Assembly (NCBI RefSeq): GCF_021347895.1
Contig: NC_067117.1
Location: 38,273,567 to 38,337,566, forward strand
Direction of reading: 5' to 3'
DNA length: 64,000 nt
Source: Acanthochromis polyacanthus
Lineage: Eukaryota; Chordata; Actinopteri; Pomacentridae
The notes beneath the pieces were generated by a model, which made no database searches, was not told the DNA's origin, and worked only from the letters and a program-made list of their open reading frames with translations. Numbering within the stretch: the stretch's first letter is position 1; every line of letters starts with the position of its first letter. A program made the position numbers and the translations under genes. Shown here piece by piece: positions 1-64,000 of this stretch.

Positions 1-1
1 T

Positions 2-34
<33 letters not shown>
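1..34. repeat. (TA)n microsatellite
   Basis: The window opens in a run of alternating T and A of about 30 bases, so its true left edge is unknown. It directly precedes a LINE-like 3' tail. Confidence 0.9.
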
Positions 35-36
<2 letters not shown>

Positions 37-300
37 TTATTGAATTGCATTCACTTTGTGCCCCCGTGTCCTTTCTCCGAGTGTCCCTGGTCCCAGAGCT
101 GGATGCTTCTGATGTGTGGTTGCTGTCCCACCAACTGAATTAGTCTCCACCATGTCCATTGTAGGATGCTGCTGCTGACTTTCCAACGGCCCCAGCTGTT
201 TATTTTTCCTTGCCACAGGTTCAGGCATATGGGTTCTGTAAAGTGTCTTGAGACAATCTGAATTGTAGTTAGCACTATATAAATAAAACTGAATCAATTA
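35..300 (+). mobile_element. LINE 3'-end fragment
   Basis: The last part has the form common to 3' ends of fish LINEs: a stretch reading like 'aaagtgtcttgagacaatc' followed by 'ctatataaataaaactgaat'. No coding frame survives. The assignment rests on the tail shape only; the clade (L2 or RTE type) is not resolved. Confidence 0.5.
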
Positions 301-2225
301 ATAAAATCTGCTTGTATTGATCAGTCTTAGAATCACGTCTGAAGTTTTGATTTTATTGACCCCCAGTTCCCCAAAGAAAGAAACAGACAGTAGAACCAAC
401 GACAATTATATACAAACATTTATTAACTAATACTACAAACAATAAACAACAATGATGTAACTACAAGCAGTGAAAAAATGAGTTAATAAATGCAGAAAAA
501 CAAGGTTATTAGCTGTGATTGTCATCGGAAGCTGTTGGTAGAAAGGTGATGAATTGAAAATCACTCTGGAATTGGAAAACCAATTGTAATTTGTAAATTC
601 ACCCGTTTAGTAGAAGGAAATGATACAGCCATGGCCATAAGTTTGGACACAGCATGACTTACTATGTCTGTTTTGATGTCTATTACAGAACATAACTAAT
701 ATTTTTTGACAGCACCAGTTTAATTAGTCAACAAATCAACAAGGGATATAATATTATTAATAAATTCCAACAATTGGAACAACTTTGTTCCCAAAACATA
801 ATATTAGAAGAAAATAACAAAAAAATGCGGTACTTTCACAACCGAATTTGGTAAGAATAACAAAATGACACCAAACTCTTTTGATGTTTTTTTAAATATG
901 AAACTTAATATAGTTCTCAGGAGTTGTGTACTGGATTGTAAGTGACAATTTTGTGGTATTTTCTAAGATTCACAAGCGTCACGGTACTTGTGTCCAAACT
1001 TATGGCCATGGCTGTACTTGCATAGCCTTTGTAAGGAGGAGGGGGAAGCCGCTGCAGGATGTGAAGCTATGATCTGCCAGATGAGTTGGTTCAGGAACGC
1101 AGAGACATGTTTGCACTAAGAGTCAAAGCTCATGGTTATACAGAAAATATGCACGCTGTTGTATTATTAAAGTTTACTTAAGAAGTCCAACTTTAAGTAA
1201 ACATAGAAAAACAAAGCCCTAATTTAAAGTTGTTATTCATTTCTTTACAGCATCATAAAAGAACCCAGTTTAAAAGCCTTTTCAGTCTTCATCAAAGAGC
1301 TCATTATAAAAAGCCACTTTTTTTCCCCGTAAGCAATCCCGCATTCAAGTGAGTTTCTTTTGTGTAGAAAGTTTTGGAGGCAAATTCAAATCAGCATCTA
1401 ACCACTCATGGATATGTTCTTCTCATGGGGTAGTGATGAGCTTCACTGTTCAGGAGAGGTCAGAGGCCAAGTACCTTCAGAACTTAATCCGGGGTGATTT
1501 TTTTTTAACACAAAAATTGAATTAGTCATTATCTCTGATGAACAAAGATTGAAATTCTCACTAAACATGTGATTACAATGACATCAAAACATAATATGTT
1601 TATCTTATATGGCTCCTCAGATAATAATAAAAGGTGCAAATATAAGAATAAACATACAAATTGTACACTTTAGGCTACATGAAGGAAAACTTATAACATA
1701 GCTAAAGAACAAGCATACACATTTAATAATAAGAAAAAGAAGACCCTGGAAGTCTATATGCTTAGAATAAAAAGTCTCTCACTACCTTTATAGCTGTGGT
1801 CTGTAAGAGAAAGAAGAGAGGTGTTGGGTCTCATGTGTGCTTCTCCACAAACGCTTCAGATTCAATGTATTCTTCTTCCATACTGGTCCTGATCAACTTG
1901 GTATCCGAGACTGAGTCTAGATTGTCACTTTAGCGATACTGCTTTTTCAGTGTTCTGATTTAAACTGTTCCTTTCATATTTGCATAGTAAGTTATGTGTC
2001 TTAGGTAGGGAGGTCAGAAGGTCACCATGAAGAATGCAAATCCTCTTTTCCAGAGGTGTGGTTTTCCTCACAGTTGACACCTTATGACCTTTGTCAGATT
2101 CTGGTGGAGGTTGTCTCTAAGAGAGTCATGAGTGGTCCTTTAGTAGTAAACATCCGATCTCTAAGTTTCACATAATTTCTATGTGAGTTTTGGGTTAGCT
2201 GTCTTCTAAAATGGTTTCTTACCAA
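301..2225. other. No gene recognised
   Basis: AT-rich sequence with no long open frame and no exon I can assign on either strand. It may be intergenic or intron of a gene outside the window. Confidence 0.5.
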
Positions 2226-2376
2226 ATTTACAGCTTTGAGAAAGGACTATCTGGACTATCAATATGTTGTCTTGGAATGTTGGAAATAACAATGTATCTG
2301 TATGCATAAAATGTGATTCTATTGTATATACTTGCCTGAAATGAAATAATAAATACAAATACAATACAATACAATG
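2226..2376 (+). mobile_element. LINE-like 3' tail ending in (AATAC)n
   Basis: A 150-bp stretch ends in 'aataataaatacaaata' followed by tandem AATAC units. Short tandem tails of this kind are typical of fish LINE 3' ends. No coding sequence is left. Confidence 0.4.
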
Positions 2377-2399
2377 TTCTGCTCCGCAGTCCACTACAC

Positions 2400-5300
2400 C
2401 ATCATTAGATTAATACTAGTGAAGCATCAGTGTGTCAGCAGCTTGTTACTACTGTAGCTGCTGCAGGTTTGAACTACTTCAGATCCTCTTTACATACAGG
2501 GACAAAAGATACATTTGAAAGATCCAAACATGATTATTGGGAGAAGAAAGAAGAAAAACAAAGTTCCGATATTGGTTGTCAGCTTTCATATTTTTTCTCA
2601 AATGTCTGATTTTTGTCGAGATATTGGATAATTTGAACATTTAATAAAACCACATGAGAAGTTTAGAGGGAAAAAACACTGTTTGGTGAAGATGTTAATT
2701 TAATGCAGCTGAAAAGGTGCTCTGAATACACAGTACTTTTTGATAGAAATAAGAAAAAACGTCAAAACACTGGTTTAAGATTGAACACTGTGCTGTGTTT
2801 TAAAAGTTTTTTATATCACCTATTGTAAAAAAAAAATGTAGGAGCAAAATGCAAAGTAGAAATACTCAAGTAAAGTGTAAGTACCTAAAAAAAATTCTAT
2901 TTAAGCACAGCAACTTACATAGATTGGACAGGTGCACATTTTTTGTTCTTCAGACTATGTGGCTCCACTGTAATTAAAAAATATGGTGGCAAGATAAAAA
3001 AAAACAAAGGCCAGTTTACTGATTCAGATAAATTATTTAAGCTGCAGACATTATTTTTGATGGGTTAGGTTGAGATAATAATGTTAATAATTGCACCAAC
3101 TTAGTAGTTTGGGTAACTTACACTCACAAGTCTCCATTAGTTGATTTAAAACTAAATTCAAGTTTAGATAACTTAATGAAATGGTTTAATAATTTGATAA
3201 CTGATTTTTCTTCACTTTGACTTCAGGATTTCAAGTCCCCTCTTCTATTCTGGTATTTTAAGATAGAGGAGGCTATTTAAAGTCCTCTCCTCTGTGTTAA
3301 CATACCCGGACAATGAAAAGTTAATTGTAAGTGCCTTTGTTGAGGAAAAGTGTATTCCATTAGCATAATGTAGTTGGTTGCAGTTGTCATAACTCAAAAG
3401 TAATAAATGCAAACTGTTGATGACACACATTTGAAACAGTAGGTGCATTAATTCTTAATACACAGACAGTAACACACAATGAAATTCACCATATTAAGAA
3501 TTTCCCCAATTTTTTGAATGGGAGATCTCCTTTAAGCACTATACTGTGAATCTATTGGTAATTATAATATTAATACCAAATCAACAAGGCAGAACACAGC
3601 TGTAGCTGGTGTATTCAACATTTATTTTCTGTCATTTTAAAAACTTGTTTGAGGACAATCAAAATATAAATACATTTCTCTCTTTCACAGAACACATAAA
3701 CACCTACACTCACTCCCCACTCCCTCACCCAACACACGCACATGCACACGCACACACACACACACACTGCCCACGCCCCTGATTTAGATGTTAAAAGGTG
3801 CAACAACCAGCCATCAACAACTGAACCTTCATGGTGAAACTGCATCTACCACACTTTTAAGCACAGAGAGAAGAAATATTTTCATACTTCAGATTATTGG
3901 TGTCTCTTTACAGCCGTAATACTGGAATATCTATTGTAACCTGCCACACTTAAGTCACAAATTCACACATTTTTTTCTGCATCCTTCTCCCTGCTTCGTC
4001 ATCAATAAATTTGTAGAAGAGTCAAAACAGAAGATGAGTACCATTTAAAAACAAAATTTGGTCCAGTCATGCTCGGTCTGACTGTCTAAAGTGCCTTTAG
4101 ATGAAAAGTACTAATTTGTCACATATATGTTTGAATAAATAGATATCATTACTTGAACACAATCTTCCAGCAATGACTTTGGCAAGGACTGTTCAGATGA
4201 CTTTGTACAGGATAATTTGTTAAAAGCAAACTGAACTGTTTCTGAGCTGAGGTCCAGTCAAGCTTCCGTTTTTTTTTTCCTTTGAACACAGCAGAAGAAA
4301 GAATTTCTGAGTCTTTATTGCAATAGCAAAGAATTAAGGTGATTTGCTGTTGGATTGTAAGTCGACGCTCCCCTGCATTAAAAAATTAACTAACAAATTA
4401 ACAAAGCTCAAAGTTACAAATGATAGTATGCTTTTGAAAATGGTTGGCAATGGTCTACATCTGGTTTGTAGTTAAAGAGCTGAAACGTGTGAAACTATGA
4501 GCGTGGTTCTGTCAGAAAAGCTTAAAAATAAACACAGAAGCAAAGATCAAACTGGCATCATGAAACATTAGGGGCCCAACATGGCGACTCAACATGTGAG
4601 TCAGGAACAAAGTGGAGAATCAAGTCAACATTTGCATGCTGTCTTCTTTGTGGTTTTGGAGCTGCCTCCCTATCGACCCCATCATTTACTGTTTACTGAG
4701 TGAAGTTCATCTGGAGCTACTGGATGTATCTTTTTAACATCTCTCACAGGTCAAAAAACAAACAGAAGATGAGTGTGTTGTTTAATGACAGTCTACCTGG
4801 GCAAAATAGGTTTTGTTAACCACAGAGTGAAAGAGAAAAACAAAGCAGAATAAGAGAACCCCATCCCTCCACCCCCCACCCCCACCCCCTCCCCTACCGA
4901 TATTAAAAGTAATCTCATCTGCTTGATTTGAGTGGGATTTGGGATTCAAAGCGTCTTCTTCCTTTCTCAGGGTCAGTGATGGATGTGTCTGTACACTATT
5001 TACAAAAACAAAAAGATCATCTGAAGAGTTAATTTCCAAATCGCTGTATAATCACGGTGAGGAAAAACTCAGGAAAAAAGTTGTCGTTAGTTAAGGAAGT
5101 AATTTTGTTAATTCACAACAGTGATGATTTAGATGTTTTTGGGCATCAATCGGTGAAAATATGAGCTAAAAAATCTGCAGGTGGATGCAGAGAGGAAGAA
5201 GAAAGTCTGAAAGATGTGCCATTACAATCAGAGTGATTTTTCCTGGCTATGTGTCATCTTAATATTTTGTGTCCAACCTAGCGAGTATCAGCTGGAGTTG

Positions 5301-7833
5301 AGGACAAAAGAAAGGGATGTGAATTCTGGCTGCAGCTGGTGGTTTCAGCCACTTAAATACAGAACAAAACTGAAGGACTTCACCTTCTGACCTATCTGAC
5401 TCTATTCAAACTGATTTGATTATATCAAGTCTTTTAGTTACAGTCTGTCCATTAAAGATAAAGGAACTCTTCACACATACTGTATATCTCATGAGAAAGG
5501 AGCATAGGAGAGAAACATGCATATCAAAAACTTTTAAACAGGTTCCTGTACACTGCAAAACATTTTTGTCATTTTGATGCAAGACATTCATCAGGTGGAA
5601 ATGAAGGGATAGCACTGAAACACATAAAAGCATTTTTGCAGTTCTGACTGTGCAGGACTCTTAGATTTTTTTGTGATTTTTTCTGTCTTAAAATCAACTT
5701 TTTCAAGCCATTTTTCAGTAGGATTTTTCAATAAGGGCAGCATCCAGCGATGGTTTTGAAAATATATTGTGGAATCACTCCACATCTATTAATTTACTTG
5801 TTTTCTGCATTTCCACTAGTGCTGAGTCAATCACACTTTGGTTGGTTGGATAAGAGATGAGGATGCTATCGTTCCTTGCCAATGCCAATAAAACTACAAC
5901 AGAAAATTTGGCAAAATAACAGGCTGAGTGAAAAACCATGCAGGAAAAATGCATCAGGATCTAATTTAGCGGTGCAGGTGATTCATTATTTCACCTTTGC
6001 AGGAATAAACCAGAGCAAGATTTACAATATAAACTTTTGAGCTTTTAGAAGTTGACAAAAACAGCTTCATCAGTCAAGCAGATTCTGATGTGTGGAGAAA
6101 AAACTACTTCACTGCAGATCAAACACCAGTCTGATGTTAGTTTGATCTTTGGCAGTTGGACAAGTTTTACCCAACAGGTTAGTAGGGAAACAACAGGGAT
6201 AGTGGAAGCTAGATACTGAACAGCTGGATTTGCATAGTCTCACTGAAAGCTGAAAAATGAAGTAAACTAAAGTTAGACTGACTCTGACGCAGACTGGACC
6301 TAAGACATAATGTAAATAGGCTGAAAGCAACACTGACTGTATCAATGTCTACTGAAACTTTCTAAAAAAAAGAAATTGTACTCATAATGGCTTTGAATCA
6401 AGTGAACACAAAAATTTGCCTTTGTAGTGTCATGACTAACTGCTTCAAAAGATAATATCTGCTTGTTTCCACTTTCTCTTTGCAACTTTTTAAAAGGGAC
6501 ACATCAAGTTTTTATCAAATAACAGCTTCAAACAGTAGAAGTCAGTGGGTCAGTTTTAGCTTATCAGGGTTCTACTCCATCCAGACTGAGTGAAGACAGA
6601 CTGGAACATTTGAACACTTGACTAATCTATTGACTTGTAAATAAACAGACATGCGACTGGTTATATTCACTGCTCTGTTGACAACAAATCCCATGAAAAC
6701 TCTGAAATCAACAATGTTTTAGTCTCTCTCTCTCTCTTAGTACTTTCTTAGCTCCAAGTCCTTTGGATACTTTGCAAGATTAAACATTAAAAAATCTCTT
6801 GCAAATGCATCTTTTCTGTTCGAGAAACCCCATTTAAAAATATGGTCACTGCAGTTTTTAGCGACTGTTACCTTAACAGGGGGCAAAAGGTTATTTGTTG
6901 GTGAAAGGTGGTGAAAGATGGTGTATATGGGACTGAGTCCAAATAAACTACAGTGTGTGATGATGATGATAAAAAAGGAATATGTCACTCAGTGCGGCAG
7001 TGTGGCTCATTGATGTGTTTTTAATAATTCTGGACAACAATGGGAGGAATAAGATTTCAGGATTTAGACACTGAGTTCATTGTTGGCTTTACTCTTTTCA
7101 AGGGATTTGTTGACAGTAAGAAATATAAAACACCACCAGATTTATCATTAAAATCCACAATCAAAAAAATAATTTGGTAAGCAACAGAAGTTACAAATTA
7201 CAAAAGTTCCCATCAGAACTTCAGTGAATCCCCATAAAGAGATGTGGGTACAAACTTTACACCCATCAGTCCAGGTTACAGGGGGTGAGTAACTCACAAA
7301 AAACACACAAAAAAATTGGGTAATATGTTCCTTTAAGTCTCTATGTCTTCATTTCGTCACTCCTCTCAATGAAGGGCTCGACCACAGATCCTCTAGCAGA
7401 CATTCAGTGTAGTGATCTGAGTGTTGACTGGTGAGGAGGCAGGACATACATAAAAAGCACAAAGGAAATCAGCTTCCCTTTTTTTCATCAGCAAACCTCA
7501 AGAGGCTGATGAAGAGGCCTCCTCTGCGGATCAATCTCAGAGAGATGTCTGATTCCATCTCTGTCTGGCATCAAATTTAACAGTGGACAGGAGCATTCTG
7601 AAAATGCTCTTCTCCTGAGCTTTTCCACAATAAAAAGAGAGACAGAGGAATTTAAATCCTGACTGATTCAAAACCTCTGTCTCCCTCTGTATTTCTCTCA
7701 CTCATTCTAACAGAAGACAGAGAGATAGAGAGAAAACAAATTGCTCTTAAACTTCTTCAAACGTCTCTGTCTTTCTGTCGTTGTTTCAGTGTCTCGGTCT
7801 GTGTTGCACCATTGAAGCCAGCAGGAGGTGCTG
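2400..7833. other. Region downstream of ergic3, partly possible 3' UTR
   Basis: No coding exon is recognisable in this 5.4-kb stretch. The part next to 7834 must include the ergic3 3' untranslated region (minus strand), but I cannot choose one polyadenylation site; candidate AATAAA hexamers on the minus strand occur near 4314-4319 and 3619-3625. The stretch also contains a short (AC)n tract at about 3738-3768, a (CT)n tract at about 6722-6738, and a C-rich tract listed separately. Confidence 0.4.
4858..4898 (-). other. G-rich tract, potential G-quadruplex
   Basis: The plus strand has five or more runs of three to six C separated by one to three bases, so the minus strand carries closely spaced G runs that fit the G-quadruplex pattern. 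The minus strand is the sense strand of ergic3, about 2.9 kb after its stop codon. Confidence 0.6.
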
Positions 7834-10800
7834 TTAGGAAGCCTTGCCCAGTTCTATCTTCTTCTGGATGGCACGAGCTGAGTGGTAGATGAGCGAGTCA
7901 ATGAGACCGGCCACTACAAGAGTCAGTGGACAGAATACAGGTGACAGGTGACAAGACAGTCAGAATTTGTCATTTTCAATTAACTACTCTTCAATATACA
8001 TTTCAGTGTTGTGTATAGTCAAAAACATGTTTAAATAGAGGGACTGACCTGTGAATACACCTCCAATAATGGCACAAACTCCTGTTAGGAAGTGTGTGAA
8101 TGATCTGAACAAAGAGAAAGCATTATTTAGCAATGAAATACTCTAAAAAGCTACTTCTTTTTTGTAAAATGTAAATGTAACCTTACTTAATAAAATGTCT
8201 TGTATCATTGAAGAAACACACAAAAACGAGAGTAAAACATGATCACTACCACAATATATCTTTCTTCCTGACCTTTTCCCCCCATGACTTCAACTTTAGA
8301 AACATCACTGGTATCAGAACTCCACATTAACCTCTCACACTGGATACACTGGCACGCTTTACTTTTTCATTTAGGCACACCCAGTATTTTTCATGGCACA
8401 TTTTGGCATTAAAATACTGACTGCAAATGTGACTTTCTTTGTCTATTCCCACATACACTGGTAATTCTCAACACATGAAAATGATTCTACACAGGAATAA
8501 AGTTGCATGATCTGGAACTTTATGATAGCAAAGGGTAGCTCTTCCTTGGCTGTAGTATAGACCCCTTTCACATGACGTATGTATACTTAATTAGGCAGCT
8601 GCGCGCGCAGACCCCGTTCAAAACAAAGCCTGTTTACCTGGCCAAGGCGTGATATTGCAAGCACATATTACGCTAAATATGCCTTCTTGTTGTGCTGTCG
8701 GCTGTCAGAATCGTAGTAAAGCAGATGATATGGCAGCTGTGACAGCGACCAGGTGGAACTTGCTTTGTTACTGCGGCTAAACGTTTGGTTTACTTAATAC
8801 TGATTTCCGCGTTCTCCGGAGCAGTCGTTACGTTGATATCACAGTTCCTGCTGATATACCGGAGAAGCCCTGAGCCCATTAGCAGGACAGTGCAGTATGT
8901 CAAAGTAGTGCCTGATAACGCATTGAAGGATTACTTTAATACCCAACATGCCGAACCAGGCCAGCAACAACAGGACAGCACCACCATCTGCTGCATCCAA
9001 ACAGCAAGAGGCCGTGTCCGGCAGGCAGCAGGAGGCGGCTGTCAGCAGCGGCAGCCCCAAACAACAGCCGCCACCGCCTTCTCAAAGCAAGCCCATTGAT
9101 GCAGCCAAAGCCGAGACATGCAATTTCCTAAACGCTATCTTTCTGTTCTTGTTCAGGGAACTCCGAGACACCCCAGTCGTCAGACACTGGCTCATTAAAT
9201 TAAAGTGGAATGTGGAGGAGCTCCTGCACCGGGTCTGCACGCACATACCTTGTGTTAGTAAACACTGCAAGGGGTCTATATGTAGTGGTAAATGTCATTG
9301 TCATTTCTGACTCCTCACTGCTACACTTTGGGGCTGATTGGTAGTAAAATACTGTGGGAAGATCACATCACACAATGAGGTTCGTGGAGACCTTTTTATT
9401 TTTGAACATTTCACTTTCACTGCCAGTGCTCCAACAGTAAAAACTCTCCAGCTGGGCTATAGCCCCATTATTTGCCTTAAATGCAATGTGTAAAGTTGGC
9501 AGTTTCATCATATCAAAGCGTTTGACACAAGCTGCAAATTTACTTGTGGTGGTGGACGACGTGGCATGATCAGTGTGCATGCAGAAACTTTGCAGTTTAG
9601 AGGGGGGGAGTGTAGTTCAGGCTTTTGTCTGTATCTACAATTCACAGCTGTCCTCCAAAACACTTCACATTCCATGCAGACTGTCAGTAGACAACAGATG
9701 TGGCCAAAAGTTAGTTTGAAAAGAGAGAAATAAGGCCCAGAGACACACAAACAGACTTGCTACATTGACAGTACTGTCGCATCAGACTTGACAGATTTTT
9801 GTTTGGAATCTTGAGTTGTAACTAGCCTGTAAATTTGCATTAGAGAAGGCTCAGTTGCATAATATGCATTTCCACCTATGTCTGGATGATAATTCAGGAT
9901 TATCATTTTCCCACTTTCATTACAATCCTGTCATGATGACTACCAATTTGCAAAATTTATGCTGTTTAATATGTAGTATAGTGACTTTTACAGTGATATA
10001 TATCAGTCCTGGAAAATGCTCTGGTGACTGGTGATTTATGGTTTATTATTCAGCCCTGTTTGGAATGATGGTTCAGCAGCAAAAAAAGAGATAGATTTAA
10101 GTTAAAAAGGACAGCTGTATTTATAACAAAAGAATAAATATTAACTTTGACAGACTACCTATCTATTTCCTCATGCAAATTTACCAACTCTCAGTCTAAA
10201 AACGTGATAGTCGTGGTCTACAGACTGTGTGTGACTTACTGTCACAACCTACCTGTGTTTCTCTGTGAATTTAACCATCATGGGTGACAGTTCATATAGA
10301 ACAAAGACACCCGGCAGCCCCTGGTCTCCTATTAGTCCATTGGCCACTTTCTCGTGCCTGGTGACTGAGAACTGGTTCGTTTTTACCACCTGGAAAAACA
10401 AAAACCAGAATTGTAAAATAAAATCTGGGGTCATTATTAAGAAAAACACTAAGGAAACACCTGTTCTGATTCATGATAAATACCCTACTAAAACCATGTA
10501 AAAATGAATAATTTTGAAATGAAGAGGTTAAAATTTTCTCTCCTTTCAACAAACTCCGTTTCTAGAAGCAACAATCAAATATCACCCCAGAGGTAAATTT
10601 GAAGAACAAAAATTGGACTCACTTCGCCGTCAGTTTTCATGTAGATGGTTGGAACAATTTTCACAAAGTACTGGTACATCATTGATGCTGTCAGGAGAGA
10701 TTTGGTTAAAATATCAGTGTTGACGCACATACTTAAAGAGATGAAAGCAAAACCCCTAAAGTCTAAAATGTATATTATTATGTACATCCATACATTTAGC

Positions 10801-13800
10801 AACAACCTTTCTTGGCAGTATAAAATGTATATTAAGTACATGCAGATTTTCTTTGCATAAACACGTGCATTAAAGCTCCGAACCCCAAGACCCACCAGCT
10901 GGTTTTCAATGGCTTTGTCTTTAAAAAGTAATCAAAAGGACACCACCTATCAGAACCAAAACTGGAAAAACAGAAAGAATGATTGAATTTTCAACTTTGA
11001 AACAGTCCTTAAACTGATTATTGGTGGCATATGGAATGTAAGTTTAAAATCATAATATTTAATTTTATTCTACATGTCTCTTTTAAAAACGTGCCACAAA
11101 TAAACCACCTTCATAAACCTGTAAAACAAACAAACAAAAAAGTTATACTCTTGGCACAATAGTGATGTCATGGGTGACTCAACTGCAACCAACAGTCACA
11201 AAAATATTTTTACTGAAAAGTCACAATTTATTTTCCATTGTTGGTAACACCTGTGGGGATTTGAAAATATGTTTTACATGCTGATTAAAGGTTATTTTTC
11301 AATTTTGCAAAATAATCAAAGAATTTTTTTTATGATTTATAGCATCAAAACTGTCACACAGCACAGAAAAAAAATTGCGTTCTCTTCTTCTTCTTATGGT
11401 TGTGCTGTTTCCACAAAGATGCAGGATTTCATACTGCAGTGAAAATATGAGCCCACAATGAGAAAAATGTTATGGAAGAAAAAAAAAAGTTGAGAAACTG
11501 CTTAAGGTTCAAATCTGCATCAGATACAAAAACATCTAGGGGACAGGATTCAGCACTCACTTTAAAAGAGAGATTATTTGATATGTTCGAGAAACTGACT
11601 ACAACCAATGGAGGAAATAATAGTTAAAATTGTGTTTCTTTAGTACTGACGTGAACCACGGAGCGGCGCTGTTTACTTCCTCCTCGACCCTATTCTCAGT
11701 CTTTATTCGCTTCCTCGACCTTTTCCTTCTTCCTCTATCCGGTTATGGAGATCTGCCATAAAGACATTTAAACGCTGCTGCGCTCCAAAACACGGGAAAT
11801 CTCAACTTAGGAAAGCAAAATTCAACCTTACTTTAAACGCATAAGTCAAGGTAAGGTGGATTTTGGACGACTTGCGTTGCGTGTTGAGAAAACAGACTAA
11901 CTGTCGGTGAAAACGCACCGTGTTTATCCGTCAAGGCCACAGGTGACGTTAGCCAGCTGGTTAGCATGCTAAGCTAAAGCAACAGACGATCCGACAAGAG
12001 AAGTGAATTTCACGGATTCAATTATTGCAAGTTAGACTTTAAAAGTCGGCAAAATACTTCATAGAGTCTTTGTATGCGATTGGAATTAAAGCGTGAAAAC
12101 TGCAAACTTTAACACATGGGCTAGCTAATGTTAGCTTAGCTTCCAAGTTCATTAATGCCAATTAACCTACTCACAGCAGCAGCACAACGTCTTTTTTTTG
12201 CCAGCGTAACATCCTTTTGCCTGTTGGAAAGAACGTTTACAACTAGTTTTGTGAACCAAGTGTTAAGAACAAATTCGAGTCTTTACTACTAAATTCAAAC
12301 TAACTTTACACATTAATTTGAGCAGTATTCGCCATCACTGGAAAAGTGATCTTTATGTAAAGTAACGTCAGTATACATACAAAGAAATATAGGGAAACGT
12401 AAAAACGAATAGTATATGACAATCAGTTGCAGGGTACATCTGTCTCTCAAAGTTACAGTGATGCGTTGTTTTCCTCCTTTTTTAAACAGGTGGAGTGTGT
12501 TCATTTCCTGTACACTAACTACTGAAATGATACATTGTGAATATTAGACTCGGTCATAGTGTTTAAATTTTTTCGTGCTGTGTGTACTTACTCGACTAGA
12601 TTAACCTGCTGGGGGACTTTAAGTTGAACATAAGTTACTCAGTCATTATTATTCTCCTCTCTTAGCTTTTCTGTGTACTTCAGTGCTAGAATACACCTTT
12701 GGACAGATGAGACCAAACTAGAGTTTTAGAGACGTTGCTTATATTTGGAGAAAGAAGGGAGAGGCGTATAACCCAAAGAACTCCGTCCCCACAATTAAAC
12801 ATGCTGGTGGCAGTATTATGCTGTGGGGATGCTTCAGTGTGTCGCTAACTGGGAATCTTGCCAAGGTTGAAGGAATCAAATCTCAAGCTGTCACCTGCAA
12901 AACAGGGTCTTCTAACATGACCCTTGTCGTGCTGAAAGACAAAGGGTCGCTTTGTCTTCAAACATGACAACGACCCAAAACATACATTGCTCCTGGTGAA
13001 GAATGCCCAGAAGACCAAAGTGAATGTTATTGACTGGCCTGCACAAAGCCCTGACTTGAATCCCATTGAAAATCTGAGGGGTGAAGACCAGGGTCAATGC
13101 CAGAAGACCATCATATCTGGAAGAGCTTGAGAGATTTGCCAAAGAAGAATGGGATTCCTCAGAAGATGTGTCACAGACTTCTTATAAACTACAACAAACG
13201 GCTGCAAGCTGTTATCCAGCAAAAAGGATACACAATTGACTATTAGCATCAAGAGGGCTAATAATTTTGACCCTGGTACTTTTTGTTCAGTCATTTTGTT
13301 TCTGTGTACAAGGTAAAAAAATGTAAGCATCCAAAATAAAACTAGGATGTTCAACAAAGCTGTAAAAAAAATCCTTGATCTGTTTAACAGCACTAGGGAA
13401 TTTGTTTTTACGAAACCCTGAAATTTCATAGAGAGCTAAACATTTTGTCTTCAACTGTAAGAGTTTCAGACAGCTTGGTTTGACAAACAATCTGCCACAT
13501 GAAGCTTTGCATAAGGTTTCTGAGAATGTGATCTTACCCAGAATAAAGTTTAAGTTGTTATGTTTGATGACATTAAAATTAAGCAGAGCGCATTCCTACA
13601 GTTGCAATAATCACAAACTGCCGTTTCAATGAATACTTAAAAAGCAAATCATCAGAAAATTAGTTGCCAACTATTTTGTTTGTTTTTTTCTGCAGAGGTT
13701 TTAGTTAGCAGCCATAGAATGTCACCAGTGCCAAAACGATGAGTATTCAGAATAATAATAGCAATTTGAATTTCTTTTTTTCTTTAGCAGCTTCATTGAT

Positions 13801-16800
13801 TGACTCCTAATGAAGCCTAATAGACATTTTCATTAATCAAATGGTCAGAAATAACAGGAAAATGAATAAATTTATGTCAAATTAAGTAACACACACCCAT
13901 TGCATTTACTAAAGGTGAAGTACTGCGAGTCAGGAAGAACCCTGTTTTGATAACTGAACATTTTAAAAAAACTGTCTATTTTCAACTTCTCAAAGGTGGA
14001 GAATGGATGTTTTGGATTTTTCACTGGATAAATTAACATCAAGCCTTTTTGCTTGGATTTAAGAAATTGTGATGGACAGTAGAAAATAGTTTGTGGTGAG
14101 GCTACAACTGATGATTACTTACATTAGAGATTATTCTATTAATTTCTTAATGAATTGCTAATAATTGGATCTAAAAAATATCAGAAAAATAAATCGTGAA
14201 CCAAGAAATTAACCGGATTGAATACACCATTCATTGCTCAGCATTTGTTCCTCATGCTATCACATCAAACTGTCCATCTAAAAACAAATATAATGCACTA
14301 CTGATCCCTCTAGCCTCTTTAACCTGTCTTCTGTTGCTTCCCCAGATGCCAGTGGCTGTCGGTCCATATGGCCAGACCCAGCCGAGCTGTTTTGACCGGG
14401 TCAAAATGGGCTTTATGATGGGGTTTGCAGTAGGCATGGCTGCTGGTGCCATGTTTGGAACTTTCTCCTGTCTCAGGTAAACTGGGATTCAGTGTGCCCT
14501 CTGCTAATTGTACTTTAGTAGAAACAGCAGCTGCCTATATGATCAAATTGAACAGGTTGACATTTGCCCATTGTGAGTGACATTACTTAACACTTAGGAC
14601 AATTAATCACCAACTAACAGCCCATAAACATTCTGAATAGAAAAACTTGCTAAACACCATTGGCAACCTTTAGGTCACTGATTAATGATGTTCATCTTGA
14701 TCATTTTGCAGGGTGTTTCCCCTGTGTAGAAACAGGAAGATTAATATAATATACCCCATTGCAGTTGTGGGTTCTGTTCCCATGGAACTAACTGAGTTGC
14801 GTTTCATTGGAAGTTTGTGTTCAATGTCCAATTTTAAAGTTATTTTTCTGAATGAATAATGAACCCAAGCACTGAACCGCACTAATAAGACTATGTTGAT
14901 TTGAGTTTCATGAATAATTTTCTGTATTTAACGTAAATTAACATTTGTATTTTTTATTTGAGTAAACTTTAAGTTTGGTTTTTGTATGTGGTAAAATCTT
15001 CATAAGTATGCCTCAGCTATATTACTTTTCATACACAGACACTACGTTGTGCACCATCATTGTGTACAGGACTTTTTGCACTTTTGTGTCTAAAAGCTAC
15101 ATTCATATTCAACATCACTTCCATAGATGTAATCTAAGTAGAACTTTGATTACAAACAATATTAAGATAATCATGGTAATTTATCATCATTTGTCAACCA
15201 AGGTTAAATATGTCTCCCATTCTAGTTTACATCTATTAAAAATCAAACACTATTGCTCCTGTCTTCAGGATCGGCATGCGCGGCAGGGAGCTAATGGGAG
15301 GAGTAGGGAAAACCATGATGCAGAGCGGAGGTACGTTCGGCACCTTCATGGCCATCGGTATGGGCATCCGCTGCTGAGGAACAGCCTTCTCCACCTCCAC
15401 ACAACTATACAGCTATGGGACTTTTCAAATCATTACAACCACAGATCTCTGTCCGCTCAGTGCTGTCACCACCTCAACCTGCAGAGTCATTTTGTCAATA
15501 AAAATTCAGATTTATCAAATGATTTTCAGAGTGGGTGTGTAATGCCTTCTGATGCTGCCAATGTCCTGCTCATGAGTAAAATTCCATTTACACTCTCTGC
15601 CCAGTCTAACTCTACATCAGTGGAAAGTCAAAGTGACGCTATTGAACTATGTTCTTTGGGTGTGTTCTAAACCCATACTACCATACTTTATGCCAGAATT
15701 AGATTCATAGTGTTCCAACTGTGCCACATGCAGTATGAAATATCAGGATGTCTTACTGCATCCAATCACATTTTCATTCTTTAATTTGCCCTTTCAGTCT
15801 TGTGTGACTAGAATCAGCCTTAAGCAACACAGAGCACAAAGACAGATGACCCTCATTTCAGACTAAAATGTATAAGCAAGATGGTCAAAAGTAAGGGCAG
15901 TGTTCTTATGGAGTATTAGCACCAACTAAAGTTATGTTGCATTCTACTCTGTTGGGATGAAAACTGAAATTGCTCTCTTCTGTGTATTTTTCAAATTTTT
16001 GTGCATAGTGTGCAGGTACAGAAGTTGTCACTGATATTCCGAGGGTCTGACAAGAACAACTAAACTTTATTCCAAATGTATGGAAAGGATCCAGACACAC
16101 ACAGACTCCCTAATAATGTTACATTACTGGTACTACTACCTAGAAACAGCTATAAAACTGTAAAAAAAAAACTGCTATAAAATACATTTTCATCAAAAAC
16201 TAAATAAATAATACCTATGGGCTGTTTTAATGTTGCAGACATTGTAATTAGAACATTCACACAGACAAAAGTTCTTGTGGATTTTCTGCACAGAATGGAG
16301 AACTAAGCACTGACTTCTTGTAGGCTTTTAGTCTTCTAAAGAAAACATCCTGCTTTACCACCAAATGTTAGTGCTGCACAGATGATTCTTTGTTCTGTGT
16401 AGCATGACTGCTGTTTGAAACTTTACACACTGACCTTGTGGCGCTGTGACATCCGTCCCGTCCAGAGGGTTTACGATGCCGGGGTAATCTTTACCAAACG
16501 ACAGGTGTTTTATCAGATGGGTCATGTTTATCTGGAGGACAGCAGAAGGATCACAGACTTCAGGAACATTTCATAGAAAAGTGCAATAAGCAGATGTTAA
16601 AAATGTCACACAGCTTTTTTTTTTTTTTTTTTAATGGCACAACTTATCTGAAAATTTAAACTGAACTGACTAGTTAAACACAAGACAACTTCATATAATG
16701 TATATAATAATAATAAAGTTTTTTGTACCAAGTATTTTACTTTGTATTCTAAATAATGGCTGGGTGATGGGGACTGCTGTCAACTTTAAACAATATGACA

Positions 16801-19800
16801 TTATAATGTTATATTTAGACTGCCAACAGCAATAACTAGATAATAAAATGACATCTAAATAAGCATTAAATAAAAGAAATTGAAACAAGTGGAAAACATC
16901 ATGTTACTTACATTGTCTAAGCCAAAGCTCTGCAGGTCATGTACTGCAAGCAAACAAACAACACTGTCGTAAACAAAATGGCAAATACATACCAAGGAAA
17001 TGGTGTGTGTTATTGATCAGCGTGTTTGCTGTCAACCATCACACCCTCCATCTTTTTACATGTGGTTATGTTTATAAGACTTGATGACGTATTTGCTATC
17101 TGCCACCAAAGTCTACATTTTCACTCCAAATTACTTCAGCATTATTCTTTTTAGATGTACAAAAGGAGAGGAAAGTGTGGACGCTCCAGTTGGATCGTTT
17201 TCACTGTGTCTGAGCTTGAATGAGCTGCAGCTTCACACTGCACAGTGCTGACCCACAAAACCAGTATTCATTATGTGTGAAAATTATTCAAAATTAGCAA
17301 TCACTTAAGAATTCAGATTTGATGTCAAAAATGTCTAACATGATCTTAGAAGGTAGGTGTATCAGGTGACAACATTAAAGTGCATATATATTTTGACCAG
17401 TTACATTAAACATGACGACATGTATCACAGTTTTCACGTTAAATCAATCACAATGAGGCTGGAGCTAGAGGGAAAGTACTACAAACACACAGTGACAAGT
17501 AACAGCTGCAGTTTGCAAGAGTCCACTGAGGACAACATCTCATCCAGTCAGTAACAGCATTCAATATGCAGTTAGTCAGTGGTTTCAGTTCAGCAGCTTC
17601 ATGGTGAAACAGGAATATTTGGGGGCATTTATTACTGTAGTATACAGTAACATTTGTGTCTGCAAAGATTTGTAAGAACCCTACAAAAAGCAGAACAACA
17701 AAATAAAATACAGTGACATCATGTACTCCAAATTTAGAAGAATACGTCTAAAACACTGTCCGACTCATGGTGGACAGATTGAGGGAAAAAAAATGTAGCA
17801 GATGCAGAGATGAGGAGTTACAAGACCACAGAGATTTGGTAAGAATACCTATTTTCTTTTTTCAAACTTGTAATTTTCACTTCACAGATATGCTCCATGT
17901 GTTTTAATGGCAACAATACGTTAAATCAAAAGAAAATGCTTCCAATTTGTATATACAAATTATTGCTTACACATATGATCATCTATGCTGTATACATAGT
18001 AGTTTTATATTTACAATTCTTTCTTATGCATAAAAGAACAGGTTGATACACTGGAATAAGGCTGGCTTTGAAAAAGAAAAATCCGCAAAGAAAGATGAAC
18101 TTACTTTCCACAGCGTGCACTGCAGAAAGAAGAGAAAAGAGTCACTATAATGATGCAAGTATACAACAAACCAGGTGATATTAATGTGGATGAGGGGGGC
18201 TACACAACCCTAACAAAATGTTTTGTGCTTTTTTTCAAATGTATATTCTTCTGTTTTTCTTCTTATTAAAAATACACTACATATTAAATGTAGCTCTGGG
18301 ATGAAAAGATTTGGTTGTTTTAAGAGTATTACAAGCTTAACTTCACTATATAGTTCAATTTAACCACCTGAGATGTTACATAAAAAGCAGAAAATCCCAT
18401 CGAGGAAGGATTATAGTTGTATATTTTTTCATGCCTCTTGTGATTTAGAAAATGGTATGTATAACTTCTGTCAGAGGAAACATACAGCCCTGAACACATG
18501 AACCGTTTTGTAACACTGAGGTCAGTTCAAGTTGAAGGGAGGTTTAAAACCAGAATAAGGGTGAGGCTGACAGATTTCAGTCACAGCCTCATCTACACAT
18601 CTTGTGCGATTCTTGTCTCTTGTTTCTGCTGCTAAGCTTTTAAATATTACACCAAAAACTTGAGTAAAATGCATTAATAAACTCCCATCATAGACTCTGA
18701 GATCAGTAGATGCAGTTTGAAACAACATAAAATGTGCAACTCAAACTTCAGCTGTTTTCACTGTTTAACCAGCCAACCAAGCAAACTTTTACTGCAGCAC
18801 ATGATTTTTAATTGAGGCTTGTTTACATTCAGGACACTTCTTCTGTTTTAGTAGTCAACCAGTGCTACAATCAGATTAGAAGCCACCTTGTGGCAGGCTT
18901 CTTATTTAAGCGACTGTTGTCAAGCATTTTTGGGGGCATATTGTGGGCAGTCACAGTTAATATACTGCTCTGGTTTAATGTGCAGGTACATGGGACCATT
19001 TAGTAGACTGACAGCACAAAACAAAACAGACCAGTCAATATAAAAAAGACCAGACACACAGTGATGGAAGAGCGAAAACTGAGAAAGGCAGTCAGAGGGG
19101 AAGATGAATGAAATGAATAGAAACGCACACATACTCAAAGGAAAAGCAAACAATTTGAAGAAATGTTCATTTTTAGGGTTAGACTAATACAACATGAGTT
19201 TGCTAACATGTCAGTTGTTACAGTGAAAGAACAGACTGCATTTGTCCCCTCCCGAATAATTATTTAATCGGTTTGGTTATCTGAAGGAGCACAAAATAAT
19301 CATGAAATACTCCTTTTAGCTTTGGAAACCTCGTATCAGTCAAACCCTACTGCACTTGATGAACCATGACAGGAGTGATGTGGTGTCAAATGACATCTGT
19401 ACCTCTGCCCAGACATCTGTCATTATTTTATAAACCAGTAGCACTTCATTCTCAGATCTCACATTAGATTAGCTACAGTTATTTTGTCAAAACTGCAGGG
19501 TGTCCCAAAAAATGTATACACACTTTAAATAATTGTAAACTAGGTGTTTATTATAATTCATTTAATTTTCAACATGTAAAAGAATTTACAAACATCATTC
19601 TATTGTTTTGTCACCACCTGTTCTCAAACTGATGTCCGTTCTGGTCCAGACAACACGAAGCAATGGAATAGCACACATCATGAAACAATTCCCTTAGTAT
19701 GTGCATGCATTCACATTCAATGGTTGCTCTCAATTCAGTGACTGTTGCAGGTCTTTGTCTGACTTTGTCTTTTAGGTATCCCCATAAAAAGAAGTCTAGT

Positions 19801-22800
19801 TTATCGAACCATTTAATTTGAATGTGGCCTCATCCCTGCACATAATCTTTGTGAGAAAGCGTGCATTTTCGGTACATCGTTCCAAGTACCACTCGCAATA
19901 CTGTACTCTTCGGTCTGGATCATCATCATTAAGAGCATGGACTAATCTTGGAATGTAACTTCTCCATTGACAACGTTTCATGAAGCGAAGGACAGATGAT
20001 TTTAAAATGCCTACCTCACGCCTAGCTTGCCATACAGACTTTCTTGGACTTCGCTGAAATGTTTCCAGTACTCTTTCTTCCTTTGTTAGACTTCTTTTTA
20101 TGGGGATACCTAAAAGACAAAGTCTACGCAATGAGACCTACAACAGTCACTGAATTGAGAGCAACCACTGAACGTGAATGCACGCAAATACCAAGGGAAT
20201 TGTTTCATGATGTGTGCTATTCCATCGCTTCACGTTGTCGGCAGTGTCAGGACCAGAGCGGACATCAGTTTGACAACAGGTGGTGACAAAACAATAGAAT
20301 GATGTTTGTAAATTCTTTTACATGTTGAAAATTAAACGAATTATAATAAACACATAGTTTACAATTATTTAAAGTGTGTATACATTTTTTGGGACACCCT
20401 GTACTTTTTCGTGCAAGCATATGGCCGAAAACCACGTGAACATTTTTGAAAATCAAAGATGCAGTTATTTGAAACTCTAGACTTGCATGTAGAGGGTTTA
20501 AGCTTGACCATGGGACTCGATCTCAAACTTAGACATAAATGTTTTTGGGTTTTTTTTCCTGTCTGTGGTGCCTGAGTATCAAAGTCCGGTTCAGGCCAAA
20601 CTGACAGAGGGTTAAAGAAATCAACTGACAGCAGAGATATTGTTTGTCCTAAGATCTTCATTTTACAACAATGGATGAACCATGACAGGAGTGACTAACA
20701 AATAAACAAAACCGTTGGAATGTGGTTAAATACCATCATGTTTAGTTCACAAATGCTAACACTGAATTCAAAATTACACCCATAAATTGTTGCTGAGGAA
20801 CCAGTCAGAAAATATTCTGTGCAGTTGTGAACAGTTGTAGGCGTGCAGCGATGGATGGACGGATGGAAGACATACATAACAGCCAAAAGCTTCTAAACAC
20901 CCTTTATTATACGTTATGCATTAGGCACTTTTAAATATGTAAAAGGTGATAATGGAACGAGTTTGTGTGACAGAAGATCAGATGAAGGAATTTTTTTGAA
21001 GACTGTGGGCACTGAATTTAGTCCTCTTTTTCAATCAGTGTTTATAATGAAATCTCTTGTGACTTGAGCCTTTCGTCGAAGTTTCACTGTAACACACTAT
21101 GCGATGTTGAAATACAGAGCAGACTCCTATAATGCACTGTGCCAAATCTGAGATTATTGCCCTGATAAATGTGTACAGCGAAATATCTCTATTTAGAGGT
21201 AACATCAAAGTCTTAGATCCAAACAGTTCTTTTGGAGCTAGTTTGTAGAACCAGCTCAGAATGTACAGAAGTTGAAAGTACTTAAAAATACTGGCACATC
21301 ATTAACAAAGGGTGTTAAAAACCTTTGAATTGTCAGGTGTGTGTATGAGCAAAATGGACAGCAGGTCTTACCATGGACATGGGACTGCTGGAAACTTTTT
21401 CCTGGAGCGAAGTGGAAATTTCCTGCCACCTAAAGCACAGAGAAGAGAGGGGTTAATACAAATACAGTCCGTGTTCGATCTAGATCAGGGATGGGCAAAC
21501 AGGGCCACATACGACCGACTGCGCTTTTCAATCTGGCCCGTCAAATAATTTAGTCAAGATTAGAATTGACAAAAATACAATAAAGACCATATTTGTTTGG
21601 CCCCCTGTGACAATGAGTGGACCAAAGAAAAGAAAAGTCAACAGAGTGTTGAGTGTTTAATAAGGAGTGGACAGCTACATATTTTTTTTGCTGGAGTTCG
21701 CTGAAGGCTGTATGTCTTATTTGCAATTAAACCATTGTATTTTATAAATAATACAATATCAGCTGGCCCTTTTCCACCAAGCATGCTAACTGCACTGGCA
21801 ACCAGTCAACGCAAGAACGGACCGTTACTGCTCAGAAGTTGGCAGCCAATTTACAGACTCAGCAAAAATACTTTTTTCAACAAACTACAACTTAAGAGTC
21901 AAGCACAAAGGCAGGTTATTTGCTAGCATTCAAAATAGCAAAGGTCAGTAAGGCTTTCTCCAAAGGGGAGTTTTTGAAAGAATGCACGTCTCCTATGTCC
22001 AGAGAGCAAAAACAAATTTGAAAAAACCGTTACTCACCATATTGAACTAATCACAAAGACTTAGCCAGCTCACTGAATGGAAAAGCTCAGTCCTTTAAGC
22101 TATATTCATTAGTACTAGATGAAAGTAACGACATAAAAGCCGCTGCTCAGCTTTCAATTTTTATTACAGGGACTGACGACAATTTTGAGACATCGGAGGA
22201 ATTTTTGATCATGGAATCCATCCAAGAGGAAAACACCAGGTGAGAACTTGTACGACAGGGTGTCTGGGGTCATCAAGAAGCTGAAGCTGCCTTAATGTAA
22301 GCTTGCCAGTGTCACCACAGATGGATCGCCATACTTGACAGGAAAAAAAACATTGGCCTGCTGAAAAGAATGCAGGATAAGGTGAAGGAGGAAAACCCTG
22401 AACTGGATGTAATTTCCTGCACTGCATAATCCATCGGGATGCCCTGTGTAAGTCTGTTTTGCATCTTGATCATGTAGTGAAGCCAGTTGTAAAACTCGTT
22501 AACTTTAGAAAAGTGAAGAAACTGATGCTGATCACCAGGACTTGCTTTATGACTCAAGTCTGCTGGTTAAATTGGGGAAAGTATGTCAGCTAGTGTGGGT
22601 TCTCAAAGGGGAGATTAGCATATTTATGGAGATACTGTATTTTCCGCACTATAAGGTGCACTTAAAAGCCTTTAATTTTCTCAAAAATTGACGATGCGCC
22701 TTTTAACCTGGTGCGTCTTATGTGTGTATTGAGTTCCAAATTCTGACTGTCGGACCATTTCCCGTCGACATAGGGACGTAATACGTACACTACACATGCT

Positions 22801-24352
22801 GGCAGCGATAAAACTATTAGAGAACATTACATAAAGCTACGTACAGTACTGATTATTGTCCGAGCTTTCGCAAAAGCCGGCATCATTGCTGAACAGCCGC
22901 CCGGCAACGAGACTGACTCCGACAATGGCGAGAGTGAACCCGGCATGTTTGATGTCGAAATTGCCCAGTTGTTCAATTCAGAAACAGAAGATGAGGACTT
23001 TGATGGATTTGTGACAAAAGATTGATCAAAAAATGATGGGAGTGTATTTTTAAATACGTAGTAGAATAATGTTCAACCAAACTCACTGTTTTGCTTCCGT
23101 TTCCTTGTTTTAGCATGCGCACAATAATACGGTGTGCCTTATATATGGCTTAAGTACAGAAATAAACCCCATAATCGAGACTGCGCCTTACAATCTGATG
23201 CGCCTTATGGTTTGGAAAATACGGTAATCTTGAAAACCAGTGATTTTCCTGAGCTGAGCGAGATTGGCTCTGTGATTTTGCTTTTGCCGTGGACATACCG
23301 ACACACATGAATGAGCTGAACGTGAAGCTGCAAGGGAAAGATCAATTTGTGTACGAAATATACATAAATGTGACAGCCTTCAAAGTCAAGCTGACTGCAT
23401 TCTCAAGACAAATGTGAAAAAAAAAACAACTTTTGATCATTTCCCTACACTGGCGACGCTGACAGAGGCCCCTCAATGTGAAGCAATATAAGAAGTGACT
23501 AGACAACCTGCACGGAGAATTCTGCCAGCAGTTCTCTGATTTTGAAAAAACTGACAAGTCACTTCAGCTGGTGTCACGTCCCTAAGTCACCAGAGCCAGA
23601 AACTGCGCCTCATTAGTTGCAGTTGGAACTGATCACTCTTCAAAGTGACTCGGCCTTAAAGGAGAAGTTCAGCTCCCTTAAACTGGATGAATTTTACACT
23701 ACACTAACTGAAGCCAAGTTTCCAAACATTCGGAAGATGGCACAAAGGATGCTGGTGTTGTTAGGATCTACCTACGTGTGTGGTCAGACGTTTACCACGA
23801 TGAACATCAACAAAACACACCTCAGATCTATCCTGAGAATTGCCAACCAACTTGAAACCAGACTTTGATGCACTGGCAAAAAAGGGTGACCAACAACACT
23901 GTTCCCACTGAAACTGAATGTGAGTATTCTTTACTTTGTCGGTATTATCTTTAACATGTAATTTATATTAGTTTGCATAAACAGTCTACATCCATCTGAT
24001 GCTGGCCTGGCCCATCTGTCAAATTTTAAAACTCAATGTGACCCCTAAGCCAAAAAGTTTGCTCACCTCTGATCTAGATCAACAAAGTGTTAAAGGCATT
24101 GGCAGGAGACATTTTGTGAATAACGTTAGAATATAAAGTTGTAAGTTTGGGCACACATTCTCATTCAATGTTTCTTTTATTTGCATTATTTTCTACATTG
24201 TAGATTAATACTGAAGATTAACACTTTTCTGAATACAACATAATTCCAAACGCATTCTTTTATAGTTTTGAAGTCTTCAGTATTAATCTACACTGTAGAA
24301 AATAATTAAATAAAAACACTGAATGAGAAGGCGTGTCCAAACTTTTGACTGG

Positions 24353-24406
<54 letters not shown>

Positions 24407-24438
24407 ATATATATATATATATATATATGTATATATGC

Positions 24439-24495
<57 letters not shown>

Positions 24496-27309
24496 ACTAG
24501 TACCACTACAACAATAGTTTTGAGTAACAGTTTTATTCCATCTCAAAATATTTCAACTTTACTCTCAAGATCTGACTCTCTTTCACACAGTTCCCCTTAT
24601 ACCAAAAAAATCTATCATCATGTCATGTAAACAGCACTAGTTTATGTCAGGAACATGTGGTTAAGCAAAGAAAAGATGAGAAAGAGCTGACAAAGTTTCA
24701 CTGTGAGAAATAATCCAAGTCTGCGTTTAAATTAAAGCTGCTGTCCGGAGTTTGAATCGCAGCGTCTCCCAAAACACTGGTGGTCCCACCCTCCCTCCCT
24801 CTGATTTCGCCCCTTTATTTGTGCACGCGCGCAGTACATGAGAGGAGTGCCCGGAGTGCTGCAGCATCTCGCCTGTTTTGCTGTTTTCCCCTCTTCTACA
24901 TTTAGTACATTTAGTAAATAATAAAGGAATTACGTTAGAATTCTGTATTGAGTCTAACTTGTCCTAATACCAAAATAACATGAATCTGCTAGGACGAACG
25001 GGTAAAGTTTCAATATGTGATTACACTCGTGTATCCCTCTCGATGACGTTGTTTATCAAACTTAGTGCATTTACGCATGTATATGTGTTACATTGTTTAT
25101 TTATTTCTATCTAGAGTTCAGAATTGCATGACTCCTCTGACGAAGAGTATGTCCCAGAAGCCCCAACATCTTCCTCCAGAGGTCGGGCATCTAAACGAAG
25201 CCGTCAGGCGGGCTATGGAGGCCGTGGTCGGGGAGCGACGCGAGTACCCCGAGCCAAAAAACGTCCTGCAGTCTCTTGGCCTGACAAGCCGTGGGATTAG
25301 TAACTTTTCTGGAAGTTGCTGAGCCCTGATGCTCTCTCCTCCACAAGCAAAACAAATATGCGCGCGGTTGCGTAGTGCGTAGCTCGCCCACCTCTGCATG
25401 GGCTTGCTTGCTGTGCGCGTAACCGTTGATTGACAGCATGACAAAGCTGAAGCTCGAACTTGATTGGTCGGCAGCGACCGGCGCTTTTTGGAATAACATG
25501 GGGGTCTATGAGAGGAAGGCGGAGCTCAGGAATAAATTTTCATATGGCGTTATACTAACTTTATATTATAGTATCGAACTAGACTAACACATTTAAGCTT
25601 TGTTAAAAAATGATACATAAATTGAAAACAAACGGAAACTTCGGACAGCAGCTTTAAGTTGAAAACATACATTTTCATGCTGAAATGAATCTGAAAAGTT
25701 TTTTTAAGGTCTGAAAACTCAGAATGTTAAAAGACAATTATTAGTGTCAGAGACTACAGAATTAAAGAGAACTGTAATTTTGCAGTTCAAGCTTAGCTTA
25801 TTCAGCTGAGCTCCATCTTTTGGCAAGACATTTAATATCACCGACGTCACGCCAAAACCCTGTTTTTCTCACATTTTACTTTTTTTTTTAAAAAACCAAC
25901 AACTTCCATATTCTTATGAAACTTTTTCCAAACCTGTTTGATGTCCTCCAAAAAGAGAAAAAGCTACTTATGTTTGTTACTCTGACATATTACTGATACT
26001 AATGATGATAAATCCCAGATAAGAATCAGAGTACCTTGTTGACCTCCAGGAAGCCGTAAACCTGACAGCCTTCATTCTTCTGCTCCTGCATCTTCTGAGT
26101 GAAGCCTTCCCTCTTACACTGCTCAATGGTGTCAGCACTTTTGAATGCCCAGCCTCGCCGCCGGTAAGCTTCCCGTACGTCATCACAAGTGTTACAGCAT
26201 CTACACACACGGGGTTATAAAGATGGCATAAATACAGAAAAAGGCAGAGCCTGTGTGTTTGTTGGTGTCCTACTTTAGGTCTTCGGTTTCAGCTCCATAG
26301 CAGCTCTCGCATCTGTTTGGGTCCAGTGTGCTGGGGTCAAACACATCACCATCGTCAGCCTTACCAAGTTCTAAGAAAAAATACACAAAATCATCATGGC
26401 TATGAGCCTTCAGTTGAAAGACATTTTCAATCTTTTTGACAGAATCACTTTAGTTTGTTTCCTGAGCAAAGCTATTGTAAGTGTGTATTGTAAGTGTTTT
26501 CTACAGGGAATGTGATTCAACCTGCAGCTGACTAAGCTACACAATGCATTCTGCAGTTTCAGTTTTAACAGGTCCCAGACAAAGAGGCTTCTTTCATTAC
26601 TAGAAGAGTTGCTGGCAGCTAAAGTCAATCTGACCTGGTCTAGTAAGAAAATTCATACAGTAAATTGACATGTACAGGCATTGCACCATCCATGGAATGC
26701 CTGTTAAGCTTGTGAAGGAGTACAAATATCTCGGTACCATCTTTGACAGCCAGCTGAAATTCTCCTCTAACACAGAGGAGATAAGAAAATGGCACCAGAG
26801 GTAGCATCTCCTAAGAAAGCTCAACTCTTTTGGTGTAAGAAAGAACATTCTATTACTCCTTCATAGACAGGACCATCACCTTCTCCATCACCTGCTGGTT
26901 TGACTCCACCAGCCTCCAGAACAGAAACCGCCTGCAGAGGACTGTCACTGTCTGCTCTAAAATTATAGGACTTCCTCTCAGAACTCTGTCTGCAGTATAT
27001 GAACATTTAACATCTGGTTGACGGCTTTGCTGCCCTGCATGCAGGACACAGAGGAGAAGGGCTACCTTTGTACCCAGGGCGGTCCAACTCCTCAACACCA
27101 CCACCACACACAGACTTTAACGTGGACATTCTGTGAACTCTGCAATTTGTATCTACCTTGATATATTCTTGTATCTACCTCATTGCCATATTGCACCTAC
27201 TTTACATTCGTATTTGCACTAGTATGACACCAAGTTGTGTTTTTGTCTTTTGTTTCTTTTATTATTATTATTATTATTATTACTTGCTCTAGATTTGTAT
27301 GTATGTAGG

Positions 27310-27352
<43 letters not shown>

Positions 27353-30300
27353 ATATTTCTTCATTACATCATTGTTGCACTGCCTGCTCTACATGCCTAT
27401 TTAATTGCCACCCCCTGGGGACAAATAAAGTTTTCTGAATCTGAATGTAAGGTTGCAGGATGCCAGAATTTACTTTCTCTCTGCGTACCTGGACACATCT
27501 GACCAATGGGCAGAATGAACATTCTTATATTTTTTTTTAGTATTGTACTTTCGTTTGTTGTGTGAGAATAAATAAAGTGGGAAAATGGAAGAATATAAAA
27601 TACTCATCAGGCTAATAAAAAAAAAAAATCCTGACGAAGAAGCTCTGCCAAGAAAAAAAATTAACTAATGTCAGCCTGCATGAACTTCTAACACCATGCA
27701 TCAGTGTTATGTGTCAACACTCTGTACTTTCAAGTCAAACATGTGCACTCACACATTCCAATAGAATACCTTGTAATGTATTACCTTTAGCATTCTGCTA
27801 ACTACATGGATTACATCACAAGCACTCAGGAAGAGGAACAATTTGCTTCTCAGGGATTCCTGCAGCTGCAACCACACCAACAGGGCCCTTTGTGCGCTTA
27901 GTTTTAAAGGAGTGCCATTCACTCTCTGAATGCCTTCCATAAGCTGCCCAACAGTGTCAGGAGGTTAAAAGTCAGTAAAAAGTCAAAGATTACCATGTTT
28001 TTCTGCCTCAAGGGTGACAGGCTTGAGGTCTTTATCCAGCCGCTGTTTGAACAGATTATGTTCAACGTCCAATTGCTGCTCACCTGCGACGTCCATCGCA
28101 TCTATACTAAGGTCTGCAAGGAGAAAAAGTGAGTGTATTATTGTTGGCATGTTGGCCTCATCGGAATAAAGATCCTTGTTAAAGCAGAGCAGGAACAGCA
28201 CTTACAAGCACAGGGCATGTGAGGGAAAATAACGTCAATGTTAATCTTGAGTTTGTCACCTCGCGATGTGTCGACGTACAGCTCAGGGTGGACCTGCAGG
28301 ACACAGGCAGATTGCACTTAGTGATTTACTAAAAACACAAATGCATTTGACACTGTGGCATGAACACTTAATTCCAGATATTTGAAGTGTAAAAGGAAAA
28401 TGAGCCTCCTGTTTAGTGACCCTTTTTGCAACAAGGCAAGAGAAAATTGTACTTTTTGAATGCATTAATGTGTGACTTCAATTCAGTTTGTTGGCTTTAA
28501 ACTCCAAAACAAAAGATGTTGGCTAGTATCCTGTGAATAGCAGCTTTGTAAAATTGTGTACTTAATTTGACTTTATTTGCCTCAAAAAACATGACTGTCA
28601 CAGCCATAAAACCCTGTGATATCTTCTGAGTTAAACAATCAGTGAAATTATGTCACCAAAATGAGTCTCATTTCTTGCTGAACTGTTATAATGATTAATA
28701 ACCATTAGTAACACAATAATGATTGTTGTTAATTTCACTGCTGTGTAAGCAGACTTTCCACATACTGAAAACTGCTTCACTGTTTGTGTGATCTGACTTA
28801 TCAGTCCGGTCAGACAGGAAACATACCTGAAGGCTGAAAAGTGATCAGTTTCCCAGCAGGCAGCTCTGAGCAGTATTATTATGCAATCATTTAGAATGAT
28901 TTGCAAATCTGTGCCTTCTATTGCCAAAAATAAGAATATATTCATCTTGATCTTGAAAACGGCTTCATCACCTTCCGTTAACTGATATCAGTATATAGAA
29001 AGTGGAGGGACTTAAGGTTGCAGCTAACAATTATTTCATTATCAGTTAATATTTTCAAGATTGAATCAGAGACTAGTTCATCACAACTTTCCAGAGTTAT
29101 CCTTACACTGCTTGTTTCATCCCAAAGCAAACTCTCATATTCAAACAACTGGAATGAATTATTTCCTTGAAAAATGACCAAAAAAAAGGTGAAATATCAT
29201 AACTGTTGTAGTTCCAGACAGAATATTAAATAATTATAAAAAATATATGTACAACTGAAAAATGGCAGACATTGAAAGACATTTCTTACATGCTATGCTG
29301 ACCTGTCTCCATGTAAAGTGTAAAAAAGTAGTTTTTGAAAGAAAATTGCACCTCAGTGTCAATTGCAGGGCTTAACAACTGATCAATTTCAAACCAAAAT
29401 ACAATTAAATTAAATTAGCAAATTGTAAAGGCTACTGTTAGGATATACAGGGTGTCCATAAATCTCTCTGTTTTTTTAAGAATCTATTACAAAGGCAGTT
29501 GATAAGATGTCGTAACCAGATTTGCCTCATTGTAATCAGTATTTATTAAATTTGCAATCACACTGAAATCGTGTGTTTCAGGTATCCTGTTGATGAGAAA
29601 GGGAATGTTAAATGAAACTCGATGTTTTCCTCAGATGTTCTTGGTCGCCCACTCCTACCTTTATCCAACACTGTCGCTGTCTACGTACATTTCTTGTGCC
29701 ATGCACGAATTGAAGGACATGATGGTACTTAGTTCTGTAGTTTTGCTGAGTCTGCACATCCGATTTTGTCTCAATAAACCATGATACACGTTGTGCCTTC
29801 TCTTGAGGAGTAGCCATTTTTTAGGGTTTCATTTAACAGTACCTCTTTCACCAACAGAATACCTGAAACACACAATTTCAATGTGACTACAAATTTTAAT
29901 AAACACTGATTGCAATAAAACAAATCTGGTTAAGATATATTATCAACTGCCTTGGTAAGAATTTCTTTAAAATAGTAAAGAGAATTTATGGACACCCTGT
30001 ACATTAGGCAGTGTACCAAATCCAGTGTTTAAACTGTCTAGATGATGCTTGAATACTGTCCCCTTGTGTGACAGTGACAGACTGGAGGTGGTGGCTCTTG
30101 TAGTAATGCTCTATCACGTTTTGAACCTTTACACACTGAATACTCAACTAAAACTTGAAAGGAACTGAATATCTTTCAGAAAAATCCCTAGATCACTCGA
30201 TATTTTCCACAAGTCCTAGTGTCACATTTAATTTCACATGAAGGATTGCAGCAATCAGATGAAGGTTTAGGATAATCAGATAATGTCGTTGAACTCACCT

Positions 30301-31629
30301 CTTTAGTTAGATAGTACTGCAGCTCAGAGACAAACAAGATTAACATGATCACACCGCTGATGATAGTCACTGCAGAGACAAAAAGGAAGTGTGTATTTTA
30401 AAAACCACAAGAGCTTTGAAATCCCAGTTTATACTTAGCCCAGGATAATCGACATGTTTCATATGTGAATATCTCAATCTTTGAGCCTCACTCGAATTTA
30501 AAACATGCGTGTATCATACATCTCTTATTAAACCAAATACTGCAGTTTGCCGTAAAAAACAGAAAACAAAATGGATTTTGTGTTTTTTCCCCCCAGTTTC
30601 AACAGTAAGTGTAAAAAAGAAAAAAATGAAAGGAAAAAAAATTATCTAAATACCCATCCAGAAAAATGAAGAATATTTTTCATCCATGACATGAAGAAAC
30701 AAAAATTACAAAGCTCTGTGGCAAGTTCTCCGACATTGCCAAATACCTTAAAACATCAGAAGATTTCGCTTCTCTTCTAGATTGAATTGGTGTGTGCTGC
30801 TCACCAAACACAGATTTGATTAATGCTTGTCTGTCTGCTGCATGCAGTTAATTAACAACCACAAGAAAAAGAATTATGCTGCTATTCTTGAAAGCATGCT
30901 CACCTGCCTGTAAGTTGAGCACTGTATCTACAGTTCACACATCATGACTTTCATTTGTATATATATTTTCAAAATTCACTAAAGCATGTATTATATTGAT
31001 CTTTTTAATGTCTCATCTCCAATATCTTACTTTGTTTCTCTACTCATGTCATCAAAATGGAGTTCAACGTCAGTTTTGTTACGTCGCAGTCTTGTCTCTA
31101 TGTTACTGTAGTATATGACTATCCCCCTCGTTTAAATATACCTCCAAATTTCTAAAGCACGACAGCACAGTTTGTAGAACAGTCTGCACTAACGTAAAGT
31201 GTTCACTGAAGTACATGGACCACACATGCAAAATCCTTGGCAGGACCCTTGATAAGGAGTATGTGGTAAGAGCACTTAAAATTTGGTGATAAATCTCCCG
31301 TTTATGTGTATATTCGCTTATTTACCAGTGGGATTGCTGCAATGCTGCTCTACTGCTGAATGGTTAAAGCTACAAATGTCTAACCTGTTGGTGTTTAGGT
31401 TTTGACAGCGTTGTAAGAGTCAAGAAATATCTCAAACTTGATATTTGAATGAAGCTATTAGCCCTGTTGTTACCCGCAGCAGCAGCTAACACCCTGTATG
31501 TCTGAATGGTTGCGGCACTCCGATAAATTAAAGCCTCTTACCAGTCGCTCCTCCCCACGTCTTCACTCGGAAATCCTCCAGAGTTTTAGGATAAGCGTCA
31601 AATTGCTTTAGTTTATTCAACGTGTCCAT
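7834..31629 (-). CDS. ergic3: ERGIC3, ER-Golgi intermediate compartment protein 3
   Basis: Cycling membrane protein of the early secretory pathway (Erv46-related), acting with ERGIC1/ERGIC2-type partners in ER-Golgi traffic. Fourteen coding exons, high to low coordinate: 31542-31629, 30299-30369, 28206-28293, 27994-28113, 26274-26370, 26035-26200, 21372-21429, 18105-18119 (microexon), 16912-16943, 16435-16531, 10623-10687, 10253-10389, 8049-8104, 7834-7913. Every intron is GT-AG and all phases agree, giving 389 aa, or 384 without the microexon, like the vertebrate isoforms. Recognisable blocks include [20 protein letters not shown] at the N-terminus, [20 protein letters not shown] (exon 4), a cysteine-rich stretch CESCYGAE...KCCNTC (exons 5-6), [20 protein letters not shown] (exon 12) and a [10 protein letters not shown] end. 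Two membrane segments lie near residues 31-50 and 340-365. Intron 10 contains romo1 on the other strand; several introns are filled with transposons. Confidence 0.97.
8556..8784 (+). pseudogene. THAP-domain 5' fragment with transposon-like leader
   Basis: Starting at 'tatagacccctttcacatga', about 130 bp of leader plus the first codons of a THAP zinc-finger gene are nearly identical to 49347-49530. The ATG at 8680 opens [13 protein letters not shown], the start of a THAP C2CH finger, but the frame then diverges and meets a TAA at about 8778-8780. The rest of the finger (W, C..H residues) is absent. It lies in ergic3 intron 12. I read it as a dispersed-element fragment and not a working gene. 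Confidence 0.75.
8785..9310 (+). pseudogene. PDZD8-like 5' coding fragment, frameshifted
   Basis: Two overlapping frames together resemble the N-terminus of PDZD8, the ER membrane-contact protein with an SMP lipid-transfer domain. The first (8785 to about 8950) encodes an N-terminal hydrophobic segment followed by LIYRRSPEP and a [13 protein letters not shown] block. The second (8948 to about 9225), one base out of frame, has a Q/S/P-rich linker then [20 protein letters not shown], a PDZD8 hallmark. The expected ATG is TTG at 8785. Nothing of the SMP, PDZ or C1 domains follows. The fragment sits inside ergic3 intron 12, directly after the THAP fragment. A gene-fragment capture or pseudogene is the likely reading. 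Confidence 0.75.
11640..11850 (+). promoter_or_regulatory. romo1 promoter region and noncoding exon 1
   Basis: GC-richer than its surroundings, with repeated 'cttcct' ETS-like motifs, and it ends in a strong splice donor (CAAG|GTAAGG, exon end 11850). The next in-frame acceptor is immediately before the romo1 ATG at 14346, so this is inferred to be the 5' noncoding exon. The transcription start is not determined. Driven from the plus strand, opposite to the host gene ergic3. Confidence 0.6.
12690..13310 (+). mobile_element. Tc1/mariner transposase fragment
   Basis: Decayed plus-strand transposase sequence in romo1 intron 1 (also ergic3 intron 10). Recognisable blocks are [13 protein letters not shown], then the second catalytic aspartate in HDNDPKHT, then [14 protein letters not shown] with the third acidic residue. 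Frameshifts and missing 5' sequence make it dead. It ends with the usual Tc1-like 3' sequence near 'aattttgaccctggtac'. Confidence 0.85.
14346..15377 (+). CDS. romo1: ROMO1, reactive oxygen species modulator 1
   Basis: Small inner mitochondrial membrane protein linked to reactive oxygen production, cristae shape and protein import (Mgr2-related). Two coding exons, 14346-14476 and 15269-15377, join in phase 2 to give 79 aa, the standard vertebrate length. The start [20 protein letters not shown], the glycine/methionine-rich membrane helix [17 protein letters not shown], and the second helix ending [12 protein letters not shown] are all intact; there is no cleavable presequence. The ATG lies one base after a splice acceptor (CCCCAG|ATG). 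A polyadenylation signal is at 15497-15502. The whole gene is inside ergic3 intron 10, antisense to it. No damage is visible, so it is probably functional. Confidence 0.97.
15497..15502 (+). terminator. romo1 polyadenylation signal AATAAA
   Basis: AATAAA lies 120 bp after the romo1 stop codon in sense orientation. This gives a short 3' UTR, as usual for this gene. Confidence 0.7.
18105..18119 (-). CDS. ergic3: ergic3 15-nt cassette microexon
   Basis: Fifteen nucleotides flanked by CTGCAG and GTAAG. Included, it adds HAVEI in the context ...SHVHVHAVEIHDLQS...; skipped, the flanking exons still join in frame as ...SHVHVHDLQS... because the single G ending exon 7 pairs with either TG of the microexon or TA of the next exon, and both GTG and GTA encode valine. 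Known vertebrate ERGIC3 isoforms differ by the same five residues. Confidence 0.9.
19496..20401 (-). mobile_element. Fold-back mariner-like element with duplicated 3' ends
   Basis: Bounded by CAGGGTGTCCCAAAAAATGT and its inverse. The arms are about 303 bp (19496-19798) and 315 bp (20087-20401), and both carry the same transposase 3' end (block [13 protein letters not shown]) in opposite orientations. Between them, on the minus strand, is the N-terminal half: helix-turn-helix sequence [20 protein letters not shown] and the catalytic-type block DEATFKLNG. The transposase middle is missing, so it cannot code for active enzyme. It lies in ergic3 intron 7. A TA follows the right end; the left flank reads TG, so the target duplication is not clean. 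Confidence 0.85.
21486..24071 (+). mobile_element. hAT transposon (GTF2IRD2-like), degenerate
   Basis: Perfect 8-bp target duplication ATCTAGAT at 21478-21485 and 24072-24079; ends CAGGGATGGGCAAAC and an inverted partner near 24057-24071. The plus strand has decayed transposase: [15 protein letters not shown] start (stopped), a block around [37 protein letters not shown] sequence, and a C-terminal hAT dimerisation stretch [20 protein letters not shown]. Several stops and frameshifts make it dead. It contains a nested pogo-like element. Its left end lies only about 57 bp from the ergic3 exon 7 acceptor (minus strand), within usual branch-point distance. Confidence 0.9.
22635..23224 (+). mobile_element. 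Pogo/Tigger-like nonautonomous element nested in the hAT
   Basis: TA-flanked (22633-22634 and 23225-23226) with inverted ends of the form CTGTATTTTCCGCACTATAA and its partner. A remnant frame encodes the acidic tail of a pogo-type transposase, with [12 protein letters not shown] and [17 protein letters not shown] then stop. It interrupts the hAT coding region, so it inserted later. Confidence 0.85.
24125..24345. mobile_element. Palindromic Tc1-type MITE
   Basis: Two inverted arms: the left arm around 'tttgggcacacattctcatt' with 'tagattaatactgaag', and the right arm the reverse complement, ending 'gtccaaacttttgactggt'. The arrangement matches a palindromic MITE common in fish and other vertebrates. 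No coding sequence. Confidence 0.7.
24355..24492. repeat. (TG)n(TA)n(CA)n compound microsatellite
   Basis: About 50 bases of TG, then about 25 of TA, then about 55 of CA. The flanking TG and CA tracts are complementary to each other, so the array is a near-perfect imperfect palindrome. Confidence 0.95.
24736..25653 (+). mobile_element. TTAA-flanked transposon with RG-rich ORF remnant
   Basis: TTAA at 24732-24735 and 25654-25657 flank inverted ends AAGCTGCTGTCCGGAGTTTG and its partner. TTAA duplication is known for piggyBac and Kolobok groups. In the right half a short plus-strand frame (about 25108-25300) encodes [20 protein letters not shown] followed by an arginine/glycine-rich stretch and WPDKPWD then stop. 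No transposase is present. It lies in ergic3 intron 6. Confidence 0.75.
26620..27447 (+). mobile_element. LINE 3' fragment (Rex1-like)
   Basis: Decayed reverse-transcriptase C-terminal sequence including [20 protein letters not shown], then stops and frameshifts, then a 3' UTR ending 'ggggacaaataaagttttct'. A (TTA)n tract (about 27257-27281) and a (TA)n tract (about 27311-27350) lie in the tail. It is in ergic3 intron 4. The Rex1-like assignment is tentative. Confidence 0.7.
29448..29999 (-). mobile_element. Fold-back mariner derivative with duplicated 5' ends
   Basis: TA-flanked (29446-29447, 30000-30001) with ends CAGGGTGTCCATAAAT and its inverse. Arms of about 165 bp both carry the 5' untranslated end of the parent element in opposite orientation. 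The minus-strand centre starts [20 protein letters not shown], a mariner-type transposase N-terminus, and soon stops. In ergic3 intron 2. Confidence 0.8.
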
Positions 31630-31639
31630 TTTCTAAGCT

Positions 31640-31790
31640 ACTAAACCACCGGGGAACACAAATGTTACCGACAGACTCCTGTTGTCCAGACACACATCGG
31701 TCCTCCGCTTTTACTTCCGGGACACACACGGTGCTCGGCTGGACCAATCAGAGCGGGCCGCGTCATTTATTCTCTCCTCTTTCTGATGTC
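31640..31790 (-). promoter_or_regulatory. ergic3 promoter region
   Basis: Immediately upstream of the ergic3 ATG (minus strand). It holds a CCAAT-type motif ('ggaccaatcagagcgg' on the plus strand), an ETS-type 'acttccgg' and a 'gcgtcat' CRE-like half site. No TATA box is seen. This set fits a housekeeping promoter. The transcription start is not fixed. Confidence 0.55.
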
Positions 31791-31860
31791 AGAGCTGCAT
31801 GTAACTATGATCAAATGTCCAAAGTTCATCTCGAAAGCAACAAAAACTGCTTAGGGTGGA

Positions 31861-31902
31861 TTACTACTACTACTACTACTAATAATAATAATAATAATGA
31901 TA

Positions 31903-31937
<35 letters not shown>

Positions 31938-31938
31938 G
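31861..31938. repeat. (CTA)n(AAT)n(ATT)n trinucleotide repeat
   Basis: Short ACT/TAC units, then AAT units, then ATT units; the last two blocks are complementary. It lies in the gap between ergic3 and hesx1. Confidence 0.9.
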
Positions 31939-32373
31939 ACCATTTTACACGTGAGCATGGCTGATCACAGTACAGCCTTCGTTTTTATTTCATGTGTTGG
32001 TCAGTTTGTCAGGCTATGGTAAAGATGTAATATTAGTACTTTAGTGGTGCAGAGTGGCAGGTGGAAATGCATATGAAGTGACTGCTAGTAAACATGTAGT
32101 TCTAAAAGGCTGCATTACAGTCACTATTTCATACTCATTCTGCGTCCTGCAAATAGACCACAGTCTTAATGTGGTCTATTTGCAAATATTAGTTTAACAT
32201 AAAATTAAGAAGTAAGCAATGCAATAATATATTTGAGAAATTCTTCTGTTTATCTCTAATGACATATATAACGTGAAGACAGTCTGTTAACAAAAAGCAG
32301 ACACAACATTCAAAAGCTTAATTGGATCAGAAAATTTTAAAAAATATTTATATTGAGATACTATTACATACAT

Positions 32374-32933
32374 AGGCGTCAGTTTAGGGGGGGGGGGACG
32401 GTGGGGACGTGTCCCCCCCACTTTTTGTCAGGGGTCATTTTGTCTCCAACACATTCAAATTCTTCACATGTAAGCCGTTGTAAACCCAGTTATTTTCAGT
32501 AGTATAGAAAATTCCGACGCTCCTGAACGCACCATCCGCACTCGGCCGAGAGTTGCACAGAGCAGCACACCTTCATGAGGTTAAAACAAAAAAACAAAAA
32601 ACGCGCAGATGCTAAATTTACGCCTGTGCCAAGTGGAAGCTCTGACCAGAGGCGTGCAGGGGCAAAATTTCGGCCTGGGAGAATTAGTACTATAGCGGCC
32701 CACAGACCCATTTACCTGCATGTACTGATTTTAGTAGTATAGAAAATTCCGACGCTCCTGAACGCACCACCATTTACCTGCATGTACCGATAGCTCAACA
32801 GCTTGAGCTTCCAGCTTTGGTGTGGTGGTTGTGAGTTTGAGCCCAGCTTGTGGCATTTTGCCGCCGTTCTTCGACATTTTCTCAAAGTGCTGTGGTCTCC
32901 ATCCCCCTCACTTTTAAAAACAAACTGACGCCC
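32374..32933 (+). mobile_element. MITE copy A, with internal duplication
   Basis: Inverted ends AGGCGTCAGTTTAG and AAACTGACGCCC. It is the same family as 36981-37305 but in the opposite orientation. A segment of about 235 bp is extra; it is bounded by two copies of 'agaaaattccgacgctcctg' (near 32505 and 32738). No coding capacity. Confidence 0.8.
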
Positions 32934-32989
32934 TTGATTACATAACACAATGAGCACTATACCAACGGATCCAGCTGAGCTCAGCAAAG

Positions 32990-32995
32990 TTTATT
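32990..32995 (-). terminator. Candidate hesx1 polyadenylation signal
   Basis: AATAAA on the minus strand, 232 bp after the hesx1 stop codon. Confidence 0.55.
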
Positions 32996-33227
32996 TATAA
33001 AATGCTGCTTATTTGTTAAAGCCTGATAATTAAATATGTCAAATGTCTTCGCAATGTGCTGGAAATTAATGATACTGTAACATCTTACAATTGTGTTTTC
33101 AATACTTTCAAAGTAGCGAAAACAACAGAAGAAGGAAGAAACAAATGATGTATGGACAGTAAACAGCCATTTCTGTACAAGATCAGAAACAAAATGAGTG
33201 ATGAAAATAATAAGTCTTTCATCAGCA

Positions 33228-35666
33228 TCACTCTTCCTCTTCCTCCACCTCAAGCTGGAGACGAGATGGAAGGTCAAAGTCACCTTGCTCATCCTGTTTG
33301 ACCTTTGGCTGATCTATGACCTGGTGTCCGACCCTTAGGTCAGCCACTGCTGCCTGAACCAGATGTAGGCGGGTTTCTCTCAGAGAACGCCTCAGTTTGG
33401 CCCGCCGGTTCTGAAACCAGATCTGAAAGAGAGAGAATGAGCTATTAAATGCATGAGGACACATTATCGTAAGTATTGTTCATTTTTTTTAAGTCTCAGA
33501 TTTTTTCTTTGATTACACATGTTCAAGTAAAACCATGTAGCTTTTGCTGAACAGTAAATCTTTCCCTTCATACCATCAGATTTATGTATCTGGTTTTAAT
33601 TAAGCAATATGATGCTTAAAACCTGTGGACTTTCCTATTAGATGCCCCATCATTAGAGGACCAAGTGGTACAACCGCCAGGAAACAACAAGCAAATAGTT
33701 GAAATATTTTGTCTGAACCTGTATTCTGTCCTCATGCAGGTCAAGTCTTCCTGCCAGCTGCTCTCTCAGCTGGATCCCTGGATAACAGTTCACTTGAAAC
33801 ACTGTCTCCAGTGCATTCACCTGCAGGACACATGCACACACAGTGAGATAGCAATGAACAACCTACAGACAAGCCTGTGCTTACACTCAGCAAGTTTTAT
33901 GATTGATGTTCTGAACTTTTAAATGAATCCTTGAGCAGTTTGATGGATTACCTGGCTGTTGGTGAAGGCAGTGCGTCGTCTGCGTCCGATATACCAGTTT
34001 GATGTGGGCCTGGAAGAGGCGAGCTGCTGAGGATAATGCAACTGCTGTTGTTGATGATGGTGTTGTTGTTTAGAATAGAGAGTGTTTTCTCTGTTCTCCT
34101 TTGCTACCATCTCTAGATCAATGGGGAAAAAATCACAATGCAATTCTTTTAATTAAAATGAAAGAAATTATTAATTTGCTCATCATTAAACAGAATGAGA
34201 TTTTTGTAGACTTTAGATCAAATGATTACATTTTACTCTACACACTGATGTTCTCAACAAATTTTATAGACATCGTCTCACACATTTAAACACATGAATT
34301 CGGCATTTTAATTTTTTAACATCCAAAATTGAAAATGGCTATAATTTTAAAAGAAATTTACACATGCATTTGTGCTTTATACATTGTATGACACTTTTTT
34401 TGTTCAGTTTAGTTTAGTTTGTATAGTTGAATGCTAAATGTAATTTAGCCAATGGTACCCTGATCAATTAACAGAGAATCCAGTGAACCTAAATAAGAAA
34501 GTTTAAAAGGTCACTTTTCATCTGTTTTTCCTGAACGGCTGCAAATTGAATGTAGTCGTTTGATAGAATGGCAGAATTACATGGACATCACCACATAAAG
34601 AAATCACATGCAAGATTTTTTTAAAGCAGCCATGGGTTTATTTACATACAGGTTGATGACACTGAATCCTCTTTGCACATGACTACTGCCCAAAACAAAC
34701 CTTTTTTTAAACTTATAGGCAAAGGAAAATGTCCATCCATTCTCTATACACCACTTTATCCTCACTAGGGTCACGGGGGGTGCTGGAGCCTATCCCAGAC
34801 GACTCGGGCGAAGGCAGGGGACACCCTGGACAGGTCGCCAGTCTGTCGCAGGGCTACATATACAGACAAACAATCACACTCACATTCACACCTACGGACA
34901 ATTTAGAGTAATCAATTACCTCAGCATATTTTTGGACTGTGGGAGGAAGCCGGAGTGCCCGGAGAAAACCCACGCATGCACAGGGAGAACATGCAAACTC
35001 CATGCAGAAAGATCCCAGGCCCAAGCCAGGATTTGAACCGGGGGTCTTCTTGCTGCAAGGCAAAAGTGCTAACCACTATGCCTCTGTGCAGCCCAAAGCA
35101 AAATGCACACCAACTAAAGCTAATCTGATAGCTACTTGAGGGAAATTGGAAGAAAAAAAATCAAGAAATACTAAGAGCTGGGAAGTCTCTATTAAATCTA
35201 TGACCTAAAATAATAAAATTCTGCTTTTACCAAAACAAACTTTTAGTCCCTTGGTATACATTTAGTCAGGTAGATTATATTGAACACTTCTGTACAGGGC
35301 ATCACTTTGATGTAAACATCAAACATCAAAGTGAATGAATGAATAGGTGCATTGTTGATCTTGCAGTACCTACAATGTAATTTATCATTTTACTCTTCTG
35401 TCAGCATTAGCTAGAAAACATTATCTGAAATGGCATTTTAATGTTATAGGTGTCAGATACAATGATGTGTTGGTGCTTTATCAGCCAGAAATGGACCCAT
35501 CAATGGGAAGAAAACAATTAAAACATCCAAACTTTTGCTCCTCACCTGTCCAGGGTCTGTGGAGTTTTAAGCAGTTTCCAGGTCTTTCCGGTTCCAAACC
35601 AAGTATCTGGCAGATAGAAAATGCTGGCCTGCCTTCTCCTGTGACAGGAGCCAGAGTGGATACCAT
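33228..35666 (-). CDS. hesx1: HESX1, homeobox repressor of the ANF class
   Basis: Paired-like homeodomain repressor of forebrain and pituitary development. Four exons, 35546-35666, 33952-34112, 33719-33820 and 33228-33422, join in phase (1, 0, 0) to give 192 aa, near the usual 185. Exon 1 has the eh1 repressor motif [12 protein letters not shown], which binds Groucho/TLE co-repressors, followed by LHRPWTG, both typical of Hesx1. The homeodomain begins [12 protein letters not shown], has the ANF-specific [17 protein letters not shown], and ends in helix 3 [13 protein letters not shown]. Exon 2 adds a H/Q-rich stretch; the C-terminus is acidic (EVEEEEE). The ATG at 35666 is the one that gives the standard N-terminal spacing to eh1. 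A fish dispersed repeat sits in intron 1. Confidence 0.92.
34731..35091 (+). repeat. Teleost dispersed short repeat, copy 1
   Basis: Contains the blocks 'ccattctctatacaccactt', 'gaggaagccggagtgcccgg', 'gggagaacatgcaaactcca' and 'tttgaaccgggggtcttctt', known from a very common fish repeat. Also at 45960-46319 and, inverted, 48333-48690. It is in hesx1 intron 1. Confidence 0.85.
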
Positions 35667-36011
35667 AATGACTGAACTATTTGATAAACAACAACGGTGT
35701 ATAAGCAAAACTGCTGTCAGCAACCAAAACAAAAGTTATTCTGATTTCACTTAAAAAAATAAAATAAAAAGTTCAACAAGTTTGTTTTCTGTCAGTAAAA
35801 ATCTCACAAACACTCTTGGTCCTTTGCTTTGGATCTGTGGTCTAAATCAAGCTGAGAGTGAATGGATGTTTTAGTCAGAGGCAAAACAGCAGGACGACAA
35901 ACTGCTGACGGCTTGTTTAAATGGGAGTGGAGGATTTACACTGGCAGCCAATTACAAGTAAGAGATGTTTTTTCCATGTGAATGTGACTCCCTGAGGATC
36001 CATACAGAAGC

Positions 36012-36524
36012 TAATCTCTGCTAATTGTGTGTGTTACATTAGATGGCATATTTAAATCTTGAGCTCTACAATGAAACATCCGAACTCTGCAAATAACAGA
36101 AGCTTGCAAAAAAGACAAAACAGCGCATCTTAACACATTCATGTACACGTGTGTTTGTATCTGAGTTTTCTCCCCAGACAGTATACTGTATGAGTGTATG
36201 TGTGAGATTAGGATGAGAGGCCTTTTTAAAAACTGTCACCATGACATAAATACAAAGCAAAAATCACCCTCTTTTATTCCAAATTACCAAAGTAGAAAAT
36301 CAATTTAGTTTCCACACTAAAATACATCCATCCCTCTGTTACAAGTCTGAGAGAGAGTTTAAACTAACAATAATAATAATAATATGATGTGGTAATAAAA
36401 ATGATCCGGTGGGATCCACTAATGCTATTAGCCTAATCTGTATATGTTGTGATGCAGATGAAGCTCATAGCGCTGAATACAGGTTGAAGCAGTGGAGAGG
36501 AAAAACCTTTTCAGAGCCAGATTA
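36012..36524 (-). promoter_or_regulatory. Cluster of homeodomain-type sites upstream of hesx1
   Basis: Within the first kilobase upstream of the hesx1 ATG there are three TAATCT (Otx/bicoid-type) sites, at 36012-36017, 36434-36439 and (as AGATTA) 36519-36524, and a TAATTG site at 36022-36027. Otx2 and LIM-homeodomain factors are known activators of Hesx1/ANF genes. Such short motifs also occur by chance, so this is an inference. Confidence 0.35.
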
Positions 36525-36980
36525 GCTCCTAATGAAGGCCTGCAGCAGCTTTAAACCAACAGCACACTTGTTTGTTTGTCCCTAAATTAAAGGTGAGATA
36601 GATGCAAGGATGTGAAGACTACGTGCAGAGGGAAGATCAGTCTAACCGTGACTGGGGAAAAAACAGTGGCAAGAAAATTTCAACTACACAAAGACTGTAA
36701 GTACAACTTCAAAGTTCAAATTTCACACATTTAAAGCTCAATAATTTATATGATACATGTGTTTTTGTAAAGTGAATATTAGCACAAATGTAAAAACAGC
36801 TATTTATGGTGTTTGTGGGGTTTGAGAAGTGAAATTATTTCATAAAAAAATATTTATCAATAATTTCTTTGAAGCATATCTGGCACAGGTTGTCAGATAG
36901 AGTCAACTACCAAACTCAGACAGCTTCCTGAAAAGAAAGATTTAAATATGACTACCTTTTAACATAGCACCTGTGTGCAA

Positions 36981-37305
36981 GGGCGTCAGTTTGTTTTTAA
37001 AAGTGGGGGGGATGGAGACCACAGCACTTTGAGAAAATGTTGAAGAATGGCGGCAAAATGCCACAAGCTGGGCTCAAACTCACAACCATCACACCAAAGC
37101 TGGAAGCTCAAGCTGTTGAGCTATCGGTACATGCAGGTAAATGGTGGTGCGTTCAGGAGCGTCGGAATTTTCTATACTACTAAAAATAACTGGGTTTACA
37201 ACAGCTTACATGTGAAGAATTTGAATGTGTTGGAGACAAAATAAATGACCCCTGACAAAAAGTGGGGGGACACGTCCCCACCGTCCCCCCCTAAACTGAC
37301 GCCTA
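36981..37305 (-). mobile_element. MITE copy B
   Basis: Starts GGGCGTCAGTTTG and ends AAACTGACGCCTATG. It is the inverse of copy A (32374-32933) without the internal duplication. Confidence 0.85.
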
Positions 37306-37859
37306 TGCCTGTGTGTAGCCTTTGCACTGGAGGGAGTACAGCTGAGCTTCAGCCACACCTGAGACTCAACAGATTTCTGTGTAAGTACTAGTTTTGCGTA
37401 GTGCACCCAGTTTCAGCAGGACAAAATTTCAGCAGCCAATGGAATAATCATTTCATTTTTAAAGAAAAAAATGTAAAACATTTGTTTTGTAAGATACGAA
37501 AATTGACAATTTGATGCTTGTCTTTGTCGCAAAACAGCAAAAAGGATTATTGGTGATGGAAAATGACTGTTTTTGTACTTGCACAAAGCCTTGCCATGCA
37601 GGGCCACAGGCAACAACGCTAGCATGGTATTTTATCACTGCACAGCAACATATAATGCCTAAAAAGTGTTTAAGCCCAATGATGGGTCTCCCCTATTATT
37701 GGTTTTCAACACTGGATCATGATCGATTTAATTTGGCTTTTTTGACATGGATTTACAAATAAGACTACTTGAAGTTAAAGTGAAAAGAGATTTCCACAAA
37801 CTAATGTAAATTAATTAAAAATATAAAACTCAAAACATTGCATTAGTAGTCAGTATTTA

Positions 37860-38620
37860 ATTGGTGGCTGAAATCACAGCACTGAGCCTTCATGGATAGG
37901 TTTCAATCTGCCTTTTACATCTTGATCCTGCAATTTTATCCAATTTTTCTTTGCAAAATTGTTCAAGCTGTGTTAGGTTACATGGGAACATCTCTTTCAA
38001 GTCCAGCTACAAATTCTCAGTTGGATTGAAGTCTGGGCTCTATCTTGCATATTCTAGAACATTTACCTTGTCTTTAAACCATTTCCATGTAACTTTGACT
38101 GTATGCTTCTGGTCGTCATGCTGGAAAACAAATTGTCTCCCAAGTCACAATTTGTTTGAAGACTACATCAGATTGTCCTCCAGAATTTCCCTGTACTCTG
38201 CTGAATTCATTTACTCTCCATCTTCACAAGCTTCCCCACATTATGATGCTGCCATCACCATGTTTCACAGTGGGAATGATGCATTTGAGATGAAGTGCAT
38301 TGTTTGATGTCCACCAGACATATGTGTTGGCTACATTTTAGTCTTATCAGACCAAAGAGCTTTCTTCCTGCCGACTTCAGAGCTTCTTACAAGCCATCTG
38401 CCATACTCCAATTGACATTTTTTTTCCAACTGTGTCTTTCTCTTTGCCACTCTCCCACAAAGCTTTAACTGGTGAAGAACAGGCAACAGCTGTTGTATGC
38501 AGTCTTTCCCATCTCTCCTCCTTCAGAGAAGTCATAGGGTTATTGTTAGCCTCTATCTATTCTCTGGTAAGGTACCAGATTTAAATGCAGATGCTACATC
38601 TTTAGAATGTTATTGATTTT
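37860..38620 (-). mobile_element. Tc1-like transposon fragment
   Basis: On the minus strand the decayed transposase 3' half can be followed: a block equivalent to HGDGSIIMWGS, and near 38020-38035 the equivalent of PDFNPTEN. Many stops. It lies between hesx1 and cyc1. Confidence 0.75.
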
Positions 38621-38928
38621 ACTCAATGTTGTGGGTAATATAAATGAAGCCTGGATTTCTTTTCTTCATAGTTTTGTGAAATTCAACAGACAAACAGATC
38701 AAATCACTAGCGGCATTTTTATCTGGAGGTCAAAAAATTAGAACATCACAACAAAGTTTGTTCATTTACCAGTTTATAAAATATTTACATGACAGTGTGT
38801 AGATGCAGATTCCACGAGGCAAAAAATCCCACAATGACGTAGTTACCATTAAAATGGTCACGACTGTGTCACATCTACTGCTGCAGGACACAAAAGAAAT
38901 GCACACAGAAAAGTTTCTGTTAAGATAA

Positions 38929-38934
38929 TTTATT
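38929..38934 (-). terminator. Candidate cyc1 polyadenylation signal
   Basis: AATAAA on the minus strand about 525 bp after the cyc1 stop codon. It is the nearest clear hexamer I found. Confidence 0.4.
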
Positions 38935-39458
38935 TTGTACAGTAAAACAGGTTTAGCAGTTGCTTTGCAGGGAGGACAATGAAGGAAGGAGTTCCATATA
39001 CTCAGAAAACTTAATACAGCAAGTATTTCCAAGTGCTTATGCGGTTATCGAGTATCTTACAAAGATGGACTGTCAATCAACTCATTAGTCAATTGTGACA
39101 GTCTGACATGAGATGTCAAGACGTGAACTGCTACCAGTTGTGACTCGCTGCAGGTCAAACAAAATTTGCGAAGGGTGTGTTCAAGAACGCCACAAAGCTG
39201 ACGCAAGCTTGAGCCACAATATTTCAGATACAGGAAAATCTGTCGCACACCTGGATCTACCATGCCACCAACTTAAAAAAGGCATTTTCTGTACGAATAA
39301 ACACAATATATGTACTCTTAGTTATCTACCCCCTCTTAGAAAGGCATGTGTATTTGTCCATTATTATGGGTCTAAGGTCTTCTTAAGGTGAGCACTGTGG
39401 GGTCATTGAACGCAGCCATCTCAGTTTTATGCCCATCTTGGGGTGTGTTTGTTTCTGT

Positions 39459-42400
39459 TTACTTGGGAGGCCTGTAGGCAATCTTCCTGCTCTTCAGCAC
39501 AGACCACCTGTGTCTCTTCATGTAGTAGAGCAGAGGGACGAGGATGGCTGAGCCCATCAGCAGCTTTAAGAGAAGGAGAATGGAAATAAAAAGACCATAA
39601 CATTAATGAAAACATCAAAGAAACGGGTAATTATGAGCATATCAGATAGCGAGAGTATTCCTTGTTTAGTGTGTGAAATGGAAACCTTTGCTGTAAGTTT
39701 TTATCTAAATTTCTTGTGTGGGTGTATTAACATGCTCATTTCTGATATTTGAAAATTTCATGTTTTGAATAAAGAACAAACTCCCCAAAAGTACAGTAAT
39801 GTTGTATTTCACCACCCAAACTGTATTGGGACAAGTAAAACTATTTACAATTTCGAGAACACCCAGCAGACGGTGCGTTATGTACCTTCAGTCCCATGCG
39901 TTTGCGTTGGTCATGCTCCGGCTCGGCAGCCCATCTCAGGAAGGTACACACATCCTTAGCAACCTGACTCATGGTGGCAGGGGTTCCTATGGCACCAAAC
40001 AAAAACCATTAGCGCCATCATTTTTACAGGGCAACCCTGAACATTTTCTTCTGGATCTAGCATGTGTGGAAGATATGCTTAAATCTTATATTGTATGATT
40101 TTTCAATGCAAAAACAGCTTGGAGTGTGTAACTCTCTCTATAGACAGACAGTATGTATCTGGGCATGCTTAGGCAACTTGCTGAAGTTCAATCTCATGCT
40201 CAGAAGAAAGACAATTCTCTCTGTCTCTCTAAAATGTATACCTTTTTTTCCCCATGTACATAATTGTACAAGGGTATTGTAATAATCAATTAGCCTTTCA
40301 ATATGATTTGCCAACACAATGCACCATTACAAGACAGGAGTGATGGTTGCTGGAAATGCTCCTCTGTACTCCTATGGAGATATTCCATTAAAAATCGTCC
40401 GTTTCCAGCTACAATAGTCATTTACCACATTAACAATGTCTAGATTGTATTTCTCATTAATTTAATGTTATCGTCACTGAAAGAGCTGCTTTTCTTTCAA
40501 AAAGAAGGTCTCTTCTGAACAGACAGACAATTTTGTGTATCAAATACTTGGCACATTCTACTCAACTACTCAGTATAGCATTGATCAAAGAAGGAGCAGA
40601 AGTACTAAATAAGCTTGACTGTTCTGCATTGTGGTCTGGGAGGTGTTGTATTCATTTTGAATAGAGGATGTCCTTGTCAATCTGCCAGTGTAAAGCTGAG
40701 TTGTAGACTTTAGTGCTGTTACTGATGACTTTTTTGGATCAATCAACCAAACTATATTACTGTTTAGTTGATTAACTCAAAAGACCTATTTTCCTAAAAT
40801 GATTTTTAGATCAGGAAAAACCAAGACAAGCATTTATGCACCATCAATCAAAGTGGAATAAGCACAGATTCTACCCTAATCATGTACCTAAACAAATATT
40901 CTGTGGAAACTTTAAGGCAGCAGGAACACAAATTTATGGCTTTATCAGTATATTTAGCAGCTACTTCAAGTATTCACAAACCACCAAAGCCTATAGAAAC
41001 CTTTACACCTCACTGAGTTGATTGTTGCAGCAAAACGTCTTTATGCAGCAATTACATAGTCACTTTGAAGAGAAACATTTGTTACAATGAATCAAAGCAT
41101 TTTACAAAAATGCATTAAATGCATTTCTAGCACTGATGTCATCCCTTCTGTGGACTTATTGCAGCAGGCTTAGTAGACTCTGTTTAAAGTTGTCTGTTCT
41201 TATAATATAACTTGTTTAAAGAGGAAACTTGATTACTCTTAATGCTTCCAAGGGTTGGCCATTGTAGTCATTTTGACAATAACAAATGCTTAAAACAATG
41301 AACCACAATGGTTGAAATGGACATGGTCTTTGCTGTGTGATACGACACATTTGCTACTTCTCCCTTACAATTATTATTTCTATCCAAATGAGAAATGAAC
41401 CTTCTAAAATGCTGGTGGGTACTTTAAATCACTTATTGCCTTCCTATAAGCGGAAATTTCAGCTTTGGACTTTAGTTGATATTGCAAATTAATTCTAAAT
41501 AGGCTAAGTAATAATGTAGGTTGAGAAGTTGCCACAATGAGGCAGCAGAAAGAAAGGGAGGTGTGGAGAAATACCAGTGGTGAAAGTATGGGTTTATTAA
41601 CAGTGTATTTCTAAAAGTGTTTATGTATTTATGTGAAAATTTATTGTAATAAGGGAGACATTATTGAATATTTTGTCTTTTAACAAACTAAAAATTTAAG
41701 CTCAAAAATGAAAACTCGATTGGGGAATAATCTAGGATTTAAGTGTTCCCTGTACAAATTTTGGTTAAGCTGTTAACCCTTTACGCTTCAGTGCGTCGTA
41801 GGTGTACCGCCGGCGGTACACCTACTAATTTGCATAGGAATTTCAAGAATGTCCGACGGCTGCAAACACGATTATACAAACACTATACGCCGATGGAAAG
41901 CTTAGATTCTCATGAATCCGCCGGTATAAACCACTTTCAGATGTGATTACCACAGCGGGTGAGAAAAACACATTTGTCCGACAAAAACAAATATTCATCC
42001 ATCCGTTCTCTATACACGGCTTCAACGCACACAGCGCGACTCACATTTCCGGGTTCATTATTACACACAGAAAAAAAGATTCCACAAAAAACGGCCATAA
42101 TCCAACCTATTACATCCAGACAACACAAGCCAGTAAACTATTTTGTCCAAAACATGTCTTGAAGTCGGTATAAAATCCACGAATCAGTCGTTTTCAAGGA
42201 AATGCACCTCGCGATGTGCGTCCAATATTCCCTGTATTTTTCGTCATTTTTTTAAATTTAAAAATAGAATATTAGCGATTTTTTGTACTGAAAACGGCTG
42301 GAATTGACTGAAGCTTAAAGGGTTAATCCACTTCTGCAGCACAACAGCATATTGCACACAAACACACAGTTTACTCACCATCGTCATACTCCAGAATCTC

Positions 42401-45400
42401 GTTGTAGATGGGCGGGGCCATGCCGATAGCCTGACCAGGGAAGTAGGGGTTGTAATAGAGACCTTCCCTCACTGCCACTCCTGCAGGAGGCTCGCAGTAA
42501 CCAGTCAGCAGGCTAAACACGTAGTCCTCGCCGCCATGTCTGAGAGGCATAAGGAGACATGAATTCAATTTAAACTCTTTATTTATCTCCGAGGGGCAAT
42601 TAAAAAGGGCATCAACATCAACACTGTGAACAAAAAATTTGCAGGCTATTTCATGGCTTTCAGATTAACCCGATGAACACAAAGCAATATCAAGGTACTC
42701 CCCCCCCATGTCCCATTTTTTTTATCAAGTTGACTAATTTGCCACTGCATTACAAAGTCCTGCACTTCAATGTTAAGTTTAAATGCCAAAAAAGGGAAAA
42801 AAAGCTGCATTTTTTTGATTATTTAATTTTCCAAAACTCCATCCTATAACACAGTTACAATATCAGCTAAATTTATATATTTTGTAAAAAAAAAAAAAAA
42901 GTGAAACATTGTATTAGGTGTTCACAGTACTGCAAAACAGGTAATTCCATATACTACACATATTTTACTATGTAGTGTTTCCATACATGACCCCTATCTC
43001 CTCTGTTTAAACACAACTTTTACTTGAACCCAGTTCAGTCAGAATTCATTTTTGTTGTACTACTGCTGGTCACAGCTGAGTGACTATAGGTATGCTGAGG
43101 CGAGCTGGGCTTTTTGCTTTCTCCTGAATCTGATTACTGCAAACTGTTTATGGCAAATTTGTAAATGAGACATGTAGGAAAAAGTGATTCCAATGAAATA
43201 CCTCGTTTTAATATATATTCGATAGTTTCTTTCGATGAAAGCCAGCAACAGCTGGACAGTGGAAAACGAGCAGATTCTTCGTGATTTTACAACATCTTGC
43301 TATAATAAATACTGCATTTTTTGTGATTTTCAAAACAACATCATGCCCTTCAAGCCCATGTGCAGTGTGTAGGGTTAAGAGGATTAAACTTTGTAGTATT
43401 TCCTATTTTTCAGGCATTACCTGGCATTGACAATGTAGCTAAGGTCTGGAGGCAGGGCTCCATTGTTGGCGGCACGAGCAGCCTCAGGGTTGGGGTAGGG
43501 CTTAGGGAAGTAATCTGACAACTTTCCTGGCCGAGTGAACATCTCACCATTGTCATCAGGTCCATCCACAACCTCAATCTGAACACAGCACACAAGACAA
43601 ACTCTAAATATGGTCAAAAACCTAGAAATGCAACAGACAGGTGTCTCCATCTATTGGTGGAACTGAGCGTTAGTTTTTAAAAATGAGAAATAATCACATC
43701 GGTTATTAAGAATATGTATGATGTAATACACTAAGACAGGGGTATGTGATCAATTTGAAACTTCTCCACCGCACAGCTTTACCTCCTCAGCAATGGCCTT
43801 AACCTCATCCTCTGTGTGCGACACTCCCACCAGGTTTCTGAAAGCCAGGTACTCCATACTGTGGCAGGCTGAACACACCTGTTTATACACCTGGTAGCCA
43901 CGACGAATACTGCAGGGGCAGAGAGAAAAGGAAAACATGAAGGGACACTTACATTAAGAAATGTGGACATCTTCTGCGAAGTGGGAGACTGAAGGCTGCA
44001 ACAAAAAAAAGCCCACAAAAGCATGTAAATCAAAAGTTCAAATAGCTGAAATAATTTGTGGATTAAGTGACTTTCTGGTTAAAATAAGAAATGATATGCA
44101 ACTGTCTTGATACTATATCAAACCTTTCAGTCTTTTTTCCAGCAAAAAAACTTTAGCTCCTCCCTCTTCATTTTTAAATATGTGCAGCTTTTCTCTGTCT
44201 TCTTAGTGAGGAAATGGAAATGTTATTAGGTTTTAGACAATTGGTAGGAGAAGACATGTCATTTTGATGCTCAAAAACCTGTATTTTTTTGGGGGAAGGG
44301 AAGTTTTTAGAAATTTTACTCAAACAAATGTTTAATCAATTAATGAAGAAAAATATCTGTCAGCTAAAATCATTACTAAAACCTTAATTGTGACAACAAA
44401 AATGCAAATGCCTGTAAAACACCTAGAAAACAAGCTACAAACTACTAAGTTAAAGATGCCATGTGTGGGGATGGGATCAGCAAGTTCTGATTGTAGCGGC
44501 CGTGGCGCACACGTTTGTAAACGGCCCAGCGATTGGGCCGTTTACAATCGTCGTTAACAAGCTATCGTTAGCGTCGTTACCATCTCGTGGGAGTATCAGC
44601 GACAATAAAGTGTTCAAACTTGAAATGAAATCCGCGGATCCGCGGTAAATTCCCATCCCTGAAAAAAAGTGGAATTCCGCGAATTCGCGGAAAAATCACA
44701 TCCCTGTTGTAAACACCGATGTTATGTAGAGTTACAAGTGCTCAAAATCGTAACAAAGTACCTTGGGAAAAAAAAAGTTACCTTTGCGCAGATAGCTTGT
44801 CAAACTAACGCATTTCCTACATTTGACAGGATACACAGATAACAGAAGAGTAGACAGCAGTGCATAAAAACACATTTCTAGTAAGTTTAAAATCTGAAAA
44901 GTGCAAAGGCATCAACTTTTACATATAAAGTCTCTGCACTGATAATGGATGCAAGGGGCCTTATTGCTCTCAAATTCGCTGAGCTTGCAAGACTTTTAGA
45001 AACAGTTTCACACTTTCCTCACAAGGAGTATATTTGATAATTACATACACAGTGTGTGTGTCTATGTATTTCATGCAACACACCTCGCATGGTCCAGAGA
45101 GGACAGAGGTCCAGCATGGCTCCACGGGTACTGAGGAGGGTGGAGCTCCAAGTCAGAGGCTTTAACAGACCGGTGCAGCATCAGAGCGAGCCCCGCCCCA
45201 CCAGCTGTGACCACACCTAGTGTTGTCAAGACAACCTTGTTTTTCCGTGGCAGGCTGGCGAAGGACATGTTGGCCTATGAACAAACATTAGCACAACAAT
45301 ATAACAGTTAGCTGCTTTAAAAAAAAAAAAAAAAAAAGCACATTACACTTCCAGTAGACAACTTTATTCAATATTTTATACTGAGACTAGAAGAAATTTG

Positions 45401-47423
45401 CCAACAGACACAAATTTAGCTTTCAAGCGATTTTTGAAGTAAGAATACCCTGAAGTCATTGTTTGTACCAACTTAAGTGTGAGTGATTGCTGCTTTCATC
45501 AATGACAGTAAATTTAAGATCCAACAACAAAAAGAATACATCTGTTTGGACATTTGTGCTATTATCTGAAATTTCCTTGATCAAACAATTCATTGAAAAA
45601 AAATCTGCAGCACAAATCATGTACACTTAGAAATGTATAGGCATTCATTCTGTTTTAAAATCTGTAAACATGTACAAAATGTCTGAGTCTGATACTTAAA
45701 AATTTAATATACTGTTTCATATTTATTGCTTCATCTATGCAGTGTCAATAAGTGTCAAATTTGGAGAATATACTGTGACTTCTGCAGCATTTTCTTTTGG
45801 TGTAGAACCCAAAGATTTTGTGATATCTATTACATGAGACAAAGACTAGCAGTGACCACCTCAAGACTGGAACTTGTATGACATGTTATTCTTGGAAAAA
45901 TGGATACACAGATTATCAGAATAGTTGGAAATTCACTTTCTGTAGGACCTTGCTAACTTCCATCCATCCATTCTCTATACACCGCTTTAGCCTCACTAGG
46001 GTTGGGTTGGGGGGTGCTGTAGTCTATCCCGGACGACTCGGGCGAAGGCAGGGGACACCCTGGACAGGTCGCCAGTCTGTCACAGGGCTACATATACAGA
46101 CAAACAATCATACTCATATTCACACCTACGGGCAATTTAGAGTTATCAATTAACCTCAGCATATTTTTGTACTGTGGGAGGAAGCCAGAGTACCCGGAGA
46201 AAACCCACGCATTCACAGGGAGAACATGCAAACTTCATGCAGAAAGATCCCAGGCTCAGGCCGGGATTTGAACCGGAGATCTTCTTGTTGCAAGGCGAAA
46301 GTGCTAGCACCACTGTGCACCTTGCTAACTATAAAGAAATGAAAAGACAAGATTCTAAAGTAAACAATGCAATAGCATGTCCATAGTTGTCTGACAAACT
46401 GAGGGTTTACCTGGGGACACAGTTGGCAAGCTATGGTAGCATGGCAATGCCCTTGCTTGAAACGTGCAATCTGATCGTCCTTATGACACTGCCCTTCAGC
46501 AGTGCTTTAGTAACCAGACATCACATGACAGCATCCCTGTACCAAACTAAACAAGCATAACTTGCCATCAACCTCCGTCTCCAGCCTGAAACAATACTAC
46601 GCTCTGGTTATAAATTTCTCCAGGATCAGTTTGAGACTTGAATTAAAACAAGCGCAGTAGAGCCACTCTAGATATACAAGGGATGTATGAACAGTCCAAA
46701 TCATCAATCTCAAATATGATCATTTGTCTAAAGATGAAATATACAGCAATAAACGCTTTTACACAGCTTTTCTTCAACGGAAGTCCTTTCAGTCCTTGAA
46801 ATGCTAACTCGTTAGCAAACGGGTTAGCTTTACTTTAGCAGGAGCGGTTTCTGACAGAAAATGGATGAAACGTGACCTAAACTGGGAGTTAAAAAATATG
46901 AACACCGGGACTATACGCTTCAAAATTATAGATCTCCTTCTTGCATCGTTAGTTAGGAGTTAAACTGAATTTAAACCAGGCTGTACGTTTGCCGGGCATC
47001 TATGTTGCCGGGTGGTTGACACATCATGTGTTAGCTCACTGGCTAGCTCCCTACAAACAGCGACGGGTTATCGGTCTGCCGCTTTGATATTACAAGACAC
47101 CGACGCTGTGTCGATTCATACGGGTTGAGAAGGAGAAAATTTTGTTGGAGGTGAAGCTAAAGCAGCTGGTGACATCCTAGAATGTCTGAGAACACGAGTG
47201 ACCTTGTCTTACCCACCTGTCAGCAGCATAGCTAACGTTAGCTCGTCGTCAGGGTACCTCAAATCGGCGCCTTTCTGATAAACTGCTGTAATAAACATGG
47301 TCTGTCCTGAGTGACAAACGTTACACTCCTCTGTCGACCTACCTTGGGGGTCTTGACAGTCTTCGGAGTGCTGAGGAGAGTTCTCCCACTCCCCCATAGC
47401 ACCACAACTCGTAGCGCCGCCAT
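39459..47423 (-). CDS. cyc1: CYC1, cytochrome c1 of respiratory complex III
   Basis: Haem-bearing subunit of the cytochrome bc1 complex; passes electrons from the Rieske protein to cytochrome c. Seven exons, 47343-47423, 45084-45274, 43783-43909, 43421-43578, 42379-42539, 39886-39986 and 39459-39563, join in consistent phase to 307 aa. The bipartite presequence has a basic start ([19 protein letters not shown]) and a hydrophobic sorting segment in exon 2. The mature part starts near [14 protein letters not shown]. The haem c motif is CSACH (exon 3) and the axial methionine is in [11 protein letters not shown] (exon 5). An acidic loop, [15 protein letters not shown], opens exon 4. A C-terminal membrane anchor plus [19 protein letters not shown] closes the protein. 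No defect is seen. Confidence 0.97.
41777..42322. mobile_element. piggyBac-like MITE
   Basis: TTAA at 41773-41776 and 42323-42326 flanks inverted ends CCCTTTACGCTTCAGT and ACTGAAGCTTAAAGGG. No transposase frame. A perfect 26-bp palindrome centred on GCCGGC lies near the left end (41799-41824). In cyc1 intron 5. Confidence 0.85.
44467..44706. mobile_element. Possible hAT-type MITE
   Basis: Begins GGGATGGGATCAGC and ends near CACATCCCTG, with internal short palindromes (TCCGCGGATCCGCGG, TTCCGCGAATTCGCGGAA, CGGCCCAGCGATTGGGCCG). The ends are hAT-like, but no clean target duplication was found. In cyc1 intron 2. Confidence 0.4.
45960..46319 (+). repeat. Teleost dispersed short repeat, copy 2
   Basis: Same family and orientation as 34731-35091. 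In cyc1 intron 1. Confidence 0.85.
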
Positions 47424-47426
47424 CTT
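47416..47426 (-). promoter_or_regulatory. YY1-type site over the cyc1 start codon
   Basis: The minus strand reads AAGATGGCGGC, the YY1 consensus, with the cyc1 ATG as its centre. YY1 sites overlapping the start codon are known in many mitochondrial respiratory genes. Confidence 0.6.
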
Positions 47427-47900
47427 CTCTTCGGTTCTCTGAGCTAGGAGTGTCAAGCTACACTTACACACACATGCAGCTTTTCCAGTATGGACCTTCA
47501 GCATAGAAACGAACTGCGTGAAGCGCTTTTGACTGTATTTACAGGGGGACACCAAACATGTCAAAATAAAACCAGTGACACTAAGTCTATCACACTAACC
47601 ATGCACACAGATCATTCACAACATTAAAACGCCCTGCCTAATATTAGGTAGGTCCCCCTTGTACTGTTACAACAGCTCTGAACAACCAGGGCTTGGACAC
47701 AGCAGAACTTTTGTAGACGGAGCTTGTTCTGCTGCGTACCACAGATGCTCAATCATCCTTTATATTTTTTTATGGTACAAGAATTAATTGACTTATTTTA
47801 ATAGTTTACAATTACAAATACTTCAACTTTTAACTAATGTAGTAAAGTGCAATAATAGAATAAAATAGAACTTTATTTGTCATTGCAACAAGTACAACGG
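47424..47900. other. cyc1 upstream region, no gene recognised
   Basis: The part next to 47424 must contain the cyc1 5' UTR and promoter. No TATA box is evident. Beyond it I see no coding exon. Confidence 0.4.
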
Positions 47901-48320
47901 AATTGCAAATAACATGCATTTATAGTTAATCTTGTTTTCGCATGTGATTAACTAATGTATGTGTCTTCTTTATGCTGTGAATTGTCCTCTCTGTTCTCTC
48001 TGCAAGTATTTCTGACTCCAGAGCTGCGGTTCCTGGCCTAATCAGTTTGCCCAGTGTGTGTGAGTGGTTTTCTTTGTTGATTCTCACTTCTCATTTTCTG
48101 TCTCCAATCACTCACCTGCTGAAAGCGAGTTCTCCCTCTCCTCTGTTGTTAGGTGCTTTTTGAAAGGGAATCTTTGGGTTTCTCTCCATTTTGTTGTCAG
48201 GTCTTGATCTTAACATGTAAATTGGTCCCTTAAAAGTTCAATTTTATATCTCAAGTGGAAAGCACTTTGGGTCAGCTTATGCTGTTTTAATGTGCTATAT
48301 AAATAAGGATAAATTGACTT
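47901..48320 (+). mobile_element. LINE 3'-end fragment
   Basis: Ends with 'ggaaagcactttgggtcagc' and 'gtgctatataaataaggata', a form typical of fish LINE 3' tails. No reverse transcriptase remains. Confidence 0.55.
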
Positions 48321-48332
48321 CACTGAAGGCTG

Positions 48333-48690
48333 CACAGTGACTCGGTGGTTAACATTATCGCCTCACTGCTACAAGATCCCTGGTTTGCGTCCAGGCCTGG
48401 GCATGGGATCTTTCTGCATGGAGTTTGCATGTTCTCCCTGTGTGGGTTTTCTCCGGGTACTCCGGCTTCCTCCCACAGTCCAAAAACATGCTGAGGTTTA
48501 TTGGTGATTCTAAATTGTCCAAAGGTGTGAATGGGGAGGGTGATTGTTTGTCTCGATTTGTAGCCCTGTGATAAACTGGTGACCTGTCCAGGGTGCCCCC
48601 TGCCGTCACAAGTCAGCTGAGATAGGCTCCAGTGGCCCCGCGACCCTAATGAGGATTGGGTGGTGTATAGAGAATGGATTAATGGAAAAA
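48333..48690 (-). repeat. Teleost dispersed short repeat, copy 3 (inverted)
   Basis: Reverse complement of the family at 34731-35091 and 45960-46319, recognisable by 'ggagtttgcatgttctccct' and 'gtatagagaatgga'. Confidence 0.85.
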
Positions 48691-49234
48691 CTTAGCTGAA
48701 GTAAAGGTTGGCTGTTTGAGTGTTTAATTAGTATAATTGTATCATCACACTGTATTGTGACAAAATTCTCTGGTTTAAAATCAGTTTTCAGCTATATTTA
48801 GTTTATACAGTGTAGTTTCTGTGACTGTTTGGACCTAGTTTTCCAGCGTCAAGCTTTCGGCTCTTATTTTGAAGGCAGCCTTCACACCCGCTCTACGCAT
48901 CCGGGCTCATTCGGGAGAACTTGTCGAAAATCTTACACAACTTATTTACACAACCACTTTTTTCACGTTATTTAGTAACATATTATGAAATAAATAATAC
49001 AATATAAACATTTTCACTAGTATTTATGTACATTTTTGTTGTGTTTTTTTTTCTACCACTTTGCTTGAAACAAAGCAAACGTGATTGGGGCTTCTTTCTG
49101 AAGAAGCCGCGAGGAAAAGTCTCCACCCAGCGGCCGCTTTATGACACTACAGAACATTTGACCTGGATTATAAATTTGGTGTCAGACTAAAATATTGCTC
49201 AACAGAAATATTTACTGTTTCAACAGTCTAGACA
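48691..49234. other. No gene recognised
   Basis: AT-rich sequence, no coding frame that I can assign. It borders the left end of the large element. Confidence 0.4.
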
Positions 49235-49240
49235 CAGAAG

Positions 49241-49315
49241 TACGGAAGCGTATTGCTGCCACTCTATATAAACAAAAATTGATCATTTATATTGTAAAAA
49301 CATGATAATTATATT
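49241..49315 (+). repeat. Left terminal inverted repeat
   Basis: Starts TACGGAAGCGTATTGCTGCC and matches the reverse complement of 59843-59917 at 71 of 75 positions; the four differences are transitions. The inner part contains one copy of the unit that is expanded as a minisatellite at the right end. Confidence 0.85.
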
Positions 49316-49624
49316 CAGTGGTGTAGTCTAGTTTTTTTCTAGTGGGTATAGACCCCTTTCACATGACGTATGCATACTTAATTAGGCAGCTGCACGTGCA
49401 GACCCGGTGCAAAACAAAGCCTGTTTACCTGGCCAACGCCTGATATTGCAAGCTCGAATAGGTGTTTTTATATAAATATAAATATGCCTTCTTGTTGTGC
49501 TGTCGGCTGTCAGAATCGCAGTACAGACAACCCTCATTTAAAATTTTATTCAATACTTGGAGGTAGGGTTGCCACCCGTCCCGTAAAATACGGAATCGTC
49601 CTTTATTTGACAATTAATCGTTGC

Positions 49625-49649
49625 GTCCCGTATTGACGCAATACGGGAC
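49625..49649. repeat. Perfect 11-bp hairpin
   Basis: GTCCCGTATTG, loop ACG, then the exact inverse. It lies in a repeat-like insert (from about 49567) in the first THAP intron. Confidence 0.7.
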
Positions 49650-50989
49650 TCAATTTGTTCCGTATTTTCATAAATGTATCATAAACGTCTGTCACACAGT
49701 CATCAAAAATGTATAATGAATAAAATAAAACACAGGAAATATTAAGGACAGCCAATTTCATCTTAGTAGAACCTACGAGGACCTGACGTGACATACAGTG
49801 GATAGACCTCAGAAGCCAGTGTCGTCTTTGTTTGCCTGCCTGCACGGTCCTGTCACAAGTTGCTAGTTACAGACTGCTGCGCGCTGCACCAGGGCATTTA
49901 AAAATGTCTAACCCCGAAGCTCCACCACATCCTCCTAAGAAACGCAAACGTCTGCAGATGTACAGATGTGAGTGGCTACGTGCGATCAACTGGGATAATC
50001 GGTCGGAGGCACAAATAAAGAATGCATGGCTTTGCAGTGCACATTTCATTTCAGGTAAACGGTCATTCAATTTTGATTTACATTTGTAAAATCCTTTAAA
50101 ATCATGGAAATGTTACATCACCCAATATAAAAATTAGATATGTAGAGAAAAGATCCCGTGGATAGTGCTTTATCATTATCGTGCATGTGAGCGATAATAG
50201 GGTGTTTTGTCATTACCGCAATGAATATGTTTGTTGACTTAGCCTTGTTATTTTGTTTTACGGGACTTTAATAATTATAATAAATACAATTTTAACAGGT
50301 CGTGCATCTGACGATTCAGACAGTCCTGATTTCGTGCCTTCAGTATTTCCTCACAGGCGTGACAGTGCCAACAGCACCAAAGCTAAGAACAAAATTGACA
50401 GGTAATTTGTACACTCGCACCACATTTCTGATACTGGATGGTATGTGAGTTCTTGTACGTGACCGCAAAGCACTAAATTAACAGCATCAAGGAATTTGTT
50501 AGTGATGTTACGCTCGAGCCAGTTTGCTCGACACAGTGCCGAGCTTTTGAAGCCAAAGTGTTCCGAGGCGGTGTTTCGATCCCTGCTTCAGCATGCCCAC
50601 AATCACGTGACTATCGAGAACGAGGCCTCGTTACGTCACATCGCGTGTCGTGGTGCTTCGAGCAAACTTTGAAGGGGTTGGACATTTCAATCTGTCCAGG
50701 TCTTAAAAGGCATAGGGGTCTGATTCACTCCTCAAATTGTGGGTTTTTGAGAGGAGGAGATTACGCTAGTGCATTTGGCATTTGTCATTTTGAGAGAAGT
50801 TAGGGAGAGTATACATTTAGTTAGAATTTAGTTTAGATATATCTAGTTGCATTTCATACATTAAATAACACACAGATACATACGCATAGATTCACTCATA
50901 CACAACACACATTCATTCATAGAAACACACTACACATATATGCACACAAACATACATATATAACGTTTTAAAACATTTATTGCAAGTAC

Positions 50990-52174
50990 AAAACAGTGTG
51001 AGACAAGCAGTCTCTCTGGCCGCACTCAGTTCATTCAGTTGAAAACATTCACATCCCATTTATCTCCCGTCTCCTCCGGTGTTCCCCAAGGCTCTGTTCT
51101 TGGTCCCGTCCTCTTCATCATTTATCTTCTTCCCCTTGGCCATATATTCCGGAAATATAACATACAGTTTCATTGCTATGCGGACGACACCCAGCTCTAC
51201 TTCTCCTCCAAACCCACTTCCACCCTCCCCCCCACCTCCCTCTGTGTCTGTCTCCAGGAAATCAAATCCTGGTTCTCTTCCAATTTCCTCAAACTGAATA
51301 GCGACAAAACTGAGGTTCTCCTCATTGGTTCCAAATCAGTTCTCACTACAACCAATAGTTTCACCATCACCATTGACAACTCCACCTTTTCTCCCTCCCT
51401 GCAGGTCAAGAGTCTGGGTGTCGTCCTCGATGGCACTCTGTCATTTCAAACTCACATCAACAACATCACCCGATCTGCATACTTTCATCTCCGTAACATT
51501 AATCGCCTCCGTCCCTCCCTCACTCCTGTCAGCACCGCCATCCTGGTCCACTCTCTTGTCACCTCCCGCCTCGACTATTGTAATTCACTTCTCTCTGGTC
51601 TTCCACTCAAGTCCCTCCATTAACTCCAATTGGTCCAAAATGCATCAGCCCGAATTATCACCAGGACACCCTCTTTCCACCACATCACCCCAGTTCTCCA
51701 ACAGTTTCACTGGCTTCCAATCACTCACCGTATCATCTATAAAATCATTCTGCTAACCTTCAAGGCCCTCCATAACCTCGCCCCTCCGTACCTCACTGAT
51801 CTACTCCATATAAACACACCCAGCCGGACTCTTAGATCATCTTCCTCTCTCAGTCTCACCATCCCCCCTGCCCGCATGACCACCATGGGCTCCAGAGCCT
51901 TCAGTCGCGCTGCTCCCCGCCTCTGGAACTCCCTCCCACCTGATATCAGAAACATCAATACACTACACATTTTCAAATCCACTCTCAAAACCCACCTGTT
52001 CAAACTAGCTTACTCTCTTTGACCTCCAGTCCTCCTTCTGTTTTAAAATTGCTAAATTTTCTTTTTTAAATTTTAAAATTCTTATGTTTTAAACTGTGTA
52101 TTTTGAATCTGTTTTTATTCTGTTTCCTCTGTACGGTGACCTTGAGTGTCTTGAAAGGCGCCTATAAATAAAAT

Positions 52175-52212
<38 letters not shown>
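50990..52212 (+). mobile_element. 5'-truncated L2-like LINE
   Basis: Reverse-transcriptase fingers and palm: [20 protein letters not shown], the catalytic [14 protein letters not shown], then the C-terminal region with PRLWNSLPPDIRNI. One in-frame TAA (51620-51622) breaks an otherwise open frame of about 330 codons. The tail GAAAGGCGCCTATAAATAAA ends in (ATT)n at 52174-52212. It is in an intron of the THAP/HECT gene and stops about 16 bp before the HECT exon acceptor. Confidence 0.85.
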
Positions 52213-52213
<1 letters not shown>

Positions 52214-53593
52214 TGATGTATTTTCAGATACTGAGGTGGTGTTTGGCCCTTCCCTTGGAGATCCTACAGACAGCCAACTGGATGACACGTTGATACATGA
52301 TCCAGATCTGCAGTTTGTCAATAACGAACCAGTCATCACATTCAGCACTCTTCCTCCAACATGCACAGCAGACAATCCTCCGGAGGCAGCATTTGTAAGT
52401 GATGCAGCAAGCACCTCTACAGCATCATATGAAGTTGTCACTATCACCATAAAACTTCATAGGGTTAACCTGCTGGAGGAGATGATCAGCCAGTTCAAAG
52501 ATGCAAGACTCCTCAAACACCCTCTGAAATACACTTACATTGATGAAAAAGGAGCCGATGCAGACGGTGTCTCAAGAGATGTGTACGCTGCATTTTGGGC
52601 AGAGTTCATGGAGCACACAGCAGAAGGAGAGGACCTAAGGGTTCCATTGCTGTCTCCTAAATGGCAGGAAGAAGAATGGAAATCCATCAGCCTAATTCTG
52701 CTGAAAGGCTTCAAAGACCACGAGTATTTTCCATGTCGTCTTGCCCCTGTTTTCACTGTGGCACTAATTTTTGGTGAGGGTGCAGTCACAGATGGAATGC
52801 TCTACGAGAGTCTTCTTCAGTTCATAAGTCAGTCAGATAGGGATCTGATAACCACCGCCTTAACAGAAGATCTTGTAGGTGAGGACAGGGATGAACGACT
52901 TGATCTTTTGGACCGCTTGGATGTAACAGTGCTTCCAACACAAACAAATTTGAAAGGCATCCTTCTGAAAGTGGCACACAAGCAGCTAATCCAAAAGCCA
53001 AGAAAAAATGTCATTGATCACTGGTCAGTTCTTAAAAGATGCATTTGTGAGTCCACAAGATGTCTTAAGAATGTATGAGGATAAAAAGCCAACAACAAGA
53101 AAGTTTTTGAAATTGTTGGATGCATCTCCAACAACTCAAGCAGAGAACCAGAGCTTTCGTTTTCTGCAGCAGTACATCAGGGGTCTGGATGATACAGGAC
53201 TCAGAAGGCTGTTAAGGTTTCTCACAGGGTCAGATATCTGTGTTAACAAGATCAAGGTCCTGTTCACACCAACAGTTGGATTGGCACGACGACCAGTAGC
53301 ACATACCTGTGGGCCGGTTCTGGAGCTGCCATGGACATATACTGTCTACCCCGAACTACGTATTGAAATGGACAATATACTGGCTTCTGAGAGCTCCTTC
53401 AACTTTAGCATAGTTTAAGTTGGTTCATCTTGTAGGGCACCAAGACATAGAATGACAATGATTGATAGGTGCATTGGATGTACTGTTTAGATCTTTTGAG
53501 TATTTTCTATCCGCTATCCATGAGTCAGCTCTTTTGAGAAATTATTTGTTAAACAAAAATTAGTTAAAAGTCAAAATTCTGTTGAGTTTCTTA

Positions 53594-54349
53594 GGGTGCT
53601 TTCACGCCTACGCCGTTTGGTCCGCTTAAAGCGGACTGGAGTCCGCAACACCTGCAAGTACGGTTTGTTTGGGCTGGTGTGAAAGCAGACCAGATATTTT
53701 TGGTTCAGACTAAAGAACCGGACCGAGACCACCTCCCGAAGGTGGTCTCGGTCCGCTTCTATGTGAACTCCAGTTCGGTTCGCTCCTGGTGAGAACACAA
53801 ACCTGTCTCCATTCGGACCAGCTTGATGGCGCAGCAGACTTTTTGGTTTACGGGAGCTTCCGTAGCAACCTGCACGGAGAATTTTGGGATAACGATAATG
53901 TCTTGCAATGCATCTTCTCCGTGCCAAAAACGACTGTGTAATGTTCTCGTACCGAATGCGAGCTTCATGCTGGAACAACAGCAGTATTTGTGCTTGCTGC
54001 ATAAAGCAATGATACGAATATATGGCAACACGAACGAACAGGAGAGCATAGTTCATTGTTTACGAATAAACCTCGATCCATGGAATAAACACAGCCTGTT
54101 GTTTTCTTCCGGGATTTTTCCCTCTTCACATCCTGCGCCAATCAGCGTTCACCTACGTCATCTAAAACACCTTATTTTTGTGAACAGCGCCCCCAAACGA
54201 CTGGGGGGAGATATAACATTCATCGTAGTTGGTTCAACTGCGAAAACACTGGTGTGAATGCGAACTGAACCAGTTGAAAATAGCAACATTGTAACAACTT
54301 CTGGGTCCAAACGAACCACTCTAACGGACTAACAGGTGTGAAAGCACCC
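53594..54349. mobile_element. Harbinger-like MITE
   Basis: TTA on both sides (53591-53593, 54350-54352) and inverted ends GGGTGCTTTCACGCC and AGGTGTGAAAGCACCC. A 3-bp TTA/TAA duplication is typical of PIF/Harbinger. It contains a perfect 16-bp hairpin (53719-53734 with 53740-53755, loop CCCGA). No transposase frame is recognised. Confidence 0.8.
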
Positions 54350-54352
54350 TTA

Positions 54353-55770
54353 GCTGTGAGTTGTGCTCTGTTACAGTAAAGTAAATAAACAAATTTGAGG
54401 ACATAATTTTTTTTTTGGACACACAAAGACAATCAACATTTACACTATTTTCTGTTATTTTGGACCAAACAAGTAATTGATTAATCATTTGGTTATAATT
54501 TGCTAATGATTGTAATTTACAGCTCTAGCTGACTGTTTTGTTTCTGAAGGGACTTTTGGACATTTAGTTTTACCTGTTGGGATAATGGTTATCAAGTATG
54601 TTGAAGCAGTTATTTGAATGTGTAAAACAAACAAACACACTAAATACACAACTCTTTTATTTTGTGCCTAGGTTGTTCAAAACAGGCCTGCCCCCTTTTA
54701 ATGCTCTTTCCTGTTTAATAATTCCCTTGAGTTGTAATGTGATGATTTGTTTTTTCAACTGCTGTTTTTATGAAGTTTGTTTGTCAAGTTTTACTGGTTA
54801 GAACTGACTTTTACAACAGCATGTGGTTTTAGGGTACTTTAGTCAATGTCAGACATCACTCTGTTGCATCGTGATGGCTGCTTTACATGTTCTTAAGGCA
54901 TTTGGAAACTGGAAATAAATGCACAGTTGTGTCTTTTCAGGAATCAGAATCCCTCTGCTTTCTTCACCACAACTGCAAGTAATGACAAAGAATGTATTTT
55001 ACTTCTATGTTATTTATTCTCACATAACACACATAATACATTTTTTCTCACATTTTAAATTACGACAGGAAATAACTAATATTTGTATTTCACAACGTCA
55101 CGTTAATCTATTAGTTCAGATCCTTTACCTAAATAAAAGTACTAATACCAGTCTGAAAATAATTACTCAACCACAAATTTCATTCAGAACCTTAAATGCT
55201 AAAGTAAAAGTGTGTAAATTAAATTAAAAGTAGTCATTCTAAACAAAAGTAGTGTGGTGTGAAGTTGAGAAGAAAAAGGACAATATTTGTCTCCATGCAA
55301 AGTATATGGATATTATATAAATTTGAAGTGTAAGTGCAAGTACCTACAAATTATACTTACGTACACTGTAAATCATTGTTACAGTGTGTGGCTTCTTTGT
55401 GTGGCATGCCAGAAAAATGTTTGGAAACAATTGCCATAGGTGAATAAGAGGCAAATGGCGGGGCGTTAGTCTTAATGCATTGTCCCTTCTATGTGGATCC
55501 ATCACAGGCTCAGCTTTTTGGGTACGAAGGGGTCTTCTCCTGATGAGCAGGGCACAGTACAACATTAACTCAACTGCCATGTGAGGCTAAGCATTTACTT
55601 CAGAGACATGGCCCAACTCTGATAGTTTTAAGTGAACAGAGTACAGGGATGGCAAAATACTTTGGTGTGAAAAGTTACAGTGCAGTGTGAAAAACAATGT
55701 TTAAAAGTAACCAGAGCATCAGCTGACACAAAGCACCCCTGCCTCAATGCTCCAGACCTATTGGAATGAT
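54353..55770. other. Spacer between the two convergent element genes
   Basis: No coding exon recognised. It should contain the 3' UTRs of the HECT gene (plus) and the integrase gene (minus). Confidence 0.4.
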
Positions 55771-56000
55771 TTATATTTGTCTTAGTATGTATTCTCTCAG
55801 GAAGAGATAGAGCTCAACAGCTTCATCTGCAGTGGTGGGTGGAAGTAAGAAGTTCTCTGCCATTATAAGGCAACACAAGCTGAAAACAGTTTCATCACAA
55901 GGATAAGGTCCTCTCTGTTGGCATTCTTCTTTGCACATGTCCACTGCTTCCTGGGAGACCTCTTTCAGGTGATCTTGAACTCCAAATAGATGAGGGATAT

Positions 56001-56676
56001 TGTGGGAAATGGTGTGTTTTATAATTTACTAAGTGTGCATATTAAAGAGTTGCATTGGTTCTGAGGAATAGGAAGGTCAAGAGCATCATTACCACGGTGT
56101 GACTGTAATGAAACAAAGAAGATAAGTCCAGCTTTATTTTACTTATTACTCATGTGATTGAAACCAAGGATGATCAAGACATAAAGTGACTGATAATCAA
56201 AGTACAGACAGTTTTTGATAATAAAGGTACAGATAGTTTATGACGTAAGCCATAATCAGTAAAGAACATGAGCTTGTTGTGTGTGCAGTCTCTAATCTTG
56301 CTTTGCAGCGGTGAAGTCATTCCTACGTGAGCGATAATGACAAAACGTCTGCTGTGAAAGAGGAGAGCAGACCAACGCAGCAGCGGAAGGGGCAGCCAGC
56401 CTAGATAGATAGCTATACACACTGTTAGAGTATAAGAAGACTGGGTCAGGAACAGTTAGCAGTCTGATTCCATCCGAACTGACTGAACACTTGTTGATGG
56501 TTAGGGACAGAGGATTCAGGCCCAGAGCTCTGTATCGCACATTCAATTTTGCTGTAATAAATACTTTTGATTTTAAGAAGAAGTCTCCTGACTACTCCAT
56601 CAAAAGAACTGGACGGAAACAGCCTTACACATATTCTGTTGGTTTGTTTAATTGTAGGATAGGCTGATTTCCAACA
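56001..56676 (+). mobile_element. Solo LTR inside integrase exon 2
   Basis: 676 bp with imperfect inverted ends TGTGGGAAAT and ATTTCCAACA (TG...CA) and a 4-bp duplication ATAT at 55997-56000 and 56677-56680. On the plus strand there is a TATA-like motif (about 56435) and AATAAA (about 56555), in the order expected for U3-R-U5. No internal retroelement genes remain. Retroviral or Gypsy type cannot be told apart. Confidence 0.8.
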
Positions 56677-57194
56677 ATATTGTACATGACAATTGGACGT
56701 CCACTTGGAGTGACTGCATTTCTGCTGTTGTGGATTATGTGTGTATTCCACATATGTGCAACCTGCTGCAGCTCTTTCTGTAGAGAAAAAATACCAGATA
56801 AAACAAATATTAATGTAATACTTGGCATTTTCAGTAAGTATACATGCAGTCATATGCTCTCTAATGGCCAAAAGAGCTGATTTGACAGTGGAAATGAAGC
56901 CTTTTTTGCCATGTCTTTAATGTGAGCTTTATCATAGCCAAACGTAATATTCCTAACATACCCAGAATTAACCAGGAATATCCTCGATAAGCATGTTTTG
57001 ATTGTCCTTTGTTATAGGAAGCTAAGGAGTTCACTTCCACAGTAGATAAATCTAATGTGGCCTCAAACTTTTATCCATCTATCTTAATTAAATGTATATG
57101 AATAAATAGCATTACATGCCTGAGGAAGAATATGTATTGTTTATTTTCAGGTGAACTGTCCTTTTTATTGTTTTGTTTATCTTTTTTTCATTTT

Positions 57195-57345
57195 TTCTAT
57201 GCCTTTATTTGGTTGGGAACTTAAACATATGACAGGAAATGGGAAGGGACAGTGACGCAAAGGGCCAGAGGCAGGGGTTGAAACCACTGCCACAGCAGAG
57301 GACTTACAGCCTCAACATGTGGGGCAAAGTGCCCAAGAGCAATTT
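57195..57345 (+). repeat. Possible SINE-like fish repeat fragment
   Basis: Contains 'ggttgaaaccactgccacag' and 'gaggacttacagcctcaaca', resembling a B-box-containing repeat frequent in fish. Short and diverged. In the integrase intron. Confidence 0.3.
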
Positions 57346-57584
57346 GTCCCTTTAGTGAAAAATACAATTTTATTCTCATCCAGGATAAAAACTAAATTTT
57401 AAAGGAAATATCATGTTTTTAAGTAAGAATCTACAAATAATTTTGTAACTACGGTACCTGCTCCTGCTCCTTGGCTATAACTATAACCATAAATCTGATG
57501 AAAAAAATATGTGTTGTATGATAATACAGATATGCTCAGGGATTCTCTATGTTTTGGCCATATTTATGTTGGTTGTTACTAACT

Positions 57585-58015
57585 TGAGATGAGAAAGAAA
57601 GAAAGATGGAGAAAAATGAAAATAAAAGAGGAGTTGGAGCAAGGGAAAGAATAAAGGAACAGAAAAGCAAGAAGAATACTGATAGGGGAGATAAGAGGAT
57701 AAAATAAACAGAAAATAAGTCAGAATAAAGGGTTAAGAGGGACATGAAAATGAGACAAGAAAAGAGGGATGGAAGAAGGAGTGGACAGCATAGCATAGCA
57801 GGGACAGAAGAAAAGAGCGGTGAAGGTGGAAAGGAGGGATTAAAGATGAAAAGATAAAATTAAAGGAAGGAAGAAGGAAACTAATTCAAGAGGAGGAGGA
57901 AACAAGGTAGAAAAGGGATGGAAGTGGAAGAAGAGGGGCAAAGAATGCAGGGAAAAGGCGAGGGAGGAGGATAAGACAATGATGAAAAGAAGGACGAGAG
58001 CATGATTTGATGAGG
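57585..58015. repeat. Polypurine tract
   Basis: About 430 bp in which the plus strand is overwhelmingly A and G in irregular GA/GGA/AAG runs. In the integrase intron. Confidence 0.85.
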
Positions 58016-59038
58016 AAAGAATCATATTATGGATGCATGTGTTTGCGTGCGTGTGTATGGCACAGGTACATGGAGAGATATACATGCAGGGCTGAATAAG
58101 AGAATAGGAACCTAAGAGAACAGGAATAGGAACAGGAAATACAAACCTCGATGATGTTCAAACAAGTAAACAAAGGAAGCTGCTTGTCCAAGAAGTCTCC
58201 AGAGAAACTGTCATTGTCCTTTAGTTCCTGAAGACGATTCATCCAGGACTGGGCATGATGACTTCTCAAAAAAGCCTACCAGCTTTCGATGCGCTGATTG
58301 TGGTTACTGGTGCCAGAAACATAAGAGTTATTGACTTGACGGTCCGTACTCCATCGTAGAAATCTCTGCATCTGTGCAATTGTGACATTTTCTGTTCCCA
58401 GATCTGCGTGGACTCTGGCAGCTGTCCCCATCCTCTCCTCAACTTCTGCTAAGAAATAACCAGCAATTATCTTAGGGTTGCTGTTTGTTGAGTATGCATG
58501 AAGTCACACGATGAGTCTCGAAAAGCCATCAATGGCTCCATTTATACAAATACCAAACGGTTTCAGCTTGTCGTAGGAGTCAACATGCCACATATAGTTA
58601 GGCCCAGGGTTGACGTACATACGTCGCATCAGGCGATTCCTCCGTCTTTGTTCAACACCATGGGGGTCCAGAAACTTCAATAAAAGCCTCACGATGCTTT
58701 GGGTCACAACATACCCAGCCTGGATGCAATTGAGATGGTGTCGCTTGTATCCGTGGTGCCTGCCATACCCTTAAAGCTGATCAATGAGAAATGATGCTAC
58801 TTCCAGGGGGTCAGACTGATTCTTCCTTCTGTACAGTCCCATGCGCTTTAAAATTCTTCGTAGCATGCGCATACTTATCACAATGCCATCAACCATGCTC
58901 AGTAACAAGAGAATCTCACCATGCCTCATTCCAAGCATGAAGTACAACTTGATTAAGTCACTTAAATGAGCCATTTCTTCCACTTATTTGATCCCCTTCA
59001 CACTGTTTCATCGCTTCTTCATTGCATGTGTTTCACAT

Positions 59039-59880
59039 TTTTGCAATATAATTATCACGTTTTTACAATATAATTATCATGTTTTTACAATATAATTATC
59101 ACGCTTTTACAATATAATTATCAAGTTTTTACAATATAATTATCACGTTTTTACAATATAAATTATCACATTTTTACAATATAATTATCACGTTTTTACA
59201 ATATAAATTATCACGTTTTTACAATATAATTATCACGTTTTTACAATATAAATTATCACATTTTTACAATATAATTATCACGTTTTTACAATATAATTAT
59301 CATGTTTTTACAATATAAATTATCACATTTTTACAATATAATTATCATGTTTTTACAATATAATTATCACGTTTTTACAATATAATTATCACGTTTTACA
59401 ATATAAATTATCACATTTTTACAATATAATTATCACGTTTTTACAATATAATTATCATGTTTTTACAATATAATTATCACGCTTTTACAATATAATTATC
59501 AAGTTTTTACAATATAATTATCACGTTTTTACAATATAAATTATCACATTTTTACAATATAATTATCACGTTTTTACAATATAAATTATCACGTTTTTAC
59601 AATATAATTATCACGTTTTTACAATATAAATTATCACATTTTTACAATATAATTATCACGTTTTTACAATATAAATTATCACGTTTTTACAATATAATTA
59701 TCACGTTTTTACAATATAAATTATCACGTTTTTACAATATAATTATCATGTTTTTGCAAAACAATTATCACGTTTTCACAATATAAATTATCACGTTTTT
59801 ACAATTATCACGTTTTTACAATATAAATTATCACGTTTTTACAATATAATTATCACGTTTTTACAATATAAATGATCAAT
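59039..59880. repeat. 22/23-bp minisatellite with higher-order structure
   Basis: About 37 tandem copies of a unit like ACAATATAATTATCACGTTT plus TT, alternating with a 23-bp variant (TATAAATTATC). A block marked by the rare variants CACGCTTTT then CAAGTTTTT occurs at 59100 and again 378 bp later at 59478. The last unit runs into the right terminal inverted repeat. No spacers, so it is not a CRISPR array. Confidence 0.95.
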
Positions 59881-59917
59881 TTTTATTTACATAGAGTGGC
59901 AGCAATACGCTTCCATA
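59843..59917 (-). repeat. Right terminal inverted repeat
   Basis: Partner of 49241-49315. It ends ...GCAATACGCTTCCATA and is followed directly by CAGAAG. Confidence 0.85.
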
Positions 59918-59994
59918 CAGAAGCCTCTTTATATAAAGTCTAAGACTATTATTAATAGTTAATTAATATTAATATTAATTAATAATTAATAGTC

Positions 59995-61500
59995 ACTTCC
60001 CTTCCAGCACCTGTATCCGTCTCTGTCACAGAGACAGGGGTAATGTTAGAGCTTCAAAGACTTTGCTCTGGGAAGGCAGCTGGCCCAGATGGTGTCTGTC
60101 CAAGACTGCTTAAAGACTGTGCTGCACAACTGTGTCAACCTCTCCACAGGATCTTCAAGCTGAGTCTACAGCTGGGGCGGGTGCCTGCTCTATGGAAAAC
60201 ATCCTGTATTGTACCAGTACCAAAAATCAAATGTCCGGCTGAACTAAATGACTACAGACCTATTGCTCTGACCTCACACATCATGAAAACTCTGGAGTGG
60301 CTAATTCTACGCCTGCTGAGGCTTGAGGTCAAAGACAAACTGGATTCCCTGCAGTTTGCATACAAAGAACACACTGGAGTGGATGATGCCATCCTCTTCA
60401 TGCTTCACCGTGCCCTGTCTCATCTGGAGGAACCTGGAGTTTATGTGAGAATCATGTTCTTTGATTTTTCAAATGCATTCAACTCCATCCAACCCACCAT
60501 CCTGAAAGACAATCTCACAGAGATGGGAGTGGATCCTTCCTGTGTATCTTGGATCACAGATTACCTGACAAGAAGAACACAGTTTGTCAGGCTGGGGAAC
60601 TGGGACATTAATGAGCAGTACTGGGGCTCCACAAGGAACAGTCCTGGCTCCATTCCTGTTCACTCTGTATACATCTGACTTCAAATACAGCACTGAGTCC
60701 TGCCACATTCAGAAATACTCTGATGACACTACTATCGTGGCATGTATCAGAAATGGACATGAAGCTGAATACAGAGATCTGATAAGTGCCTTCAGTGACT
60801 GGAGTCACAAAAACTGCCTGCTACTCAACGCCTCAAAGACAAAGGAAATGATCATCGATTTCCGCAGATCCAAACCCCCTCTTCAGCCAGTGAACACTTG
60901 TGGAGTGGACATCGAGGTGGTGACATCATATAAATATTTAGGTGTCCACCTTGAAAATAAGTTGGACTGGTCTACAAACGTAGACTTCATCTACAAAAAG
61001 GGCCAGAGCCGACTTTGCCTCAGAAGACTTCGATCTTTAGACATCTGCAGTAAGATGCTGCAGATGTTTTATCAGTCTGTGGTAGCAAGTGTCCTGTTTT
61101 ATGCTGCAGTCTGCTGGGGAGGCAGTATAAAGAACAAGGATGCAAGGCATCTGAACAAACTGATTATAAAAGCTGGCTCTGTGGTTGGAATCACATTGAA
61201 CACATTGGAGGATGAGGTGGAGAGACGGGCACTGAGCAAGATGGAGGACATTCTGACAAACATGGATCATCCACTTCACATTTGCCTCAATGAACAACGT
61301 AACATCAGTGGACAACTCCTATCCCTGCTCTGCAGGACAGAAAGATTCAGAAAATCTTTCTTGCCATCAGCAGTCAGGCTATTCAATTCAAAATTAAACA
61401 GATAAGAACCCTGACAATTGAATTTCCCTTCGGGGCTGAATAAAGTGATTCTATTCTATTCTATTCTATTCTATTCTATTCTATTCTATTCTATTCGTTT
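59995..61500 (+). mobile_element. 5'-truncated Rex1-like LINE
   Basis: Reverse transcriptase from RRY-like finger motifs onwards: SGKAAGPDGVCPRLLKDC, LNDYRPIALTSHIMKTLEW, FFDFSNAFNSIQP, then after a frameshift near 60590 GAPQGTVLAPFLFTLYTSDF and KYSDDTTIVA (the YxDD site), KYLGVHLENKLDW and the C-terminal region ending SAVRLFNSKLNR. The 3' end TTTCCCTTCGGGGCTGAATA is followed by (ATTCT)n at about 61452-61496, as in Rex1. Outside and beside the right end of the large element. Confidence 0.88.
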
Positions 61501-61689
61501 CAGTCTACTGACCGCCCATGTAGCTTTTGAAGGACAAAACTTTATGCAACTTTGACCAGTGGTCACTGCCAATATATACATTAAGAAAAGTTGTTCACTT
61601 GAGAGTAGATTTACAAAAATATATTTACATAAAAAATCGGAAATGATGAGAAATCACTTTTAGTTTGTTATTAATCTTTTTTTTCATTT

Positions 61690-62442
61690 TATTTCCCATG
61701 TTTGAACATACTAAATATCAGAAAACTGTAAGAAGCTACCTCAGCCCAAAACCGTACCTTGGTTACCTTTTCGAATCAAAGGCAGCTGAGCTCCACCTTG
61801 CACCTGAGGTGAAAAACATTGTCCAGAAGCGGTGTGTAGCCTTCATCATCTCCCTCACGAATGAGCTGAGGGTGAGACTGCCAGACAACATGGAGACACT
61901 GTAGTTCATGTCGTTAGTCAATGTAGAGGAAACTCTCAAACGTAATAAAAGCCTGGGAGAAATTGAAAACATTGCCAAGCTCCTTGGCTAATCTGCTGCA
62001 GAAATTGATAACATTGTCCAGAAATGGCATGCCATTCATCTATTCAAATGGAATGAAACCAAAAAACACTGGGCTTCTGGAGTGAGGTTTGGAAATTCAG
62101 GGATGCAGCTGGTATCAATCCATTTGAAGAACTTGCCATGGTTGCTGTGTCTATGTAGTCCTTGCCAAACTCATATGCTGAAGTTGAGAGATTATTCGGC
62201 CAGATGAGTGTGGTAAAAAGCAAACTTAGAAATCGAATGTCCTTGCAGACCGTGAACTCCATCCTATATGTTTGATATGGTCTGAAGTTGTCTGGTGAGG
62301 CTTGCTATGAGCACAAGCTGCCTGACAATGTTTTGCAGCTGTTTGGCACATCAGCTGCTTACTCATTTAAGTCAACTCCATCAGTTGCTGAACCTGCCAT
62401 AGAAAACTTTGACCAAAATGAAGATGACCTACTCTTTCTGTG
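61690..62442 (+). pseudogene. hAT transposase C-terminal remnant
   Basis: Frames broken by stops and shifts. The hAT dimerisation region can be followed: a NAEVERLF-like block near 62175, then QMSVVKSKLRNRMSLQTVNS and a C-terminal tail ending in DQNEDDLLFL stop. The start of the gene is absent. No terminal repeats were identified. Confidence 0.75.
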
Positions 62443-62739
62443 AGCCAGCACAGCATGCGTGTGTGAAGGGAGGTCTGAAAAAACAAGCAATGAAGCTGAA
62501 TTAGGGCCATACCAGTTACCATCATTTTCTGACATTTACAGTATTTTCTATTGTCCTCCGTTGGTAAACTTAGATTCTTAATGTTGTCAAATTAAAAGTG
62601 TTGATACAAAATTGTTTTAAAGATGTTCTAGTTATGGCAAAAATGTTCATGTGTTCTATGCCTTGTTGTAGGTTAGATACTAAAGCAAACTTAGAAAAAA
62701 GAAAAAAACAAACAAACAAATAAAAACAAACAAAAAAAG

Positions 62740-64000
62740 TAACTCTGCCAGAGTGTCTTTTTGTGTCACTCTGCCGGTCCCAAGCCCGGATAAAGGAGGA
62801 GGGTCTGAAGAGGGGCTTCCAGTGAACGAGGATGTAAGACGCGTTTCCGAGAGGCATGTGAATGTGACTTTTATATATTTATACATTATACTTTTTCAAT
62901 TATTTTTGCCGGTGTTAAGCCCTAGCACTACAAGCTTTTATTATATGCAAACTTTTTCCCTCTTTGGAACTCTATGATGGCAAATCGAGGAAAAAGCGAT
63001 GCTACTAAAACAGGCCGCAGTAAGCCCCGACTATCACCTGAACCACAATCCTCCGATGAGCCAGATGCCAATGCCACTCTGTTACTGAACATGAGGGAGA
63101 TGATGGACGAAATGCGCTCGGATATTCTCAGTAAGTTTGAAACTACCATCTCAACGGCAGTCAAAAGAGAGATTGTGGCGGCTGTAGAGCCATTTGAAAA
63201 CAGACTTGCCTCATACGGTGAATCAATAGCGGACCTCTAGCGCTCGGCTAACACACATGACACGGAGCTGTCCAAACTCTGTGCTAACGTTAGCAAGCTA
63301 ACCACGACTGTCGACTCCCTGTCCAAAAAGTGCGAAGACCTGGAAAGCCGTTCAAGATGGAATAATATATGCCTTGTGGGCCTGCCTGAAGATATGGAGG
63401 GTCCTCGTCCAACCGAATTCACTGCCCAGCTCTTGCAAGACATACTTAGCCTGGACGATAAACCTGTGCTGGACCGGGCTCACCATACTCTACGCACCAA
63501 GCCCAAGGTCCACTCATCATTCGGGTAAACCTGTTTCAAGTCCGGAACCAAATTCTTCGCCGAGCCGGAGAAGCCTCTCCTCTTTCCTACAAGGGCAGGA
63601 GGATCTCGATCTTCCCTGATTTCACCCCAGCAGTGGCTAAGAAGCGGGCTGCTTTTGCCACGGTCAAGAGGTAGCTCCATTCCTGCCCAAACGTAAAGTT
63701 TGGCCTTTTCTACCCGGCAACACTACGCATCACTCTCCCCGGAGGACAGACACACAGGTTTGAAGATCCGACTGTGGCTTTAAAATTCATTGGGGATAAC
63801 CTTAAAAAGGGAGTTACTCCTGAAGCTATTTAGCAGACATGTAGCAGACTTTCTATCTTGCCACTATTGTTGTTAGCCTTGAGGTCTGCTATTCACTTTG
63901 CTGGATGCTTTTGACTTCTCAGTGTGGTCAGTGAACTACAGTTTTGATTATTCACTGATTTTGTATTCATGTTTGATTGTTCTTTTTCTTTCTCTCTACT
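62740..64000 (+). mobile_element. L1-like LINE 5' part with ORF1, cut by window end
   Basis: A GC-rich 5' leader ('gtcccaagcccggataaagg') precedes an ORF1 starting at 62974-62977. It has a coiled-coil-like region (LLLNMREMMDEMRSDILSKF onward), then LESRSRWNNICLVGLPEDME, the RRM region of L1-type ORF1 proteins, and a C-terminal part with KFGLFYPATLRITLPGG ending near 63832. It is disabled by TAG (63238-63240) and a frameshift near 63515. ORF2 would lie beyond 64000. Confidence 0.8.

Follow-up and report, generated by a model that had tools for sequence, protein, structure and literature searches.

A decayed fish DNA transposon, very probably of the IS3EU/GingerRoot type, in which a transposase gene faces a predicted HECT ubiquitin ligase gene

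The 10.7-kb unit at positions 49241-59917 of the window (the whole 64,000-nt stretch of Acanthochromis polyacanthus DNA that was analysed) is very probably a decayed, nested copy of an IS3EU/GingerRoot-type DNA transposon that moves by cut-and-paste and has two genes, an assessment that covers both its identity and its two-gene make-up. Both genes are broken in this copy. Across diverged families of the transposon in the same genome, the HECT ligase gene stays with the transposase gene. The superfamily itself was already known; this conserved partner of the transposase was found in none of the literature searched. The features of the unit and its flanks are as follows.

49235..49240, no strand: left target-site duplication, CAGAAG
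49241..49315, plus strand: left terminal inverted repeat, beginning TACGG
49316..52209, no strand: stretch foreign to the transposon, holding THAP exons and a LINE-like fragment and replacing the first HECT exons
52215..53003, plus strand: HECT gene remnant, linker and N-lobe
52996..53418, plus strand: HECT gene remnant past a frameshift, C-lobe with the AHTC cysteine
53594..54349, no strand: nested MITE (TTA duplication); the sister copy shows the empty site
55774..56025, minus strand: transposase exon 3, followed by a TAA stop (tblastn match to intact relatives)
56652..56783, minus strand: transposase exon 2 (tblastn match to intact relatives)
58145..58983, minus strand: transposase exon 1, holding the D, D and E residues, with 3 in-frame stops
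59033..59871, no strand: subterminal tandem array, 22-23-bp units, about 38 copies
59843..59917, minus strand: right terminal inverted repeat, finishing CCATA
59918..59923, no strand: right target-site duplication, CAGAAG

The earlier note on this DNA had described 75-bp inverted ends flanked by CAGAAG on both sides, and these were confirmed at 49241 and 59917: 71 of the 75 bases pair, all 4 mismatches are transitions, and the chance of such a pairing is approximately 1e-35 per pair compared. The array beside the right end and the nested MITE were both absent from that note. The array units and the inner portion of the inverted repeat have sequence in common, and similar subterminal arrays are present in a second (sister) copy in the same genome, which is flanked by the duplication GAAATG.

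Further copies with paired ends and 6-bp duplications were sought in the source genome and were found. A search with a 16-base end pattern gave 13 genome matches, 12 of which were the ends of seven two-ended elements, while a reversed-pattern control gave 0; single ends lying away from the genes, the case that the earlier note had named against its own reading, were thus not the rule. Of 8 elements with both ends, 7 have matching 6-bp duplications, the exception being the C4 copy in family 2; the duplication of the C13 copy (ATATAA) sits within an AT run. Ends of the form TA..TA were found in the window element (TACGG..CCATA), the sister copy, family 2 and family 3. The genome also harbours a young 7.0-kb family, with coding parts 99.0-99.9% alike, as well as diverged families of the transposon.

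The D,D,E integrase gene reported previously was recovered on the minus strand. Pfam rva_4 matched two pieces of the window transposase, one of them 0.1 bit below the cut-off, and the catalytic codons lie at 58579-58581 (D), 58402-58404 (D) and 58285-58287 (E). These residues are invariant in all 26 aligned transposases, in which the first catalytic D is residue 132 and is preceded by no invariant Cys and by a sole invariant His, H130. The fold resembles those of IstA, TnsB, MuA and retroviral integrases; by sequence, a profile of the transposases had no match among solved structures. The three stops in exon 1 break the gene in the window.

The HECT gene of the window has one frameshift and lacks its first exons, and its Pfam HECT match scored 24.2 bits (cut-off 23.9). 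The active-site Cys codon is still present (53308-53310, plus strand). The protein comprises a helical head, a linker and the HECT domain; a Pfam search with the head and linker gave no match. Foldseek with a model of the protein (mean pLDDT 69.1) matched HECT domains over 300-377 columns (best E 1.4e-06), the neighbours being HECT domains of the UBR5, HUWE1 and NEDD4 type. By modelled fold and AHTC cysteine, this transposon-borne protein is of the HECT E3 type, and ubiquitin transfer is predicted. The proposal of a DNA element carrying both an integrase and a ubiquitin ligase has therefore been borne out in its true ends, its 6-bp duplication and both genes.

The association of the two genes was followed across loci. 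A HECT gene was present within the first 1.5-kb flanks in only 1 of 30 loci, because the two genes stand further apart where flanks were extended. Among loci read far enough, the integrase gene faces the HECT gene in 13 of 15; in the other two (L031 and L033), HECT is missing from the surrounding 8 kb. Pairwise distances of transposase and HECT are correlated (r = 0.94, 14 pairs). Between near copies, dN/dS of HECT was 0.45-0.73, apart from one value of 1.31 (11 changes), and recent selection is therefore weak or absent.

The HECT ligase probably serves the element. The alternative, that a host gene was captured once and has since travelled passively as a passenger, without serving the element, is unlikely, although it would accommodate the two loci lacking HECT and the near-copy dN/dS of 0.45-1.31. 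Against the passenger explanation, the facing arrangement of HECT and transposase persists across families with less than 50% residue identity in the transposase, all 28 aligned HECT proteins have the active-site cysteine, and between families the dN of HECT is 0.37-0.65 even though dS is saturated.

In the proposed mechanism, the transposase would bind the ends, and perhaps the subterminal arrays as well, excise the element and make a 6-bp staggered join at its target. If the HECT ligase does serve the element, it would load ubiquitin onto the AHTC cysteine and mark a nuclear protein, whose change would aid the element. A host silencing or repair factor is a possible target and our first choice; the transposase complex itself is the second choice and a doubtful one. 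Tentatively, animal IS3EU elements may be two-protein transposons, in which a mobile HECT ligase, retained through deep divergence, works in the transposition cycle by destroying or remodelling a target in the nucleus, be it a host factor for defence or repair or the transposase complex once it is spent; the ligase would then be a second subunit in role and not cargo.

Polintons generate 6-bp target duplications, while those of Ginger elements are 4 bp. A decayed Polinton or Ginger element would account for the integrase-type core and, in the case of Polintons, for the 6-bp duplications, but this origin is very improbable, as the ends are TA..TA, the Ginger duplication length differs, and the open frames of a complete relative of 7042 bp, inspected visually and compared with HECT proteins by tblastn, show transposase and HECT exons only. 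The last result agrees with the earlier observation that no Polinton replication or capsid genes are visible. In the available part of the published account, IS3EU/GingerRoot is likewise set apart from Ginger1, Ginger2 and Polinton, without statistical support (PMC10045372). The same part gives as marks of IS3EU/GingerRoot TA..TA ends, a target duplication that is usually 6 bp, and a transposase with no HHCC zinc motif ahead of the catalytic core and its first D 100-300 residues in (PMC10045372). By its fit to these published marks (ends, duplication, lack of HHCC and D position), which were compared by description, the element very probably belongs to this known superfamily. The suggestion in the earlier note of a possibly undescribed family was thus mostly superseded, but the HECT partner was not found in the literature searched.

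That note had also described a THAP plus HECT gene converging on the integrase gene; the plus-strand HECT gene does face the minus-strand integrase gene, but the sister copy has no counterpart of the region that holds the THAP exons, and these exons are not part of the HECT gene. A single THAP-HECT gene of the element is scarcely credible: both parts are on the plus strand and inside the ends, with the THAP exons upstream of the HECT exon, but neither the sister copy, which has the first HECT exons in place of 49316-52209, nor the complete young element has a THAP match, the region upstream of the THAP exons recurs outside the element, none of 3 database THAP matches has HECT, and of 129 HECT relatives, the 120 that were listed bear no THAP label. 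Judged from these sequence comparisons, the THAP piece is foreign to the transposon and probably comes from another repeat. The THAP-HECT fusion was accordingly rejected, no relative with both domains in one protein being found.

Beyond this genome, viral contigs were scanned with a piece of the window transposase and with the transposase and HECT alignments, and no relative was confirmed. One scan of prokaryotic genome contigs confirmed one relative, which has 30% identity and sits on a contig of 3.9 kb from a myxobacterial metagenome bin. In the literature searched, a scope that left Repbase entries and the GingerRoot paper outside, no HECT partner of IS3EU or of any other DNA transposon was found. 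One fish genome thus holds young, near-identical two-gene copies of a DNA transposon with its own ubiquitin ligase, and a simple assay in cells could put the element to the test. As fungal members pair an alpha-kinase with the transposase, according to the available part of their description (PMC12730594), pairing of an integrase-type transposase with an enzyme that modifies proteins may be a recurrent feature of the superfamily; this makes it possible to test which host component an element of this sort has to modify.

The transposon HECT protein shares the HECT fold and the AHTC active-site motif with the HECT E3 ubiquitin ligases NEDD4L, HUWE1 and UBR5, but is approximately 12-17% identical to solved HECT domains, and differs from these ligases in being encoded inside a transposon and in having a helical head without a Pfam match. 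With Polinton/Maverick elements, the transposon has in common an integrase-type core and a 6-bp duplication, but its ends are TA..TA and no replication or capsid genes were seen in the complete 7.0-kb relative. With IS3EU/GingerRoot it shares TA..TA ends, the 6-bp duplication and an integrase-type transposase without HHCC, whereas the HECT partner of the fish element is absent from the available part of the published description (PMC10045372). Fungal IS3EU elements, as far as the accessible part of their description extends, have the same TAYGG..CCRTA ends, a 6-bp duplication and a second enzyme gene opposite in orientation to the transposase; in the fungi this second gene encodes an alpha-kinase and is separated from the transposase gene by a TET/JBP gene (PMC12730594), whereas in the fish element it encodes a HECT ligase.

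The inverted ends of the window element, at 49241 and 59917, were paired at 71 of 75 positions, with every mismatch a transition (chance about 1.5e-35 per comparison, taking a match rate of 0.27), and CAGAAG lay directly outside both. These ends and flanks, as well as the convergent D,D,E integrase and HECT genes described in the earlier note, were re-found in the sequence, which also holds a nested MITE:

58983 down to 55774, minus strand: integrase-type transposase gene, facing the HECT gene
52215 to 53418, plus strand: HECT gene, facing the integrase gene
53591-54352: nested MITE, 756 bp with inverted ends, flanked by two TTA copies

A Pfam scan of ten pieces of the window left six unmatched. 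The rva_4 profile was matched by two pieces (7.9e-09 for one; 25.9 bits, 9.2e-06, below the cut-off of 26, for the other), HECT by one (3.1e-05, 24.2 bits, above the cut-off of 23.9) and THAP by one (0.0028, 18.8 bits, below the cut-off of 23.9). The element is decayed: three stops break integrase exon 1, and the HECT reading frame is shifted near 53000. Approximately 600 bp (56026-56651) separate transposase exons 2 and 3, which are continuous in the young family; this gap is probably another nested insertion. Open frames resembling LINE reverse-transcriptase fragments were seen by eye at 51039-52022, within the element, and at 60043-60678, just past its right end.

A search of the 957-Mb assembly, where the window occupies C5:38273567-38337566, with the left end of the window element located a second two-ended copy (C5:37112945-37138060), flanked by GAAATG on both sides and 92-96% identical to the window element over the longer shared stretches. 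This sister copy (examined as L009-L011, C5:37112500-37138600) is swollen to 25.1 kb because Gypsy-like and LINE-like elements, judged by eye from open frames, have inserted. Its empty site for the window MITE, which we take to be probably Harbinger-like, carries a single TTA. The first HECT exons are present in the sister copy and absent from the window element; the last transposase exons are present in the window element and absent from the sister copy.

The earlier note had also read THAP and HECT as a single gene, which was not borne out. Window positions 49316-52209 had no match in the sister copy, and neither that copy nor the complete young element on C1 gave a credible THAP match. The region upstream of the THAP frame, with its start (49346-49526), recurs outside the element at 8555-8721 with 84.5% identity. 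A database search with the THAP part as the scored region found three proteins, none of which carried HECT; one combined THAP with a DDE_Tnp_4 transposase domain. Of the 129 HECT relatives found, the best 120 carried no THAP label; a crude C2CH pattern matched one of these (P0118, residue 131). On these sequence comparisons, the THAP stretch is therefore a foreign piece in the window element.

The transposase search of the genome gave 117 matches, with 101 of 343 candidates scored. The end pattern TAYGGAAGCGTATTGC occurred 13 times (reversed-pattern control, 0), and 12 of these matches were ends of seven two-ended elements of families 1 (window element and sister copy) and 2, so the occurrences are mostly paired rather than single ends. 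The thirteenth, on C13, adjoins a short, 37%-identical transposase match and probably represents an old remnant. Family 2 comprises five loci, 99.0-99.9% identical over approximately 2.4 kb starting upstream of the transposase; its HECT protein is 99.3% identical to P0095 (Acanthochromis polyacanthus LOC110966885). No matching duplication was found for its C4 copy. The other copies and the diverged family 3 were as follows:

Family 2, C1: complete, 7042 bp; duplication GGATGA
C1 copy, 295-1179 and 1422-1745: transposase exons, no stops
C1 copy, 5555-5445, 5094-4930 and 4889-3120, opposite strand to the transposase: HECT exons; the last is open for 590 residues
Family 2, C13: duplication ATATAA, within an AT run
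Family 2, C12: duplication CACTTT
Family 2, C22: duplication GGGTAT
Family 3, C1:68278463-68285154: starts TACGG; 72-nt inverted repeat at 93%; GAAAAT on both sides

The family 3 transposase, with one stop, is 45% identical to that of the window, and HECT identity between family 3 and families 1 and 2 is 37-41%.

Tandem arrays adjoin the ends, with a unit length that varies by family:

Family 1: 22-23 bp
Family 2: 24 bp
Family 3: 21 bp, left end only
Locus L020: 21 bp

The array of L022 has 3.4 units only, and L027 has no subterminal array. The left arrays of family 2 (L014-L018) hold 4-9 unit motifs despite the 99.0-99.9% identity of the neighbouring coding stretch, and arrays therefore change fast. 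They are candidate transposase-binding sites.

Residues D132, D191 and E230 were invariant in all 26 aligned transposases, and the transposase model (mean pLDDT 87.4) matched IstA, TnsB, MuA and retroviral integrases. A transposase relative with 30% identity was seen at L058 (1725-2303), on a short contig binned as myxobacterial in a metagenome, and may be contamination. The HECT cysteine was conserved in each of the 28 aligned proteins; the active-site motif is SHTC in L022 and L023. A profile of these 28 proteins gave weak sequence matches to solved HECT domains (best NEDD4L, 2.8e-05). The HECT model (mean pLDDT 69.1, pTM 0.51; loop 616-639 below 50) had 68 matches at E <= 0.001, the best 50 of which included UBR5, HUWE1 and NEDD4-type HECT domains. 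Its predicted N-terminal helical bundle looks SAM-like and had no Pfam match.

HECT was found in the 1.5-kb flanks of one (L029) of 30 loci, three of which were the window or sister copy. When 4 kb more was examined beside ten loci selected for long transposase matches, a facing HECT gene was present at eight; L031 and L033 had none there or in a further 4 kb (8 kb downstream). Overall, 13 of 15 loci had a facing HECT (the ten, the window, the sister copy, family 2 on C1 and C13, and family 3, chosen since HECT had already been seen there). Transposase and HECT distances were correlated over 14 pairs (r = 0.94, inflated by close relatives; 0 of 5000 permutations as high). Two of the pairs, one from Mugilogobius and one on a 632,383-bp contig, come from other fish and were matched by consecutive locus tags or equal contig size rather than by DNA reading. 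For the three family pairs, synonymous sites were saturated; dN was 0.37, 0.60 and 0.65 for HECT and, in the transposase, 0.28, 0.54 and 0.47, which argues for constraint on both putative proteins over the long term. Among near copies, dN/dS of HECT was 0.45-0.73 in five comparisons, with a sixth at 1.31 that rests on 11 changes; the transposase gave five values of 0.21-0.79 and one of 1.68. Recent selection is therefore weak or not visible. The HECT relatives P0070, P0076, P0082, P0085 and P0108 are assigned by name to molluscs, a sea star and a hemichordate, and thus the gene type extends beyond fish.

Beyond the ends, duplications, catalytic residues, predicted folds and gene pairing documented here, we infer that the transposase would excise and join the element, and that the HECT protein would transfer ubiquitin, acting on a nuclear target whose change benefits the element. 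For this target, the first choice would be a host silencing or repair factor, and the second the transposase complex.

No HECT partner for IS3EU was found in the literature searched, at listing level; one may be recorded in Repbase or the GingerRoot paper. In the portions of PMC12730594 available, fungal IS3EU ends are given as TAYGG..CCRTA, and fungal IS3EU with TET/JBP has an alpha-kinase gene oriented opposite to the transposase. The corresponding portions of PMC10045372 group IS3EU with GingerRoot at 99% bootstrap, and describe complete IS3EU families as always having TA..TA ends and usually 6-bp duplications. The window element carries these marks of IS3EU/GingerRoot, as published in those portions, in both its ends and its 6-bp duplication.
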